Shown here: positions 1 to 64,000 of the stretch, one piece after another
Position numbering within the stretch: the stretch's first letter is position 1
Layout of the letters: each line of letters opens with the position of its first letter
Source of the DNA: Branchiostoma floridae
Lineage: Eukaryota > Chordata > Leptocardii > Amphioxiformes > Branchiostomatidae
Direction: 5' to 3'
DNA: 64,000 nt
NCBI RefSeq assembly: GCF_000003815.2
Contig: NC_049980.1
Span: 29,091,494 to 29,155,493, forward strand
Program-made: the position numbers and the translations under genes
The notes under the pieces: generated by a model
Databases searched by the model: none
What the model was told of the DNA's origin: nothing
Seen by the model: the letters and a program-made list of their open reading frames with translations, nothing else

Positions 1-80
1 CCTCCTCGTAATTTAGAGCTCGCTGACAACTCGGCTGAGCTAAATTCTTGATTTGTAGAGGAGGCTTAATGACAATGACA
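1..80 (+). repeat. Partial dispersed repeat at window edge
   Basis: The first bases (cctcctcgtaatttagagct) recur in one arm of the hairpin at 53853-53949. The following stretch (gagctaaattcttgattt, then an aggcttaatg-like run) recurs near 50250-50285. This is therefore one end of a dispersed element that continues to the left of the window. It lies inside an AMACR intron. No coding potential is seen. Confidence 0.6.
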
Positions 81-416
81 ATTAAGTGTTTGTAGTTTTT
101 TTCATGAACTCACTGCAAATAGCTGTCGAATTTAAAACGATATACAGTAAATTCATTATGCCTGTGACATATCCTAATGGGCACAGTAACATCTTTTACA
201 ATATTTTAATTTTGAAGGAAATAATGTTAACCCAAAATCTTTGAGTCTTGCAGCATGCAAGTAGTGACCAATTATCTCATGATCTCAACCAGTGTTATCA
301 TCAAGATATACCAATATTGGTTAGAAAATGCATTTTGCTTTACAGCTCTCTATAACAAAGACTTAAGTTTTCCGCAGGAAACTTTGTCAAAAGTTTATTC
401 TATTTTCCTCTTTCAG

Positions 417-1327
417 GTTGAAGGTGCTAGCTACGTCGGCTCCTTTATATGGCACACCCGTTTCATGTTCTCCCATGGCCGTGGGGAGAACTTACTGGAC
501 ACTGGGGCGCACTTCTACGAGACTTACAAAACAAAAGATGGGAAGTACATGGCTGTAGGTGCCTTGGAGCCACAGTTTTATGCACAGCTGCTAGAAGGTA
601 CACTTTCAATGGTTGACATATGTGAATGTCCTCTTTTTTTCATTCTAAATTACTGTTGAATGCTTTCTCAAGAAGGTAGACCAATGCAACTTTGCTACAA
701 CTTGCATTTGTTGCTATGCACAGTGTTACCCTATAAAAGTTGAATAATCCACCCTTAGTTTTGGTAACTTTCTGTCAAACTGGGTGGCAGTGAGCTAACA
801 CTAACAGTCAATTCTTTTAACATTCTAAAATTCTAGGCTTCTTTCATTTTTTCTACCTTTTACTTAAGATCAGCAGTTGTATAGTTTTTGATATGCATTA
901 CATTTTTGTCTTTTCAGGTCTAGGGCTTGCCAATGAAGACCTCCCACCTCAGATGGACCGTGACAGTTGGCCCTCCATGAAGGAAAGATTTGCAACAGTT
1001 TTCTCCAGTAAGACCCAGGCAGAGTGGTGTGAGGTGTTTGACGGGACAGACGCCTGCACCACGCCCATTCTGACTATGGAGGAGGCTCCGAATCATCCTC
1101 ACAACAAGTCACGTGACTCTTACCTGACCAATCAGGACGGAGGAGTGCAGCCCCGCCCCGCGCCTCTGTTGTCGAGAACCCCCGGTGTTGGCGGGGCGGG
1201 GCCCCAGCCGAAGGTTGGACAGCACACCAAGGAAGTGATGGTGGAGACTGGCTTCAGTGAAGAGGAGATTCACAAGCTTGTGGAGTGCGGAGCAGTTGAG
1301 CTTGGGGGGATCAAATCAGCTCTGTAA
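417..1327 (+). CDS. AMACR: Alpha-methylacyl-CoA racemase, C-terminal two exons (partial gene)
   Basis: Two exons are supported: 417-597 (after tttcag, donor GT at 598) and 918-1327 (acceptor AG at 916-917, stop TAA 1325-1327). Phase 1 joins them to read [10 protein letters not shown]. The protein aligns by eye along its length with the vertebrate AMACR C-terminus: motifs [59 protein letters not shown] and [13 protein letters not shown] is a family III CoA transferase-fold enzyme that epimerises (2R)- to (2S)-methyl-branched acyl-CoAs for beta-oxidation in peroxisomes and mitochondria. The catalytic His/Asp pair is encoded upstream of this window. The last residues are KSAL, where the vertebrate protein ends KASL, so the C-terminal peroxisomal signal looks non-canonical. 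Bases 1-416 and 598-917 are introns. Confidence 0.93.
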
Positions 1328-1782
1328 AAGACCTTGTACTGCTCTACACAATAGTTTGAAATTCATTTGTAGTAGACTGTTGTACAAAATGTTACTGTAA
1401 ATCTTGAATTGTCTGCAGTGTGTTTATGTTTGCTGTTTCTGCAAACGCATTTCCGATGCATTACCTAAAACCTCCTTTTCCCTCTTACCACAAAATTCAG
1501 TCCTAACAAAAATAGGTATATTTAGGGTATCATATATTTGTATCAGTAAGTTTATTTTTTGAAGCTACACTGAGGAGTTATCATTAAAAAATACATATAC
1601 AGTCAGACTCTATGTTCACTCAATGATGGGGAACCTACAAGAATTCATTCTATATTTGGTAGGTTTGATAAGATAAAGAAAATACTCTTATAATGTATCA
1701 TATGGACTTTTGATCATGATGCAGACAGAATACTACTAATATGATAAAAATGTAAAAAAAAAACACCTTGTGAGGTGAGAAT

Positions 1783-1788
1783 AATAAA
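1783..1788 (+). terminator. AMACR poly(A) signal candidate
   Basis: AATAAA lies 456 nt after the AMACR stop and is followed within a few bases by a GT-rich stretch (tgtgtttgttgttgttg), the usual arrangement of a cleavage/polyadenylation site. Another AATAAA-like motif near 1913 is an alternative. Confidence 0.6.
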
Positions 1789-2300
1789 CTTGTGTTTGTT
1801 GTTGTTGATTTAAAATCTATCAATCTACTTTTTACACATAACAAACCTTTAATGTGGGTACTCATTAAAATCTCAAACTAGATCCAGGAATCCTCGAAGA
1901 CTCTTTTGTAAAATAAATATAAACTTATATAAAGTACATGTAATAGTACTTTGGCACTGCACTATAACCTTAGTGCACAGGACTATGATTACCACTTTTT
2001 ACTCTTTGCATTTAAACTGACAATGTCTCTGTTCAGACAGTTTTAGGCAACTAGTCAGGAGAATGGAGCTTTCTTTCATGTCCATTTGATTTAGGGACTT
2101 CGTAACTTGGAAACATTAACAGCAACAAAATCTGAACCTCAAGTAAGCAATATTGAGGTATACTTCTGATAAAGTTGTCATGGTCCCAGCCATCTCAGCT
2201 TTTCTTCACGTACATGTGAGTTCTCTATGGTTATGAATATTTATGGAAACAAAACCGTATCCTGTAGTAACATTGTGAGTTTGCCTCATGAGTCAGTCCT

Positions 2301-5300
2301 TCAATAACATTCCATCTGAGCGAGCAGGGCTTCCATATCATCCTCTTCATCTGGCTCTCCATCCAGAACTGTGACTGGAACCATGTTTGCTTCATCCTAA
2401 ACAGAAAAATTATTTAACTTCATTCAACTTTTAACCATATTCCTCTTACAAAAATATGCAATTGTTAACTGGAAATTAGACTGGTCCAATAGCTAAAGTG
2501 GTAGAATGTTCACCTTGCATTCAGAAGGTTGGGGACTTGGGGTTGTAAACAAAAACTTGAAAAATGGTACATAAATACTGCTTTTTCTGCTTAGCACCCA
2601 GCACTTTCAATGCAGAGTAATGTAGTTGAACACACACCACTACTAGTGGACTAGCCCTATCTATTGTATGTGTATAGTGGCCTGTGGTCCAAGGGTTTTA
2701 GAACAAGAGATGGGCACTGCCCCTATACACCCAAAGGCAACGCGTAAGAAGAATTTTAACTTGCTACATCTGATTGTTTCTGCATCTACTCTTTTAGAAA
2801 CAACAATGTGTGAAATAAAAACCCAATGAGAGATTTCAGAACAGTCCATGAGCCTACCTCAGTACTGTACAGTATCCCATCAGGCACAGCGGTGTTGATC
2901 TCCACGGCAACCTTCCCGTTGCCCAGGACGGCCAGAATGACCCTCTGAAAGGCATTCTGGACTGCACGGTGGACGGCTATTTTCATTGCAGCTCGGGTGA
3001 GGGAAACTGCATCAGTGCATGTTTAGAAAAAGATTGTGTCATGGAAAGTGTTCCAGGAATATAGTATATGATTGATGAGTGAAAGACATGCTTTTCATGG
3101 GATTCTGTGATATGAACAAATGACTTGGATAGTGCTAACTGGGTAAACTCAGCATACCCTGCCAGATTTAACAAAAACAAAAGATGCTTATGCATGTAGC
3201 AATAATGCAATAAAATTCCTGTCAGCTCTAAGTTGGTCTTTTCTTTACTGCAAGCAGCTGTGGTACTACAAGTATGTTCCATTGTTTCCAAGGGACTATA
3301 GTATGTGAGTTATTTGCAGGAACATTTGCACAGTATTTATTTTGCCTAACAATAAAAAATAAAATTGATGAAAATTCATGTACTACCACATCTTGATTAG
3401 TAACTCTTAAAGTTCTCTAACCTCTCTCCTGTGGTCTTGCTGGATCTAAAGTCTTCTCCCCCAGCCCCACCCCGTCACAGGACATGTCCCAACCTCTGAT
3501 CTCTATTCTCACCACACAGATGTATCTCAGGGAGTGAGGGTCATGCTGGCATGCTTCTGGGTCTTGGCCGATGGACACAATATGAGTAGTCCAGCCATCC
3601 ATGCCGAGGAAGTGGTTAGCCAGGTCCAAACACTTGGAATAGGGAAGGGGACAGGGTTCTCTCTTCTTCATCTTGGTAGCATGCTGGACCTAAAAAAATT
3701 AATTCACAATTTCAGGATCTAGGAGTAGAGCTATAAAGGAAGGCTCTGAAGAAAGCAGACCTTAAAGTAGCCTTGTGTTTAAATTTATTCCTGTTTTCCC
3801 TCTATGGTGACAATATTCATGTCACCATCACTACCAGTACCAATCGACCACACCCTTAAAGTGCCTACTAGTACTAGGCTAGTTGGCACATGTGGCAGCC
3901 AGTTTCCTTGTTGTTTCACTATTTTTACAGGGAGAAGTCACTAGCACTTCCACTTATTATATAAACTTCCAGTTTAATGTACTTGAGGCACCTCAAACAC
4001 ACATTTCAGCTCCAACTGGGATGTTCTCACCCAGGTAAGTTGAACAGGGGTCTTCAATTTACTAACAACATATAAATGAAGAGCTCAAAAGTGAGACATT
4101 CCTACATCATCAACCTTTGAACTGGGACAGGCCTATCTCAGAATGGAAATTGCTAATGCCATTAAGTCTTGTCAATATCATACCATGATTGTCTGTCCAC
4201 CGATGAAGTATTTCCCATTCAGGCCAGCTCTTGCTTTGGCAGCATCTCTAGCTAGGTAGAACTTCACGAAGGCGTAGAAGTACCCTGTAAGCCTTTCTTC
4301 CTGCTGCCCTTCAGCTGCTGGCTGCAGCTGGACAGATGGCTTCATCTGTAATGATGCAGGTTTGCACGGGAGGGAAGGAGGAAAACTGAGGACAGTATTC
4401 TGTCTAAAGTACAGCTGTGAGTATGAAATAGAATTGTTTTTTTTAAATCTTTGCAGTGATTTTATTATGATCACAATTTTCATTGGCATATAACCACTGC
4501 AACACCATGAATAATATATGTATTACAGAATTTTTCCATAGTGAACTTAAAGGACAGCATCAGAAAATTTTCAATTCTTTATTTTCCAGTAGTTTACTCA
4601 TTAAAAAGTTGATGTACGTCAATTTTTACATTGATCCGCCTAATATGACCCTGTAGACACGTTTGAACTTCGCGCTCTCCTCCTCTCCCCGCCGCGCTGG
4701 CCGATGACGTAATGGCCTCGTTCTGATCGTCTGAGATTGTATGACGTCACGGATCCAAAACTTCTAGCCAGCCATTTTTCTCGGTGAACCTCGGTCCTCT
4801 CAGCGGTGAATAATCACCCCGCCATTCTGGAGTTCAGTTTGTTGTTGTTGAAAATTACTTTCGTGGACCTGTAAGTCGCATTGTGAGCTGTCTACGAAGC
4901 CTTAGTCCCCGGGAGACTGAACATGAATAAGCTTGCCTGCGAGTAAACCGCGCGGCGACGGGACGAAATCAAAACAATGGCGGTGGGGGAGGTTCACGCA
5001 CCGTGCCTTTCTGGACTTTTACAAGAGCGAGTTCGGGTCAGTTCTTACCTTCTCCTTTCCGGACAGCACAGCGATAATTACACGTAAGCTTCCACGAATT
5101 TTGGTTGAATTCACAATTGTCCAACTGGCATGGACATTAAAAAAAAACATTTTTCCTCTGACAACATACCCTTGATCGCTACATATCGAACGATCCCCCT
5201 TCCGCGCCGAAACATACATACAGCATTGTTGTCTTTACATACAACACAGGCCGGCATTGTGAATGGCGCGAAATGTCGGCTTCGTTTCAGAGTCCGTGAT

Positions 5301-6479
5301 TTGTTTTGAATGAACCCCAAGCAATCTCTGCCAAAGCTACATGATTGAAAAACCGACCAGTCCAGATGATTTACCCGAGAAACAGAAAATAAAGTGAGAG
5401 GCGAGGCGTAACTCGCACGATCTGTACAAGTTGCGGTGCTATCTGTTTCGGCGCGAAAAGGGGGTCGTTCGATATGTAGCGATCAAGGGTATGTTGTCAG
5501 AGGAAAAATGGTTTTTTTTAATGTCCCTGCAAGTTGGACAATTGTGAATTCAACCAAAATTCGTGGAAGCTTACGTGTAACTATCGCTGTGCTGTCCGGA
5601 AAGGAGAAGGTAAGAACTGACCCGAACTCGCTCTTGTAAAAGTCCAGAAAAGCACGGTGCGTGAACCTCCCCCACCGCCATTGTTTTGATTTCGTCCCGT
5701 CGCCGCGCGGTTTACTCGCAGGCAAGCTTATTCATGTTCAGTCTCCCGGGGACTATGGCTTCGTAGACAGCTCACAATGCGACTTACAGGTCCACGAAAG
5801 TAATTTTCAACAACAACAAACTGAACTCCAGAATGGCGGGGTGATTATTCACCGCTGAGAGGACCGAGGTTCACCGAGAAAAATGGCTGGCTAGAAGTTT
5901 TGGATCCGTGACGTCATACAATCTCAGACGATCAGAACGAGGCCATTACGTCATCGGCCAGCGCGGCGGGGAGAGGAGGAGAGCGCGAAGTTCAAACGTG
6001 TCTACAGGGTCATATTAGGCGGATCAATGTAAAAATTGACGTACATCAACTTTTTAATGAGTAAACTACTGGAAAATAAAGAATTGAAAATTTTCTGATG
6101 CTGTCCTTTAACGGCATTTGTAAAAGAAAACCTCCTTCGCCCTTTACAAAATCTATCTTGAAAATAAATAGATTTACACTTTTACAGGAACCATAACATC
6201 TGATTGAATATCCATAAAACAGATAACCGCTAAAAACGACTTTAATTTGCATAGAACATTAAATTCTGTAATGTTATAACCCAGATGCCTTACCACCTGG
6301 ATCTCATTGACAAGTCCATATTGCTCAAAAGCCTTGCACAGTTTGAAGTAGACCTCTTCTTCAGCCAGGCTCCCAGAGATCCTGCTGACATACAGGACCT
6401 TATCACTGCTGTTGGGACGTATAAACTCCACAAGCTCTGGTGCTGGCAGAGTCTGGACATATGGACATACTGTGCTCAT
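2301..6479 (-). CDS. RDM1: RAD52 motif-containing protein 1 (RDM1), complete, five exons
   Basis: Exons on the minus strand, 5' to 3': 6294-6479 (ATG 6477-6479), 4184-4345, 3422-3689, 2858-2991 and 2301-2396 (stop TGA). All junctions are GT-AG with compatible phases and total 846 nt, giving 281 aa; human RDM1 is about 284 aa. The first two exons encode an RRM: SDKVLYVSRISG is RNP2-like and YAFVKFYLARDAAKA is RNP1-like. The third encodes the RAD52-like motif region (SKCLDLANHFLGMDGW, and CDGVGLGE matching CRSPGIGLVEE of vertebrates). The fourth reads AVHRAVQNAFQRVILAVLGNGKVAVE. The tail is acidic (DGEPDEEDDMEALL). Vertebrate RDM1 binds nucleic acid and is linked to the cellular response to cisplatin damage. 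The gene is convergent with AMACR and divergent from CCDC112. Intron 1 (4346-6293) carries a 1.56 kb palindromic element. Confidence 0.92.
2478..2755 (+). repeat. Diverged tRNA-derived SINE copy
   Basis: A region like tagctaaagtggtagaatg then ttcaccttgcattcag resembles a tRNA head (box A side). It matches, with substitutions and a small insertion, the SINE on the other strand at 32350-32616. The downstream body is also shared: a gtaccatttt-like run, tgcttagcac-cagca, ccactactagtgga, and a gatgggc-ctgcccctac-like end. The internal box B is badly eroded here. It lies in the last intron of RDM1. Confidence 0.6.
3857..4036 (+). repeat. Dispersed repeat (shared with 43612-43790)
   Basis: Shared landmarks in the same order are an agtgcctagt-like start, a gcagcaggtttccttg-like core, a tttttacag or ttttaaag stretch, and an end around gctcgaggcacct with a gatgttct or gacgatttta tail. 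The two copies are 40 kb apart. This copy lies in an RDM1 intron and is strongly diverged. The family is unnamed here. Confidence 0.5.
4547..6111. mobile_element. 1.56 kb foldback element with 664-bp inverted arms and TTAA flanks
   Basis: The left arm 4547-5214 and right arm 5444-6111 are reverse complements over 668 positions with no indels: paired coordinates always sum to 10658. I count only around ten mismatches by eye. The 229-bp spacer 5215-5443 is unpaired. Each outer end is TTAA (4547-4550 and 6108-6111), and the element proper begins AGGACAGC and ends GCTGTCCT. TTAA target duplications are typical of piggyBac-type transposition, but no transposase is encoded, so a non-autonomous element is inferred. 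Each arm is GC-rich and contains a CRE palindrome TGACGTCA (4742-4749 and 5909-5916), a GTAAGT donor-like site and an 80-codon open frame, which is therefore mirrored. It sits in intron 1 of RDM1. Confidence 0.9.
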
Positions 6480-6790
6480 CTTTCAAGTTCACTTGACAAT
6501 GTAAGTTTCTGACTTGGAGTTAGGGGTGCTCTAGTGCTCTTCAACCATGCCCTGAAATAAAGAAGCTGTTCATATAGAAATTGTACAGTCATATCTGTAT
6601 CTGTATATCATATCTGTATCTACTGTATATACTAGAACATTGCCATATGTTCCAATTATTGGGGAAGAGCAAATTTATGGCCCTGGCTATTGACAGTGAC
6701 ACCATGTACCTTTCAGTGCACCCATGGCAATATCTTTATTTTCTTTCCTTGGCAAAATTATGCATATTCATTCATTGCTCTTCAATCTAA

Positions 6791-7938
6791 GAGGGTCTGC
6801 ATGGGGGGTCCTGACAACGCTTTACGCTAAATTCGGGACGGTCGACAACGCTTTACGTTAAATTCACGAAGGCCGGCAACGTTTTACGCTAAATTCAGAA
6901 AGGCTGACAACGGTTTACGCTAAATTCTGGAAGGCTGGCAACACTCGACAGAGGCGGGGGCGTGCTCCGCAAGAAAGATTGAAATTTTGAGTCTCTGAAA
7001 CACTATTCCCTGCATTTTGAAGGGAAATTTTCGCTGGCAGACAAAGCTAAGTTAAATGGCATATCTAATTAAAGAGTCCCAGGGGTTCAGCGTAAGCTTT
7101 TGAGGGTGACGCCAGCCAACTTATTTTGCCATGTCGAGCGCCGAAGGAAAGTCCGGGAAAATTTTGAAACCCTGCCCCCCTGAAACGCCATTTTCTGAGT
7201 TTTTTTGGCTATTATAGAAAAGTAAGTGAAATTACATTTTTATCAGTAAAAAATCACATCCCCCAGCCATGATACATATTTTTACGAAGTCGATGACAGA
7301 AGGTGAATAGAGTGGCAAAGGAGATCCGACGAAATTTTGAAATCTTGACCCTCTATAAAACTATATTTCGTGCATTTTGATGGGCAAATTTCTATTAGCA
7401 AAACAGGTCTTTGAGGTTGACACATCCCCGACATATTTTCAGAATTTCGAGTGCCAAAGGCGCGAGGCGGCACAAGGAGGACCATGGAAATTTTGAAATC
7501 TTGACCCTCTAAAATGATATTTCCTGCATTCTGAGGGGCAAATTTTGCTGGCAGACTAAGCTAACTTCAATGACATTTCTATTTGCAAAAAAAAGGTTTT
7601 TGAGGGAATACACCATATTTTTTACCATGTCGGTGACCGAAGGTGAAAGGAGTCGCAAGTGAGGTCCGGCGAAATTTTGAAATCTTGATCCTCTGAAACG
7701 CAATTTCCTGTGTTTTGAAGGACTAAATTTACTGGTAGACTACTTTTCGACTTACGAAATTTGGGAGGCCAGGCTACGCTTTACGTGAAATTTTTAGGCT
7801 AGATTACGCCTTACGTGAAATACACTGGCTACGCTTTACGGTAAATTTTCCATCCTCACTACGAATTACGTGAAATAAAATAGCTTACCCTACGAATTAC
7901 GGGAAAAGAGCATGCAGAAAAAGAGCATGCAGACCCTC
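6791..7938. mobile_element. Transposon-like element with short TIRs and subterminal repeats
   Basis: The left end GAGGGTCTGCATG (6791-6803) is the exact inverted copy of 7926-7938. Inside each end is a set of short direct repeats of about 30 bp, around acgctttacgctaaattc on the left (four units, 6822-6940) and acgctttacgtgaaat on the right (about five units, 7770-7910). The middle (6985-7740) consists of about five diverged monomers of 150-190 bp. Each carries a ctctgaaacgccatttcctg-like block and a gcaaattttgctgg-like block. The same monomer occurs in the element at 61363-61922. No target duplication is obvious. No gene was found in it. Confidence 0.65.
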
Positions 7939-8382
7939 ATCAAACATCCATTAAATTAACTTCCAGGGCAGCACAATCAATCTCCCTGTGTGGTAGTACT
8001 AGTATCACTAGTCTACCCATTGTCGGTTAATATCTACATCACTCTTATCCCTTGCTCTTATCTTGACAACAAACCCAGATAAATCCAACTCACCCATCCA
8101 AACAGTCCCGCCACTTCTGCAGAATAGTACATTTACCTGTCGTAGGTGACATTATATCAGATATCTTTTTGTAACTAGCAGTTTAATACAAACGTTACAA
8201 ACATTAATACATAGAAATATTTCAAACATAAAGTGATATTACTGCTGACCTACTTTAAATAAGATATACGACATTTTTATATGGCAAAAAGAAAAAAAAA
8301 GTATACATTATAATTACTGTCACCCCCATATTAGAAATGGTATATCTAAGAAGAAAGGGCATCATGGGTAACATTTTTCAAG

Positions 8383-11300
8383 ATGGCGACGGCAGGTGTT
8401 GGAAAAGTGAGTTGGTTGCGAAAACTTTAGTTTTCTGAGATATCTTTGATAGACAGTCGGTCGCCTTTTGCGGTAAAATCTGGGTAAAAGTCAAATTGAT
8501 CGGAATGTAGTATTTTTGTTGAGCTGTGTAGACCATAGTGCCGACAGCAAGCAAAGCTTCGCGCGTTGTCAGGGTACGAGTAGGATACTTTGTTTATGCC
8601 CCCCTCCCCCCATTGAAAACATTTTTTGACGCCTAAATTTTGGGCAGGTATAAAATTGATAACGTCAACTTATGCGTTTCTCAGAATGTTACATTATAAG
8701 ATTTTCCCTAAGAAAACACCATAGTTAGAGACATACAAGTTACACCTAGCAAACGCTGTGATCAATTTGATGATGAAGGTATAACTATAAACTGTTGTAT
8801 CTGTTGATAATTTTGAAAGAAAAAAAAAATGAAGGAATAATAGTTACTTTCACAGCTTGTTTAGTACAGACCCTATATATTCCATTTAAATTTCTTTTAA
8901 GAAGTGCATATGATGAAATATGTTGATTGTTATGCATGCTCGCTGGTACCACAAATACATGCCAGTCTGTTGAAACAGTGTATGCATGTACATGTACGAT
9001 GTACTAGTAAAGAAGAGCAAACAGCTGATTTATTTTAACAGATCAAAATAAGTGATCATAAATTACATAACTGCCATGATCTGTGAATAACAAAATTATT
9101 CCCTTTCCCATTAAAAACCATACAGGTTCTGAACAGTACAGACAAACAAACAAACAAAGCTGGTAAAGACAAGGATGTCTGGGTCTGGAAAACCAGGACT
9201 GAGAAAGCCAGGAAGACAGAGGTGCTGAGAGAGATTGACCAAATGGAGCTGAAGTAAGACCATTTGTAATAAGTTGGCACTTTTTAAAAGGATGCTTGAG
9301 AATCTAATAATTTGGCAACCAAGTGGGTGTTTTTTGCCTAACTGCAACAGACATAGCTGTCATCATGAACATACAACCTTCTTTTTTCACAGTTTCCCTA
9401 AGCCTTTCTTCCAAATGATTTAAACAGGAATTAGTAATACTGAATATTAAAGTTTTCAAATCATTGCACATTACATCTCAGTTCTGACTTAAGCTCTGAC
9501 TTTTTTTTCAATGATTATGTATATTCCATCTTTCAGAATCAAGAACCTGGAGCGAGAGAAGACAACCCATCTGTACAGTAAACGTTCCGACTTCAGACAG
9601 CAGTTTTGTGAGCTGGAAGATCTGGAGATGAAGGGCAATACAGACAGGAAGACAGAAAGTAAGGAGTCTGGATTCTAAATGATGATCAGACACTGACAGA
9701 AAACAACATACGTAATACGAGATAGCAAAGAAATCTAACATGCCACACCATTTTAAACTTAATTCAAAGCGCAGTTTTTGTAACATATATATTTACAGCA
9801 TTCTGGTCACATTCTCCAACTCAGAGCCTTGCCTGTCACCCACTCAATCAATATACCTTGCAGAGATTTTTGTGGGCATTGCCCCTCACCAGTTGTCAAC
9901 CAATCAGAGAATCACCTGAATGTTTTCTTTAGGTCAAGCAGATTCTCTGAGTGGCTGACAGCTGGTTAGAGGCCACGCCCACAAAAGTGGTAACCTCAGC
10001 CCAGTTTAACATAGCCTTTGCAAGGCATAATTTAAAGGCCACTAGCAAATAGGACAAATTCTGGTCATTGACAATTTGATGCTTGCATCATGTGCAGTGT
10101 GACATTTTTTATGACTTGACTTGGTTGTTTTAAGCGTAATTTGTGGGACAGCACTGTAAAATGTACATAGTTGCTGCCATATGTTCTGTTTTTCAGAGGT
10201 AAGACTCAGACAACAGCTGGACAAGATGAGAGGAATGGTGAAAAAGTTTCACATACAGCTGAAGGATGTCAAGCCCACTCCTGAATGTAAGTCTTGTTTT
10301 TGTTTTTCTCTTTGTGTAAAGGGTGCAGCCTTTATCAAAATTAGATAGGATTTTGGTTAGGGTAAGAAGTGACATGTGATGTTTTATGAATACACAGAAA
10401 TGTCTGGAATTTAAATCAAAAGTACTGTAGTCAATTGATATTTTGTCTTCATACAAAAGTTAACGCTAATAAAATTGTATTGATTGATAACAGATTCTTA
10501 TGCAACTTGAGACTGTATGTTAGTCTTCAAATGGATTTGGTGCCTAGTCCTGGGCATGTATGACCTACATGTATTTCCCACTATGATATTAATATTATGT
10601 AGGTACTCATTACCATTACCTGCACTTTGTGCATAGCCATCTCACTTGCTGGAATTACCATATCCCTACCCAAAATTGCCTGGCTAGAATTCCAGCGCCT
10701 CACCCTAGAATTCTACTTGGCTGTTGAGTCTTGTTGTTGTTTACCTGTTGCAACAAAACCAATTTTTCTATTTCTGCAGTTTTGGAAAAGTTAAAGGTCA
10801 CCATGGAAGAGATAGAAACCACCATCAGTGCATTTAAGGACCAGCGGAGATTAGAGTAAGTAACAAAGATCCTGTCAGATACTGTTCATACCACTATTTG
10901 CAAATCAGAATTCGCCAAGGCCAAGGGATTAAATTCATTAATGCTGAGGTTGATTTGGCAGATCAGTACTAATCGGAACTGGATTCAGACCATTCATACC
11001 AAGATCCTGATAAATCCCTGTGGCTGGTTGAATTCTGATTCACAAATCCGATGAATGGGGTCAATGATTTTAAGCATGTAGATACTAGATATGTGTATCA
11101 ATGTTGGCAGCCTCAATATGTGAAAATTAGTTTATTCATCACCTCAGAGAAAACTAAACAATCAGAATGGAATTTGTAAAATTTAATCAACACTTGCAAA
11201 ATGTTGACAGAGTTTTATAAACTTAAAATATCTGTGCCAAAACAGTTCTCTCAACATGTTTATATATATTGTATCATATGAGACCTTTTTTATCTTATTA

Positions 11301-14300
11301 TCAAGCTATGAAGAGTTGCTGAGAGATGAGAGGACGTTGACCCAAGAGGTCACTGCCCTTGAGAAGAAGATGGACGCCTGGGCACAGGGTCCTGCGGGGG
11401 TTGCTATGGAAACCAAAGGTGCTAAAACCAAAAACCTGTCTGTCAAAAACAATGTCATGAAGGATCTTCCACCAGAAGTTGCTGCATTTGAGGTGAGTTT
11501 TCCTGTTTGTAGTACATGTAATTCTTGGATTAGAATGCTTGTGTAAGTCTTAGTGTACAATGTAAACCTGTAAATAAAGGAAGGATACACGGTATGAACA
11601 CAATTCCGCAACAGTTGCTGAGTAGGAAAGACTTTGAGTGCTTTGTGAATGTGTGTTTAGTTATTGCATACCTCATTCCAAGCCAGGAGCCCAAATAGGA
11701 ACTGTTGCATTGTCATAAATTTGATGCAGTTCTTATAAGAAGCATGAATGGATGTTGTGTAGTTAGCAACGTTTTTTTTATTGATTAAAGATTGTTTGAG
11801 AAGACTGGTTTATTCTGTTTCTGTTTTCAGACTTTAAGTATATTGTGTACAATGTATGTTTCTTTTTGTTCCAGAGATTCTTGGCTCAAACTGGTGGGCA
11901 TCAAGGTGGATGGGACGACTATGATCACCAGGCATTCCTCAAAACTAGGACCAAGTTCAGGGTAAATAAACATCTCTGTGTTTGACCCAATCGTCTTTTT
12001 TCTAGACTTTTGACAACTCCCTAAAAGTTTTTTCCTCTCATTTTAATCTAAAAATACAACCCACAAGCCTTCAATGCGAATGTTATCTCTGTCAACTTTC
12101 TTCAAGCCAGAAGTGGTCTCTTGCATTGCGCAATGTTGTTATAAAAACACAGAAACTTACATGTATATGCAGTACTTTCCATGTATATTACAAAACTTTG
12201 CATGACTTTGCTGCAACAAACATTTTTAGAATTAATGCCAGTCACCAAAGTATACTTGTCACTTGTGTGTTGTGTGTGTCCAGTATGTTGCCTGTATGTT
12301 CCAGGGTAAGGCTGCCTTTCTTGACGAGGCTGTGCGTGCCTGCCCAGGGAGGACTATAGGAAACGTAAGGCAGCACGAGAGTTGGTACCAGGAGTATACA
12401 ACGCTCAAGGAGAGAAAGAAGGAGGCCATAGCCAACTGGAGAAAAAAGAAAGAGGTTTTGTGTTCTGTTGTTTTCTCTTATGTGCCACATGCATTTCTGA
12501 ATGCATACAGCTGTATGAATGCATTTAACAGCGTTATCAATAGAATTAAGGTTAAGAATATTAACTGAATTTTTGTGTCAGTTATCTGACAGTTTGAAAA
12601 CTTTGAATCCTGTAACCTACAAGATATTGGTGAAAAGAAGTTTTGTCAAAAGTAATGCTTTAGTGATAATGTAAAGACATTCAAATCATTGCTCAAATTT
12701 TTCTCTTCAAAGTTGACAAAACTTTGGATTCTATAAACCTTAACATATTAATTGAAAAGATTGTTTAGCCACAGCAATCCTGTAGTGATAATCATTGTGT
12801 TAAAATTGCAATTTTTTTCTCTCATAGACAGAAAAAGAGGATCTGCTGAAGCAGGCTGATGAGGACAGCAGCAGTGATGATGAAGAGATGCTGACAGCCA
12901 GGAGTAAACAGATGGAGCAGGAGAGGGAGGAGAAGAGGAAACAGCTCAATGCCTGGAAGGTGAGGGTGAAGGGAGGAATGTGATGTTACCATTGATGACA
13001 GGGCTCATAATGAATTTCTTAGAGTAGTGCACAACATAAAATAAAGTGGAACCTAATGGCAAATAGTACTGCCTTTATTCAGGGCTTCAATCTAAAGTAG
13101 TACCTTTATGCAGTTAACCATACACCGATATCCAGGTGCACTCACAGTCAAAAATTAAGTGTACAGCTGCTCTAATTTTGTTGTCCAAAAGCACATGATT
13201 GTGTAACCAGTATTTTTCAACACTGTATGCCTCAACACCCTTCTTTCATTTGTTGTATACAATTCTTTCCCTTATGTTTTCTAAGTTTCAATATCTGTAG
13301 GGTTTCCTACTTGTTCATCTTGAAATGTCTATTAACAATTGCTCAAAAATGTTTGCCAACATAGTAAAAGGACAAACTTTCTGAATGCACTTCCACAGGT
13401 GCAGAAAGAGCTACAAAGGGCCCAAGATGAGGAAAGAAAATTGAAGGAGGAACTCTCCAAAGCCAAGCAGCAAGAGAAGGAAAGAGAGAGACAGGTGTGG
13501 TTTTTTCGTGTGTTCATGAATTTGGGCTATGCCATGAAAAAGGTGTTTGTTCTATCAGAATCACACAAATGTTTCTTGGCAGTTCCCAAGTTTCTTTTGA
13601 TTACTTGTCTATTAGTATTACATGACACTTTCGAACACGCATTTCCAATGTATTACAACTATCTTAAGATGTCACTTTCCTTAAGCACTACAAAAACCTT
13701 CATACCACATGAGTCCTGCAAAACAACATGAATTTACAGTATATTCAATTGTTCACAGGCACTCAAATATTTCAAATTGTCATCCCATAGATCCAAGAGG
13801 ACTCTTCCTAGATTATGACAGTTTGATGTACCATATAGTGATGTGCCAGATAGTGAGTGTAAGATGATTGATGATGTACATGTACACACAGTTGTGAACT
13901 TTGCCTTCCACAGTTCCACTAGAAAGTCATTGTGTGCCCATGTTGTAGGCTGCTGCGATGATGTACCGGATAGTATATGTACCGGAGTGTAAGTTGATTA
14001 GATGGCAATGTTCACAATGGTGTGTACATCACAGTTCCACTTGAACACTCTCTGCCCATGTTGTAGGCTGCAGTGAGAGATTGTGTAAACACAGGCTGAT
14101 TCTGTGCCCATGTTGTAGGCTGCTGTGAGAGATTGTGTAAACACAGGTTAATTCTGTGCCCATGTTGTAGGCTGCTGTGAGAGATTGTGTAAACACAGGC
14201 TAATTCTGTGTCCATGTGTAGGCTGCAGTGAGAGCCCAGGTGGAGGAGTACAGGAGGCAGAGACAGGAGGAGGAGGAGGAGCAGAGGAGGGAGCAGGAGG

Positions 14301-17300
14301 AGAGACACAGGCAGGAGAGAGCCAGGAAACAGGTGATGGGGGCAGAGGAGATGTCCAGGTTCCAGGAAAGGGTGAGATGTCCAGAGGAATCCAACTATTG
14401 ACCTTCCTCCTAACTCCGTAACCAATACAGATTGGGGGTCAAACAGCATCTTCAAAGTCTGGTTAAAAAGTGAATGTGATCTCGAACCATTTTAGTAAAT
14501 CAAAATATGAATTTGATGAACAGTTGAGCTACCCTTTCAATAGAGAACACACCAAGATGCTACATGTATGTCCAGTATTTCAAGCTTCATTCTACTGGAA
14601 AATTTCCATAGATTTTTTTTGACAAGTACCACTTAACATCCTGCAATTCTTTGTACATATGACTCCGCTCTAGTGTACCCGTCAATGATTCAATAGTGCA
14701 AGGTGTAAAGGTGAGGTCAGAGACTAAATATTAGTACTACATGGACAGCTTTTGACCCATTTCTCTCTTGTTTTGTCCTCTTCTGGCTTCCATGCTCGCA
14801 GGATCAGAGAATGGTAGAGGAAAAACTAGCTAAAGAAAAAGCTAGAGAGGAAGCTATGAAGGAGAAAAACAAAAGGTTGGAAAGGCTTAAGGGTCAGGTG
14901 AGTTGATTTCACTTTGTATCCTTGCAGGGTTCAGAATACCACATGCATACATGTATCCAAGTTTGTGTATGTAAACTTGGTGTGGACTGCAAGTACATGT
15001 AATTTCAGACCAAACTTGCACTTTATCCACTTTTACTACCATTAGAAATAACCCACGCACACCAAAAACATGATATCACCAGTACAATTAACCCAAGAAT
15101 CTATTTCAAGCCCTTTCTTGTGTTTGCTATTTATCTTTTCATTGAAGGAGATTTTGCTGAAGAAGTAGACAGAACTACAAAAAGTACAATGTAATCATTA
15201 TGACAATGTTATGTCCAGTTATGGTGGCTGCCTTGATATGTAGATATTACCATGATGGTTGTGTGGGAAAGGAGAAGGAACTTGAATTTGTTTCCCAAGG
15301 TGGAGGTGAAGGTTGAGAGAGACCGCAGCAGACTGTACCAGCCCACTGCACTGTGGAAACAGAGAAACAAGGAGATCGGTCCCAGTGGGGGAGGGAGGGT
15401 GTTGCACATGACACACAGGTGAGTAACATGTCATAGTCACATGATAGTCACATGATGATCACATGGCAGACAGGTGAGTAACATGTGATAGTCACATGAT
15501 GATCATATCTGCATTGCACAGGTGTATGTTTATCACACTGTGCTCCAGTAGACGGGAGGGTGGAGAAGGAATTGCACACCCCTCTTTCACCATAAAAAAA
15601 GTTATGTGCAGGTCAGGCAAACAGGTAAAATGCCTGTCTGCCTGCTCATCTGTCGAATCAACAGGAGAACCATAAAAGATAACTAGTGTTGAAGGTTGCT
15701 TGTATTTCAACACTGGAAGTTCCGTTGTCAGCACTCCCTGTTTCATCTGCTGTAGATTTTTCAGCAAACTGACGGATCAAGACATGGACAGGTATGCAGA
15801 TCGTTACAAACAGGTATATCAAAACAGTGTAGCACAAGATGTTGTTATCCTTCATTCAGGTCATGACAACTTTTCATCATGCTTGTTTTCTTCATCAAAG
15901 AAGCTGTTCACACGTACAGTAGTCTTATGTAGTATGACTAAATAATAAGGTCAGATCAGGTCCACATTCCTCCACTAGTCCACAAGTAAGGAGGTAAAGG
16001 CAAAGCCACAAAAACAACCCTCATAAAGGGGACAACCAGGTCATTGACCCTGTCCTATATAGGACGTATAAATCAACGCTGTTGCTGTTGTCTGTTAAGG
16101 CTTGCTGACCATGGCAATCCCTCAAGGCAAAAACTGAAGGCGACACTGTAGTTAAGGAAAGTAGGATTGAAATCCTGAAAAACACACATAGCTGCAAGAG
16201 GGCAACCATAAAAGAAATAGGGCCAACAGAAAGCAAAAGAATACTGAGGTGAAAATTTGAAGGAAAGATCTTTCTGTTCTAAGTTTTCCTTCAGTACATA
16301 CTAGTACCAAATTCAAATGTAATCTTACATTTTATGATCACTGGCGAAGGAAGGACTTTAGAAAAGGCAGAAGAAAGGGAGGAGGATGGAAACTGCCGAG
16401 GTGACTGGTGATGAACTTGAAAGTAATCTGTGTCTTCCTAAAGTAGACATGCAAATAGCCATGCCCCCTGGTGGCACTTGACCTCGTTGCAACCTGCCAA
16501 AAACATGGAGCCAGAGTTCTGACACTTGGCAGAACATCACATTGTTTCCATAGCTACCACATATTCCTCTGTCTGGCAAAATAAGCAGAGAGATGTCTGC
16601 ATACAAGCAGGCCTGGTCCAACACAAAGACCTTATACAAAACATGTCTGGACTTCAAGATTTCCTGCATAGACAAGAAGTGTTCTCTTGTTGTTTGTATT
16701 TCGGTCCTGTTTTATGCCCCATTCTGACATCACTGCATTGTGTGTTTTAATAGATTATGTCACAAAACAGTCCAATATATGCTGTAAAATGAGAACACTA
16801 TCTACCCGGTACAATACAGTCAATATCTCTCTCTAGCATACATACTTGGAAAAAAATTTCATCCTTATCTTTACATTTGATAATTGTTTAACTTTACTCT
16901 GTCATTTTATCTTCCTCAATCTTACAGCGAAATGTAAATTTTTATATCACATTCACAGTACGAAACATGACTCACAACAGAAGAAGTAAAAGACAAAGCC
17001 AAACTAAGATTGAAGCACAAAGCCACGAGAAGGAAGAGAAATAGATAATAACAATCACAACAGGTCTGAGATAAATGGTTTGGCCTGCAGGGTCATAGGT
17101 CACGAGGGCAGTAATAAATCTGGTGTTGATGCACCTGCTCCTGCTGGGGGAGGATTTCACAGGCAGCAGGCACTGTGGAGGGTAAATTCTCACATTCAGG
17201 CCATAAAACACTGCCTTTAAATACTCTTCAAGCAGGGGTTGATGGGGAAAATCACGGCCTTTTTCTTATATGCCGTTTTTCCGTCAGCTATCCCCACCAA

Positions 17301-18740
17301 AGAACCTCCCTGCCCCTTGTATTTGAGTCTCCGTTCTGGAGCAGAGGCTGGTGGAGATAGCAGACAGAAAAATGAGGCATATAAGAAAAAGGTCGCGATT
17401 TTCCCAGTCAACCTCTGCTTGGAGAGTACCTCCTAAGGAGTACATGTGTATTCTGGGAACAGCCTGTGAGAACTGTACTGTAGTGAGAAGTACTTGTAAT
17501 CTTGAAAAGCACTTGTAAAACAAAGACATATTTTGCATACCTGTGTGTGTGTTTTTTTTACTCTGCCTTTACCAACATCTTCAGTGCTGTACACTTTGCT
17601 GCCATCATATTTATTGCTAGTATGTCCTTTATAGTCCTTTGCCATTTACCTTTTATGCAGTTTCCTTTGATGTGTTGAAGGTTAGACGTCAAAGCAGGGC
17701 TCTAGCCAGCGTCCGTTTTTCCGTCAATTGATGGAAATTTGCTGCGTGTGACGGAAAAATTTCAAAACCAATCCATCAATCTTGATGGACAAATATCCTT
17801 GGTGAAGCTACAGGCGGCTTGGGGACGCCGTAAAAGCCACACACTGTTTGTTTTACTATTGTTATGATTGTTGACAATGTGTGTCGGTGCCCTTTCGCAT
17901 ACGATAATCTCATTAAAAACCCGTTTTTCAAGGTCTCAGTTCAGTTTCTCTAACTCATGGAATAGTGTTTTCGCGACAATGGGAATTGGCTGACGGAAAA
18001 AAAATCGAGCTGGCTAGAGCCCTGCATCAAAGTATAAGATACACCAAATAGCAACCGGATACAATTTTGGAAACGGTCAGACATTTCAGTGTTATCCTTT
18101 GTCAGTGACACTGTCACTGATGAAAGATAACATTGGTCATCTGAAATGTCTGACTGTTTCCAAAATCATATCCAGTTGCTTGAATGATTGCTATTGGACA
18201 AATTTCCTTTGATGTGTTGCCGTTCTGATGTCAGCACAAGGCTTGCCTCCAAAGCGGATGAACAAGGCTGTGTTTGGTACCGCCACTTCTGCAATATATC
18301 AGGGTCATTTTACATTGTGTGGATTGCCCTAGCACCATTCAATCATGTTGTACCCACTGACATGGTATCTGCAAGTGCTCGTACACGTGTGTCCTTGCCC
18401 CAGGGCATACGACTGTATTTGTAGGTATATGATAACTGAAAAGACCCACTAGGGAAGGTCTCTGTCAATGCATCCTCCCATTACTACTACCTAGGACATG
18501 TGAGAACATTTTCTTTGAATGTCATGTCACTGTTGATACAGCAGTTTGAAGTGGACTCAACAAAAGTCTCTGTGCTTTTTGTTAATATGTCAATAGACCT
18601 TTCACAAACTCATCACACTGTGAACGTTTGTTCTGCCTTCCATTGGTTCAGGTTCAAAATCTAAGTGTCAGGAACAGGACTTAATTTGAAGTATTTCTTT
18701 TTATTTCAGAGCTGTTCCCAATTGGAGACAAGGTGTGTAA
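8383..18740 (+). CDS. CCDC112: Coiled-coil domain-containing protein 112, complete, 14 exons
   Basis: Exons: 8383-8406, 9126-9253, 9537-9658, 10197-10286, 10780-10855, 11306-11492, 11875-11961, 12305-12454, 12828-12959, 13399-13494, 14222-14371, 14802-14897, 15300-15418, 18710-18740. All have GT-AG boundaries and matching phases; the sum is 1488 nt, giving 495 aa. Landmarks shared with vertebrate CCDC112 run through the whole chain: SDFRQQFCELEDLE, KKFHIQLKDVKPTPE, FLAQTGGHQGGWDDYDHQAF, QHESWYQEYTTLKERKKEAI, EEMSRFQER, DRSRLYQPTALW, IGPSGGGRVLHM and the C-terminal AVPNWRQGV. The product is almost entirely charged coiled coil; the vertebrate protein is reported at centrosomes/centriolar satellites. 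The start is the ATG in aagATGGCGAC; an upstream ATG at 8364 is out of phase with exon 2. Exon 8 has a weak donor (GTTTTG). The last intron is 3.3 kb and repeat-rich. Confidence 0.94.
9856..10025. mobile_element. Hairpin MITE-like element in CCDC112 intron 3
   Basis: Inverted arms of about 65 bp start with CCTTGCA on both sides. The left reads ttttgtgggcattgcccct then accagttgtcaaccaatcag; the right is its complement with substitutions (gagtggctgacagctggt, ggccacgcccacaaaa). No coding capacity; probably a small non-autonomous DNA element. Confidence 0.65.
10880..11060. repeat. Imperfect inverted repeat in CCDC112 intron 5
   Basis: The left part (ttcataccactatttgcaaatc, then agaattcgccaaggcc and agggatt) is mirrored by the right part (aatccctgtggctggttgaattctgattcacaaatccgatgaa). 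The arms diverge by roughly one base in five. It is consistent with an old hairpin element. Confidence 0.5.
14055..14221 (+). repeat. 52-bp tandem repeat copying the exon-11 splice acceptor of CCDC112
   Basis: The real acceptor of exon 11 ends at 14221. Three further copies of the same junction (tgttgtag followed by GCTGC(A/T)GTGAGAG) end at 14066, 14118 and 14170, so the period is 52, 52 and 51 bp. A more diverged copy lies near 13940-13960. Each unit therefore duplicates intron end plus 13 bases of exon. Splicing to any upstream copy would read ten codons and then an in-frame stop (TGA, TAA and TAA respectively). Confidence 0.85.
15756..15791 (+). other. Possible 36-nt cassette exon of CCDC112
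   Basis: This segment is preceded by ctgctgtag and followed by GTATGC. Its 36 nt keep the reading frame between exon 13 (phase 2) and the last exon, adding FFSKLTDQDMDR before AVPNWRQGV. A second donor after 15813 would break the frame. The vertebrate protein has no insertion here, so this may be a minor exon or chance. Confidence 0.25.
17222..17428. mobile_element. Hairpin element in the last CCDC112 intron
   Basis: The left arm begins tactcttcaagcaggggttg and runs through gcctttttcttatatgcc. The right arm is its complement (ggcatataagaaaaagg through tgcttggagagta). The inner arms also pair (ccgtcagctatccccacca with tggtggagatagcagacag). Total length is about 207 bp with a small loop. Open frames here are mirror images of each other and are not genes. 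Confidence 0.75.
18048..18190. repeat. Inverted copy pair of the CCAGTTGCTTGAGTAA repeat family
   Basis: The segment folds on itself: a caaccggata, ttttggaaacggtcagacat block on the left faces atgtctgactgtttccaaaat, tatccagttgc on the right, around a cagtgacactgtcactg core. Single copies of the same family occur at 19458-19555, 36575-36715 and 54090-54190, so this is a widespread interspersed repeat. Confidence 0.7.
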
Positions 18741-19092
18741 GATCCATGCAGCAAGCAAGAAAAGCACACCAAGTTGCAGTGCTTGGGCTGTTTGAGTGTG
18801 GTTGTGCTTGTGTGAACAAGGCACCATTGGAATGAACACGGAGATAAGGAAACATTTGCTGCAATACTATCTAGTGATAGCAGCCAATCTCTTTAAGCCC
18901 CTGTCATACATTCATGGCCTTCCCATGGCTTTGCTCCCACGGCCACTCCCAACCAAGGTCAGCACTGGTTTGGGACTAGTTTGGAATCCAGTCTACTCCA
19001 GAGTCCAGATCCAGTTTGCTCGTATGATACTGTCCAGGAGTATGACTTTCCCAATTTCAATCCTTTTAAATGTAAAGTTGTCTGCATCTTTT

Positions 19093-19423
19093 AAGCTAAG
19101 GGCACAACCCGCCGTACGTGCAAATACGTGCTGTCTATGTGCCAAAATGTGGGCAATCTTTTGGGATCCGTAAGTGGTAAGTACCGCCTCCGTACAAACT
19201 CGTAGGGAATCCAACAGATTTTGGAACACGCAGACACGGCGTAGAACTTTATGTGCAGGCAAAACTTTGTGTGCTTGCGCAACCGTGCGAGTGACGTGCA
19301 TTGACATACTCCCTCCCTGCTCTTGCCAGTCGTTTCCCACATTTTCAGAAATATGGGGCGGACGTGGCCTCCCAAAAGAAAGTAAGGACAAATCGCACGT
19401 ACGGCGGGATGTGCCCTTAGCTT
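19093..19423. mobile_element. MITE-like element, 331 bp, downstream of CCDC112
   Basis: Terminal inverted repeats of about 35 bp read aagctaagggcaca then cccgccgtacgtgc; the right end is the complement with few changes. The cccgccgtacgtgc block also appears inside the foldback element at 63331-63848 (near 63647), so the two share sequence. No coding capacity. Confidence 0.75.
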
Positions 19424-19457
19424 TGAGCAACCTTCCCCACCAGCTCCCTTGCTGACA

Positions 19458-19555
19458 GCCAATGGTCAGTGTCACTGATGAAAGATAACAGATGCTATCT
19501 GAAACGTCGGGCCATTTCCAAAATCATATCCAGTTGCTTGAGTAATAGCTTTTTG
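19458..19555 (+). repeat. Copy of the CCAGTTGCTTGAGTAA repeat family
   Basis: The segment contains gtcactgatgaaagataac, ctgaaacgtcgggccatttc, caaaatcatatccagttgct and tgagtaatagctttttggc in the order seen in the other copies of this family. Confidence 0.65.
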
Positions 19556-19763
19556 GCAATGATCTGAAGCGGGGTATAGGGAGGCCATGGTTGGCTGTGT
19601 GTGGCAGGGCCTTTGCTTATATTTCATTGCATCAGGTTGGCATATAGTTATGTTACTGATGATCAGTAACCAAAATATATGCTGATAACAGCAATCATAA
19701 CATTGTTTGATATAAACAGAGGATCTCAGGAAAATGATTATGTTATTTGTAAAAACATTGTGC

Positions 19764-19769
19764 AATAAA
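19764..19769 (+). terminator. CCDC112 poly(A) signal candidate
   Basis: This is a clear AATAAA after the CCDC112 stop (1.0 kb downstream), followed by gttttactgtgtacatgtctg. Another AATAAA at 20238-20243 is an alternative. Confidence 0.4.
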
Positions 19770-19799
19770 ATGTTTTACTGTGTACATGTCTGTAAATAT

Positions 19800-21039
19800 T
19801 GGTTGTTTTTGATAGAATTACAGAGGGAAATACATGTCAAATAAATTTTGTCAGACAAAGCCATGAAAATGTGCTAAATATACAAACAATTGAACAGTTG
19901 AACCCATTTTGACCTCCACAAAGCTGTTTCATTGTCGAATTTTAGTTATGTTTGAGGGTTATTTTATGATCACGTAAACTGATTGTAAGGTTTTGTAAAC
20001 CTTAGATGTGGAAATACGTGGTTTCTAAGAACATGTCTCACTCACTTTTGTGATAAATGTCTCTTGTGCACGGGATCTGTATAGTTGACATCAACAAAAC
20101 ATATCACTGTTACATGTAATAGTGTATGATACCGGTATTTTTAGTGCACATTGATAATTTGCTAGGTTTTTATGGGAAATTGTTGGTGTAGAAAGTGCAC
20201 TTTCAGCTCTTTACTGTTGTTGGGTGTAGTTTTTTTTAATAAATTTTATTGGAACGTGCCTTTTTTGTATGTTTTGCATCATGTTTGAGAAGAAATTGGG
20301 TCATTTTGTAACCTCAAGCTCCCACATGTCGAAGTAAAATTGATCGGTGCATTTGTGAAAACATTTGTCTTTCTGATTAATGACAAGCCAACTATGGGAA
20401 GGAGACGTCCACAGATAGGGGCAAATACTTGTATGCGCGGCTTTAAATGTCAGAATAGCTGTTGTTCACACACAAGACTTTGAGGCAGTTGTTGGTTGAA
20501 GTTTTGATCTGAATCTAATTCTAAACCAAACATAAACGAGACACGAATGTATCCATTTTGGGTCTGGATTGTCTATGTCCGTGAACGGCTTCTCTGGCCA
20601 GATGGAAACACGGAATTTGATACGTTTTCGGTTGTTACATCTGTGCATGGCGACGAAACAATATCTATTACCTCAGGATTTATCTACAAGTCGTGTTTTG
20701 ATGACGCCACGGGTGAATGGTCTAGGCATGTCATCCACGTGATTTATTCCTGAAGAAAACATCAGACATAAGCCATAACAAGTACAAATAGATTTTGAAC
20801 ATAATTTAGAATAAATCAATATCCGTGTTTGTTCATGCTTATGCATGACGAAAGTTGTTGGGGAGTTGCTATAAATGTGCTTGATGACAACGGCTGTGCT
20901 TAGTACTATTGTTTTTTTTTCACATTTTTCTATTCTATTTTTTGCTGAACGCAAAAAAAAGTCAAAGCTTTCTATTTATCTAAGATATGATGTCAGCCTA
21001 CAGCCATTAGGTTGAGAAATATATATCACTTATATTGAT
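19800..21039. other. Gene-free stretch
   Basis: AT-rich sequence with only short open frames lacking recognisable domains. It contains possible 3'-UTR extension of CCDC112 (AATAAA 20238) and otherwise nothing I can identify. Confidence 0.5.
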
Positions 21040-21297
21040 ATTCATCAAAGACTTTGGTATATGAGTGTACATGCACATTGTGAAGTATAATTGTCATGTT
21101 GTGTGATTCAAGTAATTATCATACATGCTTTGATATTTAAAACAGGACAAGTGGGTCGGTGTTATCACTATCAAAATAAAAATACCACAAGTGTCTTCAA
21201 CGCGACATCAGTTTGCCGACCAAAGGGCCGGGATAAGATCGGAACTCCGATCAGCTGGGAGGGATTAGAGGTCTTGAGTGTTCGATCTATTACTGTC
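21040..21297 (+). repeat. Duplicated block, copy 1
   Basis: The block from tattcatcaaagactttggt to tcgatctattactgt recurs at 22645-22884. A 57-base run (21213-21269) is identical to 22802-22858. It includes a self-complementary core GATCGGAACTCCGATC and a CAGCTGGGAGGGATTAG segment. The flanking parts are diverged with indels. It lies about 2.4 kb before the assembly gap that precedes the ParB-like gene. Confidence 0.75.
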
Positions 21298-21840
21298 TTT
21301 CGAAAACATTGCCCTTCCCGAAACCCGTTAGTCAATGCATTGACCATCTAAAGTGCCCTTTTGTAAAACTCGTTGTTAATCTCAAAGCAAATGTTTGGAG
21401 CCTGAATCGTTACGTTTTTCCTAGCTAGACGTCTATCTTTCTGTGACAACCACCTCCACAAAGGCCTGTCGCGCGCAGGAAAGGGTAGTTTAGTTAGTTC
21501 CCTTACATCTCCTTGGCGATTAAGGCCTACGATCGTTGTACGGTCAAATACTCATGACATTTTTGGGATAGTCGTTTATGTTTCGCACAAATGTAACTGT
21601 CACAAAGGGCTGTCTTGGCACCTTGCATTTTTTGTTCCGTCACAGCCTGCTTTGAATGTCTTCGACGTCAACATCGCCGAATTATTACGATCTGGCAAGT
21701 AGACAAAAGTCCATAGGACCATCCGCCTATGGTAGAGCAATGTGTGACGACAAACTGTGAGAAACGTGTTCCCATGCAATGACTTGTTTTTACAGTTCAT
21801 GTCGGGTTCACGATGCTGACGAGACGCCTTATTTATTCAG

Positions 21841-21900
21841 GAAGGCCATGTTGATATAGTTATATGGATGACATTCAGACGCACATAAATATTGTGAGTT
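21841..21900 (+). repeat. Dispersed repeat fragment (shared with 57433)
   Basis: Aaggccatgttgat followed by ttatatggatg is shared with 57433-57465, with similar downstream sequence. It is a fragment of an interspersed repeat. Confidence 0.4.
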
Positions 21901-22500
21901 TCCAAAAAAACAATCCGCCATACTGTAAGTAGCTGACAAATGAGCAAACGCATGTCATAAATTGCAAAAGAATGTAAGAAAGAAAAATATGCGAAGGAAC
22001 AAAAATCCACTGAGAATCCCTCGTTCGGTATACCATAATCTGCGTTTAGTCATTTGACCTTTCTGAGCACTTGGTCCGGGCAAGCAGCCCGCGATGATGA
22101 TGATGAGATTTCATAATGAAGGGCATTATTTTGCCAAAAACTTTTGTTCTTCTCACGCTCGCACGACTGAAGGATATCATGATCATTAAGACATGTGCTT
22201 GCAGCTTTCACACTGACCATCCTGTGCTCAAGATATCTTTAGCCGAGGAGAGGCGGGAGTTTATCCTAGTCATTTGATGTAATTACTTAGAACATATCTA
22301 GGGATGCAAGGCCTTTAAATGGCATTCTGATGCTCCAACTAGTGCATATGGTGATCAGGGATAACGTAGGGCAAATCTGTTACTGTTGACGTTGGAGAAC
22401 CAGATTCCCGATGATTAACTGACGACAACCTTTAGCGTGCATAGCAACTGAGCTAAACATGAAAGTTCATCTGTGTTGGCAAATGGCATTATGAAATAAC

Positions 22501-22557
22501 TAAACTCTACCTAACCAACACTAAGAACTGTCCTTAGTGTTGGTTAGGTTAAGTTTA
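22501..22557. repeat. Short hairpin
   Basis: The arms cctaaccaacactaag (22510-22525) and cttagtgttggttagg (22533-22548) are perfect complements with a 7-nt loop. The stem continues imperfectly outward to taaact/agttta. Confidence 0.7.
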
Positions 22558-22644
22558 GCCCTTAGATCTTAGACTTTTGGTCCTCCTATGCCGTAAGGCA
22601 TATGCCAGTCATTGGGCAGCTGCAGGAAGTTAATATACCTACAT

Positions 22645-22884
22645 TAATGTTCATCAAAGACTTTGGTATATGAATGTACGTGCATATTGTGAAGTATAAC
22701 CATAACGTTTTGTGATATTTAAAACAGGATACGTGAGTAATATCGCGATCAAAATAAAAATGCCACAAGTGTCCAAGTGACATAAACGCGACATCAGCTG
22801 ATTGCCGACCAAAGGGCCGGGATAAGATCGGAACTCCGATCAGCTGGGAGGGATTAGATGTCTCGAGTGTTCGATCTATTACTG
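22645..22884 (+). repeat. Duplicated block, copy 2
   Basis: Second copy of the block at 21040-21297. The 57-base core is identical and in the same orientation, about 1.6 kb away. It lies about 0.8 kb upstream of the assembly gap. Confidence 0.75.
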
Positions 22885-23673
22885 TTTTTCTTTTGTTGTT
22901 ATTGTTTCATATCACAGCAAAGCTAGTTTGAGCCGACTGGGCCTTTCTTGCTTTCCTCTGCTGCTTTCAACTCTTCTATATTTGCCGAATCTTAATATAG
23001 AGGGGCTAGCGTTAAGCCTGGCATCGTCTGTTATTGTTAACCATGCATATAGCACATGGACGTTAAAACGCGACAAATATGATTGATGACCTTTAAAGAT
23101 TTCGCGAGTGCCCATGGCGGCTATGTAGGCCACAGTGGGGCACCCAAATTGGGCCAACTACGTCAGAGGCCTTCAAGAGCAGAAGACGCTCCACTTGCGT
23201 GCAGCGCGAGGACACCGCTCTAACAGTTGCGGACGTGTCTGTCTGTGATTGGACGAGGTCGTGGATCGATCCTTGCCCGCCGGTTGCCCTTGGTTACTGA
23301 AGGAATCGAATGGTTCAAGGTAATCTCGGCGAATCCGGCGTGTGACAGGGAAAGAGTTGAGACTTGCTAAGCCATCGGCGCACTCTAATTGGTCTCCGTT
23401 GGAAAGGCTGCCCACGTCTTGCCAGCTGAACGCCGAGCCAGACCAGAGATTCCAAGGCGTAACTCGGACAGCTGCGTCCCGCGGCTTTAACGGTTTACTA
23501 CAGATTGACACCGAATAACCTGTGGACGGCAGGGCCCGTATTCTCTGGGAGGCCGACGAGCGTTTTAGTGTTGCAGCAAATTCTTCCAGCCATTCCGTGC
23601 CACCAGGGGTACTTTTAGCAACGGACTAATCACCAGGCATGCATGCTTGAGGTTCGGCTGTAAGCCGCAGCGG

Positions 23674-24500
23674 NNNNNNNNNNNNNNNNNNNNNNNNNNN
23701 NNNNNNNNNNNNNNNNNNNNNNNNNNNNNNNNNNNNNNNNNNNNNNNNNNNNNNNNNNNNNNNNNNNNNNNNNNNNNNNNNNNNNNNNNNNNNNNNNNNN
23801 NNNNNNNNNNNNNNNNNNNNNNNNNNNNNNNNNNNNNNNNNNNNNNNNNNNNNNNNNNNNNNNNNNNNNNNNNNNNNNNNNNNNNNNNNNNNNNNNNNNN
23901 NNNNNNNNNNNNNNNNNNNNNNNNNNNNNNNNNNNNNNNNNNNNNNNNNNNNNNNNNNNNNNNNNNNNNNNNNNNNNNNNNNNNNNNNNNNNNNNNNNNN
24001 NNNNNNNNNNNNNNNNNNNNNNNNNNNNNNNNNNNNNNNNNNNNNNNNNNNNNNNNNNNNNNNNNNNNNNNNNNNNNNNNNNNNNNNNNNNNNNNNNNNN
24101 NNNNNNNNNNNNNNNNNNNNNNNNNNNNNNNNNNNNNNNNNNNNNNNNNNNNNNNNNNNNNNNNNNNNNNNNNNNNNNNNNNNNNNNNNNNNNNNNNNNN
24201 NNNNNNNNNNNNNNNNNNNNNNNNNNNNNNNNNNNNNNNNNNNNNNNNNNNNNNNNNNNNNNNNNNNNNNNNNNNNNNNNNNNNNNNNNNNNNNNNNNNN
24301 NNNNNNNNNNNNNNNNNNNNNNNNNNNNNNNNNNNNNNNNNNNNNNNNNNNNNNNNNNNNNNNNNNNNNNNNNNNNNNNNNNNNNNNNNNNNNNNNNNNN
24401 NNNNNNNNNNNNNNNNNNNNNNNNNNNNNNNNNNNNNNNNNNNNNNNNNNNNNNNNNNNNNNNNNNNNNNNNNNNNNNNNNNNNNNNNNNNNNNNNNNNN
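23674..24500. other. Assembly gap, 827 N
   Basis: All bases are N. Open frames drawn across it are meaningless. The left flank is GC-rich and the right flank is immediately coding, so at least one exon boundary of the following gene is hidden here. Confidence 1.
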
Positions 24501-27500
24501 GATCCGACCGTCTGACATCCACTTCACGGCGGACATGATCCCCTGCAAGTTCAGCAACGGCTCGGACATGCTGGAGACCTTCAGGCAGCTTCTGTTTAAC
24601 GAGGTTAAGATTACGGACATACCGAAGATTGAGGTAAGACTACACGTTCTGTTCATTCACGATGATGGTCGTTGTTGCCATGTCTGCTATTTCAGTAACC
24701 TCGCGTATGATTGATATTGTAGTGATCCCACATAAAACAACAACATGGAGCATTGAGTAATTTTCATGACACCTGATTAGTAACGTCAAGAAAACATCGC
24801 TCACATAGACGATTCTAATTCGTTGATTGATGCATTTGATGCGGCGCCTTTAGCTATAAGACACTTGTATTGGACGTATTCACTCAGACCATCAGTTTTC
24901 TGCGTATGCAGCATTTACAGGTTAAAGTTCACGAGCCATAGAGACATACTGCAAACTCGCGCGCTGAAATCATATTTGCTCTGCTTTTTTTCCGTACAAG
25001 ACGCATTCTGTGTCAGTATCATCATATACATTGTTTTTCTCATTTTATTGCAATCGAGATCCTCTCATAGACGTTGAAAAATGAGCATATCATCTGACGA
25101 CGTGACTCATCACCCCTTAAATCTTAGAAAGAACCTTATCATCAAAACATCCTCCGCACAATGACTGTGTCAATGAGGACCGATGTCTATGTACTACATT
25201 TACCTTACCCTCTGCACAACTAAAGGACCATGCTCTATTTGTTTTTGTTCATTCGTCTCTATTTAGTATTCCGACAATCTGTAGTATCATATATTCTATA
25301 CAAATTTGCATGATAAAACGTTGCATATTTAATCAAGAGCTTGTTCAAAATATGTGAGTTCTATTAAAGCGGGGTCTTGTTACCAGATGGCAGGCCATAT
25401 TTTTGATAAGCTCCTCAAAATGACCCACATAACTGATGCCGTTTCCCGTATTGCAGGTTATCTACAAGGACGGCTCGTGGTGGGCGTACTTTGGGAACAG
25501 GCGGCTGTGGATCCTACGGGAGGTGGAGAGGTTGGGCCGGTGTGCCGCCGTCGAGTGCATAGTTCTCCCCAAGGACTTCTGCAGCGACGAGAAATGGCTT
25601 AAGAAACTGAAGAACCGAGACGAGGGACAATCTGTGGGTGTGGAGAAAACGGAGAGGTTCGACGTCGAGTATCAAACCATCATAGAGGCATGGCGGAAAA
25701 AGACTATCTATGGCATGGACGCGCCGACTCAACTCGAGGTCATGATGGGGAAAGAAGGTAAAGTATTATCATGTTTTAGTCGTAGATGTACGTTAGGAGG
25801 TTTTTCTTTTGTTTTCTTTCTTAACTTTAGCCATCTTAAGATTTTCAACATGAAATTCTATTTAATATACTGCTTTCCAACCCTGGGCAACGGGCCCAAT
25901 GTAGCTCTGGTGAAATATGATGAGATGTTGAGAAAGATCATCTCCACAATACTGTAAATCTTGAAACATATTCGCTGCCATTCGCGGCAGCCTCTCCGCT
26001 GTTAATATGGGTTTCAAATGTATTTTGATAGTGCCACAGAATTGTTTCAACCGCGAATTCAAAACACCATGAAAACCTCACACCACCCCCACCCACACCA
26101 CCCCCGACCGCGAAAAAAAACATCGCGAAAGTGAATGAATTTAATTTACGGTTACTCCGCAACGTCTGAAATGTGTGGCCAGCCTCGGACGAAATTCCAC
26201 GTAGACGGTCAGCTGAGGACACATATCTTTATCTATTTCTTTACTTTACAAAACTAAAAACAAATCTGAGAGTAGCCGACAAGAGAAATAATGTAGTTCC
26301 TCTACGAGGATGGTGCCTCGAATACAAAGAAATAAAGCAAATTTAAAAGAAATATATATCACCGGCAATCAAACATAAGGCGGGGATTATTCAGATAGGA
26401 AAAGCTGACTCCATGTGGTCCATGTACATGGTTAGCCTAGACGCCAGACTGTTTCCAGGATACATCCCAATTCTTCGGCTCTAGGGCCAACATGCCCTCA
26501 AGTAAATTCTTTAAAATGTCCCTCAGAGCTCGAGTTAGACCCTGATTGAGCCGTGTTGAGATTGATATCGGGCCGGAGTCTGGTATCCAGGCTAGAAAAT
26601 GGTAGGCATCATGAAGGAATTTGTTATCTCCGAGAGATGGGACTCACTGGCAAACAGGAACACGACATCCACGACGTAGTGAGAGACACGCAGAATGTCA
26701 AGCCAACACTGATGCCGATGGCACGTTTAAGTGTGGACTTAGTCGAACTGCTTACGAAGCCGTGTCCAGAGACTCATGCTTGCTGTACCACAGATCGATT
26801 TACAAGCAGCTGTATATTTGTCTCTAATGATAAATGGATAGATACACAGACTCGTATTTCAAAGACATGCTTTGGCCAATTAGTAGATAAATAAATCGAC
26901 TTGAATTAAACTGATGGCAACAAGAATTTATGAAGCATTTTCATACATGTACAACCAGAAAAGGAGTAGATACACAGACTTGTATTTCAAAGACATGCTT
27001 CGGCCAATTAGTACATAAATAAATCGACTCAAATAAACCTAATGACATCGAGGATTCACTGGAACATTTTCATTGACAACCAGAACACGAGGCATTGGAA
27101 CTCCCGCTGCAGTACGATATAAAGCCTCTAGGGGACCAAACATCTAATTGTTTCGAGGTCTTATAAAGACGTACCCACGTACCAAGTACCAAGACATTGC
27201 ATCTGGGCCTTCTTATGATTTAGGCACAGAGGACATAGACAGGTTGCCGAAAACATAATCTTCTTGGCAAAAGTAATCAATGGTCTAATGAGTGTGCCGT
27301 GATTTGCAACGTGCAGAGCGGATAGTCCATCGGCATGAGCAAGGATGTTACCAAGAAAAAAACCCGTTGCTATAATTTTATAGCATAATTATTTATAGAT
27401 TCAATTGTACCAACTTTATCATTAGCACGTGATAAAGTTTCAGAAACGTACTTGGATCATCAGAACGACCAGTTCTATTCTACAACATATTGTCATGACA

Positions 27501-30500
27501 AGACTACGACCAGTAACTCATTGAAAAGAGTACTTACCATTTAATACATTCGATGAAATATTCCTTTAAGTTATCTCTAATTCTATGAAGCTAAAAGCAT
27601 TAGCAGACCTGAGCCATCATTGATAAGACTTGATATCTAATATCTCAAGAAGCATTATCAAACATGAGCCATATTAGTTTATCTTTACCTGGGATGATCG
27701 GAAGTCTGCAAACAAAAATACATCGATGTTAGCAAACAGGATAAGATATGTCCACAGACATGAATATCAGGATCATGCGATCTGACAGTACATTGCGTTA
27801 CGTATACAGCAATCGTGAACAATATAGTCCTGAGATTAAGCAAACGTACTCGTGTATGTCCGTCCATATAGGCCAGGCCGAGGGGTCAGTGTACTGGAGA
27901 TGTCAGCGAATAGCTCGCGTGTCCAGCCAGCTTTGATGGATCTATAGAGCATGTCTCTGAGCATCGGACAACACAGGCAAAATTAGCGCGCTCGGGTTTC
28001 AGGCTCCGTCTGCATTAAAACGGTTTTAGTTTTGGCTGACTCCCGACCCTGTCTGTGCCCTGACCCAGTTTCACCCCACACGTACGGCTTGCGGGCTGCT
28101 GAAGGGTAGGCGGGCAGCGGATTCTGCTGGCCTCGTGCCCGAAAAAGGCACCACTGTAGGTCGAGGTCCATCTCATTTAACTGTTGGTCATTCTTCCTGA
28201 AGGATCAAGAAGCCACAAATCAATGCAAAACGTCAGTCTCTCTCATGGAGGTTAGAATTACCCTGTCATCGGTTCAAACATCCAGATGATGTAGGTAATC
28301 TGAGTACATACATATCAATAAACGATCCGGATTTGGTCGAAATAAAATATGCCATTTAACATAGTAGATGACTCGGCATTTCGTATGCAAAGATCTGCGT
28401 GACTCCACGGCCTTTGTTGATGTTTGTGATGTAAACAAACGTTTGCAAAAGTCCATTTTCGCATCTTAACTTCCATCTACCGATCAGTTACGGCATAAGT
28501 AAGACTGTCTCTTGAAGCTCCCCAGCCGATACCGTAACAATGTGAACTCTGCATACCGGAGCTTATCGCTGGCGGGACCTAGCTGCTGATCGTTACATAT
28601 CTGTGGCGGGAAGATCACAGGTGCCATGGCTCCTCTCTGCTTATACATGTATCATCACTTTGTTTTGCAAGCAGATTTGCGTTCTGATAAACTGAGTGTA
28701 CTGAACGTAACCCTCAAAGTATTGGATAAATACTTGGATAAAGGAAAGACCCCAGTGGTGCATGATTAATAGGCAATCGACGTAGACAAGGAATATTCAT
28801 CTGATGAAAATCGGCCCCAAATTGGAATTTCCTTCCCTACCGACGATTTTGCCCTATTCTACACTCAGCTCTACTCTACTGTACTCTACTGTACTCTACT
28901 CTACTCTACTGTACTGTACTCTGCTCTATTCTACTCTGCTCTATTCTACTGTACTGTATACCTGTATACTGTATTCAATCTAACCAAGGACGTTACATCA
29001 ACAGGCCTGTTGATGTAACGTCCTTGATCTAACACACCCAAACCTACCCTACCCTATTCTACTCTTCTCTTCCTTGCCCTACTCTGCCCTACTCTTCTTC
29101 ACTCTAGTGTAATCTAATTTACTCTACTCTACTAGCAAATTCCTTAATGTCAAAGAAGAACAAACGCTTTAATTTCCGTTGCATTTCTGAGAGAATGATT
29201 ACGAATCATGACAGAAACAGAAAATCAAACCCCATCAAAACAAATGGCAAATACAAACATTGCGTAACTCCTCATGCTTGGGAGTAAATGATGTGATCAC
29301 AATTAAGGTAAACAGACATGTAATCACAATTCGCTTGACCTAGATGTCAGCGTTGCGCAATGTCTGGTTGCACCTGTTCCTAAGTCTGATCAGCTATCTT
29401 TAGCCAAAAGAAGCCTTGAAAACGAAACAAACGGGTCGTCAGAAATCTCATTATGTTCAGCATCGTAATATACTGCAGCTCTTATCGCCTTATCGCCCCG
29501 GTCTCTGGCCATGACTGGCATATATTTACAGCTAGCATGTCATCTCTGTGGCCAAAACCAGATCTGCCTGCGACCCAACTCCTCTGATATAGAGAACCTG
29601 TGACCCTACCCCCGACCTATACGTGCGTCACGTCGGCTCATATGGCTGCCCTACGTCACAGGGACCGGTCAGTACATGGACAGGAATATAGAGCTCCCCA
29701 GTCCCCCACATCGAGACGATCTTATACGTACATAGGGCTTGTACGTCGGAACTGTGAGCAGCGACACCCGTGCTGCAATTCAATGTGAATCGGTCAGAAT
29801 TGCCCTAAAGAAGGTGACAGACGGTCACCGAAACGTTGGTGTGAATAGACCAATGGTTGTATAAAAAAGTCTCTTCATCCTTTGCTCCTACTACTAACTG
29901 TTACACCCTCCGGCACCAGTTATCAGTACTGAAACAAAACCTGAACCTGACTCTCATCCTCTTGGTCCTGTCCAAAATGTCATTCACGACATAGCAAAGA
30001 TAGCATTTTGTCGACGCAGGACCCTAAAGACGATCTGATCCCAGGGAATGCTCTGATATTGACCTTTCCGAATACATATAGGTCACACTCGGGTGGGGTC
30101 TGCATAATGAGTGCAGGAGTCCGTTAAGTACGTCAGCTCTCTCCCCCCCCCCCCCTCTAGTACCAATTGTAAATCAATTGCAACATTATAAAACACTTTC
30201 CACAGTTTTTTTTTAAATTTCCAGTCGCAAACTTCAGCACTGGTCAAATGAAACTTGGAACGATTTCGAAAATCTTATCTAGTCTGAAGCAAAATATAAA
30301 CATCTAAATTTAAAGTTATGACAGTCATAAGCTTATAAGGCTTCCATGACTTGTTGGGAACACGCCGTCACAAGTTTTCCTAGATGTTGAAATATGACAT
30401 CAAACGTTGTAATGATTAGACTTCCAAAATTCCGCATGTCTTTCATATCTAAGGTGACAATTTGATTTCTCAGGTAGATTCTCCTAATTGATTCAGCACC

Positions 30501-31255
30501 AACTCGTCTTGTCTAAATTTACCTTTCTGTTATCCATTTTTATTTATTTCTGTACGTATGTTGTTTACTACTCTTGCATTATGCTTATGTTTTTAAGTAG
30601 AAGGCTTCAAATAAGCAAATTGTGTTTTTTTCCTAATACTCACAAAGTGTATGTGAATAAAATAAATGAATAGAATTTGATTTCACATAAAAATAAATAT
30701 TACTTGGTGATGTTTCAAATCTGTACACAACTCTAGCAAAGTATGCAATATTTCTGTCATGGTCTAGATATAAAGATAATTCTTTGTTACTTCAAAGACA
30801 CAATATCCTACAGTTATTCAATGCACTATGTGATTCGGTAATTCCAGTCAATATATAAGTCATAGCAAAAAAAATGTGTATTAATGATGACATTATGATG
30901 TTGTCATACATGTGCGGCATTTTGTACACTTGATTACTGCTGATGGAATAAAAGTAATGGAAAAAAAAGTAAACTTTCCTCTTGTTTTCCAGCGGGTACC
31001 CCGAAGACTGCACGTGGCGGCAAGGTCTTCACGTTTCCCAACGGCACGAGCGGCTCCTCCCAGACAAAGTCAGCCACCAAGAACATGGGGCAGTTCTTCA
31101 AGGACCTCGTGTTGTGCAGCGTCATCGTGTCCACCAGTGCAATCGGAGCCCTCACCATGGTCAGCTATTTCCTGGGAAACAGTCTTATTGCCACCACGAT
31201 GAAAAGCATTCTCGCTGACTTGGACTTCCCCTTTGACTGGGCAGAGGAAGAGTGA
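24501..31255 (+). CDS. Uncharacterised protein with ParB-like domain and C-terminal membrane segment (5'-partial)
   Basis: Three exons are visible: 24501-24633 (truncated by the gap), 25457-25757 and 30993-31255 (stop TGA), with GT-AG junctions and phases 0 and 1. The first two encode RPSDIHFTADMIPCKFSNG, then DIPKIE-VIYKDGSWWAYFGNRRLWILRE and VERLGRC. The pattern RPSxI ... DGxWxxxxNRRLWxLRxxExxG resembles the ParB/sulfiredoxin-type fold, where a G-x-R-R box follows a beta strand; I infer that fold, not an activity. The last exon has a Ser/Thr/Lys-rich linker, then a hydrophobic segment (FKDLVLCSVIVSTSAIGALT, continuing VSYFLG) and an acidic end FPFDWAEEE. The second intron is 5.2 kb. The start is in or before the gap. 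I do not recognise a named orthologue. Confidence 0.7.
26434..26594. mobile_element. TAGCCTGG hairpin element
   Basis: Left tagcctagacgccagactg faces right agtctggtatccaggcta as inverted termini about 160 bp apart. It is the same family as 48496-48594. It lies in the 5.2-kb intron of the ParB-like gene. Confidence 0.6.
26838..27090 (+). repeat. 128-bp tandem duplication
   Basis: The segment beginning tagatacacagactcg and containing caaagacatgcttt, ggccaattagtag and ataaataaatcgact is repeated 128 bp later with scattered substitutions. Two copies, intronic. Confidence 0.75.
27100..28857. other. Intron sequence without recognisable features
   Basis: Continuous intron of the ParB-like gene. 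The short open frames here have no recognisable domain. I see nothing else. Confidence 0.5.
28858..29135. repeat. (TACTC/TACTG)n simple repeat with embedded palindrome
   Basis: Pentanucleotide array of tactc and tactg units (28858-28975), resuming in degenerate form at 29040-29135. The interruption is a 42-bp perfect palindrome at 28985-29026. Confidence 0.85.
28985..29026. repeat. Perfect 42-bp palindrome
   Basis: CAAGGACGTTACATCAACAG and its complement meet at an aggcct centre. Paired coordinates sum to 58011, with no loop and no mismatch. Such a sequence can extrude a cruciform. Confidence 0.9.
29790..29895 (+). repeat. Dispersed repeat fragment (GAAACGTTGG type)
   Basis: Aagaaggtgacagacggtca and ccgaaacgttggtg then a ttgtataaaaaagtctcttc tail resemble the widespread gaaacgt-containing invertebrate repeats. 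It is a single copy here. Confidence 0.35.
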
Positions 31256-31383
31256 GCTCTGCACACGCACACGTAACGAGGTGTTGCGACGGACGGCAAC
31301 CCCTGATGTGTTTTTACAGTGCCATGGAGGCCACAAGGCAGGGTGGACCGTAGTTTGAAACAGTCGGTACTCGGGAAGAAAGA

Positions 31384-31562
31384 TTAGTCTCTACCAGACT
31401 CCCGCCTGGCCGAATAGTAATAGGGGACTTTGGCCAAGTTAGGCCTTTAATAGGTCGCAAACTATACTCCTCGGCCATCCAACTCCTCTGGTGTATTTTT
31501 CTGTCTTATTTGGCCAATTTCTACTATTTTTCCAGCGACCCGCGGAGCCTGGTAGAGGCTAA
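31384..31562. mobile_element. TTAGTCTCTACCAG hairpin element
   Basis: Inverted ends ttagtctctaccagactccc and gcggagcctggtagaggcta are about 179 bp apart, with a cgggactttggcc-like interior. A partial copy lies at 53276-53375 beside tropomyosin exon 7. No coding capacity. It lies in the 3' region just after the ParB-like gene. Confidence 0.7.
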
Positions 31563-32041
31563 AGAAAGACTTGCCGCTTGACGGAGAGCGACTACGACGT
31601 GACCCAGGACCACGGTTTGAGTACCACCTGCTGATCACGATGTCTCACGCAGCGTTACGTACTCGCACCGTTTCACACAGGAACAAGAGTGTTATTATAG
31701 ATGACAGTGTGTACAGCCACGTAGCCCTACTATTGTCCCACAAGCGACGGACAACACAACATACTAGTAACAAGACTAGTGTAGAACTGTTCTTTCGAGC
31801 GTTTCGTCCCGTGAGATAGGTCTTATGGTCTTGGTTGATTCGTTCCCCACAACAAGCTAGTTACTCAGTACTAGATATAGTCGACGTCTGAGGTTTGCTA
31901 TGAGCAACTTTTAATTCAAAACTGCCCGTCCGTATTGACTGGAACTAATTCAGATTGAAGGTAATGAAAGCAGTTGTTAAATTATCAAGAACAAACTACA
32001 GCAAACGTCAAACTGCCTTGTTGTGATTTCAATACAACAAG

Positions 32042-32047
32042 AATAAA
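32042..32047 (+). terminator. Poly(A) signal candidate of the ParB-like gene
   Basis: AATAAA lies about 790 nt after the stop at 31255, before a tgggattcttgtttcatg stretch. If it is used, the hairpin element at 31384-31562 would be in the 3' UTR. Confidence 0.3.
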
Positions 32048-32349
32048 TGGGATTCTTGTTTCATGAGAAGGTTTAGTCTTCAGTTTTATTCCTGATAACT
32101 GAATGTTAGAAATTATCTGCACTTTGTGTTTCGTCACATTGCATTAGCTTTACCATCAACAACTGTTATCACAGATAAGCTAAGGTTTCAGGATATTACT
32201 AATGAGGCCGGTTTAGATCAAAATGATTTTGTTATCAGTACCCTTCAACCATTACTCAATTGCCAACACATTGAAGTAAATGCCACAAATGTAACATTTT
32301 ACGTGACTGCAAAATCCAGGGGTATCTTGTTTTCGCTATTTAATATAGC

Positions 32350-32616
32350 AAAGTTGCCCGTACATCTGTGCAGATGCGTAGGGGTGGCGCCCATCTCAAG
32401 TTCTGTAGCCCTTCAGCAACACATTTGTGCAAGTCACTACAACAAGGGGCCAGTCCACTGGTAGTGATGTGTGTTTAACTCCCATACTCTTCCTCATTGG
32501 TGCTGAGTGCTAAGCAGACAAAACGGCATGTACCATTTTTAAAGTCTTTGGTATGACTCGGCCAGGGATCGAACTCATGACCTACTGAATGCAAGGCGAA
32601 CACTCTAACCACTCGG
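32350..32616 (-). repeat. tRNA-derived SINE
   Basis: Read on the minus strand from about 32616: ccgagtggttagagtgttcg then ccttgcattcagtaggtcat and a box B GTTCGATCC (complement of 32566-32574). This is a tRNA-like head with A and B boxes, followed by a non-tRNA body shared with the copy at 2478-2755. It is probably transcribed by RNA polymerase III when intact and mobilised by a LINE. Confidence 0.75.
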
Positions 32617-32629
32617 AGTTATATTTGCC

Positions 32630-33440
32630 AATGGTCGTGATGCCACTACAGCCCTCAGTAGGCGTGTGTGTGGCAGCGGCAATAGTTGGGATAGCTGGCC
32701 TAGCTGTGGGATATGTGATGGCCTAATATAGTCGTGACACCGATAAAGCCAGCAATTAGCGGTCCCCGAGGGAACTGCATCGAACAGGCCCTTTTCATTT
32801 GATTCTTGATTTCCTCCTTCATGCTTCGGAAGATTGGTACACATCGTACATTTTACCTTTCCATGTACACAATGACATGAACTGCACTAATTACTATTTA
32901 TACAATTATTTCTATTGCCCTGGCTTTCACGCTGCCTCCGCCACGGCGCACCTACCGTCGATCCTCTACTTTTCCCATGGTGCCACACGTCAATTCTCGC
33001 AAGACCAGGTGATCGAACACGCGTGAGGTCCGGTCACCTCTATGTTGACTTGATCTTGCACAGATTTAGGAAGTCTCCTCAAATCGAATGATTTCTTCCA
33101 ACAAATCAACAATGAAGACAAATTGACTTTGATATATGTACATAACATAACATGCCTTTGTATATGATATAGAAATATCCACCGTTCTGACAAAACAGTT
33201 ATCACACTACGTACGTATAAAATACGATGAAATAAACAGTTTTGGCATAATGTATACTAGTTGTTTCTCCGTCTTGTGCTGTAATATTTAGTACTCGTTA
33301 GTATTGCTTGTCAGTATAGTATTTCATCAGAGCACATGAACAGATGACATATTTTCCTGTGCTGTGTGGTTAGACGATAACGGATTTGAAGGTGGTGATG
33401 CGAAGAGAGGGGGATGGAGTGAAGGGTATGAGGAGAGTAC
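32630..33440. other. Gene-free stretch
   Basis: No gene model is supportable. Short open frames only. The LINE reading frame opens after a stop at 33441-33443. Confidence 0.5.
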
Positions 33441-33443
33441 TAG

Positions 33444-36225
33444 TATCTGTATGATCAATGCTGCTGGTCTTCACGCCAACGTTTAAAAAGACTGTCACTG
33501 GCATTGAAAAAAGAACCCTGGCTAAACGAAATTAGAAGCAAATATTTCACAGCTTTGCGTGATTACAAGAAACTCATCAAACAGCGTAAACAGAAGTACA
33601 ATTCCGACCTTCTAGCAAAATTGGAAGAATTCAACAAAAACAATCCAAAGGAATTTTGGTCACTTTTAAAATATTTGGACAAAGAAATCAGTGGAAAACA
33701 CAACAAAAATACTTGCGATCCCAATATAACATCTGAAGAATGGATACACCACTTTACAAGTTTAAATAATTTGATAAATGACAGCAGCTTTGATACTGTC
33801 TTCGAAAAAACGGTCACTGAATACCTTAATCAGTTAGATGATCATACCCCAAATCCCTTAGATTTCCCATTCACTCCAGTGGAAGTCTTAAATGGTTTAA
33901 AATTATTAAAAACGGGAAAAGCTTCCGGTATCGACTCAATCTCAAATGAAATGTTAAAGTATGGTGCAAAACATCTATGTCAACCTTTAGTGAGTCTTTT
34001 CAATACTATACTTGATAAAGGCACCTTTCCTTCCAACTGGAATACAAGTATTCTTACGCCAATACATAAATCAGGTGATAAAAGTAATGCAGACAACTAT
34101 CGAGGAATAGCGATTTCTAGTTGTCTATCCAAATTATTCACACTCATTCTAAACAACAGGTTACAAAACTTTGCAGAAAGAAACAAACTTCTAGATGACA
34201 CACAGTTTGGGTTCCGGAAAAGATGTAGAACCTCCGACAATGTTTTTATCTTAAAATCTCTAATAGACAAATACACCAAGAAAAAAGGCGGAAAACTATT
34301 CGTATGCTTTGTTGACATGAGGAAGGCATTTGACAGTGTTTGGCGAGATGGGCTATTCTATAAGTTGCATAAATGTGGTATCGGAGGTAATTTCTTTAAT
34401 ATTATAAAATCCATGTACAATGATGTGAAATATGCAGTTAGATTAGATAATGGATTATCAAACTCCTTTCCTTCCGTATGCGGAGTACGGCAGGGATGTA
34501 ATCTTAGTCCTTTATTATTTAATTTATTCATCAATGATATATCTGAGTGCTTTGACCCCACAAAATGTGACCCTGCAGTCCTAACCTCAAAATCTCTAAA
34601 CTGTTTATCCTGGGCAGACGATCTCGCTCTGATTTCATCGTCAAAACAAGGGCTACAGCATTGTATTGACTGCCTAGAAAACTATTGTAAGAAATGGAAG
34701 CTATCTGTCAATGTTTCAAAAACCAAGGTAGTTGTTTTTGGCAAAGGTTCTAGCAAGAATAACAAAGACCAATTCCATATTTATGGCAAAAATATAGAAA
34801 TCACTGACAGCTATACATACCTCGGCATTCCTTTCACATTCTCCGGAAAATTCAAAACCGCCAGGAAATATTTGAAAACCAAAGCAATGAGAGCACTTTT
34901 CAAACTCAAGGCTCTTTTACTCTCTAACAAGGACATTTCAATCAATCTCGGAAAAAATCTATTTGACAAATTTGTAAAACCCATCTTTATGTACTGTTCA
35001 GAAATCACTTGCTTTGACCGTTTTTCTAAAAGTATAAGAATCATTGTATCACATACCAATAACATCTGCGAACCTTCCTCAAAGGTTTTTTCTACTTTAC
35101 TTAAAAAACTTAATATTCAAGATAACTTTCCAGCTACCATTCGAAAAACCACCTCTTCTGCTTTGAATACTACTTATGTTGTATGTTTGGAAAGAAATAC
35201 AGATAAAGAAATACTATTGCGTCATGCCAATAGCCATATTTTACGAGATAACGGTTTCCAAATTATAAACCTAGACTCAAATCAACAAATTCCAGAATTT
35301 GACATCATTGACATGCGCTTCCAAAAATTTCTGTTAGGCATTCATGCCAAAGCCTCAAACGATGGTGTCAGGGGAGAATTGGGAACTTTCCCAGCTAGGA
35401 TTGATGCAGAAATGCAACTTGTGAAATATTGGCATCGTTTAGTTAATCTGCCCGAATATGCCCTTCTTCGTGAGGCATACAATACTGTTTCATTCGGAGA
35501 ACATGATTGGATTGTCCACGTAAAAAATATCCTCAACTACCAAGGCTTTGGACACATATGGCTGAACCCGAGGTCATACCACATAGACACAATCACCACT
35601 CAGTTACGACAACGTTTACAAGATATATACGTGCAAAATTGGCATTCCTCTATTCGAAACAATTCCAAACTCTCATCTCTTTCTACATTGAACAAGCATT
35701 ACAAGCAAGAAAATTACATTTCAACCATAAAGAGCCTTGACGTTCGTAGGGCAATCACACAACTCAGAATTGGCTGTCACAAATTAAATATAGAAACCGG
35801 AAGATTCCAAAAAATCCCTATTGACCAGAGGGTTTGTCCATTCTGTCCAGAGCTAATCGAAGACGAATATCACTTTATGGTTGTATGTCCCAAATATTCC
35901 GATATACGCAATTCTCTATACAGAAGGCTGTCATTTTGTACACAAGGATTTATCCAAATGGACCTGAAGTGCAAATTCAGATACATAATGACATGTGACA
36001 ATCCCTGCATGGCAGATATAGGAAAATATATCAAAGAAGGTTTTGACATTAGAAATTCCCCAAATGATTGTAAAAGCCTCCAATGATTGTAAGAAACTTA
36101 TCCCATACTACAACTCCTGTATTAGTTAGATAAGCCCTAAGTTAAGTTATAGCACTGTAGTTATGTAGATGCCATACTTTGTACCTCGTACAATTGTTGT
36201 GCAATAAAGTTATATATATAACAAG
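33444..36225 (+). mobile_element. Non-LTR retrotransposon (LINE), 5'-truncated
   Basis: The element comprises the reverse transcriptase reading frame and a short 3' tail ending gcaataaagttatatatata. The tail's gtacaattgttgtgcaataa is echoed at 38112-38133 (gtgtacgatcgttgcgcaat), showing a family 3' end. No endonuclease domain precedes the RT, so the copy is truncated at about 33470, as is usual for LINEs. Confidence 0.85.
33504..36086 (+). CDS. LINE ORF2 reverse transcriptase, N-terminally truncated
   Basis: About 860 codons are open without a stop. Conserved RT blocks in order (residues counted from 33504): LLKTGKASGIDSISNEML (near 135), LTPIHKSGDKSNADNYRGIA (near 185), FVDMRKAFDSVW (near 270), GVRQGCNLSPLLFNLFIND (327) and the catalytic WADD (370-373, 34611-34622), then an SVNVSKTKVVVFG thumb-proximal block. 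Near residue 778 lies CPFC ... EDEYHFMVVCP, a Cys/His zinc-knuckle-like motif common at the C-terminus of such LINEs. The frame continues upstream as SRQRLKRLSLALKK to a stop at 33441; there is no ATG at 33504 (TTG), so no native start is present. The intact length suggests recent insertion. The APE endonuclease domain is missing, so the copy should be immobile by itself. Confidence 0.9.
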   Translation: MKKEPWLNEIRSKYFTALRDYKKLIKQRKQKYNSDLLAKLEEFNKNNPKEFWSLLKYLDKEISGKHNKNTCDPNITSEEWIHHFTSLNNLINDSSFDTVFEKTVTEYLNQLDDHTPNPLDFPFTPVEVLNGLKLLKTGKASGIDSISNEMLKYGAKHLCQPLVSLFNTILDKGTFPSNWNTSILTPIHKSGDKSNADNYRGIAISSCLSKLFTLILNNRLQNFAERNKLLDDTQFGFRKRCRTSDNVFILKSLIDKYTKKKGGKLFVCFVDMRKAFDSVWRDGLFYKLHKCGIGGNFFNIIKSMYNDVKYAVRLDNGLSNSFPSVCGVRQGCNLSPLLFNLFINDISECFDPTKCDPAVLTSKSLNCLSWADDLALISSSKQGLQHCIDCLENYCKKWKLSVNVSKTKVVVFGKGSSKNNKDQFHIYGKNIEITDSYTYLGIPFTFSGKFKTARKYLKTKAMRALFKLKALLLSNKDISINLGKNLFDKFVKPIFMYCSEITCFDRFSKSIRIIVSHTNNICEPSSKVFSTLLKKLNIQDNFPATIRKTTSSALNTTYVVCLERNTDKEILLRHANSHILRDNGFQIINLDSNQQIPEFDIIDMRFQKFLLGIHAKASNDGVRGELGTFPARIDAEMQLVKYWHRLVNLPEYALLREAYNTVSFGEHDWIVHVKNILNYQGFGHIWLNPRSYHIDTITTQLRQRLQDIYVQNWHSSIRNNSKLSSLSTLNKHYKQENYISTIKSLDVRRAITQLRIGCHKLNIETGRFQKIPIDQRVCPFCPELIEDEYHFMVVCPKYSDIRNSLYRRLSFCTQGFIQMDLKCKFRYIMTCDNPCMADIGKYIKEGFDIRNSPNDCKSLQ

Positions 36226-36233
36226 GACACAAG

Positions 36234-36356
36234 TGTCGTCATAACCGTAGAAACGCAAACTATGCATCCTGGATATAAGAAGATCTATGAAGTCTTTGTC
36301 GGAGCGAATGAAAGCTATTGAAGTCTCAGTTTGTGTTTCTACAGTTATGACGACAC
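36234..36356. mobile_element. Small hairpin element after the LINE
   Basis: Inverted ends of about 28 bp (tgtcgtcataaccgtagaaa and the complement tttctacagttatgacgaca), total about 123 bp. It lies immediately beyond the LINE 3' tail. Confidence 0.65.
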
Positions 36357-36574
36357 ATGGAAGAGGGCGTTGCTAACGGATACCGCAATTGCTCGACTTG
36401 ACAGATGACCGGATGTCAATTATGATTTGATATAGATAAAACAAGAAATTCCGAACAAGTACGATACTGTGGATCAACATGTAGAGGAGGTTTTTTTTAA
36501 TATTTCAATGTCAGCCCAGGTTAGAACTGTTACCATGTTAAGTATGATGATTCACAATTTCTCATTCAACTGGA

Positions 36575-36715
36575 TAAAACTTGGAATTGGCCAGACGTTT
36601 CAAACGGGCACCCAGTGCCTTTCGTCAGTGAATGGACGAGCATCTGAATTTGCCAGCTTTTAACCAAAACACTGAATTGACAACAAATTTAATCCAGTTG
36701 CTTGAGTAACTTTTA
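36575..36715 (+). repeat. Copy of the CCAGTTGCTTGAGTAA repeat family
   Basis: Aattggccagacgtttcaaa, tgcctttcgtcagtgaatgg and aatccagttgcttgagtaac occur in the family order. It is diverged and contains an insertion. Confidence 0.6.
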
Positions 36716-37285
36716 CCTGTGTATCTTATTACCTGGATGTCTGTGATGATGACTGTTTTGACGACAAAGTGTATCCTCAGATTGTCTAAACAAAGTATGA
36801 TTTACAATCATTATCGTCATTGTCACTGCCTGATTATGTTCCCTCTTTAGTGTACAGTCAAGTTCGTCATGAAATGTACGTGTTCAAGCAACATATTGTC
36901 ACATAGTGTCTGTACGTATCGAACTTGTGACATTTAGTACATCGACGGTCTTACAAACGGAATAAAGACAACGAAAGGTTATCGCGATGTTAATGTATGT
37001 AGTATGATTCACAAATAAGATCGCCCTAACCATTGATATCATTGAAATAAAAAAAAACACAAATGGTACCGGACGAGTAGATTCCTTGTTGTGTACTTTG
37101 TAAGAAAAGACGAGGTACAGATCAGTGGCATATATGTTTAAAACGGGAGGCATGAAAATGACAAGACGGTACTACTTCTACTTCTACGTGATATGTCTAT
37201 TACACGTTTATTTCTATAGACTCAGGACCCCTTACCGAACTGGTCTTAATGAGCACGTAAACTTGTGCCCATTTACAATGTTGTC

Positions 37286-37500
37286 ACACACACACGCACA
37301 AACGCGCGCACACACACGCACGCGCGCGCGCGAGGGCACACACATACACACACACAAACACACACACATATACATACAAGCACACACACACCACAAACAC
37401 ACGCACACACACAAAGAAATACACACATACAAACACACATTTGCATATACATACATACACACAGACGTGCACACACACATGCACACATACAAGATACATT
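37286..37500 (+). repeat. (CA)n microsatellite, imperfect
   Basis: About 215 bp of ca repeats interrupted by cg, ta and aa. All six frames show His/Thr- or Cys/Val-rich open frames that are artefacts of the repeat. It ends where LINE homology begins. Confidence 0.95.
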
Positions 37501-37502
37501 TA

Positions 37503-38146
37503 TACAGGAGTGGTTTAGTCGCATAAAAAGCAATTCAAAACTGTCTTTTTTTAACAAATCGAAAAAGTGTTATGAACAAGAAACTTACCTTTATGATATA
37601 TATAACTTTGGATTTCGTAAAGCGATAACCCAGATATGAATCAGCAGTCATAAATTGAATATAGAAACAGGTAGATATAATATTGTAGACCCTGACCAAA
37701 GGTTTTGCCCATTCTGTCCAAAGTAAATTGAAGATGAATTTCACTTTGTCATGATGGTACAGGTACATGTACAATTGCAATATCTCACGTAATGAGTTAT
37801 TCACATTCCTCGAATCAAGTACAACAGATTATATATTCAGATGTAACAAAAAATTCCCACAATGCTAAAATAGGTAATTATATAATTATATAAAAGACTG
37901 CTTTGTCATAAGAAAAAATGCCGAAACTCATAATTAGCCCCACTCGATTGTAGTACAATATCAGTGATTTAGGTTAGCTCTTATTGTTCTAGAAATTAGG
38001 ATGTCAAATTTCATTCTATATTCATAATCTGCATATGTACTATGTTGAATATTTGTTTTAGTAATTAGGATGATAAGTTTGTTTCTTCTTTTTTTGCCAT
38101 ACATTGTACCGTGTACGATCGTTGCGCAATAAAGTTCTTCTTCTTC
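37503..38146 (+). pseudogene. Decayed LINE ORF2 C-terminal fragment
   Basis: Broken by stops, the + strand still reads QEWFSRIKSNSKLSFF, FRKAITQI, SHKLNIETGRY, DQRFCPFCP and IEDEFHF. These match residues about 712-795 of the LINE frame at 33504-36086 (NWHSSIRNNSKLSSLS, VRRAITQLRIGCHKLNIETG, CPFCPELIEDEYHF). It is followed by the family 3' tail (gcgcaataaagttcttcttc). It is an independent, older insertion. Confidence 0.8.
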
Positions 38147-38589
38147 ATACACACACGCAAACAAACTGGCATAGAGAGAGATCTAGAGAAAGACACGTAG
38201 ATACATTTTAACACACACAAACATATATATCCACATACAAATACACGGATGCGCATATATCATGCATGGTATTGCATACACATACAATAAAGGCCTGTAG
38301 ACAATACCTCTTGCGATTTGTGTCCAAACTGCAGGGCACTATCTGTAAATCATTGAACATTATCATTATCGTACGCACGATACATGCACAATCAACCAAT
38401 AAATCACATGGCCAATTCTAAATCCCCAGGCAACCGCGCGCCTGGGCAGAAGATTAATCGTCATTGCCCTGTGACCTTCGACAGAGAGAACAGGATTCGT
38501 GTAGCTGTGGTCAGGTGGTTTTTTACAGCGTCGCCATATTTTTTTAGGAAAGAGTAGGTGTAAAATAAGATTCACAACCGCGCCCATTT

Positions 38590-38910
38590 TAAATCGTCAC
38601 AAATTTCGGCCCGCGCATGATCATTCCCCTTGGGGCGTGACGTCTTTATCATTTGCATAAAACCAGTTGAGTGAGCTTGTGACGGTGTGCAAGGCGGCCC
38701 CTTCCTCTCCCGACACTCTGCATAATTGGGCAAGTGTTAACCGTCTCTGGCATTCCAAGACAATTTTTCCAGAAAGCCGGCATCCCTTTGTAGGCTCTGA
38801 GGCAAGGTGAGTTTTTCTGATTTTCCTCCCCTCGGTGTTAACCCTCTCAGACGGCTGCACGCCGGCTCGCCGTGGCGGTTTAGTAGTAAAACCCCCTGCC
38901 TTAATGCCCA
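38590..38910 (+). promoter_or_regulatory. Candidate promoter / non-coding first exon
   Basis: A GC-rich stretch with an octamer ATTTGCAT (38651-38658) directly followed by a TATA-like ataaaac, and two strong donor-like sites downstream (gaggcaag/gtgag near 38806 and tgcccag/gtaagc near 38911). No coding frame and no linked exon can be shown; the next + strand gene is 11 kb away. Speculative. Confidence 0.2.
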
Positions 38911-39099
38911 GGTAAGCTGGCCAGGTATGGCTACAACTTACGGCAGCAGCAGAGCGGGTCGAAGGCGTGGGCCCGGTGTGTCGGCCGTTTTAACGTCCGC
39001 CATGATAGTAGTAGCACTAGTAGTGGAGTCACCGTCTGGTTCAAATTCAAACCTGCCCTACCTCTAACCCGGTGTTTAACTGGAACATGTGGCGAGAGA

Positions 39100-40800
39100 T
39101 TCCGGCACGTCGTCTGCTCCCCGGTTTCCTGCCAGGTTTCCTTGCATACTTGCGTGAGCAAACAGTCACCGGAGTGGTCTTCACATTATTCATGCCCTGC
39201 CCTCCCCCTTAACATTCTTCAGGATATAACATGACCAAGGTAATGTAAAGCCACCTGCGCCTGTCGTAGAGTTGTGGATTAATACTGTTACAGTGTCCAA
39301 TCCCCTTACAAACGTCAGGACAGCAGAAGGGACATTTAGCTTGATATTCTTGTGTCTACCTATTGGGGATGCATGACTTTGGATTATGCATATATAACAG
39401 ACGAAGGTTATACTATCGCTTCCTGTATACCATGATCATACTCCGACATTTTGTGTGATCGCGTAATTCAGAAGGTTCGGTGGAGGATTTGGAAACACGA
39501 ACTGTCACGATCCATTGTGTGGGAAATAAACAACACCATCTATGTACACATCCCTTCCAAGCACGGGCATTTCACCGCCGTAAAAATGCACATAATTACT
39601 GACCTTATGGGCTATATGCAAGGTAACGCTCCGGCACAGGGGGAACGGGAATTATTGAACTAACGTTAATATTCGTCTGAATGATGTAAATTTTCTAACC
39701 TCCTTCTTTGCATCATCAAGCGGAAATCTGGTGGGGAGGGGAGGAGGTTTAAATAGTGCAATGAAAGAGAGCAAAGAAGTCTTCATTGGAAGCGATTAAC
39801 ATTTTGTGAGTGAAGGCCACAGTTTAGCCGATTGTATTTTTCCTGTAATCCTTTCTTTGTTGGGCATAACTGTTGTGGGTGCGGTCAAAGAGAAAGTATG
39901 TATACATGTCCAGATACGTTCAGATAAGGTCAACGAACTGACGTCATAGTCGGATATGATTCACTCCTCCCTTACCGCATATTCTGTCCAGTTTGGCTAA
40001 GCTGTTGCTTGATGAGACTTATGTTTTTTTTCCGGTGCATATTTGACCCTTGCCGTGCCACGCACCCAGGAGAGGGCGTGGCTCGTTGTCTCCTGGTGTC
40101 TTCACCGGCCCTTCCTGTTCGTTCGTCAGTGAAAACTCAATTAACGAGAGTAATTTTGCATCATTAATTGCAATGGACTTGTTTAGACAACGCGATGGAA
40201 CCCCCGTCTTTCGTGTAACCTGTTCTCTTGGGTAATAAATGTGACATGTTCTCTCTGTGTTTTGTATGTTGTGTAGTCGGGTCAAAGGTCACCAGTGTCA
40301 CGAGAGTAACAAAGTACAATGTAACAGCAGCAACCAACCACGTCATTGTTTTCGGCTCTGTCATATTTACAAGGTGATAACAATTTTTAAAAGACGGTGG
40401 ATATCGATGTAAAAGAAATTATCCTCTCCAAATAAGTTTGATGGCATGAACATAACGACTTTACTTATCCTATAAACGAGAAATTAGCACCAATAAAAAA
40501 GTCTAATAACCAACTCAAGTGTGAAGGATAGTGATAAATCGAAGTACAGTGTAGGCGTTATTGCACAGTGTTCCCGTATCGTCTTCCACATCTTATCTTG
40601 TCGCAACACTCGTCTCAGAAGAGACATAAGGACCCATTCGTGAGAGACGGTCACACAATACACTGTCGTTGCTTTCAAGACTCTTTTTATGGAGCAAATA
40701 AATAAAGTCTACAATTGCGGTAGCCGTTTGTGCGTAAAATGTCAGAATAAAAAGTCTGCAATTCTCGTTCTTTTGATCGAAAATCTTCAGTCCTTGTATC
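39100..40800. other. Gene-free stretch
   Basis: Only short open frames without recognisable similarity. No RNA gene or repeat is identified. Confidence 0.5.
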
Positions 40801-40814
40801 GATGATACTAGTAA

Positions 40815-40990
40815 TTATTTCAATAGACACAATGTCTGTACACAATATTAATGTCAAAAATATCATAAAGGGCATTTGATTGCTGTATTAATCTATTGTT
40901 ATTATTCCAATAGACACAATGTCTGTACAAAATATTAATGTAAAAAATATAATAACAGGGCAGATAACTGCTGCATTCATTTATTGTAAA
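40815..40990 (+). repeat. 87-bp tandem duplication
   Basis: Caatagacacaatgtctgta followed by an atattaatgt block occurs at 40820 and again 87 bp later, with similar flanks. Two copies. Confidence 0.75.
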
Positions 40991-41029
40991 CAAGCGAAGC
41001 ACCTCTACCCCAAGACCATTATAACCTCC

Positions 41030-41180
41030 TTGCCAAGACCATGTGCCCTTGCTTGGGTTTTTCGCATTAGACCCAGGCGGTAATTATGCGGATCAAATTA
41101 CGCATTTCTGCCTCCGTGAAACGGTTGCTAGGAAACGGACCATGTGAGTTTAGCAGGGGGTATATCAACAACGCTTGGTA
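41030..41180. promoter_or_regulatory. Candidate non-coding regulatory block with RFX-like X-box
   Basis: GTTGCTAGGAAAC (41124-41136) fits the two half-sites of an RFX X-box. Just upstream are TAATTATGC and CAAATTACGC homeodomain-like sites. The composition is unlike the surrounding AT-rich repeats. No conservation data are available here. Confidence 0.2.
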
Positions 41181-41735
41181 ATGACTTCATCACAGAGGCG
41201 GAAATTAGACAAATACGATTAAGTTGAGTTCAATACCCAGACAATAGACAGATGAATTGAAATATATCTACAAGACAGGATTATCGATATAGGATTTCTT
41301 TTTACCTGAAGCTATAGAAAGAAGTGACCTTAAAATTGGACAAGGGACGGTATTCGAGGCCATATCGACGGGGCCAATATCCCATCTCCTATTTGAATAT
41401 AGAACTGTGCATGATGCTTTGTCTAAGTCCCAATGTACATAACCATTAGGTATATGGCATCCCCGGGGTATTGTAAAGCAATGAATAGGACATTATTTAC
41501 CCTATGGCTATAATACTGCTGAATTATCATCTTCTAATTTCCCTCTCTTTCTTCTGGTAGGTAATAAAAACAAGCACTGTCAGAGATTTTGTAACTGGTC
41601 CTTTTTAGTGATGATGCACCAAAACCACTTACTTCAAAATAGGGGGAAATAGAAAATTCACAATCATATATGAATAAAAGTAAAGTTAGGTACATCCTTG
41701 GGTACATACATAGTAATGTGTGCAGTGATCCGACC

Positions 41736-42150
41736 TCAGTGACCTAGAATTGATAACCGACGATTACTCCTTTGGGACATTTTTTGGCAAAAGAACTGCA
41801 AAGACCATAAAAATATATGTCCACAAATGCAATAAATAGTAACGTTATAGACTCTGACCAAGGAGGGAATATATATAGGGAAGGCCTTGTCTATATAACC
41901 TCGTTGGCTCTGACCAAAAGCTATCAAAGCTGGGATTTCTGTGGAATTAAAAGATGTGAGTATTTTTGGGGTTGCCGTTCCGTCACTTTGTAGTCCCTTT
42001 TCATTCCCTGAGAATATTACTACGTCGTCCGCGTAAAGTAAGCACGAGACAAACACATTGTGTAATGTTGGAGGTACACAGTCAATATTATTCAAGAAGC
42101 TATTAAAGCTGGGATCCGGATTTCTGTGGAATTAAAAGATGTGAGGTTTT
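41736..42150 (-). pseudogene. LINE reverse transcriptase remnant
   Basis: The minus strand reads VFVSCLLYADDVVIFSGNEK, with the RT catalytic YADD at 42024-42035, then jumps to unrelated sequence, so it is internally deleted. A motif agct-tcaaagctggga through tggaattaaaagatgtgag occurs twice (near 41923 and 42097), flanking the RT piece. It belongs to a different LINE family from the one at 33504. Confidence 0.6.
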
Positions 42151-43610
42151 TGGGTTGCCGTTCCGTCTCGTCCGTGGTGCTGAGATTAAGGTTCATTACC
42201 GCGCTGACAGAGGAACATGACCGGAATGTGAATCACACTCGCCTGCAGCTGAACGAAACATCGTGCGGTTACGTTATAGCAAGGGCTTCAGTGTCCCAGC
42301 TGTGAGGTTAGCACTAATCGTACGAGTAACTGTTACATTTGCTGCACACGATGTGGTTAAACGGCAACATTCAACATTGAAGTTTACTGTTGATGTACGG
42401 CAAGTCGCAATTCCTTCTGTTTGTGTTGCAGAAAAAGTTGCAAATGTATGTACTAGTATATATATCTATATTAAACACAATGTCAATATCGAGTTAGCAT
42501 GAGAGTGTAACGTGTAACTGCATTTCTGTGTGATGTATTTGTGAACCAATAAGGTTATGTTTACCGTATAACATTTATAACCTCGCCATGGATAATGTAA
42601 TTTATGTGCATTGCGTTGCTTTGACCCACATATTAAAGTCAGCAGCATGATAAGCCGACAATGTTGTGACACATGTGTGATGATGCATGCTGGGAAGGAG
42701 ACAAGATGGCGACGTGCGTCGCAAATTGACAAATTTCCAGTTTAATGTAATGCAATTTCGTAGAACGCCGAGGCAGGCTAAAAACAATTCGCGATTCGTG
42801 TCGTGGTAGTGATTTACGATGTACAATTCTTCTAATAATATTTTCTCCGTCTTAACTGATGGTCTGCACTGCTAACTTTGTGGTTGTTCTGAATATCGTG
42901 GTGAACTCTCCTGTCGAAGAAGGGGCATTCATGCAGAACACAGGGAGATACAATATCGATTATTTCACGACAGCAGACAGGCCCTGTCGTCTGTCTGGTG
43001 GTGGGGCGGACCTGTGCCTCATTCATGAAATTATATTTTGCTCTTCCGTTTTCTGTAACCTATATAACCCTATATTATCTTGAAAAACAACAGAACGATC
43101 CGTCATTGAAATTTCCCGCGCCGGTAGCCTTGATTAGAGAATACAAAATAGTTTTCTTTGCTTATCAATTTATTCATTATATCTATTTATTGAGCTTTAC
43201 AGATTGAAATCTTGAACGGAGTCAGCTACAGAATCATTACTGATTTCTCTGCATGGTAGGCTAATATACTAGTATATTATTAAACACGAAGCATATTTTT
43301 GAACCATAGAATCCCAAACTGTCAGAGTACAGTGCAGTGCCTACAGCATGCTAATGATGAGAGATATATTGCTTCTGTAATGTTCACAAGTGTCTTATCA
43401 GATTTAGATGATATCTACGACTCGTACTGTCGTATGTAAGCAATATCGCTACATGTAACAATATTGTAACTGAGATCGCCAGGAAATTTAATTTCTGTCA
43501 CGACCCTAGAAGCCGATATTAGATCACACAGTCGCTTCGCGCACGTGTTGCACAATTTGTCTGCCGAGAAAAGGGCGAGCGAGGTCACAGAAGGGGTTCG
43601 TTCGATCAGA
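42150..43610. other. Gene-free stretch
   Basis: No supportable gene. A gacaagatggcgacg motif (YY1-like) occurs near 42700, but no exon can be attached to it. Confidence 0.45.
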
Positions 43611-43611
43611 C

Positions 43612-43790
43612 CTTGTAGTGCCTAGTGGAACATGGGACAGCAGGTTTCCTTGCTGCTTCAGTAGTACAGTGAGTAGGGTACATTTTAAAGGCAGGGGTTA
43701 CTTAGTTGCTTAGGCCCTTTAGACATGCTCGAGGCACCTTCTCAATCACTGGAGACGATTTTACGCCCGTTCCGAAAGACACTGCAGTCC
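43612..43790 (+). repeat. Dispersed repeat (shared with 3857-4036)
   Basis: Tagtgcctagtggaacatgg, gacagcaggtttccttgctg, ttaggccctttagacatgct and cgaggcacctt match the copy in the RDM1 intron in order. This copy is the better preserved. Confidence 0.6.
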
Positions 43791-45178
43791 TAAATCATGA
43801 GATACCCTTCAATCTAAACTGAACCATTAGTAACGTAGCAGCCTCACTGGTTGGGGGACCATAAAGTGTCTTTACGAAGTCGTATTGAAGGACAGGTGGC
43901 ATTTGTCTAAGAAGCACCTTGCTTGGGTCAACATGATTTAAAAACAAACATATTGGATTGGCTTGAAATGGATTTTTGGATATAAAGATACATGTTAAGT
44001 GAATGGATTTATTTGCAAGTTGTAGACTTTCCCTAAAAAGAGTTAAAGGCTTCTGTATAAGCTCTTTATTGTTCTGTTTTGCTTTGTTGTTTTGTTTCAA
44101 ACCTTCATATGATTGATCTTTTGCAGAAGTCGTTGCAAAGGTTACGGTAATACCTTGATCAGAATAACCTTTGATGTAGCTTGTTTGTACTTTGTGATAT
44201 TTTGGAAAGGCTGTGCCTCGTTATGCCCCGCGGGTAGGCGACCAATCCACGTAACAAAACTACCACACTACTGCACACAGTACCCAACGATTATTAATAA
44301 AACGGGAAAAATACAATCTTCCAATCTTTACTCTTCGTGAGTTGCAGCTCGTATTCCGACAGCGCATTGTTGGCTCTGTGCACAACAATGAATCGACGCG
44401 CAGGTCGGGTTTACTGGCAGACAAGGGTCACAGATGTCACTGATAGAAATCAATACACGACTGACGCAGCTCACGGCTAAAGCTCAACCGTCGATAGCAG
44501 ATCTATAACTCTCTTAGTCTTCTTAGACAACACAAACTTCCGACAAAATGGCTACTTGGCTCAGTACTTCATGGCCCCAAACTGCCGGAAACTCCAGAAG
44601 TGAACACCAGCGGTGACGGAAGCGTGTGCATTTTGAGATAATGTTGGCAGCATTGCCAGTTCGTAGGCTGTGTTAGGTCAAATAATTGATATCAGCATAA
44701 TATCGTGTGCGTTGTGACAGGTCCATAGATCATGTTTTGTTAATGTGATGAACGCCACTTATTCCGTGGTTATAGACGGCAGACGGAGTGTGCAGAAGCA
44801 TTGAGTCGCCTTAATGGTGTTAACGTTCACCTTGAGGAACGGCTGGGATGATTTGAGCAGAGCCTCGAAGGACGCTGCACTAATCTAATCCTCCGCGTTA
44901 TAAATAGATTGATCTTTTGCGACAGCTTCCGAGTTCCGCGACAGGATACGTACTTTGTCAGGTAGGCAATCGACAGCCGTGAGTCCCCTGAGTCCCGCCA
45001 TGTACCAAGCCTGCCACATGTCATTGATCTTTGTCGCTCAGCTGCGCACGGCAAGCGCATGTGAATATCTGTGCAAACTTGCGCTTGGGGTGCCATCATT
45101 CAGCTTTCGTCGTCATGCACGACTATTTTTGTACTGGTCTGATCTTAACCGAGAAGAAACTGTTCAAAAGTGTTCCAT
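43791..45178. other. Gene-free stretch
   Basis: Short open frames without recognisable domains. No gene, RNA or clear repeat is identified. Confidence 0.45.
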
Positions 45179-45179
45179 G

Positions 45180-45250
45180 AAGAAGAAGAATGATTTATTG
45201 CGCAACAAATATTAATTGAATCGACAATGTATGGCAATGTATAGATAACA
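45180..45250 (-). repeat. LINE 3' tail fragment
   Basis: On the minus strand: ccatacattgtcgattcaat then tgttgcgcaataaatcattc and ttcttctt. This matches the 3' tails at 36170-36215 and 38100-38146, so it is a very short 5'-truncated LINE copy. Confidence 0.5.
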
Positions 45251-45726
45251 AAAGATAGAGTCTAGTGCTGCATATATATATATCATATTACAATAAACTT
45301 AGTTACTACAATACTAGTGGACTATATGAAACGGAATCTGGAGTAGTTAATATAGGGAATTAATGTATTACATACATCAGTATTTCTATGCTACTTTGCG
45401 ACAATACATTAGTCAAATGTCATTTAGAAATGGCACCGTTTCTTCCTTGCCCTGCGTAATATCATTAACTCGTCCCCAGTACAGCGATTTGTTCCCCGTA
45501 TATACACAGAACTACATGCGTGAAGCCATTTTCTGTATCTTAAGGTATTCTTCAATGTCAAATTTGATATGCATTCAGCACCGTAGAGGCCGCCCAGGCA
45601 GTGAGGATGTGTCTTGATAAGCGTTGCCGCGTGTATAATTGAGTTTTACGGGAGAAGTTAGAGGAGACATGCCGTCCCTCCTCCGCTTCCACCTGCCGTA
45701 TTCCGGTCGCGTAGCGTTCATTTAAC

Positions 45727-45736
45727 TCTCGCGAGA
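45727..45736. promoter_or_regulatory. TCTCGCGAGA palindrome
   Basis: An exact TCTCGCGAGA, a motif found in many CpG-rich animal promoters, within a locally GC-rich region (45660-45780) about 4.1 kb upstream of the tropomyosin start codon. Promoter function is inferred only. Confidence 0.25.
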
Positions 45737-45739
45737 CCT

Positions 45740-47290
45740 CGTGTCGCTGCAGTGGCCTGTATCGCGCTCACAACACAGCTCTTTACTTAGATTAAATTGG
45801 GAAACGTCTGCAGAGGTGATGTTTAGCAGCAAACGGGGAAATCACTGAAGCTGGTGGGGAGAGGGAGCGTGTATGAGCGTGTAAAATTGGGTCGTCTGAT
45901 TCTCAAAGTCGTGTTAGCTGCATCTTGGATCCTGTCCGACTTCAGGAGATGCATGTATATTCCGAGTTAAGTATCATTAAGTATGAAAAATTCCAGTACT
46001 CGTGCTGCCCTTAGCTTCAAGTGAATGTCGTTAGTTGTCTTAACTAGTTATTCTAGACGTTGGTCAGGCGCAAAATGCAACGTGAGAGAAGCTTGAACGA
46101 TGAATGACGTTGCTCCAGCAGCATAAATTGGAACTAAATTTATATCGTTTTTTGGTGCCACAGGACACCTTAAAACATTGTCTATCGGTGTGTAGTATAA
46201 AGTGGTTCAGTCGAGATCTCCCAGTTAATGCTGATGTGGCTTCCTCTATGCAATGTTACATGCTTGAATCTCTTATGTAATAGGTGGATGGGTCTATGCC
46301 CTGGTTAAAATGATGTTCACGTTGAAGCTGTACATCAAGACCATGGCGTCCCACTTACACATAATTAGAGAGTCTCCCTGGCGTATATCATCCTAGTAGC
46401 GCTGCAAATTCTTAGTGTCAATCATAGCATTACATATTCAAGACGTCCATTCATCCTCCTAGTGTCTGTATAGTCTGATAGTATCCTATTGAATGTTTCT
46501 GCATATTTTTTACTTGGCAGGCGAATCATAAGTTTCTGTCTATGATAGATTTTATTTCGTTTCGTATCACGTTTGCTTTACGTAAGCATAGTAGGCTGTT
46601 TATTCATTTTCAGCGAAATGAAAGCCCATTTCACTCGCAGTAAGGAGGTGACAATGAGATATTTTAATGTATTCATACCCTATCTTTCAATATATTTGAA
46701 TAGCTTATCAGTGGGAAAGGTACAATCTATCAGTCGATCGGATTTATTAGTAGAGATAGAGCTTGAGCACAGATCAATTTTTGCAATTATCTTGGATTAT
46801 CAGAGTTGGATCCATAGACAAAGTTGCTGCATATTTTTCACAATGTGTTTAGTTTTGACGTGGATCAATACACAAAATCGCTAAATATTTTTCTCAATGT
46901 GTTTAGTTTTGAGAACGAATAGAAAACGTTGGGAAAAATGAAGTGATAGCCATATACATAGTCTCGTTCGATGCAACAACAATCAGGTATCGCAACACAG
47001 GTTGTGTAAACATCAAAAGTACAGTGTGACGTCAATTTGAGATATTGCAGGTGTGGTCAGGAGTGCCAATACCTAAATAACGGGTCATCACGTGCTTATG
47101 CTGGAGTTAATGCCTCCTCTTATCAAGTTTATTGCCCTATTGAATGGAGGACCCAAAGATCACACACTTCAGGCTCTGGTAAACAGCTAGAGCATCATTT
47201 TAAGCCACGTGATTTCAAACGTCATTTAACAAACATAAATGTTTGGGTGTAAATATTCTGTTTGCAGTGAGTTCTTGACATTTTGGTACC
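45740..47290. other. Gene-free stretch
   Basis: AT-rich. The longest open frame (near 46573-46884) has no recognisable similarity. A block about gtttagttttgac.tgga is locally duplicated around 46850-46910. Confidence 0.45.
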
Positions 47291-47297
47291 GCGTACA

Positions 47298-47529
47298 GGT
47301 GGTATCTCACTGCACTTGGGCGCCGGTGCGGCACTGCATAGTTCGTTCACTGTATTTTCGCTGATTTTTTTATGATTTAGATATTGCATAATATGTAAAA
47401 GTATGACTTAGAAAACAACAAAATACACAAAACGTAAGAAAATTCGTTCTTTATCTCCGAAATTCGCCAAGTAATCTTTAGAACCCCGCAGTGCCGCACC
47501 GGTGCCCCAAGTGCAGTGGGATACCACCT
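47298..47529. mobile_element. MITE-like hairpin element, 232 bp
   Basis: Terminal inverted repeats of about 41 bp begin AGGTGGTATC on both strands (with CACTGCACTTGGG and CCGGTGCGGCACTGC inside), and the interior is AT-rich. No coding capacity. Confidence 0.8.
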
Positions 47530-48490
47530 TAAGTCATTTTCTGTCTCTACTGTACTGTAGCCAAGGCGGGCCTTTGACAGTACAGAACCCGTGCAGTTTT
47601 TGCGAGGGAATACTTCTAATTATTCCTACGGCGCCCATTGATCGACCGAGGTCCCGCCGCACACCTTGTTCATCACCTAACAGGGACACGGGGGGGGGGG
47701 TTAAAGTGTGTAATCAGATGGACTGACCCTGGTAGTCACAATACTCGCCGCAGTGTAATTTCGAGGTAGACAGAATTGTGCACAACGAAAGGGGACATAG
47801 CTTTTTTTTTCTTTAATTTGAACGCCATTGACAACTTCCGAATGGTGGTGTCCACTTCAATACCTATTGATTGAATGGGGCCATCAAAGAAAAACGTAGC
47901 CAAAACTTACAAAAGCGTTGCAGGTGATGTTTCCTTGTCTCTATGTCAAACCAGTACCAGAAACAACATCGCTTATCTTTAAATTTTCCTTCTCATCTAA
48001 AAGCTGATGACAATATTCTCATCTAATGAGTTTACCATCGTGATAGTTAAGGATCGTGACTTGAAGTGTTTGGTGAAGACTTTATCTCAAGATGCCTGGC
48101 GACGTCTAATTTCCTCTGGGCAATCAAACTGTCTTGCTTTCAGGCGATAAGTGGGGGTAATTAGGACAGCGCTGTGATACTACTCTCCAAGAGAAGTTGT
48201 TGCTTCGGAATGTTGTTCTAATCGTCTTCTGACTTGTAGCCGACCCGTTCACTGCATCTCGAGTCACAATCGTCCCTTCCAATCTGTTTGTCGAGTGGAT
48301 CGTACCTGCGCAGGTTTTAATAGCCTTTTTAAAATATTTCATTCAGGAAAACATAAATAACGGGACGGATACACAAATCAAAATAACTAATCTAGTCTTA
48401 GATGACATAAACAAAAAGTGGATAAATGGACACACAAAACCTACCGTTTTGTAAATCCAACATGGAATCCGCCACAACTCAACAAAGAAA
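47530..48490. other. Gene-free stretch
   Basis: Includes a run of ten or more G near 47690. No exon or repeat can be supported. Confidence 0.45.
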
Positions 48491-48495
48491 TGAAG

Positions 48496-48594
48496 TAGCC
48501 TGGTATCCAGCCGTGTTATAGCTCCTGAGTCTCTTCCGTCCTCTCTGCAAGCTCCCGAGACTCGGGGGCTATAATACGGATGGGCACCAGGCTA
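48496..48594. mobile_element. TAGCCTGG hairpin element
   Basis: Tagcctggtatccagccgtg with ttatagctcctgagtctc faces its complement gagactcgggggctataa, ending accaggcta. It is a 99-bp hairpin of the same family as 26434-26594. Confidence 0.75.
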
Positions 48595-49101
48595 GAAATG
48601 AAGGAGTACCGAATAGTTGATATCATATGATATCCAACAAGATATAACCTGTCAAAATGCATGATTTCATCTCATGTCGAGATTTCTTTCCTGACTCTTT
48701 CCCTTCACTTACACGCAGCGGTGGAGGCTCGATACTATGTGTGAAAGGGTACGTCATCTCATCACCTTCTTTCTTTGTTTGTCACGTAACGTTTCACCTC
48801 AACAGGGCATGCACGCGACCTTTCACCTCCCTGTGATTGTCACCTGCATGGCTATAGTATAGATGATGAACCAGTAACCTGGAAAATCCACGTCCTCGCC
48901 ATGTGTGTTTGGTTGATTAAAGTGGGTGTGACGATGAATTGGACTGACCGGCCTTGTCGCCACGAATTGCCTCAGGCTCGTTTTCCGAAATCTCCAAGCA
49001 GATCCTACGGTAGCATAAGATACGTAGTATCAAAAGCTGCCAGAGGAGTGAAGCCGGCCTAAGAGTGTGCTTGACTACCGGATTGACTATCAGTGACTTT
49101 T

Positions 49102-49140
49102 TCAATCAATCAATCAATCAAAGAATTTTATTAGCGTAGC
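49102..49140 (-). repeat. LINE-type 3' end with TTGA tail
   Basis: On the minus strand: gctacgctaataaaattctt followed by (tgat)n. An AATAAAA plus short tandem tail is typical of CR1/L2-like LINE 3' ends. Homology further upstream (49141-49560) is not recognisable. Confidence 0.4.
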
Positions 49141-49823
49141 AGACATGATCTGAATAAGTCGCTAGTTTACAGTGTTTAAAATCGATGTGTTAAAAATCAT
49201 AACGGAGGAGTGAAAATTGACATCTGAAACATGCTTAAAACTTCGTACATATAAAATACAAACACGTGTAGTCATTCATTTTTAAAAGAATTAGAAATTG
49301 ACTGATGACTAAGCCAGTTCGATACTATCTTATGCCACTGGTAAATCTGCCTGGAGATTACGTTTAACAACGAATGGCCTGGGACACATTGCTGCGGCTT
49401 CAGATGCTTGTAACTCGGATGCTTGCAAAATTATATTCCTGGCATCATGTGTCCAGACAGATTCAGCAGATGATAATCATAGATTCATTTCAAATTTTTG
49501 CCTCCTATAGAACAATATAGCATGTGTCTAAAAGCTGAATTTAAATAATAAATTTTCTAGGGTTGACTTCTCTTTCTTTTTGACAGTGGAAGACGAAAGA
49601 ACTCACTTTCCTGTGATGTGTGGTTTTGTGATGCTAAGAAGAGAGTAGTTCTCCTTTTGCATGTAAACGTAGAGAAATTAGGATGGATTCTTATGGCCTC
49701 TGTAAAGAGCTCCTTTTGTGATCGTAGAAGGGGCAGTTTAAAAGAAAACGTGCTTCCATCATGTATGACGTGCAGTATTGACAAGTCCCTAATGACGTGT
49801 GTTCCTCTGAACCGTGTATCCAG

Positions 49824-52800
49824 ATGGAAGCTGTGAAGAAGAAGCTGGCGAATCTGCGGCAAGAGGCCGAACTCGCCAAGGAAAAGTGCGAAGAAGCCGA
49901 GAACGCCAGGAAAGAGGCAGAAGACCGGGCGGAACAGGTAAGATACGAGGGTTCTTCAAAACGTTACCCCATTGGTTTTATATGTACCTTTTTGGTGGGC
50001 AGTGAAAAGCTAATATTCGGATCAACTTTAACTGCTGAGTTTTGGGAAATATGTAGGGCATGAGTGAGGTCGACGAGCACCCTAAAGACAATGACATCAA
50101 CCAATCCAAAATCTCATAAAAAGTTCAAAAATCGTCCCGGATGCCTCGCTAAATTGAAGAACAGCTTCCAGGGACTCACGAACGTCGGTCGAGCTGACGA
50201 AAAACGTAATCGCCGCGTTCTTCGGCCGAAAATGTCCAACACGTCGGCAGAGCTAAATTCTTGATTTGGAAAGGGGGCTTAATTGCATCTACAACCACGA
50301 ACATATGTTACAACCCTTTTCCTTGTATAACCGCGCTGTTTTATCTAACGATACCTGTAGGCCGAGAATGACATCGAGAGCTTGAGGAGAAAGATGCAGC
50401 TGCTTGAAGCGGACTTGGACACCGCGGAGACCAGCCTCAAGGAAACCAACGAGAGAAACCAGGAACTAGAGTCAAGGCTCGACGAGGCCGAAAGGTGTGT
50501 GTAAAAACATTCAAGTAACGTTAAATGAAATCAGGCTGTTGTCATAAAAACCAATACCACTATCATTGTTGCTTTGACTTTATTCAATTTGCAACAGGTG
50601 CAATACAATGTGCACTAGGCAGCTAACTTGCTGATATTGGGATAACATATACATTGTCTTTGTTTTCCACCAGGTCAAGACAAGCACTAGAGCACAGGAG
50701 CACCACAGAGGACGACAAGGTACGGCATAACTCACAGTTGCCACAAACTGCGAATTGAATCAGGAAGGCATAACATGTACATGTACATGTACTCCTCTAT
50801 CTGGAGCAAAGAATCTGTCAAAGATTTTTACCCCAAATACGTCAAAAGATTAGTGCACTTGATTCTGCTAGTTTTGCTCATGACATCCTATCACAGCCAT
50901 TTACATGTAGCAATATTCAAAATAGATTCCCTCACATATGAGTAGCACTGAAAAATTCATATTCCTCATACGTTTTGACATACCGACCATAGTGAGATGA
51001 ACCATATATTTTACCAATATCAAGAGGCGTGAAGACGCCGATCCTACATACTAGACTACGATACCAACATGTAGATGTTTACAAGCATGACCTAGCATGT
51101 TGTGGTCTGTAGTTTAGTTAGCTCAGCTGGGCGAAATGTATAAAAGTATCCATTCATTATTGTCGTTCCGATGATGCTATGGTTCACTTGTTGAACTTTC
51201 CCTTCTTCCTTCTTTACACTCATTGCACAGAAAACACGAATAATCTGGTTTCCGAAATGGGAGACATTTGGGCATGGCTGCATGCTTTCAGCAAATCCAC
51301 TGAGACATAAAGTAAGGTAGTCAATCGTTGGAGTTAATTCCATTTTTCTCCTTTTCTTCTGGGATGCAGTCGTCGCAGATGGAAACTGATCTCAAGCTAG
51401 CGAAGGAGGCAAAAGAGGAGATGGAACTCAAGTATGAAGAGGTAATGTTTCTGTCATTTGTCATATTCTAATCGCCTTCAACGTTATGGCATACATATCA
51501 GTTCTGATAACTGGATTGGTGAAGATTTTTGGGTCATGTACTAGTATTTGATATATAAGAGAATACTGTCAAATGGTCGTGTATTTGGCATATTTCAGAA
51601 TGCTGCCAATGTATTTGGTATATTTGAGAATGCTGGCCATGTATTTGGTATATTTGAGGATGCTGGCCATGTATTTGGTATATTTGAGGATGCTGGCAAT
51701 GTATTTGGTATATTTGAGGATGCTGCCCATGTATTTGGTAAATTTGAGAATGCTGCCAATTGGTCATCTTTACTTTAACTTTCTTTCAGGTCAGTAGGAA
51801 ACTAGTCATGGCGGAACAGCAGCTGGATAATATGGAAGATAAATACAAAGAAGCTGAGCAGTAAGTTTGGTGAACGTTTTCTACATTCTAGATATATAGA
51901 ATCCAATACAAAATCCAAGCAGGACACCGCGAAGATGAAAGATTGCTTTATTTCTATTGGTTCGCTAATGGTAAAGAAATCTATGTACTAGTATTGTTAA
52001 AATTTGTCTTTGAATCGAAAATATCGGACGGACGTGATTATGTAATGTTGAATTGTACATAATTGTGTTTATTGTTCAGAACGGATGACCTCTGACCTCC
52101 TGCACAAGTCTTGAAAATCGGCCCTGGCCGAAGATGTATCAAGATCAAATAAAGGTCGAAAAAAAATGAAAAAGTGATATTTTACACGAACTCTTCAAAT
52201 TTCCACCGGGTGTCGTAATAACGACACATCAAAACATTGTTATAAAGGCCCTTCCAACATTTTCTTGAACACCTAAATATCTGAAGTGGCTATACCTCAG
52301 GATCGCTAATGATGCATCGGTAAATCATTGTTGTTGTTGTTTATCATGTGGCAGTATTATAGTATCTGGTGGAATTATGAGAGTTGAAGCCGTGACACTA
52401 AACATTAGAAACTTTCTCACGGCCATAAGATTGTTCGCAAGTATTTGCCCAAGCTCCTGTTTTACCCAAGAAAATGACGAAACCTGTCTTCCCTAGGCGA
52501 GTGAAGGCGTTGGAAGAGGAGTTACAGATCACAGGAGACCAGGTCAGGTCCTTGGAGTCCAGCCAGAACAGGGTGAGCAGTCAGTGCTGTTCTTGCACAT
52601 TAACGGAACACTTTATCACATATCAATCACATGCAGGGGATGAAAACAATGTGTTTCACACCCTGAATTACTATATTTATTAGAAATTCTTGAAGAATTA
52701 CAAACATACTAAAAACAAATAATGCACAAGATACAAGATGACTACTAGCAGCGCTGATTATGCACCTCCTGGAACGCGGCACGTAAAAGCCGTTGATAAC

Positions 52801-54402
52801 TTCCAACAGACGGCCATATAGTGTATGCGTTAACCAGTGACTAATCATGAAAGTATCTTGTGTTATCTTGCACCGGCTTGGAATCATGGTCACACATGGT
52901 GCAAGTCATTGTTATTAGTTATATATTACGACTACTTCATGTGAATGATTTTGATCAGAGTTTTGTCTAGCTTTCCTTACTCTCGAACTGCTCATACTCA
53001 CATCTTTGTCTGTCATTCTCTTTGCTGTGCCTCTCTGCTCTTCCATGGATACCTTTATTTCGCGGTGAGTATACCTCACTAGTGTTTGGTACGGAGGCAT
53101 GGTGGATTTAATCCTGGTTACCTGTTATCTCTTGGTTGTTGTCCAGATTTCCTAACAGACTTCTGTTCCGTTTTTGTTAGGGAGAGGATGAGGAGAACAG
53201 CCTGCAGAGCCGGTACAGAGAGCTACAGGACACCCAGAGAGAGGTACGACTATTTAACATCAGATGAGTGATAAGGCCTAGTCTCTACCAGACTCCCGTC
53301 TGGGCCAATAGTAACAGGGGACTTTGGCCAATTTAGGAATAAAAGCCTAGTAGGAGTCAATTGGCCAGCAGGTGGATAGCTACATAATTTTAGAGGGTAA
53401 TCGGAAACACAATATCAATGTTCCTAACGCACACATTTTAGAATCGTCCAATGTTGGGGACAACTTAGACGATTCTAAAATGTGTGCGTTAGGCCTAGAA
53501 AAATGACTGTGAATGAACACAGTTATCAATAGATCTGTTACAAACCAGGTTGAACCGTTCCATGTTGTTGTTCTTGTTGTTGTTGATGATGATATTGTTG
53601 TTGTTTTTCTTTTTTACTTTAATGCATTGGCGTTATCCGTTTTCTCTTTGAATTTGCAGACCGAAACTCGTGCTGAAGCAGCCGAAAGGAAAATACAACT
53701 GATGGAGACAGAAATATCAAAGTTAGAAGGTACGTATGTCACTGTGCTTGATAAAGTACTAATGTATCGATTGTGTATCAGAAATGCTGACAAAATATCG
53801 TTATGTCGTGATAAGGAACAAAAAAAGTCACCACATTGCACTCCAGTCGTCCAGCTCTAAATTACGAGGAGGCATGACCCTGACGGAAAGGGGGAACTCT
53901 GCCACTCCTTCGTCGGCAGTAGGGTCATGCCTCCTCGTAATTTAGAGCTCGCAGACTCGTCGTCCGATCGATTTTCGCCTAATGTGAGGGGGGTATTAGG
54001 ACCGCATTCCCAAGAAGTTCTTATCTCTCAGAAAATGAAGTCGAACCCAATAACTCAAAATTTACGCCAAAAAGCAGTTACTCAGTTTCAATGACGGAAA
54101 CTAGTGGATGCGAGTTGAAACGTCTGACCGTTTCCAATACCATACCCAGTTTCTTGAGAGTAAATGCTTTTTGGCGTATCTTGTTACCTGGATGTCTAAC
54201 CTACATCTACGTAACTCAAAATGTAGAGTGGCGGTCAGACCGGCTATATAGATACAGACACAGAAGACACCCTTTACCACCTGGAATATATCTCACGCTT
54301 TTATCTCTCACAATTCCAGACCAATTAGAAGAAGTGAAAGAGAAGTACCAGGGAGCAAAGGCTGATCTGGATGCAGCTCTGAACGAACTCAACGAAATGT
54401 AG
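49824..54402 (+). CDS. TPM: Tropomyosin, 242-aa form lacking the exon-2 segment
   Basis: Exons: 49824-49937, 50361-50494, 50674-50719, 51370-51441, 51790-51860, 52497-52572, 53181-53243, 53660-53729, 54320-54402. All are GT-AG with compatible phases; total 729 nt, 242 aa. Aligned by eye with vertebrate tropomyosin: exon 1 (38 codons, MEAVKKKLANL to EDRAEQ), exon 3 (AENDIESLRRKMQLLEADLD), exon 4 split in two (15 + 24 codons), then exons 5, 6, 7, 8 and 9 with the canonical lengths 71, 76, 63 and 70 nt and a 27-residue end (DQLEEVKEKYQGAKADLD then NELNEM). The 126-nt exon 2 (42 residues) is absent; 284 - 42 = 242. The product is a continuous dimeric coiled coil that lies along actin filaments. 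The ATG is immediately preceded by cag, so a separate upstream 5'-UTR exon is possible. No alternative exon 6 or 9 was seen. Confidence 0.92.
50080..50290 (+). repeat. Dispersed repeat in tropomyosin intron 1
   Basis: The end agagctaaattcttgatttg and gggggcttaat matches window bases 34-80. The interior is GC-rich and holds no exon; in particular it does not encode the missing tropomyosin exon 2. Confidence 0.55.
51578..51764 (+). repeat. 30-bp minisatellite in tropomyosin intron
   Basis: About six copies of a unit reading gtatttggtatatttgagga tgctggccat, with substitutions only. The unit length is divisible by three, so several frames stay open, but this is intron sequence between exons 51370-51441 and 51790-51860. 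Confidence 0.9.
53276..53375 (+). repeat. Partial TTAGTCTCTACCAG element
   Basis: Gtctctaccagactcccgtc, ccaatagtaacaggggactt and tggccaattta match the element at 31384-31562; the right terminus is eroded. It lies 33 bp after the exon-7 donor of tropomyosin. Confidence 0.6.
53423..53493. repeat. Perfect 26-bp-stem hairpin
   Basis: Arms 53423-53448 (cctaacgcacacattttaga then atcgtc) and 53468-53493 are exact complements around a 19-nt loop. The total of 71 nt is in the size range of a microRNA precursor, although perfect pairing is more like a tiny inverted-repeat element. It lies in a tropomyosin intron. Confidence 0.9.
53853..53949. repeat. Perfect 29-bp-stem hairpin
   Basis: Arms 53853-53881 and 53921-53949 (agctctaaattacgaggagg then catgaccct) are exact complements, with a 39-nt loop. 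One arm end is the same sequence as the first bases of the window, so these are inverted termini of a dispersed element. Confidence 0.9.
54090..54190 (+). repeat. Copy of the CCAGTTGCTTGAGTAA repeat family
   Basis: Agttgaaacgtctgaccgtt, accatacccagtttcttgag and agtaaatgctttttggc occur in family order. It lies in the last tropomyosin intron. Confidence 0.6.
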
Positions 54403-54922
54403 CTATGGAATGAAAGAGGGAACTGTGTAGTAATACTAGGTGGGTATTCGGTGCTGATGGACCAGGTACCTATCGTATGTATTGTCGTCACACGAACCTT
54501 AAAAAACACTGAATATAACGTTGTCTGGATACCTTAGCTACTGTGTTTACCTCCATGAACTTTAATGATGGGCAGCATAACTCGAGAAGGTCTGGACGGA
54601 TTGTATTGATATGTGGATAGGTCTTAGTGATTATTTGATTTTGGGCCCCCTGGTGGCTTCTTACGGTACTGCAGCCTGTGTTTGTATTTGGGTATGTGTA
54701 TGCGTTTCCGCATATCTGTAGTTATAACTTAAGAACCTCTCCATGTCTGAATGGATTGAGATATTTGGTATGTGGTGTTGGTAAGACAAAGGTCGGTATT
54801 GCCCCCCCCCCTGATGCCGGACCTTGGTACTGCAGCAGAACTTCAATTTTTCGTATTTCTGTCGCAAGCTTGTTATGGCCTTGTTTGTTATAATTATTTA
54901 TTTGTGGCTTTGAATCACAAAA

Positions 54923-54928
54923 AATAAA
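54923..54928 (+). terminator. Tropomyosin poly(A) signal candidate
   Basis: AATAAA lies 520 nt after the TAG stop. A further AATAAA at 56271-56276 could serve a longer 3' UTR. Confidence 0.4.
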
Positions 54929-54929
54929 G

Positions 54930-56480
54930 AAACTAATTATTTCTTACCCCTCCGCAGATACCGGATGTACGACGTGACCGCGGGTTCTTGTTTCATGCCA
55001 GGCAACCGAAAGTCTTCCACCATAACTTGTTTATGTTACACCAGACCACTCAGACAGTAGAGCAACTTTTAGTGACATTAACATAACGGGCTCATTTATT
55101 CAGAAAAAAAAACGGATAAACATACATATTTCAGCACTAGTAGGGTTCTTTGATACGTATGTATGACACCATGTAGCATCAAAATCTATAAGCAAAATGG
55201 TTTCTCATCCAGGCAGAGTAAGTTTGGTTATCATTTGTGTATCCTGTGCCCATGTTCAATACGTTCAGCTGTCATTGCAACCTTAACCATATTTTCATAC
55301 GGAAAAGTATTGAAAGGCGAAGAGATTTATCTTCGGACACAGTTTGTCTAATGCGGCTACAAAGTTCAAAGTTGCAAACTCGCACCTTATTAACCACTTG
55401 GTTATATCCTTAAATTTATTATAATGAATGGGAAGATTATGGGGGGATTTCGAGAGATTTGGCACTGTTTACTCCGTTTGTTGCCTTCCGACATTCCTAC
55501 AAAAGATGTCTTTTTGTAATGGTTGGTCACTCCATGCTCTATGTACTAGGATAGAAACGAGAACGCTCGCAGTGACAAACACGAGAAATGGTGTTTGGGA
55601 ACAAGAATGCCAAGTTGACGACTTTTAATCGCTTTTTACAGTGTAATTTTAATAAGCCATTTTTAGCAATATTGTAAGCGAATCGCAATGCCACAACGTA
55701 AGACATTCGTGGTGTATTATAGTTGTTAGCACTTGTCAATGTTACTCCCTGGGGACAGCTGAGGGATAAGAATAAGACATTTGTTCGCCACGAACTGAAG
55801 ACACTTGCCTGTAGCTATACCTTATCATGAAATGTTAATCTACCACTACCAGTTACGTGATCAAAGTGTACAGAATGCATGGGAGGCCAGGGCTGACTGC
55901 ATCGTAAATAATTGTAGAACATTTGATATCGTTTGAATGAAAGAAAGAGCGAGATCGGAAGACTTACAGGAAAGAAAATATTGGAGAAATATTGGCAAGT
56001 GCTCTCAAGTTGAATTTGTCCGCGTGTAAAGGGAATTATGACGTAAGTTGGGGTAGATGGTGACTGTAGATTTGTGGTAGTTTTGTATAATGGTAGAGAT
56101 CGATACATCATCGGAAAATATTTGTGACGTAAAATTCTTCATCCGTTACTGTTGTTTTGTCTGTACTTTTGTGCGTGGCGGTTTCAACTTAAGTTGGCAA
56201 CATTTGTCAATAAATGTCATTAGTACTTCATACCAACGAGTTTTGTGTGTTCTTTTGTTACCTTTAATTGAATAAAACGCAAACCTTTTGATACAAATGA
56301 ACTGTCTTGTAAGGACTAGAAATTGATCAATATAATTGCTTGTAAAGCTTTAGTTTATATTTCTTATATTTTTATATTTATCTGTAAAGAAAAATGAGAA
56401 AAACGCATTGCCCTTAAGCCTTATCTATCTGACCTTCATAAACCATTTGATGTTATAAAGCAAAAAATACACACATTGCG
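54930..56480. other. Gene-free stretch between convergent genes
   Basis: Lies between the tropomyosin (+) and ASIC-like (-) genes. No exon with conserved sequence is seen. Parts may be 3' UTR. Confidence 0.5.
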
Positions 56481-56489
56481 GAAAAGCTT

Positions 56490-56939
56490 TTGAGGCATCT
56501 TTTTCTTCAGAGGTCAAATATCGTACAACTACGCGAGACTCAGATCTCATGCAGCTCAGTGAGACTGGCAAATATATTAGCAAGGCAAAAAATACACACA
56601 GTAATGCTATGGTCCCTTTTGGATAAAGGGGCCTCTCCCGCTAGTGTACGGGCTATTTTTCAGTACTTTCGGGCGTGGCCCCTACGTGGTCCCACAGGAT
56701 ACTGTGGCTTCTCGGGCTATATTGGGGCAACGCCGGGCTCCTGGATGTTTTCTAAACTCGGGGTTGAAATAAATCCCGACCCCAACAAAAATAGACGCCA
56801 GTGCATAATCATGAAAACACCGACAGGTACCCCCGAGGTATCCGGCGGTCCACCTGGACATATTTGTGGCCTTCAGAGTCGGTTACTACATGCATGTAAC
56901 ACCGCCGTAGGGATCAGTGCAAATAGGAACGTTGCATAA
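56490..56939 (+). pseudogene. Possible LINE ORF remnant with 2A-like motif
   Basis: A 149-codon open frame contains SKLGVEINPDPNKN near codon 95 (56763 onward). This resembles the (G/D)(V)ExNPGP motif found near the N-terminus of CR1-type LINE polyproteins and 2A-like peptides, but with Asp replacing the critical Gly. The rest is not recognisable, so this is at best a decayed fragment. Confidence 0.25.
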
Positions 56940-57041
56940 AACTTTTATAGTATTCAAAAACATTGAAGGTTTTTGCCAGTAAGGTATATAACTGAACACT
57001 TTGTACATTTGTATAATGACAAGAAATGCCGCCGCCTATAG

Positions 57042-60000
57042 CTACTCCTTGTACATCTTTGTCTCCTGCAGCATGTTGACTTTTTGCAGTTTCAGAGGAT
57101 CGATCTTGTCAGCCGCCCAGACCTCGGACCGGGACGTGCTGGCGCTGACCTTGTTGGTCTTTTTCTTTTTCCTACAACAATACGTCAGTCTCTTCAACAA
57201 GTACTCCAGAAACTCCATGAAGGTGATGACGCTGGCACCCACAAATAGGCCGAGCTGGCCGCCAAGGCCGCCTGAAAAATAGGGGAAAACAAAAATTATT
57301 GAAAAATTTGATATTTCGCGTAGTATTATTAGCGTCAAAAATAGAGTAACAGCGTCAAAAATAGAAATGTAATGTACCCATGCACCCTCATGCTACTTCA
57401 TACTTTACTCTGACAAGTTCTTGTTCATATTAAAGGCCATGTTGATTTGATTATATGGATGGATCAATTTTCGGCCGTGTCCAAAGGAAAAAGTTTTCAA
57501 CCATATCAAAATCGTACAAAGCAGCTGCAAAATGAGCAAAATATGCGCAAATTGCGAGAAAAATATTGGAAAGCGATATTTTGATCAGAATTTCATAGGA
57601 TTCCAATATCAATTCCAAAGTAAAAGAAGATGTAAGAAAATGAAAATTATCAATCTGTCATACGATATATCATACTTAACATATTAAGTCATCTTCCTAA
57701 CCACATGGATTTCATAATGACTTTTTTTTCAAATTGTTTTATCCACATGGACGCTCGCATCAGTTTCGGGGTGCCCAGCTGATGGCATCAACATATGATC
57801 CAAGATGGCGGATCGAAATTGATATCTAAAATACATATGACGTCATTTTATAACGTGGTGACTTACTGAGCAGGTCTCCCGGAGTCATGGCCTTCTTCTG
57901 GGTGATCTGTTCGAAGTTCAGCTCCTCGTAGAACACGTCAATAGAAGCCCAGTTGTTCCTGGAAACGTGGTCGCACATGTTAGAATCGCAGGTCAACCAC
58001 GAGTGTTGTTTCTGTTAGGTAGTTGGTTGGTTGGTTAATCAAAGTAAGTTAGTTAGTTAGGTACTTAGTTAGTTACTTTGTGAATTAATTGGTTAGTCAG
58101 TGGATTGATTACTTAGTTGGTTGCTTGGTTGGCTGGTTACTTATCATTCAGCTAGTTATCATTCGATAATTCATTCGTTCGTTCGTTAGTTTGTGACTTT
58201 GTTTGTTAGTTTGTTAGTCGGCATAAGCGATGATTGTATCGTTCCAATCTGCGAGTTTCCAACTACTCATGCCACCTTTCTACTACTAGATGACAAGCGT
58301 TGAGCGACCTTTGAGCTATAAAAATTATGACCCTTGATTTTATACCCTGAGAGACGATGACGCACGATCTAAAAATTGGATTTTAGAGATCACAAAACGT
58401 ATAGAAATTTGTTCTTCGATTAAGAAATATTTTGAGCGACCTCTGGTCGTTTAGCGGTGAAAAGAAGGGCGCTCTAGGGGATGTGTCTGTACACAGTGGT
58501 AAGTAGGGTTTAGATAGTAAAAGTAGTCATGTACGTAACGTACTGCATGTACGTCATGTTGACGTTATTCTCTTGCCCAAGGTACACCTCCACGATATGG
58601 TTCGGCCAACCGGCGTACGACACGAAGTAGTCAAACGTCTGGATCCGGCAGGGTGTGGGGCAGTCGCACGCCAGGGCTCCGGTCGTGATCTGGTCTGATG
58701 AGGAAACAACGTAGGCAACAGTCAAGAAGATTCACCTTCAGCGCTGCTTTACTTGTTTCATGATTGAAAGTTTGTTTGCAATTTCATGCCCGGAGACTAA
58801 TTGCAAGTACACGTACAAGTACATGTACATGGTGGAAGCATAGGAAACATACATAAATGGTGCTAAAAATGGTAAAAAGATGAACTAAAATCTTAGTTTT
58901 GTCGATTTCTAAATAGGTTGAATATTGAATATATTGATTTCATATTGGTACTAGGTTGGTTTCATCACAACCCCCTTCAGCCATGAACTGTTTGCATTCT
59001 TACGTTGGTTAATTTTACTTTAATCGTTAAGAGATGCCAAGTTTACCTTTGACTCCGAGGACACAGTCGACGATCTGCTGAGGTTCACAATAGGTCAGGT
59101 TCCCTGGAAAAAGAATGATCAAAGTTACTTGTGCTCGTTGCTGTTGTTGTTGTTGTTGTTGTGATATAGGGGTGGTAGTCGGAGGATAGTACTGGTGGTA
59201 GATGTGAAAAGAGAGAAGGGAAGAGAGAGAGAAAAAAAGAGACAGGGAGACATAGAGTGAGAGCAAAAAATAGAGAAGGGGAGAGTGAGAGACAGAATTT
59301 CTGTTAAAGACATGGGAGCTCCAGTGATATGCAGAGAGAGACAGAGATGGGGCAAAATGAGACAGGGTGAGAGTGACAGAGATAAAAAGGGAAAGACGCA
59401 GAGAGAAAGAGAGAGAGAGAGAGAATTTACATTGAAGAGAAGGCTGTTCATGACTGACCTGGGAGCTCCAGTGCCGTGCAGCCACACTCTCTCTCCACCC
59501 ATTTAGCCATACACTCCATCAGACAGCCGGTCAGGGTGTAGGTGTCGTAGTACTCCAGATCCAGGTCCTTACACAGGCCCCATGGCGGGATTTCATTCTG
59601 ATACTGTTGGGACGATCAAATGTAAGCAAAATTATAGTTTTTGCATTTTGCAAGTTTGAAAACTTTATAGATGATAGGCGTACAGCGATCATCAATGTTT
59701 ATGTTCCTTGTCTTTCAGCATGGCTATTTTTTTCTGACGGTATGGTCACCTTCGTCTGAGGGTCGACGTACGATGATGAAGGCGTTTAAGTTTTAATCAG
59801 GCTGTGATTGAACCAATCGCCGATAAGGATCTAAGGCAATCTGTGAGATGCCGATGAATAAGTGAGATGCCGATGTACGCGTGGAGACTTACCGTAACCT
59901 GTGAGATACCGATATAAGCGTGGAGGCTTACCGTAACCTGTGAGATGCCGATGTAAGCATGGAGACTTACCGTAACCTGTGAGATACCGATATAAGCGTG

Positions 60001-63000
60001 GAGGCTTACCGTAACCTGTGAGATGCCGATGTAAGCGTGGAGACTTACCGTAACCTGTGAGATACCGATATAAGCGTGGAGCCTTACCGTAACCTGTGAG
60101 ATGCCGATGTAAGCGTGGAGACTTACCGTAAGCTGTGAGATGCCGATATAAGCGTGGAGCCTTACCGTAACCTGTGAGATGCCGATGTAAGCGTGGAGAC
60201 TTACCGTAACCTGTGAGATACCGATGTAAGCGTGGAGCCTTACCGTAACCTGTGAGATACCGATATAAGCGTGGAGCCTTACCGTAAGCTGTGAGATGCC
60301 GATATAAGCGTGGAGACTTACCGTAACCTGTGAGATACCGATGTAAGCGTGGAGACTTACCGTAACCTGTGAGATGCCGATATAAGCGTGGAGGCTTACC
60401 GTAACCTGCGAGATGCCGATATAAGCGTGGAGACTTACCGTAACCTGCGAGATGCCGATATAAGCGTGGAGACTTACCGTAACCTGTGAGATGCCGATGT
60501 AAGCGTGGCTGCCGGGCCCGATGGGGATCCCCTGGATGTCCATCTTGGCGGGCTCGCCTTGCGGGTGGATGTGCACTTTCACGCCGACGTCTGTCGTCCC
60601 GCCCGTGTCAGGGTTCTCCGTGTAGAAGGCCTGGCGAAAAAAATGTATTGCATGTCAAACACGCGTATGTAGCATAAAAATACCTTATCACAATAATGGT
60701 TATTATTATTTTTTTTTTTTACAACATAGTTTGTTACTCTGTGACGGAGGGTACAGTAACCTCCGACAACAGAGTATTGCTGTTGTCCAATGTCCGGGTT
60801 CTCCGTGTAGAAGGCATGGCGAAATAATAAATCCTACCAGATTCTGCGGTGACATCTACAAGTGTAAACTGCTTGAAGGGGAGACTGGATAACCACATTC
60901 GATTACATAGTGTGTATTACTGTAACTACAGAGCTCTGGATGACCAAAGCTACCTGGAATGACAGTGACCTGAAATTTAAGTGTGGCCTAATAAATAGTT
61001 GGAACTGGACGTTCCTACCTGCGCCAGAAGAACTCTACTCTACTAGTACTCCACTCTACTAGGGGTTGCATGTGAACACACATTCGTTAGGATGCATGCG
61101 AATGACATACGTGACTGCACCCTTAGCAGTGACAGTAGATAGGTAGAGATGCAAATTAAATTTGCACCGAAAGGGCAGATATTACAACATCACTTCACCC
61201 CACCCTATAGACAGCGGGTTCACCCTATGGTTGACCCAATAAGTTAGAATTTATGAATAGCTCTTAGAGTAGCATAGACACATGATATACTGTTTTAGAT
61301 CATTTGCCTGTCCTTTCCTGTTGCCTTCAAACCCTCGACCAAGAATCTGCGATTAAGGTGTTGATTGCATGCCCGTAGCCAGGATTTCGGTTGGGGGGGG
61401 GGTTCTTTTTAGTAAATGTGGGACCATCGAGCGCCGCAGGCGCGAGACTCACGCCGAAGGCGTGAGGTACCTAGGGGGGTCCGGGGGCATGCTCCCCCGG
61501 AAAAAAATGAAATTTTGACCCTCTGAAACGCCATTTCCTGCATTTTGACCGTCAAAAATCGCTTGCGAAGTTTAATGGAATTTCTATTAAAGGACAAGGC
61601 TTTGAGGCCAACTCCCTCGACATATTTTCACCATGTCCCACACCAAAGGCGTGAGGCGTCGCAATGGAGGTCCGGGGAAATTTTGAAATCTGGACCCTCT
61701 GAAAAGCCATTTCCTGCACTTTCTGGGGCAAATTTTGCTGATAGACTTACTACGATTGGCTGAAATGTCTATCAAGGAAAAATGCAAATCAGTCATGCCT
61801 TTGAAAAAAAAATCTTGGACATGAAAAAGTGGACCTTCGATCCTGAAAAAGCGGACCTTTTGAGCGAGTGGGGGGGTTCTTCCGAACCCCCCGAACCCCC
61901 CCCTGGCTACGGGCATGGATTGATTCAATTAATCATGGCCCTGTTGCCCATTGCTGACGAGGCACAGGGTGCAACTGCCTCATACCACCGATAGGAGGCG
62001 TGATTGCTCTATTTCAATAACTATCTTTGTAAGGCAGCCGCAACTTAAAAACACGGGAGAAACGAAAAGTAAAACTACACAAGAGGTAAAGAGAATAGTC
62101 GTGGGCCTATTTGTGTATATTTTTACGTATACATTTCTATTTTTTTCGTTTCCACAACAAACATCCCTGCCGAGTAGTTTGGAAATGTGATGTAGGTCCA
62201 ATACAACGGGGTGTTTCCTAGTACAGTTCAGAACATAACAGGACAGAACAGAGCAGAACAGAACCAGAACCAGAAGCAGTACTTACCTCGTGCACGTCCA
62301 GGACCAGGTGCAGCCCGTTGCCCTGCCCCGGGATGATCTGCTGCAGAGGTTCTCCTGAAGTCTTCTGGTTGAAGACGTAACAGTTCCCGTACTCCCCGAA
62401 CACGTGCGTGAAGTTCTGGGTATGTATATGGAATTTTGTTAGACTAAGAGGGAGATGGGAAGATCAGGTCTTCAACACACTCCGGGAGCTGGGGGTCCCC
62501 AGATCCGACTGGACTGTCCACGCCCAATGTAGAACAACGTGGCGAGAACTGTCTGAACTGTCTGTAGCCGCCACGCATCAACATATGATGCATGCGAACG
62601 ATTGATTGAAGCATGGTTACGCATGGCACTGAACAAATCATTTTCAAATTCTGGTCACAAAGATCCCCAACGCAACAAACCGATATCACGAAACCGATTG
62701 TTACGGCGCTCTACCCGCGCTCTCTCTGCAACCTCAAATTGGTCCCCTTTCCACTAGACGGCGATCGCAATGCGCTCTCACTGCGACCTAAATAGGATAT
62801 GTGGAACCTTTGATTTCATACTGGGTATATCATACAGCATGTAAGAGTGTGACTTACAGGTTAGAACGCGGTGGAATCGCCAAGGTCGCTATGGAAGCCT
62901 ACAGAGAGCGCCATAGTCGTCAAGCTCGCCATCACCTTCTCGACTGTTTTGAATCGGGTCAAAATAAGTAAACGCAGAAGACTGACGTAGGTCACGTACC

Positions 63001-63222
63001 TGCCAGGTGCACCTCTCCCCTCTCCAGGTGCACTCCTTCAGCGCGTACTGGTCCATCTGAAAGCCGGTGTAGGCCGTGATGCCCGCCAGCGTCATGGGGT
63101 AGTACGTGGGGCCGGGCGTGGGAGACGTGCTGTTGTCGTACTCACAGATCGTGTCGTTCCCGATCAGAGGCCGGAGGTACTCCACAGCGCGCTCGTCCAT
63201 GCACAGCAGGTCTTTCTCAAAC
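57042..63222 (-). CDS. Acid-sensing ion channel-like (DEG/ENaC) subunit, 3' eight exons
   Basis: Minus-strand exons, 5' to 3': 63000-63222, 62287-62415, 60478-60630, 59459-59603, 59047-59103, 58544-58694, 57867-57958, 57042-57271 (stop TAG). Phases agree and give 392 residues. The N-terminus and first membrane segment lie beyond the window. Family marks in order: YALKECTWRGERC, FGEYGNCYVFN, GNGLHLVLDVHE, VKVHIHPQGEPAK, IPPWGLCKD, LTGCLMECMAKWVERECGC, YCEPQQIVDC, CDCPTPC, NWASIDVFYEELNFEQ, then the pore/second membrane segment GGLGGQLGLFVGASVITFME with the GAS selectivity filter. The cytoplasmic tail is basic (CCRKKKKTNK). Such subunits trimerise into amiloride-sensitive Na+ channels. The 58544 donor could alternatively lie 9 nt earlier in the transcript. 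Exon 60478-60630 ends inside a 39-bp tandem array. Confidence 0.93.
57433..57850. repeat. Dispersed repeat sequence in ASIC-like intron
   Basis: The start aaggccatgttgatttgatt then atatggatg is shared with 21841. The far end (ccaagatggcggatcgaaat) may be the other border. Diverged. Confidence 0.35.
58014..58215. repeat. Tetranucleotide-like simple repeat
   Basis: Degenerate (GTTG/GTTA/GTTC)n array in the intron of the ASIC-like gene. Confidence 0.8.
59140..59430. repeat. (GTT)n and purine-rich (GAGA)n tracts
   Basis: A gttgttgttgttgttgttg run (59143-59162) is followed by a purine strand from 59207 to 59430. Open frames rich in Leu/Ser or Glu/Arg here come from the repeat. Intronic. Confidence 0.85.
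59845..60508 (-). repeat. 39-bp tandem array of splice-donor-containing units
   Basis: Read on the minus strand, each unit is the last 30 coding bases of exon 60478-60630 (HAYIGISQVT) plus GTAAG(T/C/G)CTC. The exon's own donor is at 60472-60477; further GTAAG donors follow exactly every 39 bp down to 59887-59892, sixteen in all, plus one degraded partial unit. All units stay in one open frame, coding VSLHAYIGISQVT with V/L and S/R variants, until a stop at about 59797. Confidence 0.92.
60796..60824 (-). repeat. Duplicate of an ASIC-like exon acceptor
   Basis: Gggttctccgtgtagaaggc with a following atggcgaaa repeats the exon start at 60611-60639. The acceptor's CCAG has become CCAT here, so it should not be spliced. 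Confidence 0.75.
61363..61922. mobile_element. TIR element, about 550 bp, with 5-bp target duplication
   Basis: Ends CATGCCCGTAGCCAGG (61368 onward) and its complement (to 61917), each followed inward by long G runs. The element is flanked by GATTG on both sides (61363-61367 and 61918-61922). The interior carries two monomers (about 174 bp apart) related to those in 6791-7938 (accctctgaaacgccatttc and caaattttgctg blocks). No transposase. It is in an intron of the ASIC-like gene. Confidence 0.8.
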
Positions 63223-63330
63223 CTGCAAGGATTAAAACAGGTTTTTATGAAAACACGGGACATTAAGGATGGTTTCAATGGCGCTTTACCACAAGAGAGA
63301 GTCTTTAAATGGAATTACTTAATAAAGAAT

Positions 63331-63848
63331 AAGCTTGGAATACCATTGGCATTCGTCGAAAATGCGTAAGGCATGCAATCAGCATAAGTTGTGTGCGTCC
63401 GGAATACGGTCGAAACGTGATGGACAGCCTGGATCGATCCATCAGGTACACTATGTTGTACGTGACAGTGAAATATTGTATGACCATGTTCAGGAATTGG
63501 TGACAACATTGAAAGCTCATAATAATGATAAACTTAATAAAGCTTTGTATGTCTGCCAATTTCAATTTGTCTTGTCGTTACTTCACCTAAAAAGAGGGAA
63601 GAATGTTTTTTTAAATGTCTGCGTCTCTGTAGCCGTGGTCACAAACCCGCCGTACGTGCAAGTGCGTGCTGTTCACGTCCGTGCGAAATTCCGTATAAGT
63701 TGCGTATGCGGTGCAAAACACAATTTTCTTGCTGCGATTAGGTGCGTATGCATGTCGCAGTCCGACCGTATTCCGGATCAGCGCACTCAACGTATGCTGA
63801 TTGCATGTCTAACGCATTTCCGACGAACGCCAAGCGCATTCCAAGCTT
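63331..63848. mobile_element. Foldback element upstream in the ASIC-like gene
   Basis: The left arm 63331-63413 (aagcttggaat, ttcgtcgaaaatgcgtaagg, catgcaatcagcata, tccggaatacggtcg) is mirrored by 63762-63848 with moderate divergence, with a spacer of about 350 bp. The spacer holds a cccgccgtacgtgc block shared with the element at 19093-19423. Confidence 0.75.
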
Positions 63849-64000
63849 TTTTTTATCAATTAAAAAAGCAGCTCCATCCTGATACTCCTATCATCGGTGC
63901 AGATTCCATAGCGTCCCAAGAATAGCTGCGACGATAGTGATGTTGCGACGACCGTAAGACGTATGGGGCCCTGGCGTCGAATAATTTGATCCCCCATCTA

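Follow-up and report, generated by a model that had tools for sequence, protein, structure and literature searches.

In amphioxus, minisatellites that duplicate exon-intron boundaries and carry splice signals in many of their units have been described as "mirages" in Adh3, the globin genes BflGb6 and BflGb9, troponin C and PGBD5 (PMC3087553, PMC3902484). For the Adh3, globin and troponin C mirages mRNA splicing is reported to be normal, periods of 10-72 bp are quoted for Adh3, and the copy numbers of the PGBD5 mirage differ from one of its two assemblies to the other (2 v 7, 3 v 6) (PMC3087553, PMC3902484); it is also remarked that the repeated splice signals could serve as cryptic sites (PMC3087553). 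The window analysed here, a stretch of 64,000 nucleotides of Branchiostoma floridae DNA, contains on the minus strand a 39-bp minisatellite with sixteen in-frame GTAAG donors (59892..60477). A search of the genome for the GFP family, which amphioxus is reported to possess, gave 0 matches, but the controls of that search gave none either, and the result therefore does not count as absence. Judged by its sequence, this array is a further instance of the known mirage type and not a new phenomenon: the unit spans an exon-intron boundary, splice signals are repeated, the 39-bp period lies inside the Adh3 range and, by inspection, the interior units are homogenised and the edge unit is divergent. 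It combines sixteen donors, one uninterrupted frame and variation chiefly at third codon positions, and in this it may differ from the published mirages. A literature search of titles and starts of abstracts returned no paper with this array in its title.

The first bases of the donors lie at 60477, 60438 and so on down to 59892, with all 15 donor-to-donor spacings exactly 39 bp and GTAAG in 16/16 units (by TRF, 16.6 copies of a 39-bp unit with 92% matches and 0% indels). Each unit consists of 30 bases matching the last 30 of the exon plus 9 bases from the donor onward (GTAAGTCTC), and the exon frame (GCC TTC TAC...) continues unbroken across all units and stays open up to 59800; if every donor were skipped, the first in-frame stop past the array would be a TGA at 59797..59799 (minus strand). 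The count, spacing and common frame of the donors, and the composition of the unit from coding bases plus donor, were thus reproduced as the sequence-only reading had given them. Units 1-15 translate as VSLHAYIGISQVT with S/R and V/L as the sole replacements. The remainder of unit 16 (59854..59891, minus strand) forms the distal edge, matching the unit as far as the 31st base, apart from a further change in column 15, and diverging beyond that base; interior units have variants in common (by inspection). Donor strengths are near-equal, at 91.1 for nine donors and 86.3 to 86.5 for seven (Shapiro-Senapathy-type matrix).

The array directly follows an exon of 51 codons ending in phase 0 (60478..60630, minus strand; AFYTENPDTGG...GSHAYIGISQVT), and the next exon (59459..59603, minus strand; phase 0 start, phase 1 end; YQNEIPPWGLCKD...ALELPG) begins with YQNEIPPWG. 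Joined to three neighbouring exons, the first of these matched ASIC1 chains at 2.4e-30, and the same four-exon product matched Pfam ASC (PF00858) at 4.6e-33 (115.4 bits against a curated cut-off of 23.6). By these matches the gene is a member of the ASC (DEG/ENaC, ASIC-type) channels; they agree with the earlier description of an ASIC-like channel, which had also correctly placed the IPPWG-containing exon and the point of insertion ahead of it. A degenerate partial copy of the acceptor side of exon 60630-60478 lies at 60791..60827 (minus strand; 34/37 bases) and has lost the AG acceptor.

Splicing of donor 1 (60473..60477, minus strand; ACG/GTAAGT) to 59603 gives an ungapped alignment to ASIC1 over the exon junction, and in two neighbouring paralogues, L002 and L003, the matching boundary carries one donor, suggesting that donor 1 is the ancestral 5' splice site. 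We consider it probable that the array is a mirage in which donor 1 is spliced and the other copies are intronic passengers. The last 30 exonic and first 9 intronic bases of the exon would have been duplicated in tandem, the array probably reached sixteen donors through slippage or unequal exchange, accompanied by conversion between its units, and the spliceosome would pick the first, exon-abutting donor, yielding a normal channel, with the remaining 15 donors removed as intron. The frame would then be open because the unit is stop-free and its length happens to divide by 3. This explanation rests on the ungapped fit of donor 1, on the two paralogues without an array at the boundary and on similar arrays elsewhere, including one with stops. 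The position of any insert also favours it, since the insert would adjoin a contact critical for gating and folding: in mouse ASIC1a, Trp287 is reported to contact TM1 and W287G to disrupt folding and gating (PMC3203923). By the ASIC1 alignment, the PPWG tryptophan probably corresponds to this residue, and any insert would sit 8 residues ahead of it.

The array with stops belongs to the same gene family and is of the same repeat type. It lies in a neighbouring paralogue (L007, G000:C2) at the donor of the next exon and comprises 20 GTTAGT donors at 60-bp spacing (47 in one interval), with an in-frame TAG in 18/18 full units analysed (of 20); a further neighbouring paralogue (L008, G000:C2) has 3 donors at the same site. 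This difference in donor number bears, indirectly, on the length polymorphism between haplotypes that would be expected of a mirage. L003 and L007 were found to be parts of one gene. If L007 is a working gene, frequent use of distal donors would truncate its protein. The sequence-only reading had offered a neutral minisatellite with one donor used as its alternative, and the in-frame stops of L007, together with the normal splicing of published mirages, make that alternative the better supported. Such arrays are natural experiments in donor choice by the spliceosome when many near-identical sites are on offer, and the sixteen in-frame donors here have their counterparts in the stop-containing arrays of the two paralogues, with 20 and 3 donors, so that use of a later donor would alter protein length in the former and truncate the protein in the latter. 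Such matched cases could help to distinguish choice of the first donor from choice of the last, and they bear on whether in-frame mirages supply genes with new coding repeats or new introns.

The complete retention of GTAAG and of the frame had been singled out as notable in the sequence-only reading, a point that did not hold up. None of the 7 variable columns falls in the five donor columns (0/7, chance P = 0.35), and eight random changes would yield no stop with P = 0.71; intact donors and a stop-free frame are what chance predicts at such divergence, and their retention was therefore dropped as a sign of function. The position of the variation within codons behaves differently. Third codon positions hold 6/7 variable columns (P between 0.007 and 0.024 in simple models of mutation), with unit 16 entering the count only up to column 31; omitting this unit gave 5/6 (P = 0.018). 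In the stop-containing array of L007, which shows no third-position bias, the corresponding figure is 2/11 (Fisher P = 0.013 against 6/7; 18/20 units, without the unit of 47 bp and the final edge unit), and pooled third-position columns amount to 11/17 in open and 3/14 in closed arrays (Fisher P = 0.029). Decay of CpG was rejected as the source of the bias. Counted by hand, the consensus unit has 6 CpG bases (8 if the TCG variant is included), half of them at third positions, and models that allowed a CpG rate as high as 10x and a kappa as high as 6 gave P <= 0.024 for columns, but up to 0.051 for synonymous-variant counts. The excess suggests coding constraint within the array.

One way to accommodate this excess refines the passenger explanation and can hold together with it: the variants would have arisen when a unit still formed the true end of the exon, subject to coding constraint, and been copied from there into an array that is itself never translated. 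We regard this as a possible but not a likely account. It covers 5/6 third-position columns, those of the exon-derived part, and fits the variants shared by interior units, but it leaves the column at donor position +6 unexplained, and L007 should behave alike, yet does not (2/11).

It is unlikely that several donors are used in frame, adding between 0 and 195 residues, 13 at a time (the exon is followed by 15 complete units, which sets the maximum at 15 x 13), with repeat-number alleles shifting the length range. The frame open through every unit and the near-equal donors speak for such splice choice, and the third-position bias, a point absent from the sequence-only reading, gives a weak hint that extra copies are sometimes translated, to which a second open array (L048) adds 5/10 third-position columns. 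Each insert would repeat HAYIGISQVT, so that one copy could keep the fold and the others loop out. Set against this, chance predicts both an open frame and intact donors at this divergence, the L048 bias is not significant alone (P = 0.21), the insertion point adjoins the contact described above, several published mirages are reported to splice normally, and the in-frame stops make the L007 array unusable in this manner. It is quite improbable, too, that a translated array acts as a natural ruler, with donor choice and the repeat number of the allele setting the count of 13-residue copies of an ectodomain strand before the thumb-TM1 contact. If the array were translated, other in-frame mirages in the genome would likewise provide coding repeats. 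Recursive or micro-exon splicing inside the units (CAG/GTTACG/GTAAG), considered by eye, was rejected, as it would require a 33-nt intron that lacks a pyrimidine tract.

Use of donor 1 with the remaining copies as passengers, the explanation we prefer, has evidence counted against it as well. When identical donors are duplicated, classical work often favours the intron-proximal one, which here would be donor 16, and this counts against use of donor 1. The third-position bias (6/7; pooled 11/17 vs 3/14) was weighed on the same side, as were the remark on cryptic sites in PMC3087553 and a survey of thirteen 10-kb regions (one at position 5.0 Mb in each of 13 contigs), too few for a mirage frequency, which revealed no excess of donor-bearing arrays (1/14 with GTRAG vs 2.7 expected by shuffling). 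It is very improbable that assembly error accounts in part for the copy number or for the array as such: the PGBD5 mirage was assembled with differing copy numbers, as noted above, but here the units differ in a non-periodic order, the array edges are unique, and a genome match search with the array gave a single full-length match, the other five being partial.

A genome search for GGTAAGT x3 at 25-55 bp spacing returned 292+1251 matches vs 154+212 for the reversed pattern (366), the only control, these counts being of matches and not of arrays, one of which can give many. Among the matches listed (C1 and C2, with a C1 cluster at 28.24-28.25 Mb taken as one) were at least 14 array places, of which 10 were inspected, and arrays were found at coding exon ends of dynein heavy chain (L027 and L035), TALPID3-like (L047) and, weakly, ubiquilin-like (L050) genes. 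The 54-bp donor array L048 (G000:C1, from about 6,938,280) resembles the 39-bp array in its in-frame donor units and open frame, which is continuous with the upstream reading frame over 17 full units (17/18 units were taken for the phase test); it differs in that its phase bias is not significant and in having no Pfam identification, being ABC-transporter-like by eye only. Array L049 (12 units of the stretch examined, one with a stop; putative exon) showed 4/9 third-position columns, and adding it to the pool gave P = 0.046 as open and P = 0.053 as closed. Outside the phase test were L047 and L054 (periods that are not multiples of 3), L027 and L035 (irregular), and L051, L052 and L053 (no exon assigned).

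Elsewhere in the window, two TRF arrays were not called mirages: that at 51580-51760 falls short of a putative acceptor by about 25 bases and does not include it, and that at 6813-6942 has no evident exon. An array at 14049..14234 (plus strand; 3.6 copies of a 52-bp unit, ...gtag followed by GCTGCAGTGAGAG) is a second probable mirage, on the acceptor side, and its last copy abuts a putative coding exon (assigned by eye; no Pfam match).

The array follows directly on the exon at 60630-60478 (minus strand), whose 3' end reads CAC GCT TAC ATC GGC ATC TCA CAG GTT ACG, then GTAAGTCTC. The 39-bp repeat unit consists of 30 exonic and 9 intronic bases, and direct inspection together with TRF (16.6 copies, 92% matches, 0 indels) confirmed the sixteen in-frame GTAAG donors reported in the sequence-only reading, spaced by exactly 39 bp and with first bases running from 60477 to 59892 on the minus strand. 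No unit contains a stop in the frame of the exon, the first TGA lying at 59799-59797, and choice of donor k would add 13(k-1) residues, up to a maximum of 195. On the acceptor side of the same exon, a degenerate single partial copy was observed at 60791-60827 (minus strand, 34/37 bases), in which the acceptor AG is lost; with the donor array, both boundaries of this exon have thus been duplicated.

The proposed identity of the host gene as an ASIC-like channel also held, as its four joined exons matched ASIC1 chains in the PDB (2.4e-30) and Pfam ASC (115.4 bits, cut-off 23.6). The ASIC1 alignment of the four-exon product is gap-free across the junction of donor 1, the exon-abutting copy, showing that this donor yields the conserved protein, and a single donor is present at the equivalent boundary in the paralogues in L002 and L003. 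The donor-1 junction lies 8 residues N-terminal to the PPWG tryptophan, which, judging from the ASIC1 alignment, would correspond to mouse ASIC1a Trp287, a residue reported to contact TM1 and whose replacement (W287G) causes defects in folding, trafficking and gating (PMC3203923).

Tandem duplications of exon-intron boundaries in amphioxus, termed "mirages", have been described in globin genes and are cited in the same paper at Adh3 and further loci (PMC3087553), and the 16-donor array is a real and striking member of this known kind. As described there, mirage repeat number varies between haplotypes, the Adh3 mirage shows somatic instability, and globin RT-PCR and Adh3 data suggest that regular splicing is undisturbed by mirages; it is also noted that the copied splice signals could act as cryptic sites (PMC3087553). 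A passage in PMC3902484 cites the Adh and troponin C mirages as yielding no aberrant mRNAs and adds PGBD5 as a further mirage gene, with cDNA support limited to its N-terminal part. Splicing most probably takes place at donor 1, leaving the remaining copies within the intron.

Two similar ASIC-type paralogues host sister arrays, the units of which contain an in-frame stop. In L007, the same gene as L003 and a neighbouring paralogue ~12 kb away, a 60-bp donor-side mirage at the next exon's donor (L007:8559-9742; G000:C2, ~29.164 Mb) carries 20 GTTAGT donors, spaced by 60 bp throughout save for one 47-bp interval, while a 60-bp mirage at the same boundary in L008 (L008:9749-9932; G000:C2, ~29.175 Mb) has 3 donors. 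An in-frame TAG was found in 18/18 full L007 units analysed (of 20). Many donors are thus retained although splicing from any later one would produce a truncated protein; provided that L007 is functional, this constitutes the strongest argument at hand, if an indirect one, for first-donor use. Another paralogue contains a 22-bp array, ATAGATGAAAGGTAGTACACCC, with weak donor-like GGTAGT in its units (L002:662-1138; G000:C2, 29.185 Mb).

A minority reading, backed by a single weak line of support, holds that the array is in part translated. Complete retention of donors and frame, taken earlier as a sign of coding, did not stand up as such, since both are expected by chance at the low divergence seen here: the probability that none of the 7 variable columns (positions in the repeat unit) falls on the 5 donor columns is 0.35, and that 8 random changes create no stop is 0.71. 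More informative is where the units vary. Six of the columns (6, 12, 15, 18, 24 and 30) fall on third codon positions and the seventh (34) on a first, giving P = 0.007 for 6/7 under equal rates and P <= 0.024 under strong transition and CpG bias. Because several features were examined earlier and the array was picked for its open frame, these values and those that follow are no more than suggestive. Scoring synonymous variants (6/8) instead of columns gave P from 0.004 to 0.051, and without the edge unit 5/6 columns were third positions (P = 0.018). The corresponding fraction was 2/11 in the closed, stop-bearing L007 array (Fisher P = 0.013 versus 6/7), 5/10 in L048, a second open array (not significant alone), and 1/3 in L050, a second closed array. 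Pooled, open arrays had 11/17 and closed arrays 3/14 third-position columns (P = 0.029), with P shifting to 0.046 or 0.053 when the undecided L049 was added. A third-position bias of this kind would likewise be expected if variants had been copied into the array from the constrained end of the exon.

A genome search for three GGTAAGT motifs 25-55 bp apart returned 292+1251 matches versus 154+212 for the reversed control pattern, totals that are not array counts because one long array gives many matches. At least 14 array places were present among the matches listed, on contigs G000:C1 and G000:C2 only; of the ten inspected (L027, L035 and eight others), several adjoin recognisable coding exons. 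In 13 sample regions, no excess of donor-bearing arrays was found (1/14 versus 2.7 expected). A search of the genome for the GFP family, members of which occur in amphioxus, gave no match, a result that is not proof of their absence. The L027 exon matched dynein heavy chains (2.1e-07) with no match in the Pfam search. A dynein heavy chain-like exon in L035 (G000:C1, ~253.7-255.3 kb) has a mirage at both ends; it matched Pfam AAA_9 (dynein motor; 1.4e-05, under its cut-off), a chain named AAA+ ATPase (0.00079) and dynein heavy chain 6 (0.009). Its upstream side reads TTTCCATAG|GAACGACC x4, and downstream 28 GTAAG start at the exon end with an irregular spacing that breaks the frame. Below their Pfam cut-offs, the L047 exon matched TALPID3 (2.5e-05) and the L050 exon weakly matched STI1/HOP and ubiquilin; a further similarity search with the latter returned no ubiquilin. 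The exons at L048, L054 and window position 14222 had no Pfam match. As an in-frame donor series, the L048 array (L048:281-1199; G000:C1, from ~6,938,280) is a twin of the 16-donor array, having 18 donors at 54-bp spacing in a frame that continues the upstream reading frame, and its units contain an acceptor-like CTACAG. Within the window, a probable mirage on the acceptor side also lies at 14049-14234 (52 bp, 3.6 copies), adjoining a putative coiled-coil exon, and an older degenerate copy of this repeat was seen by eye at ~13930-13960.
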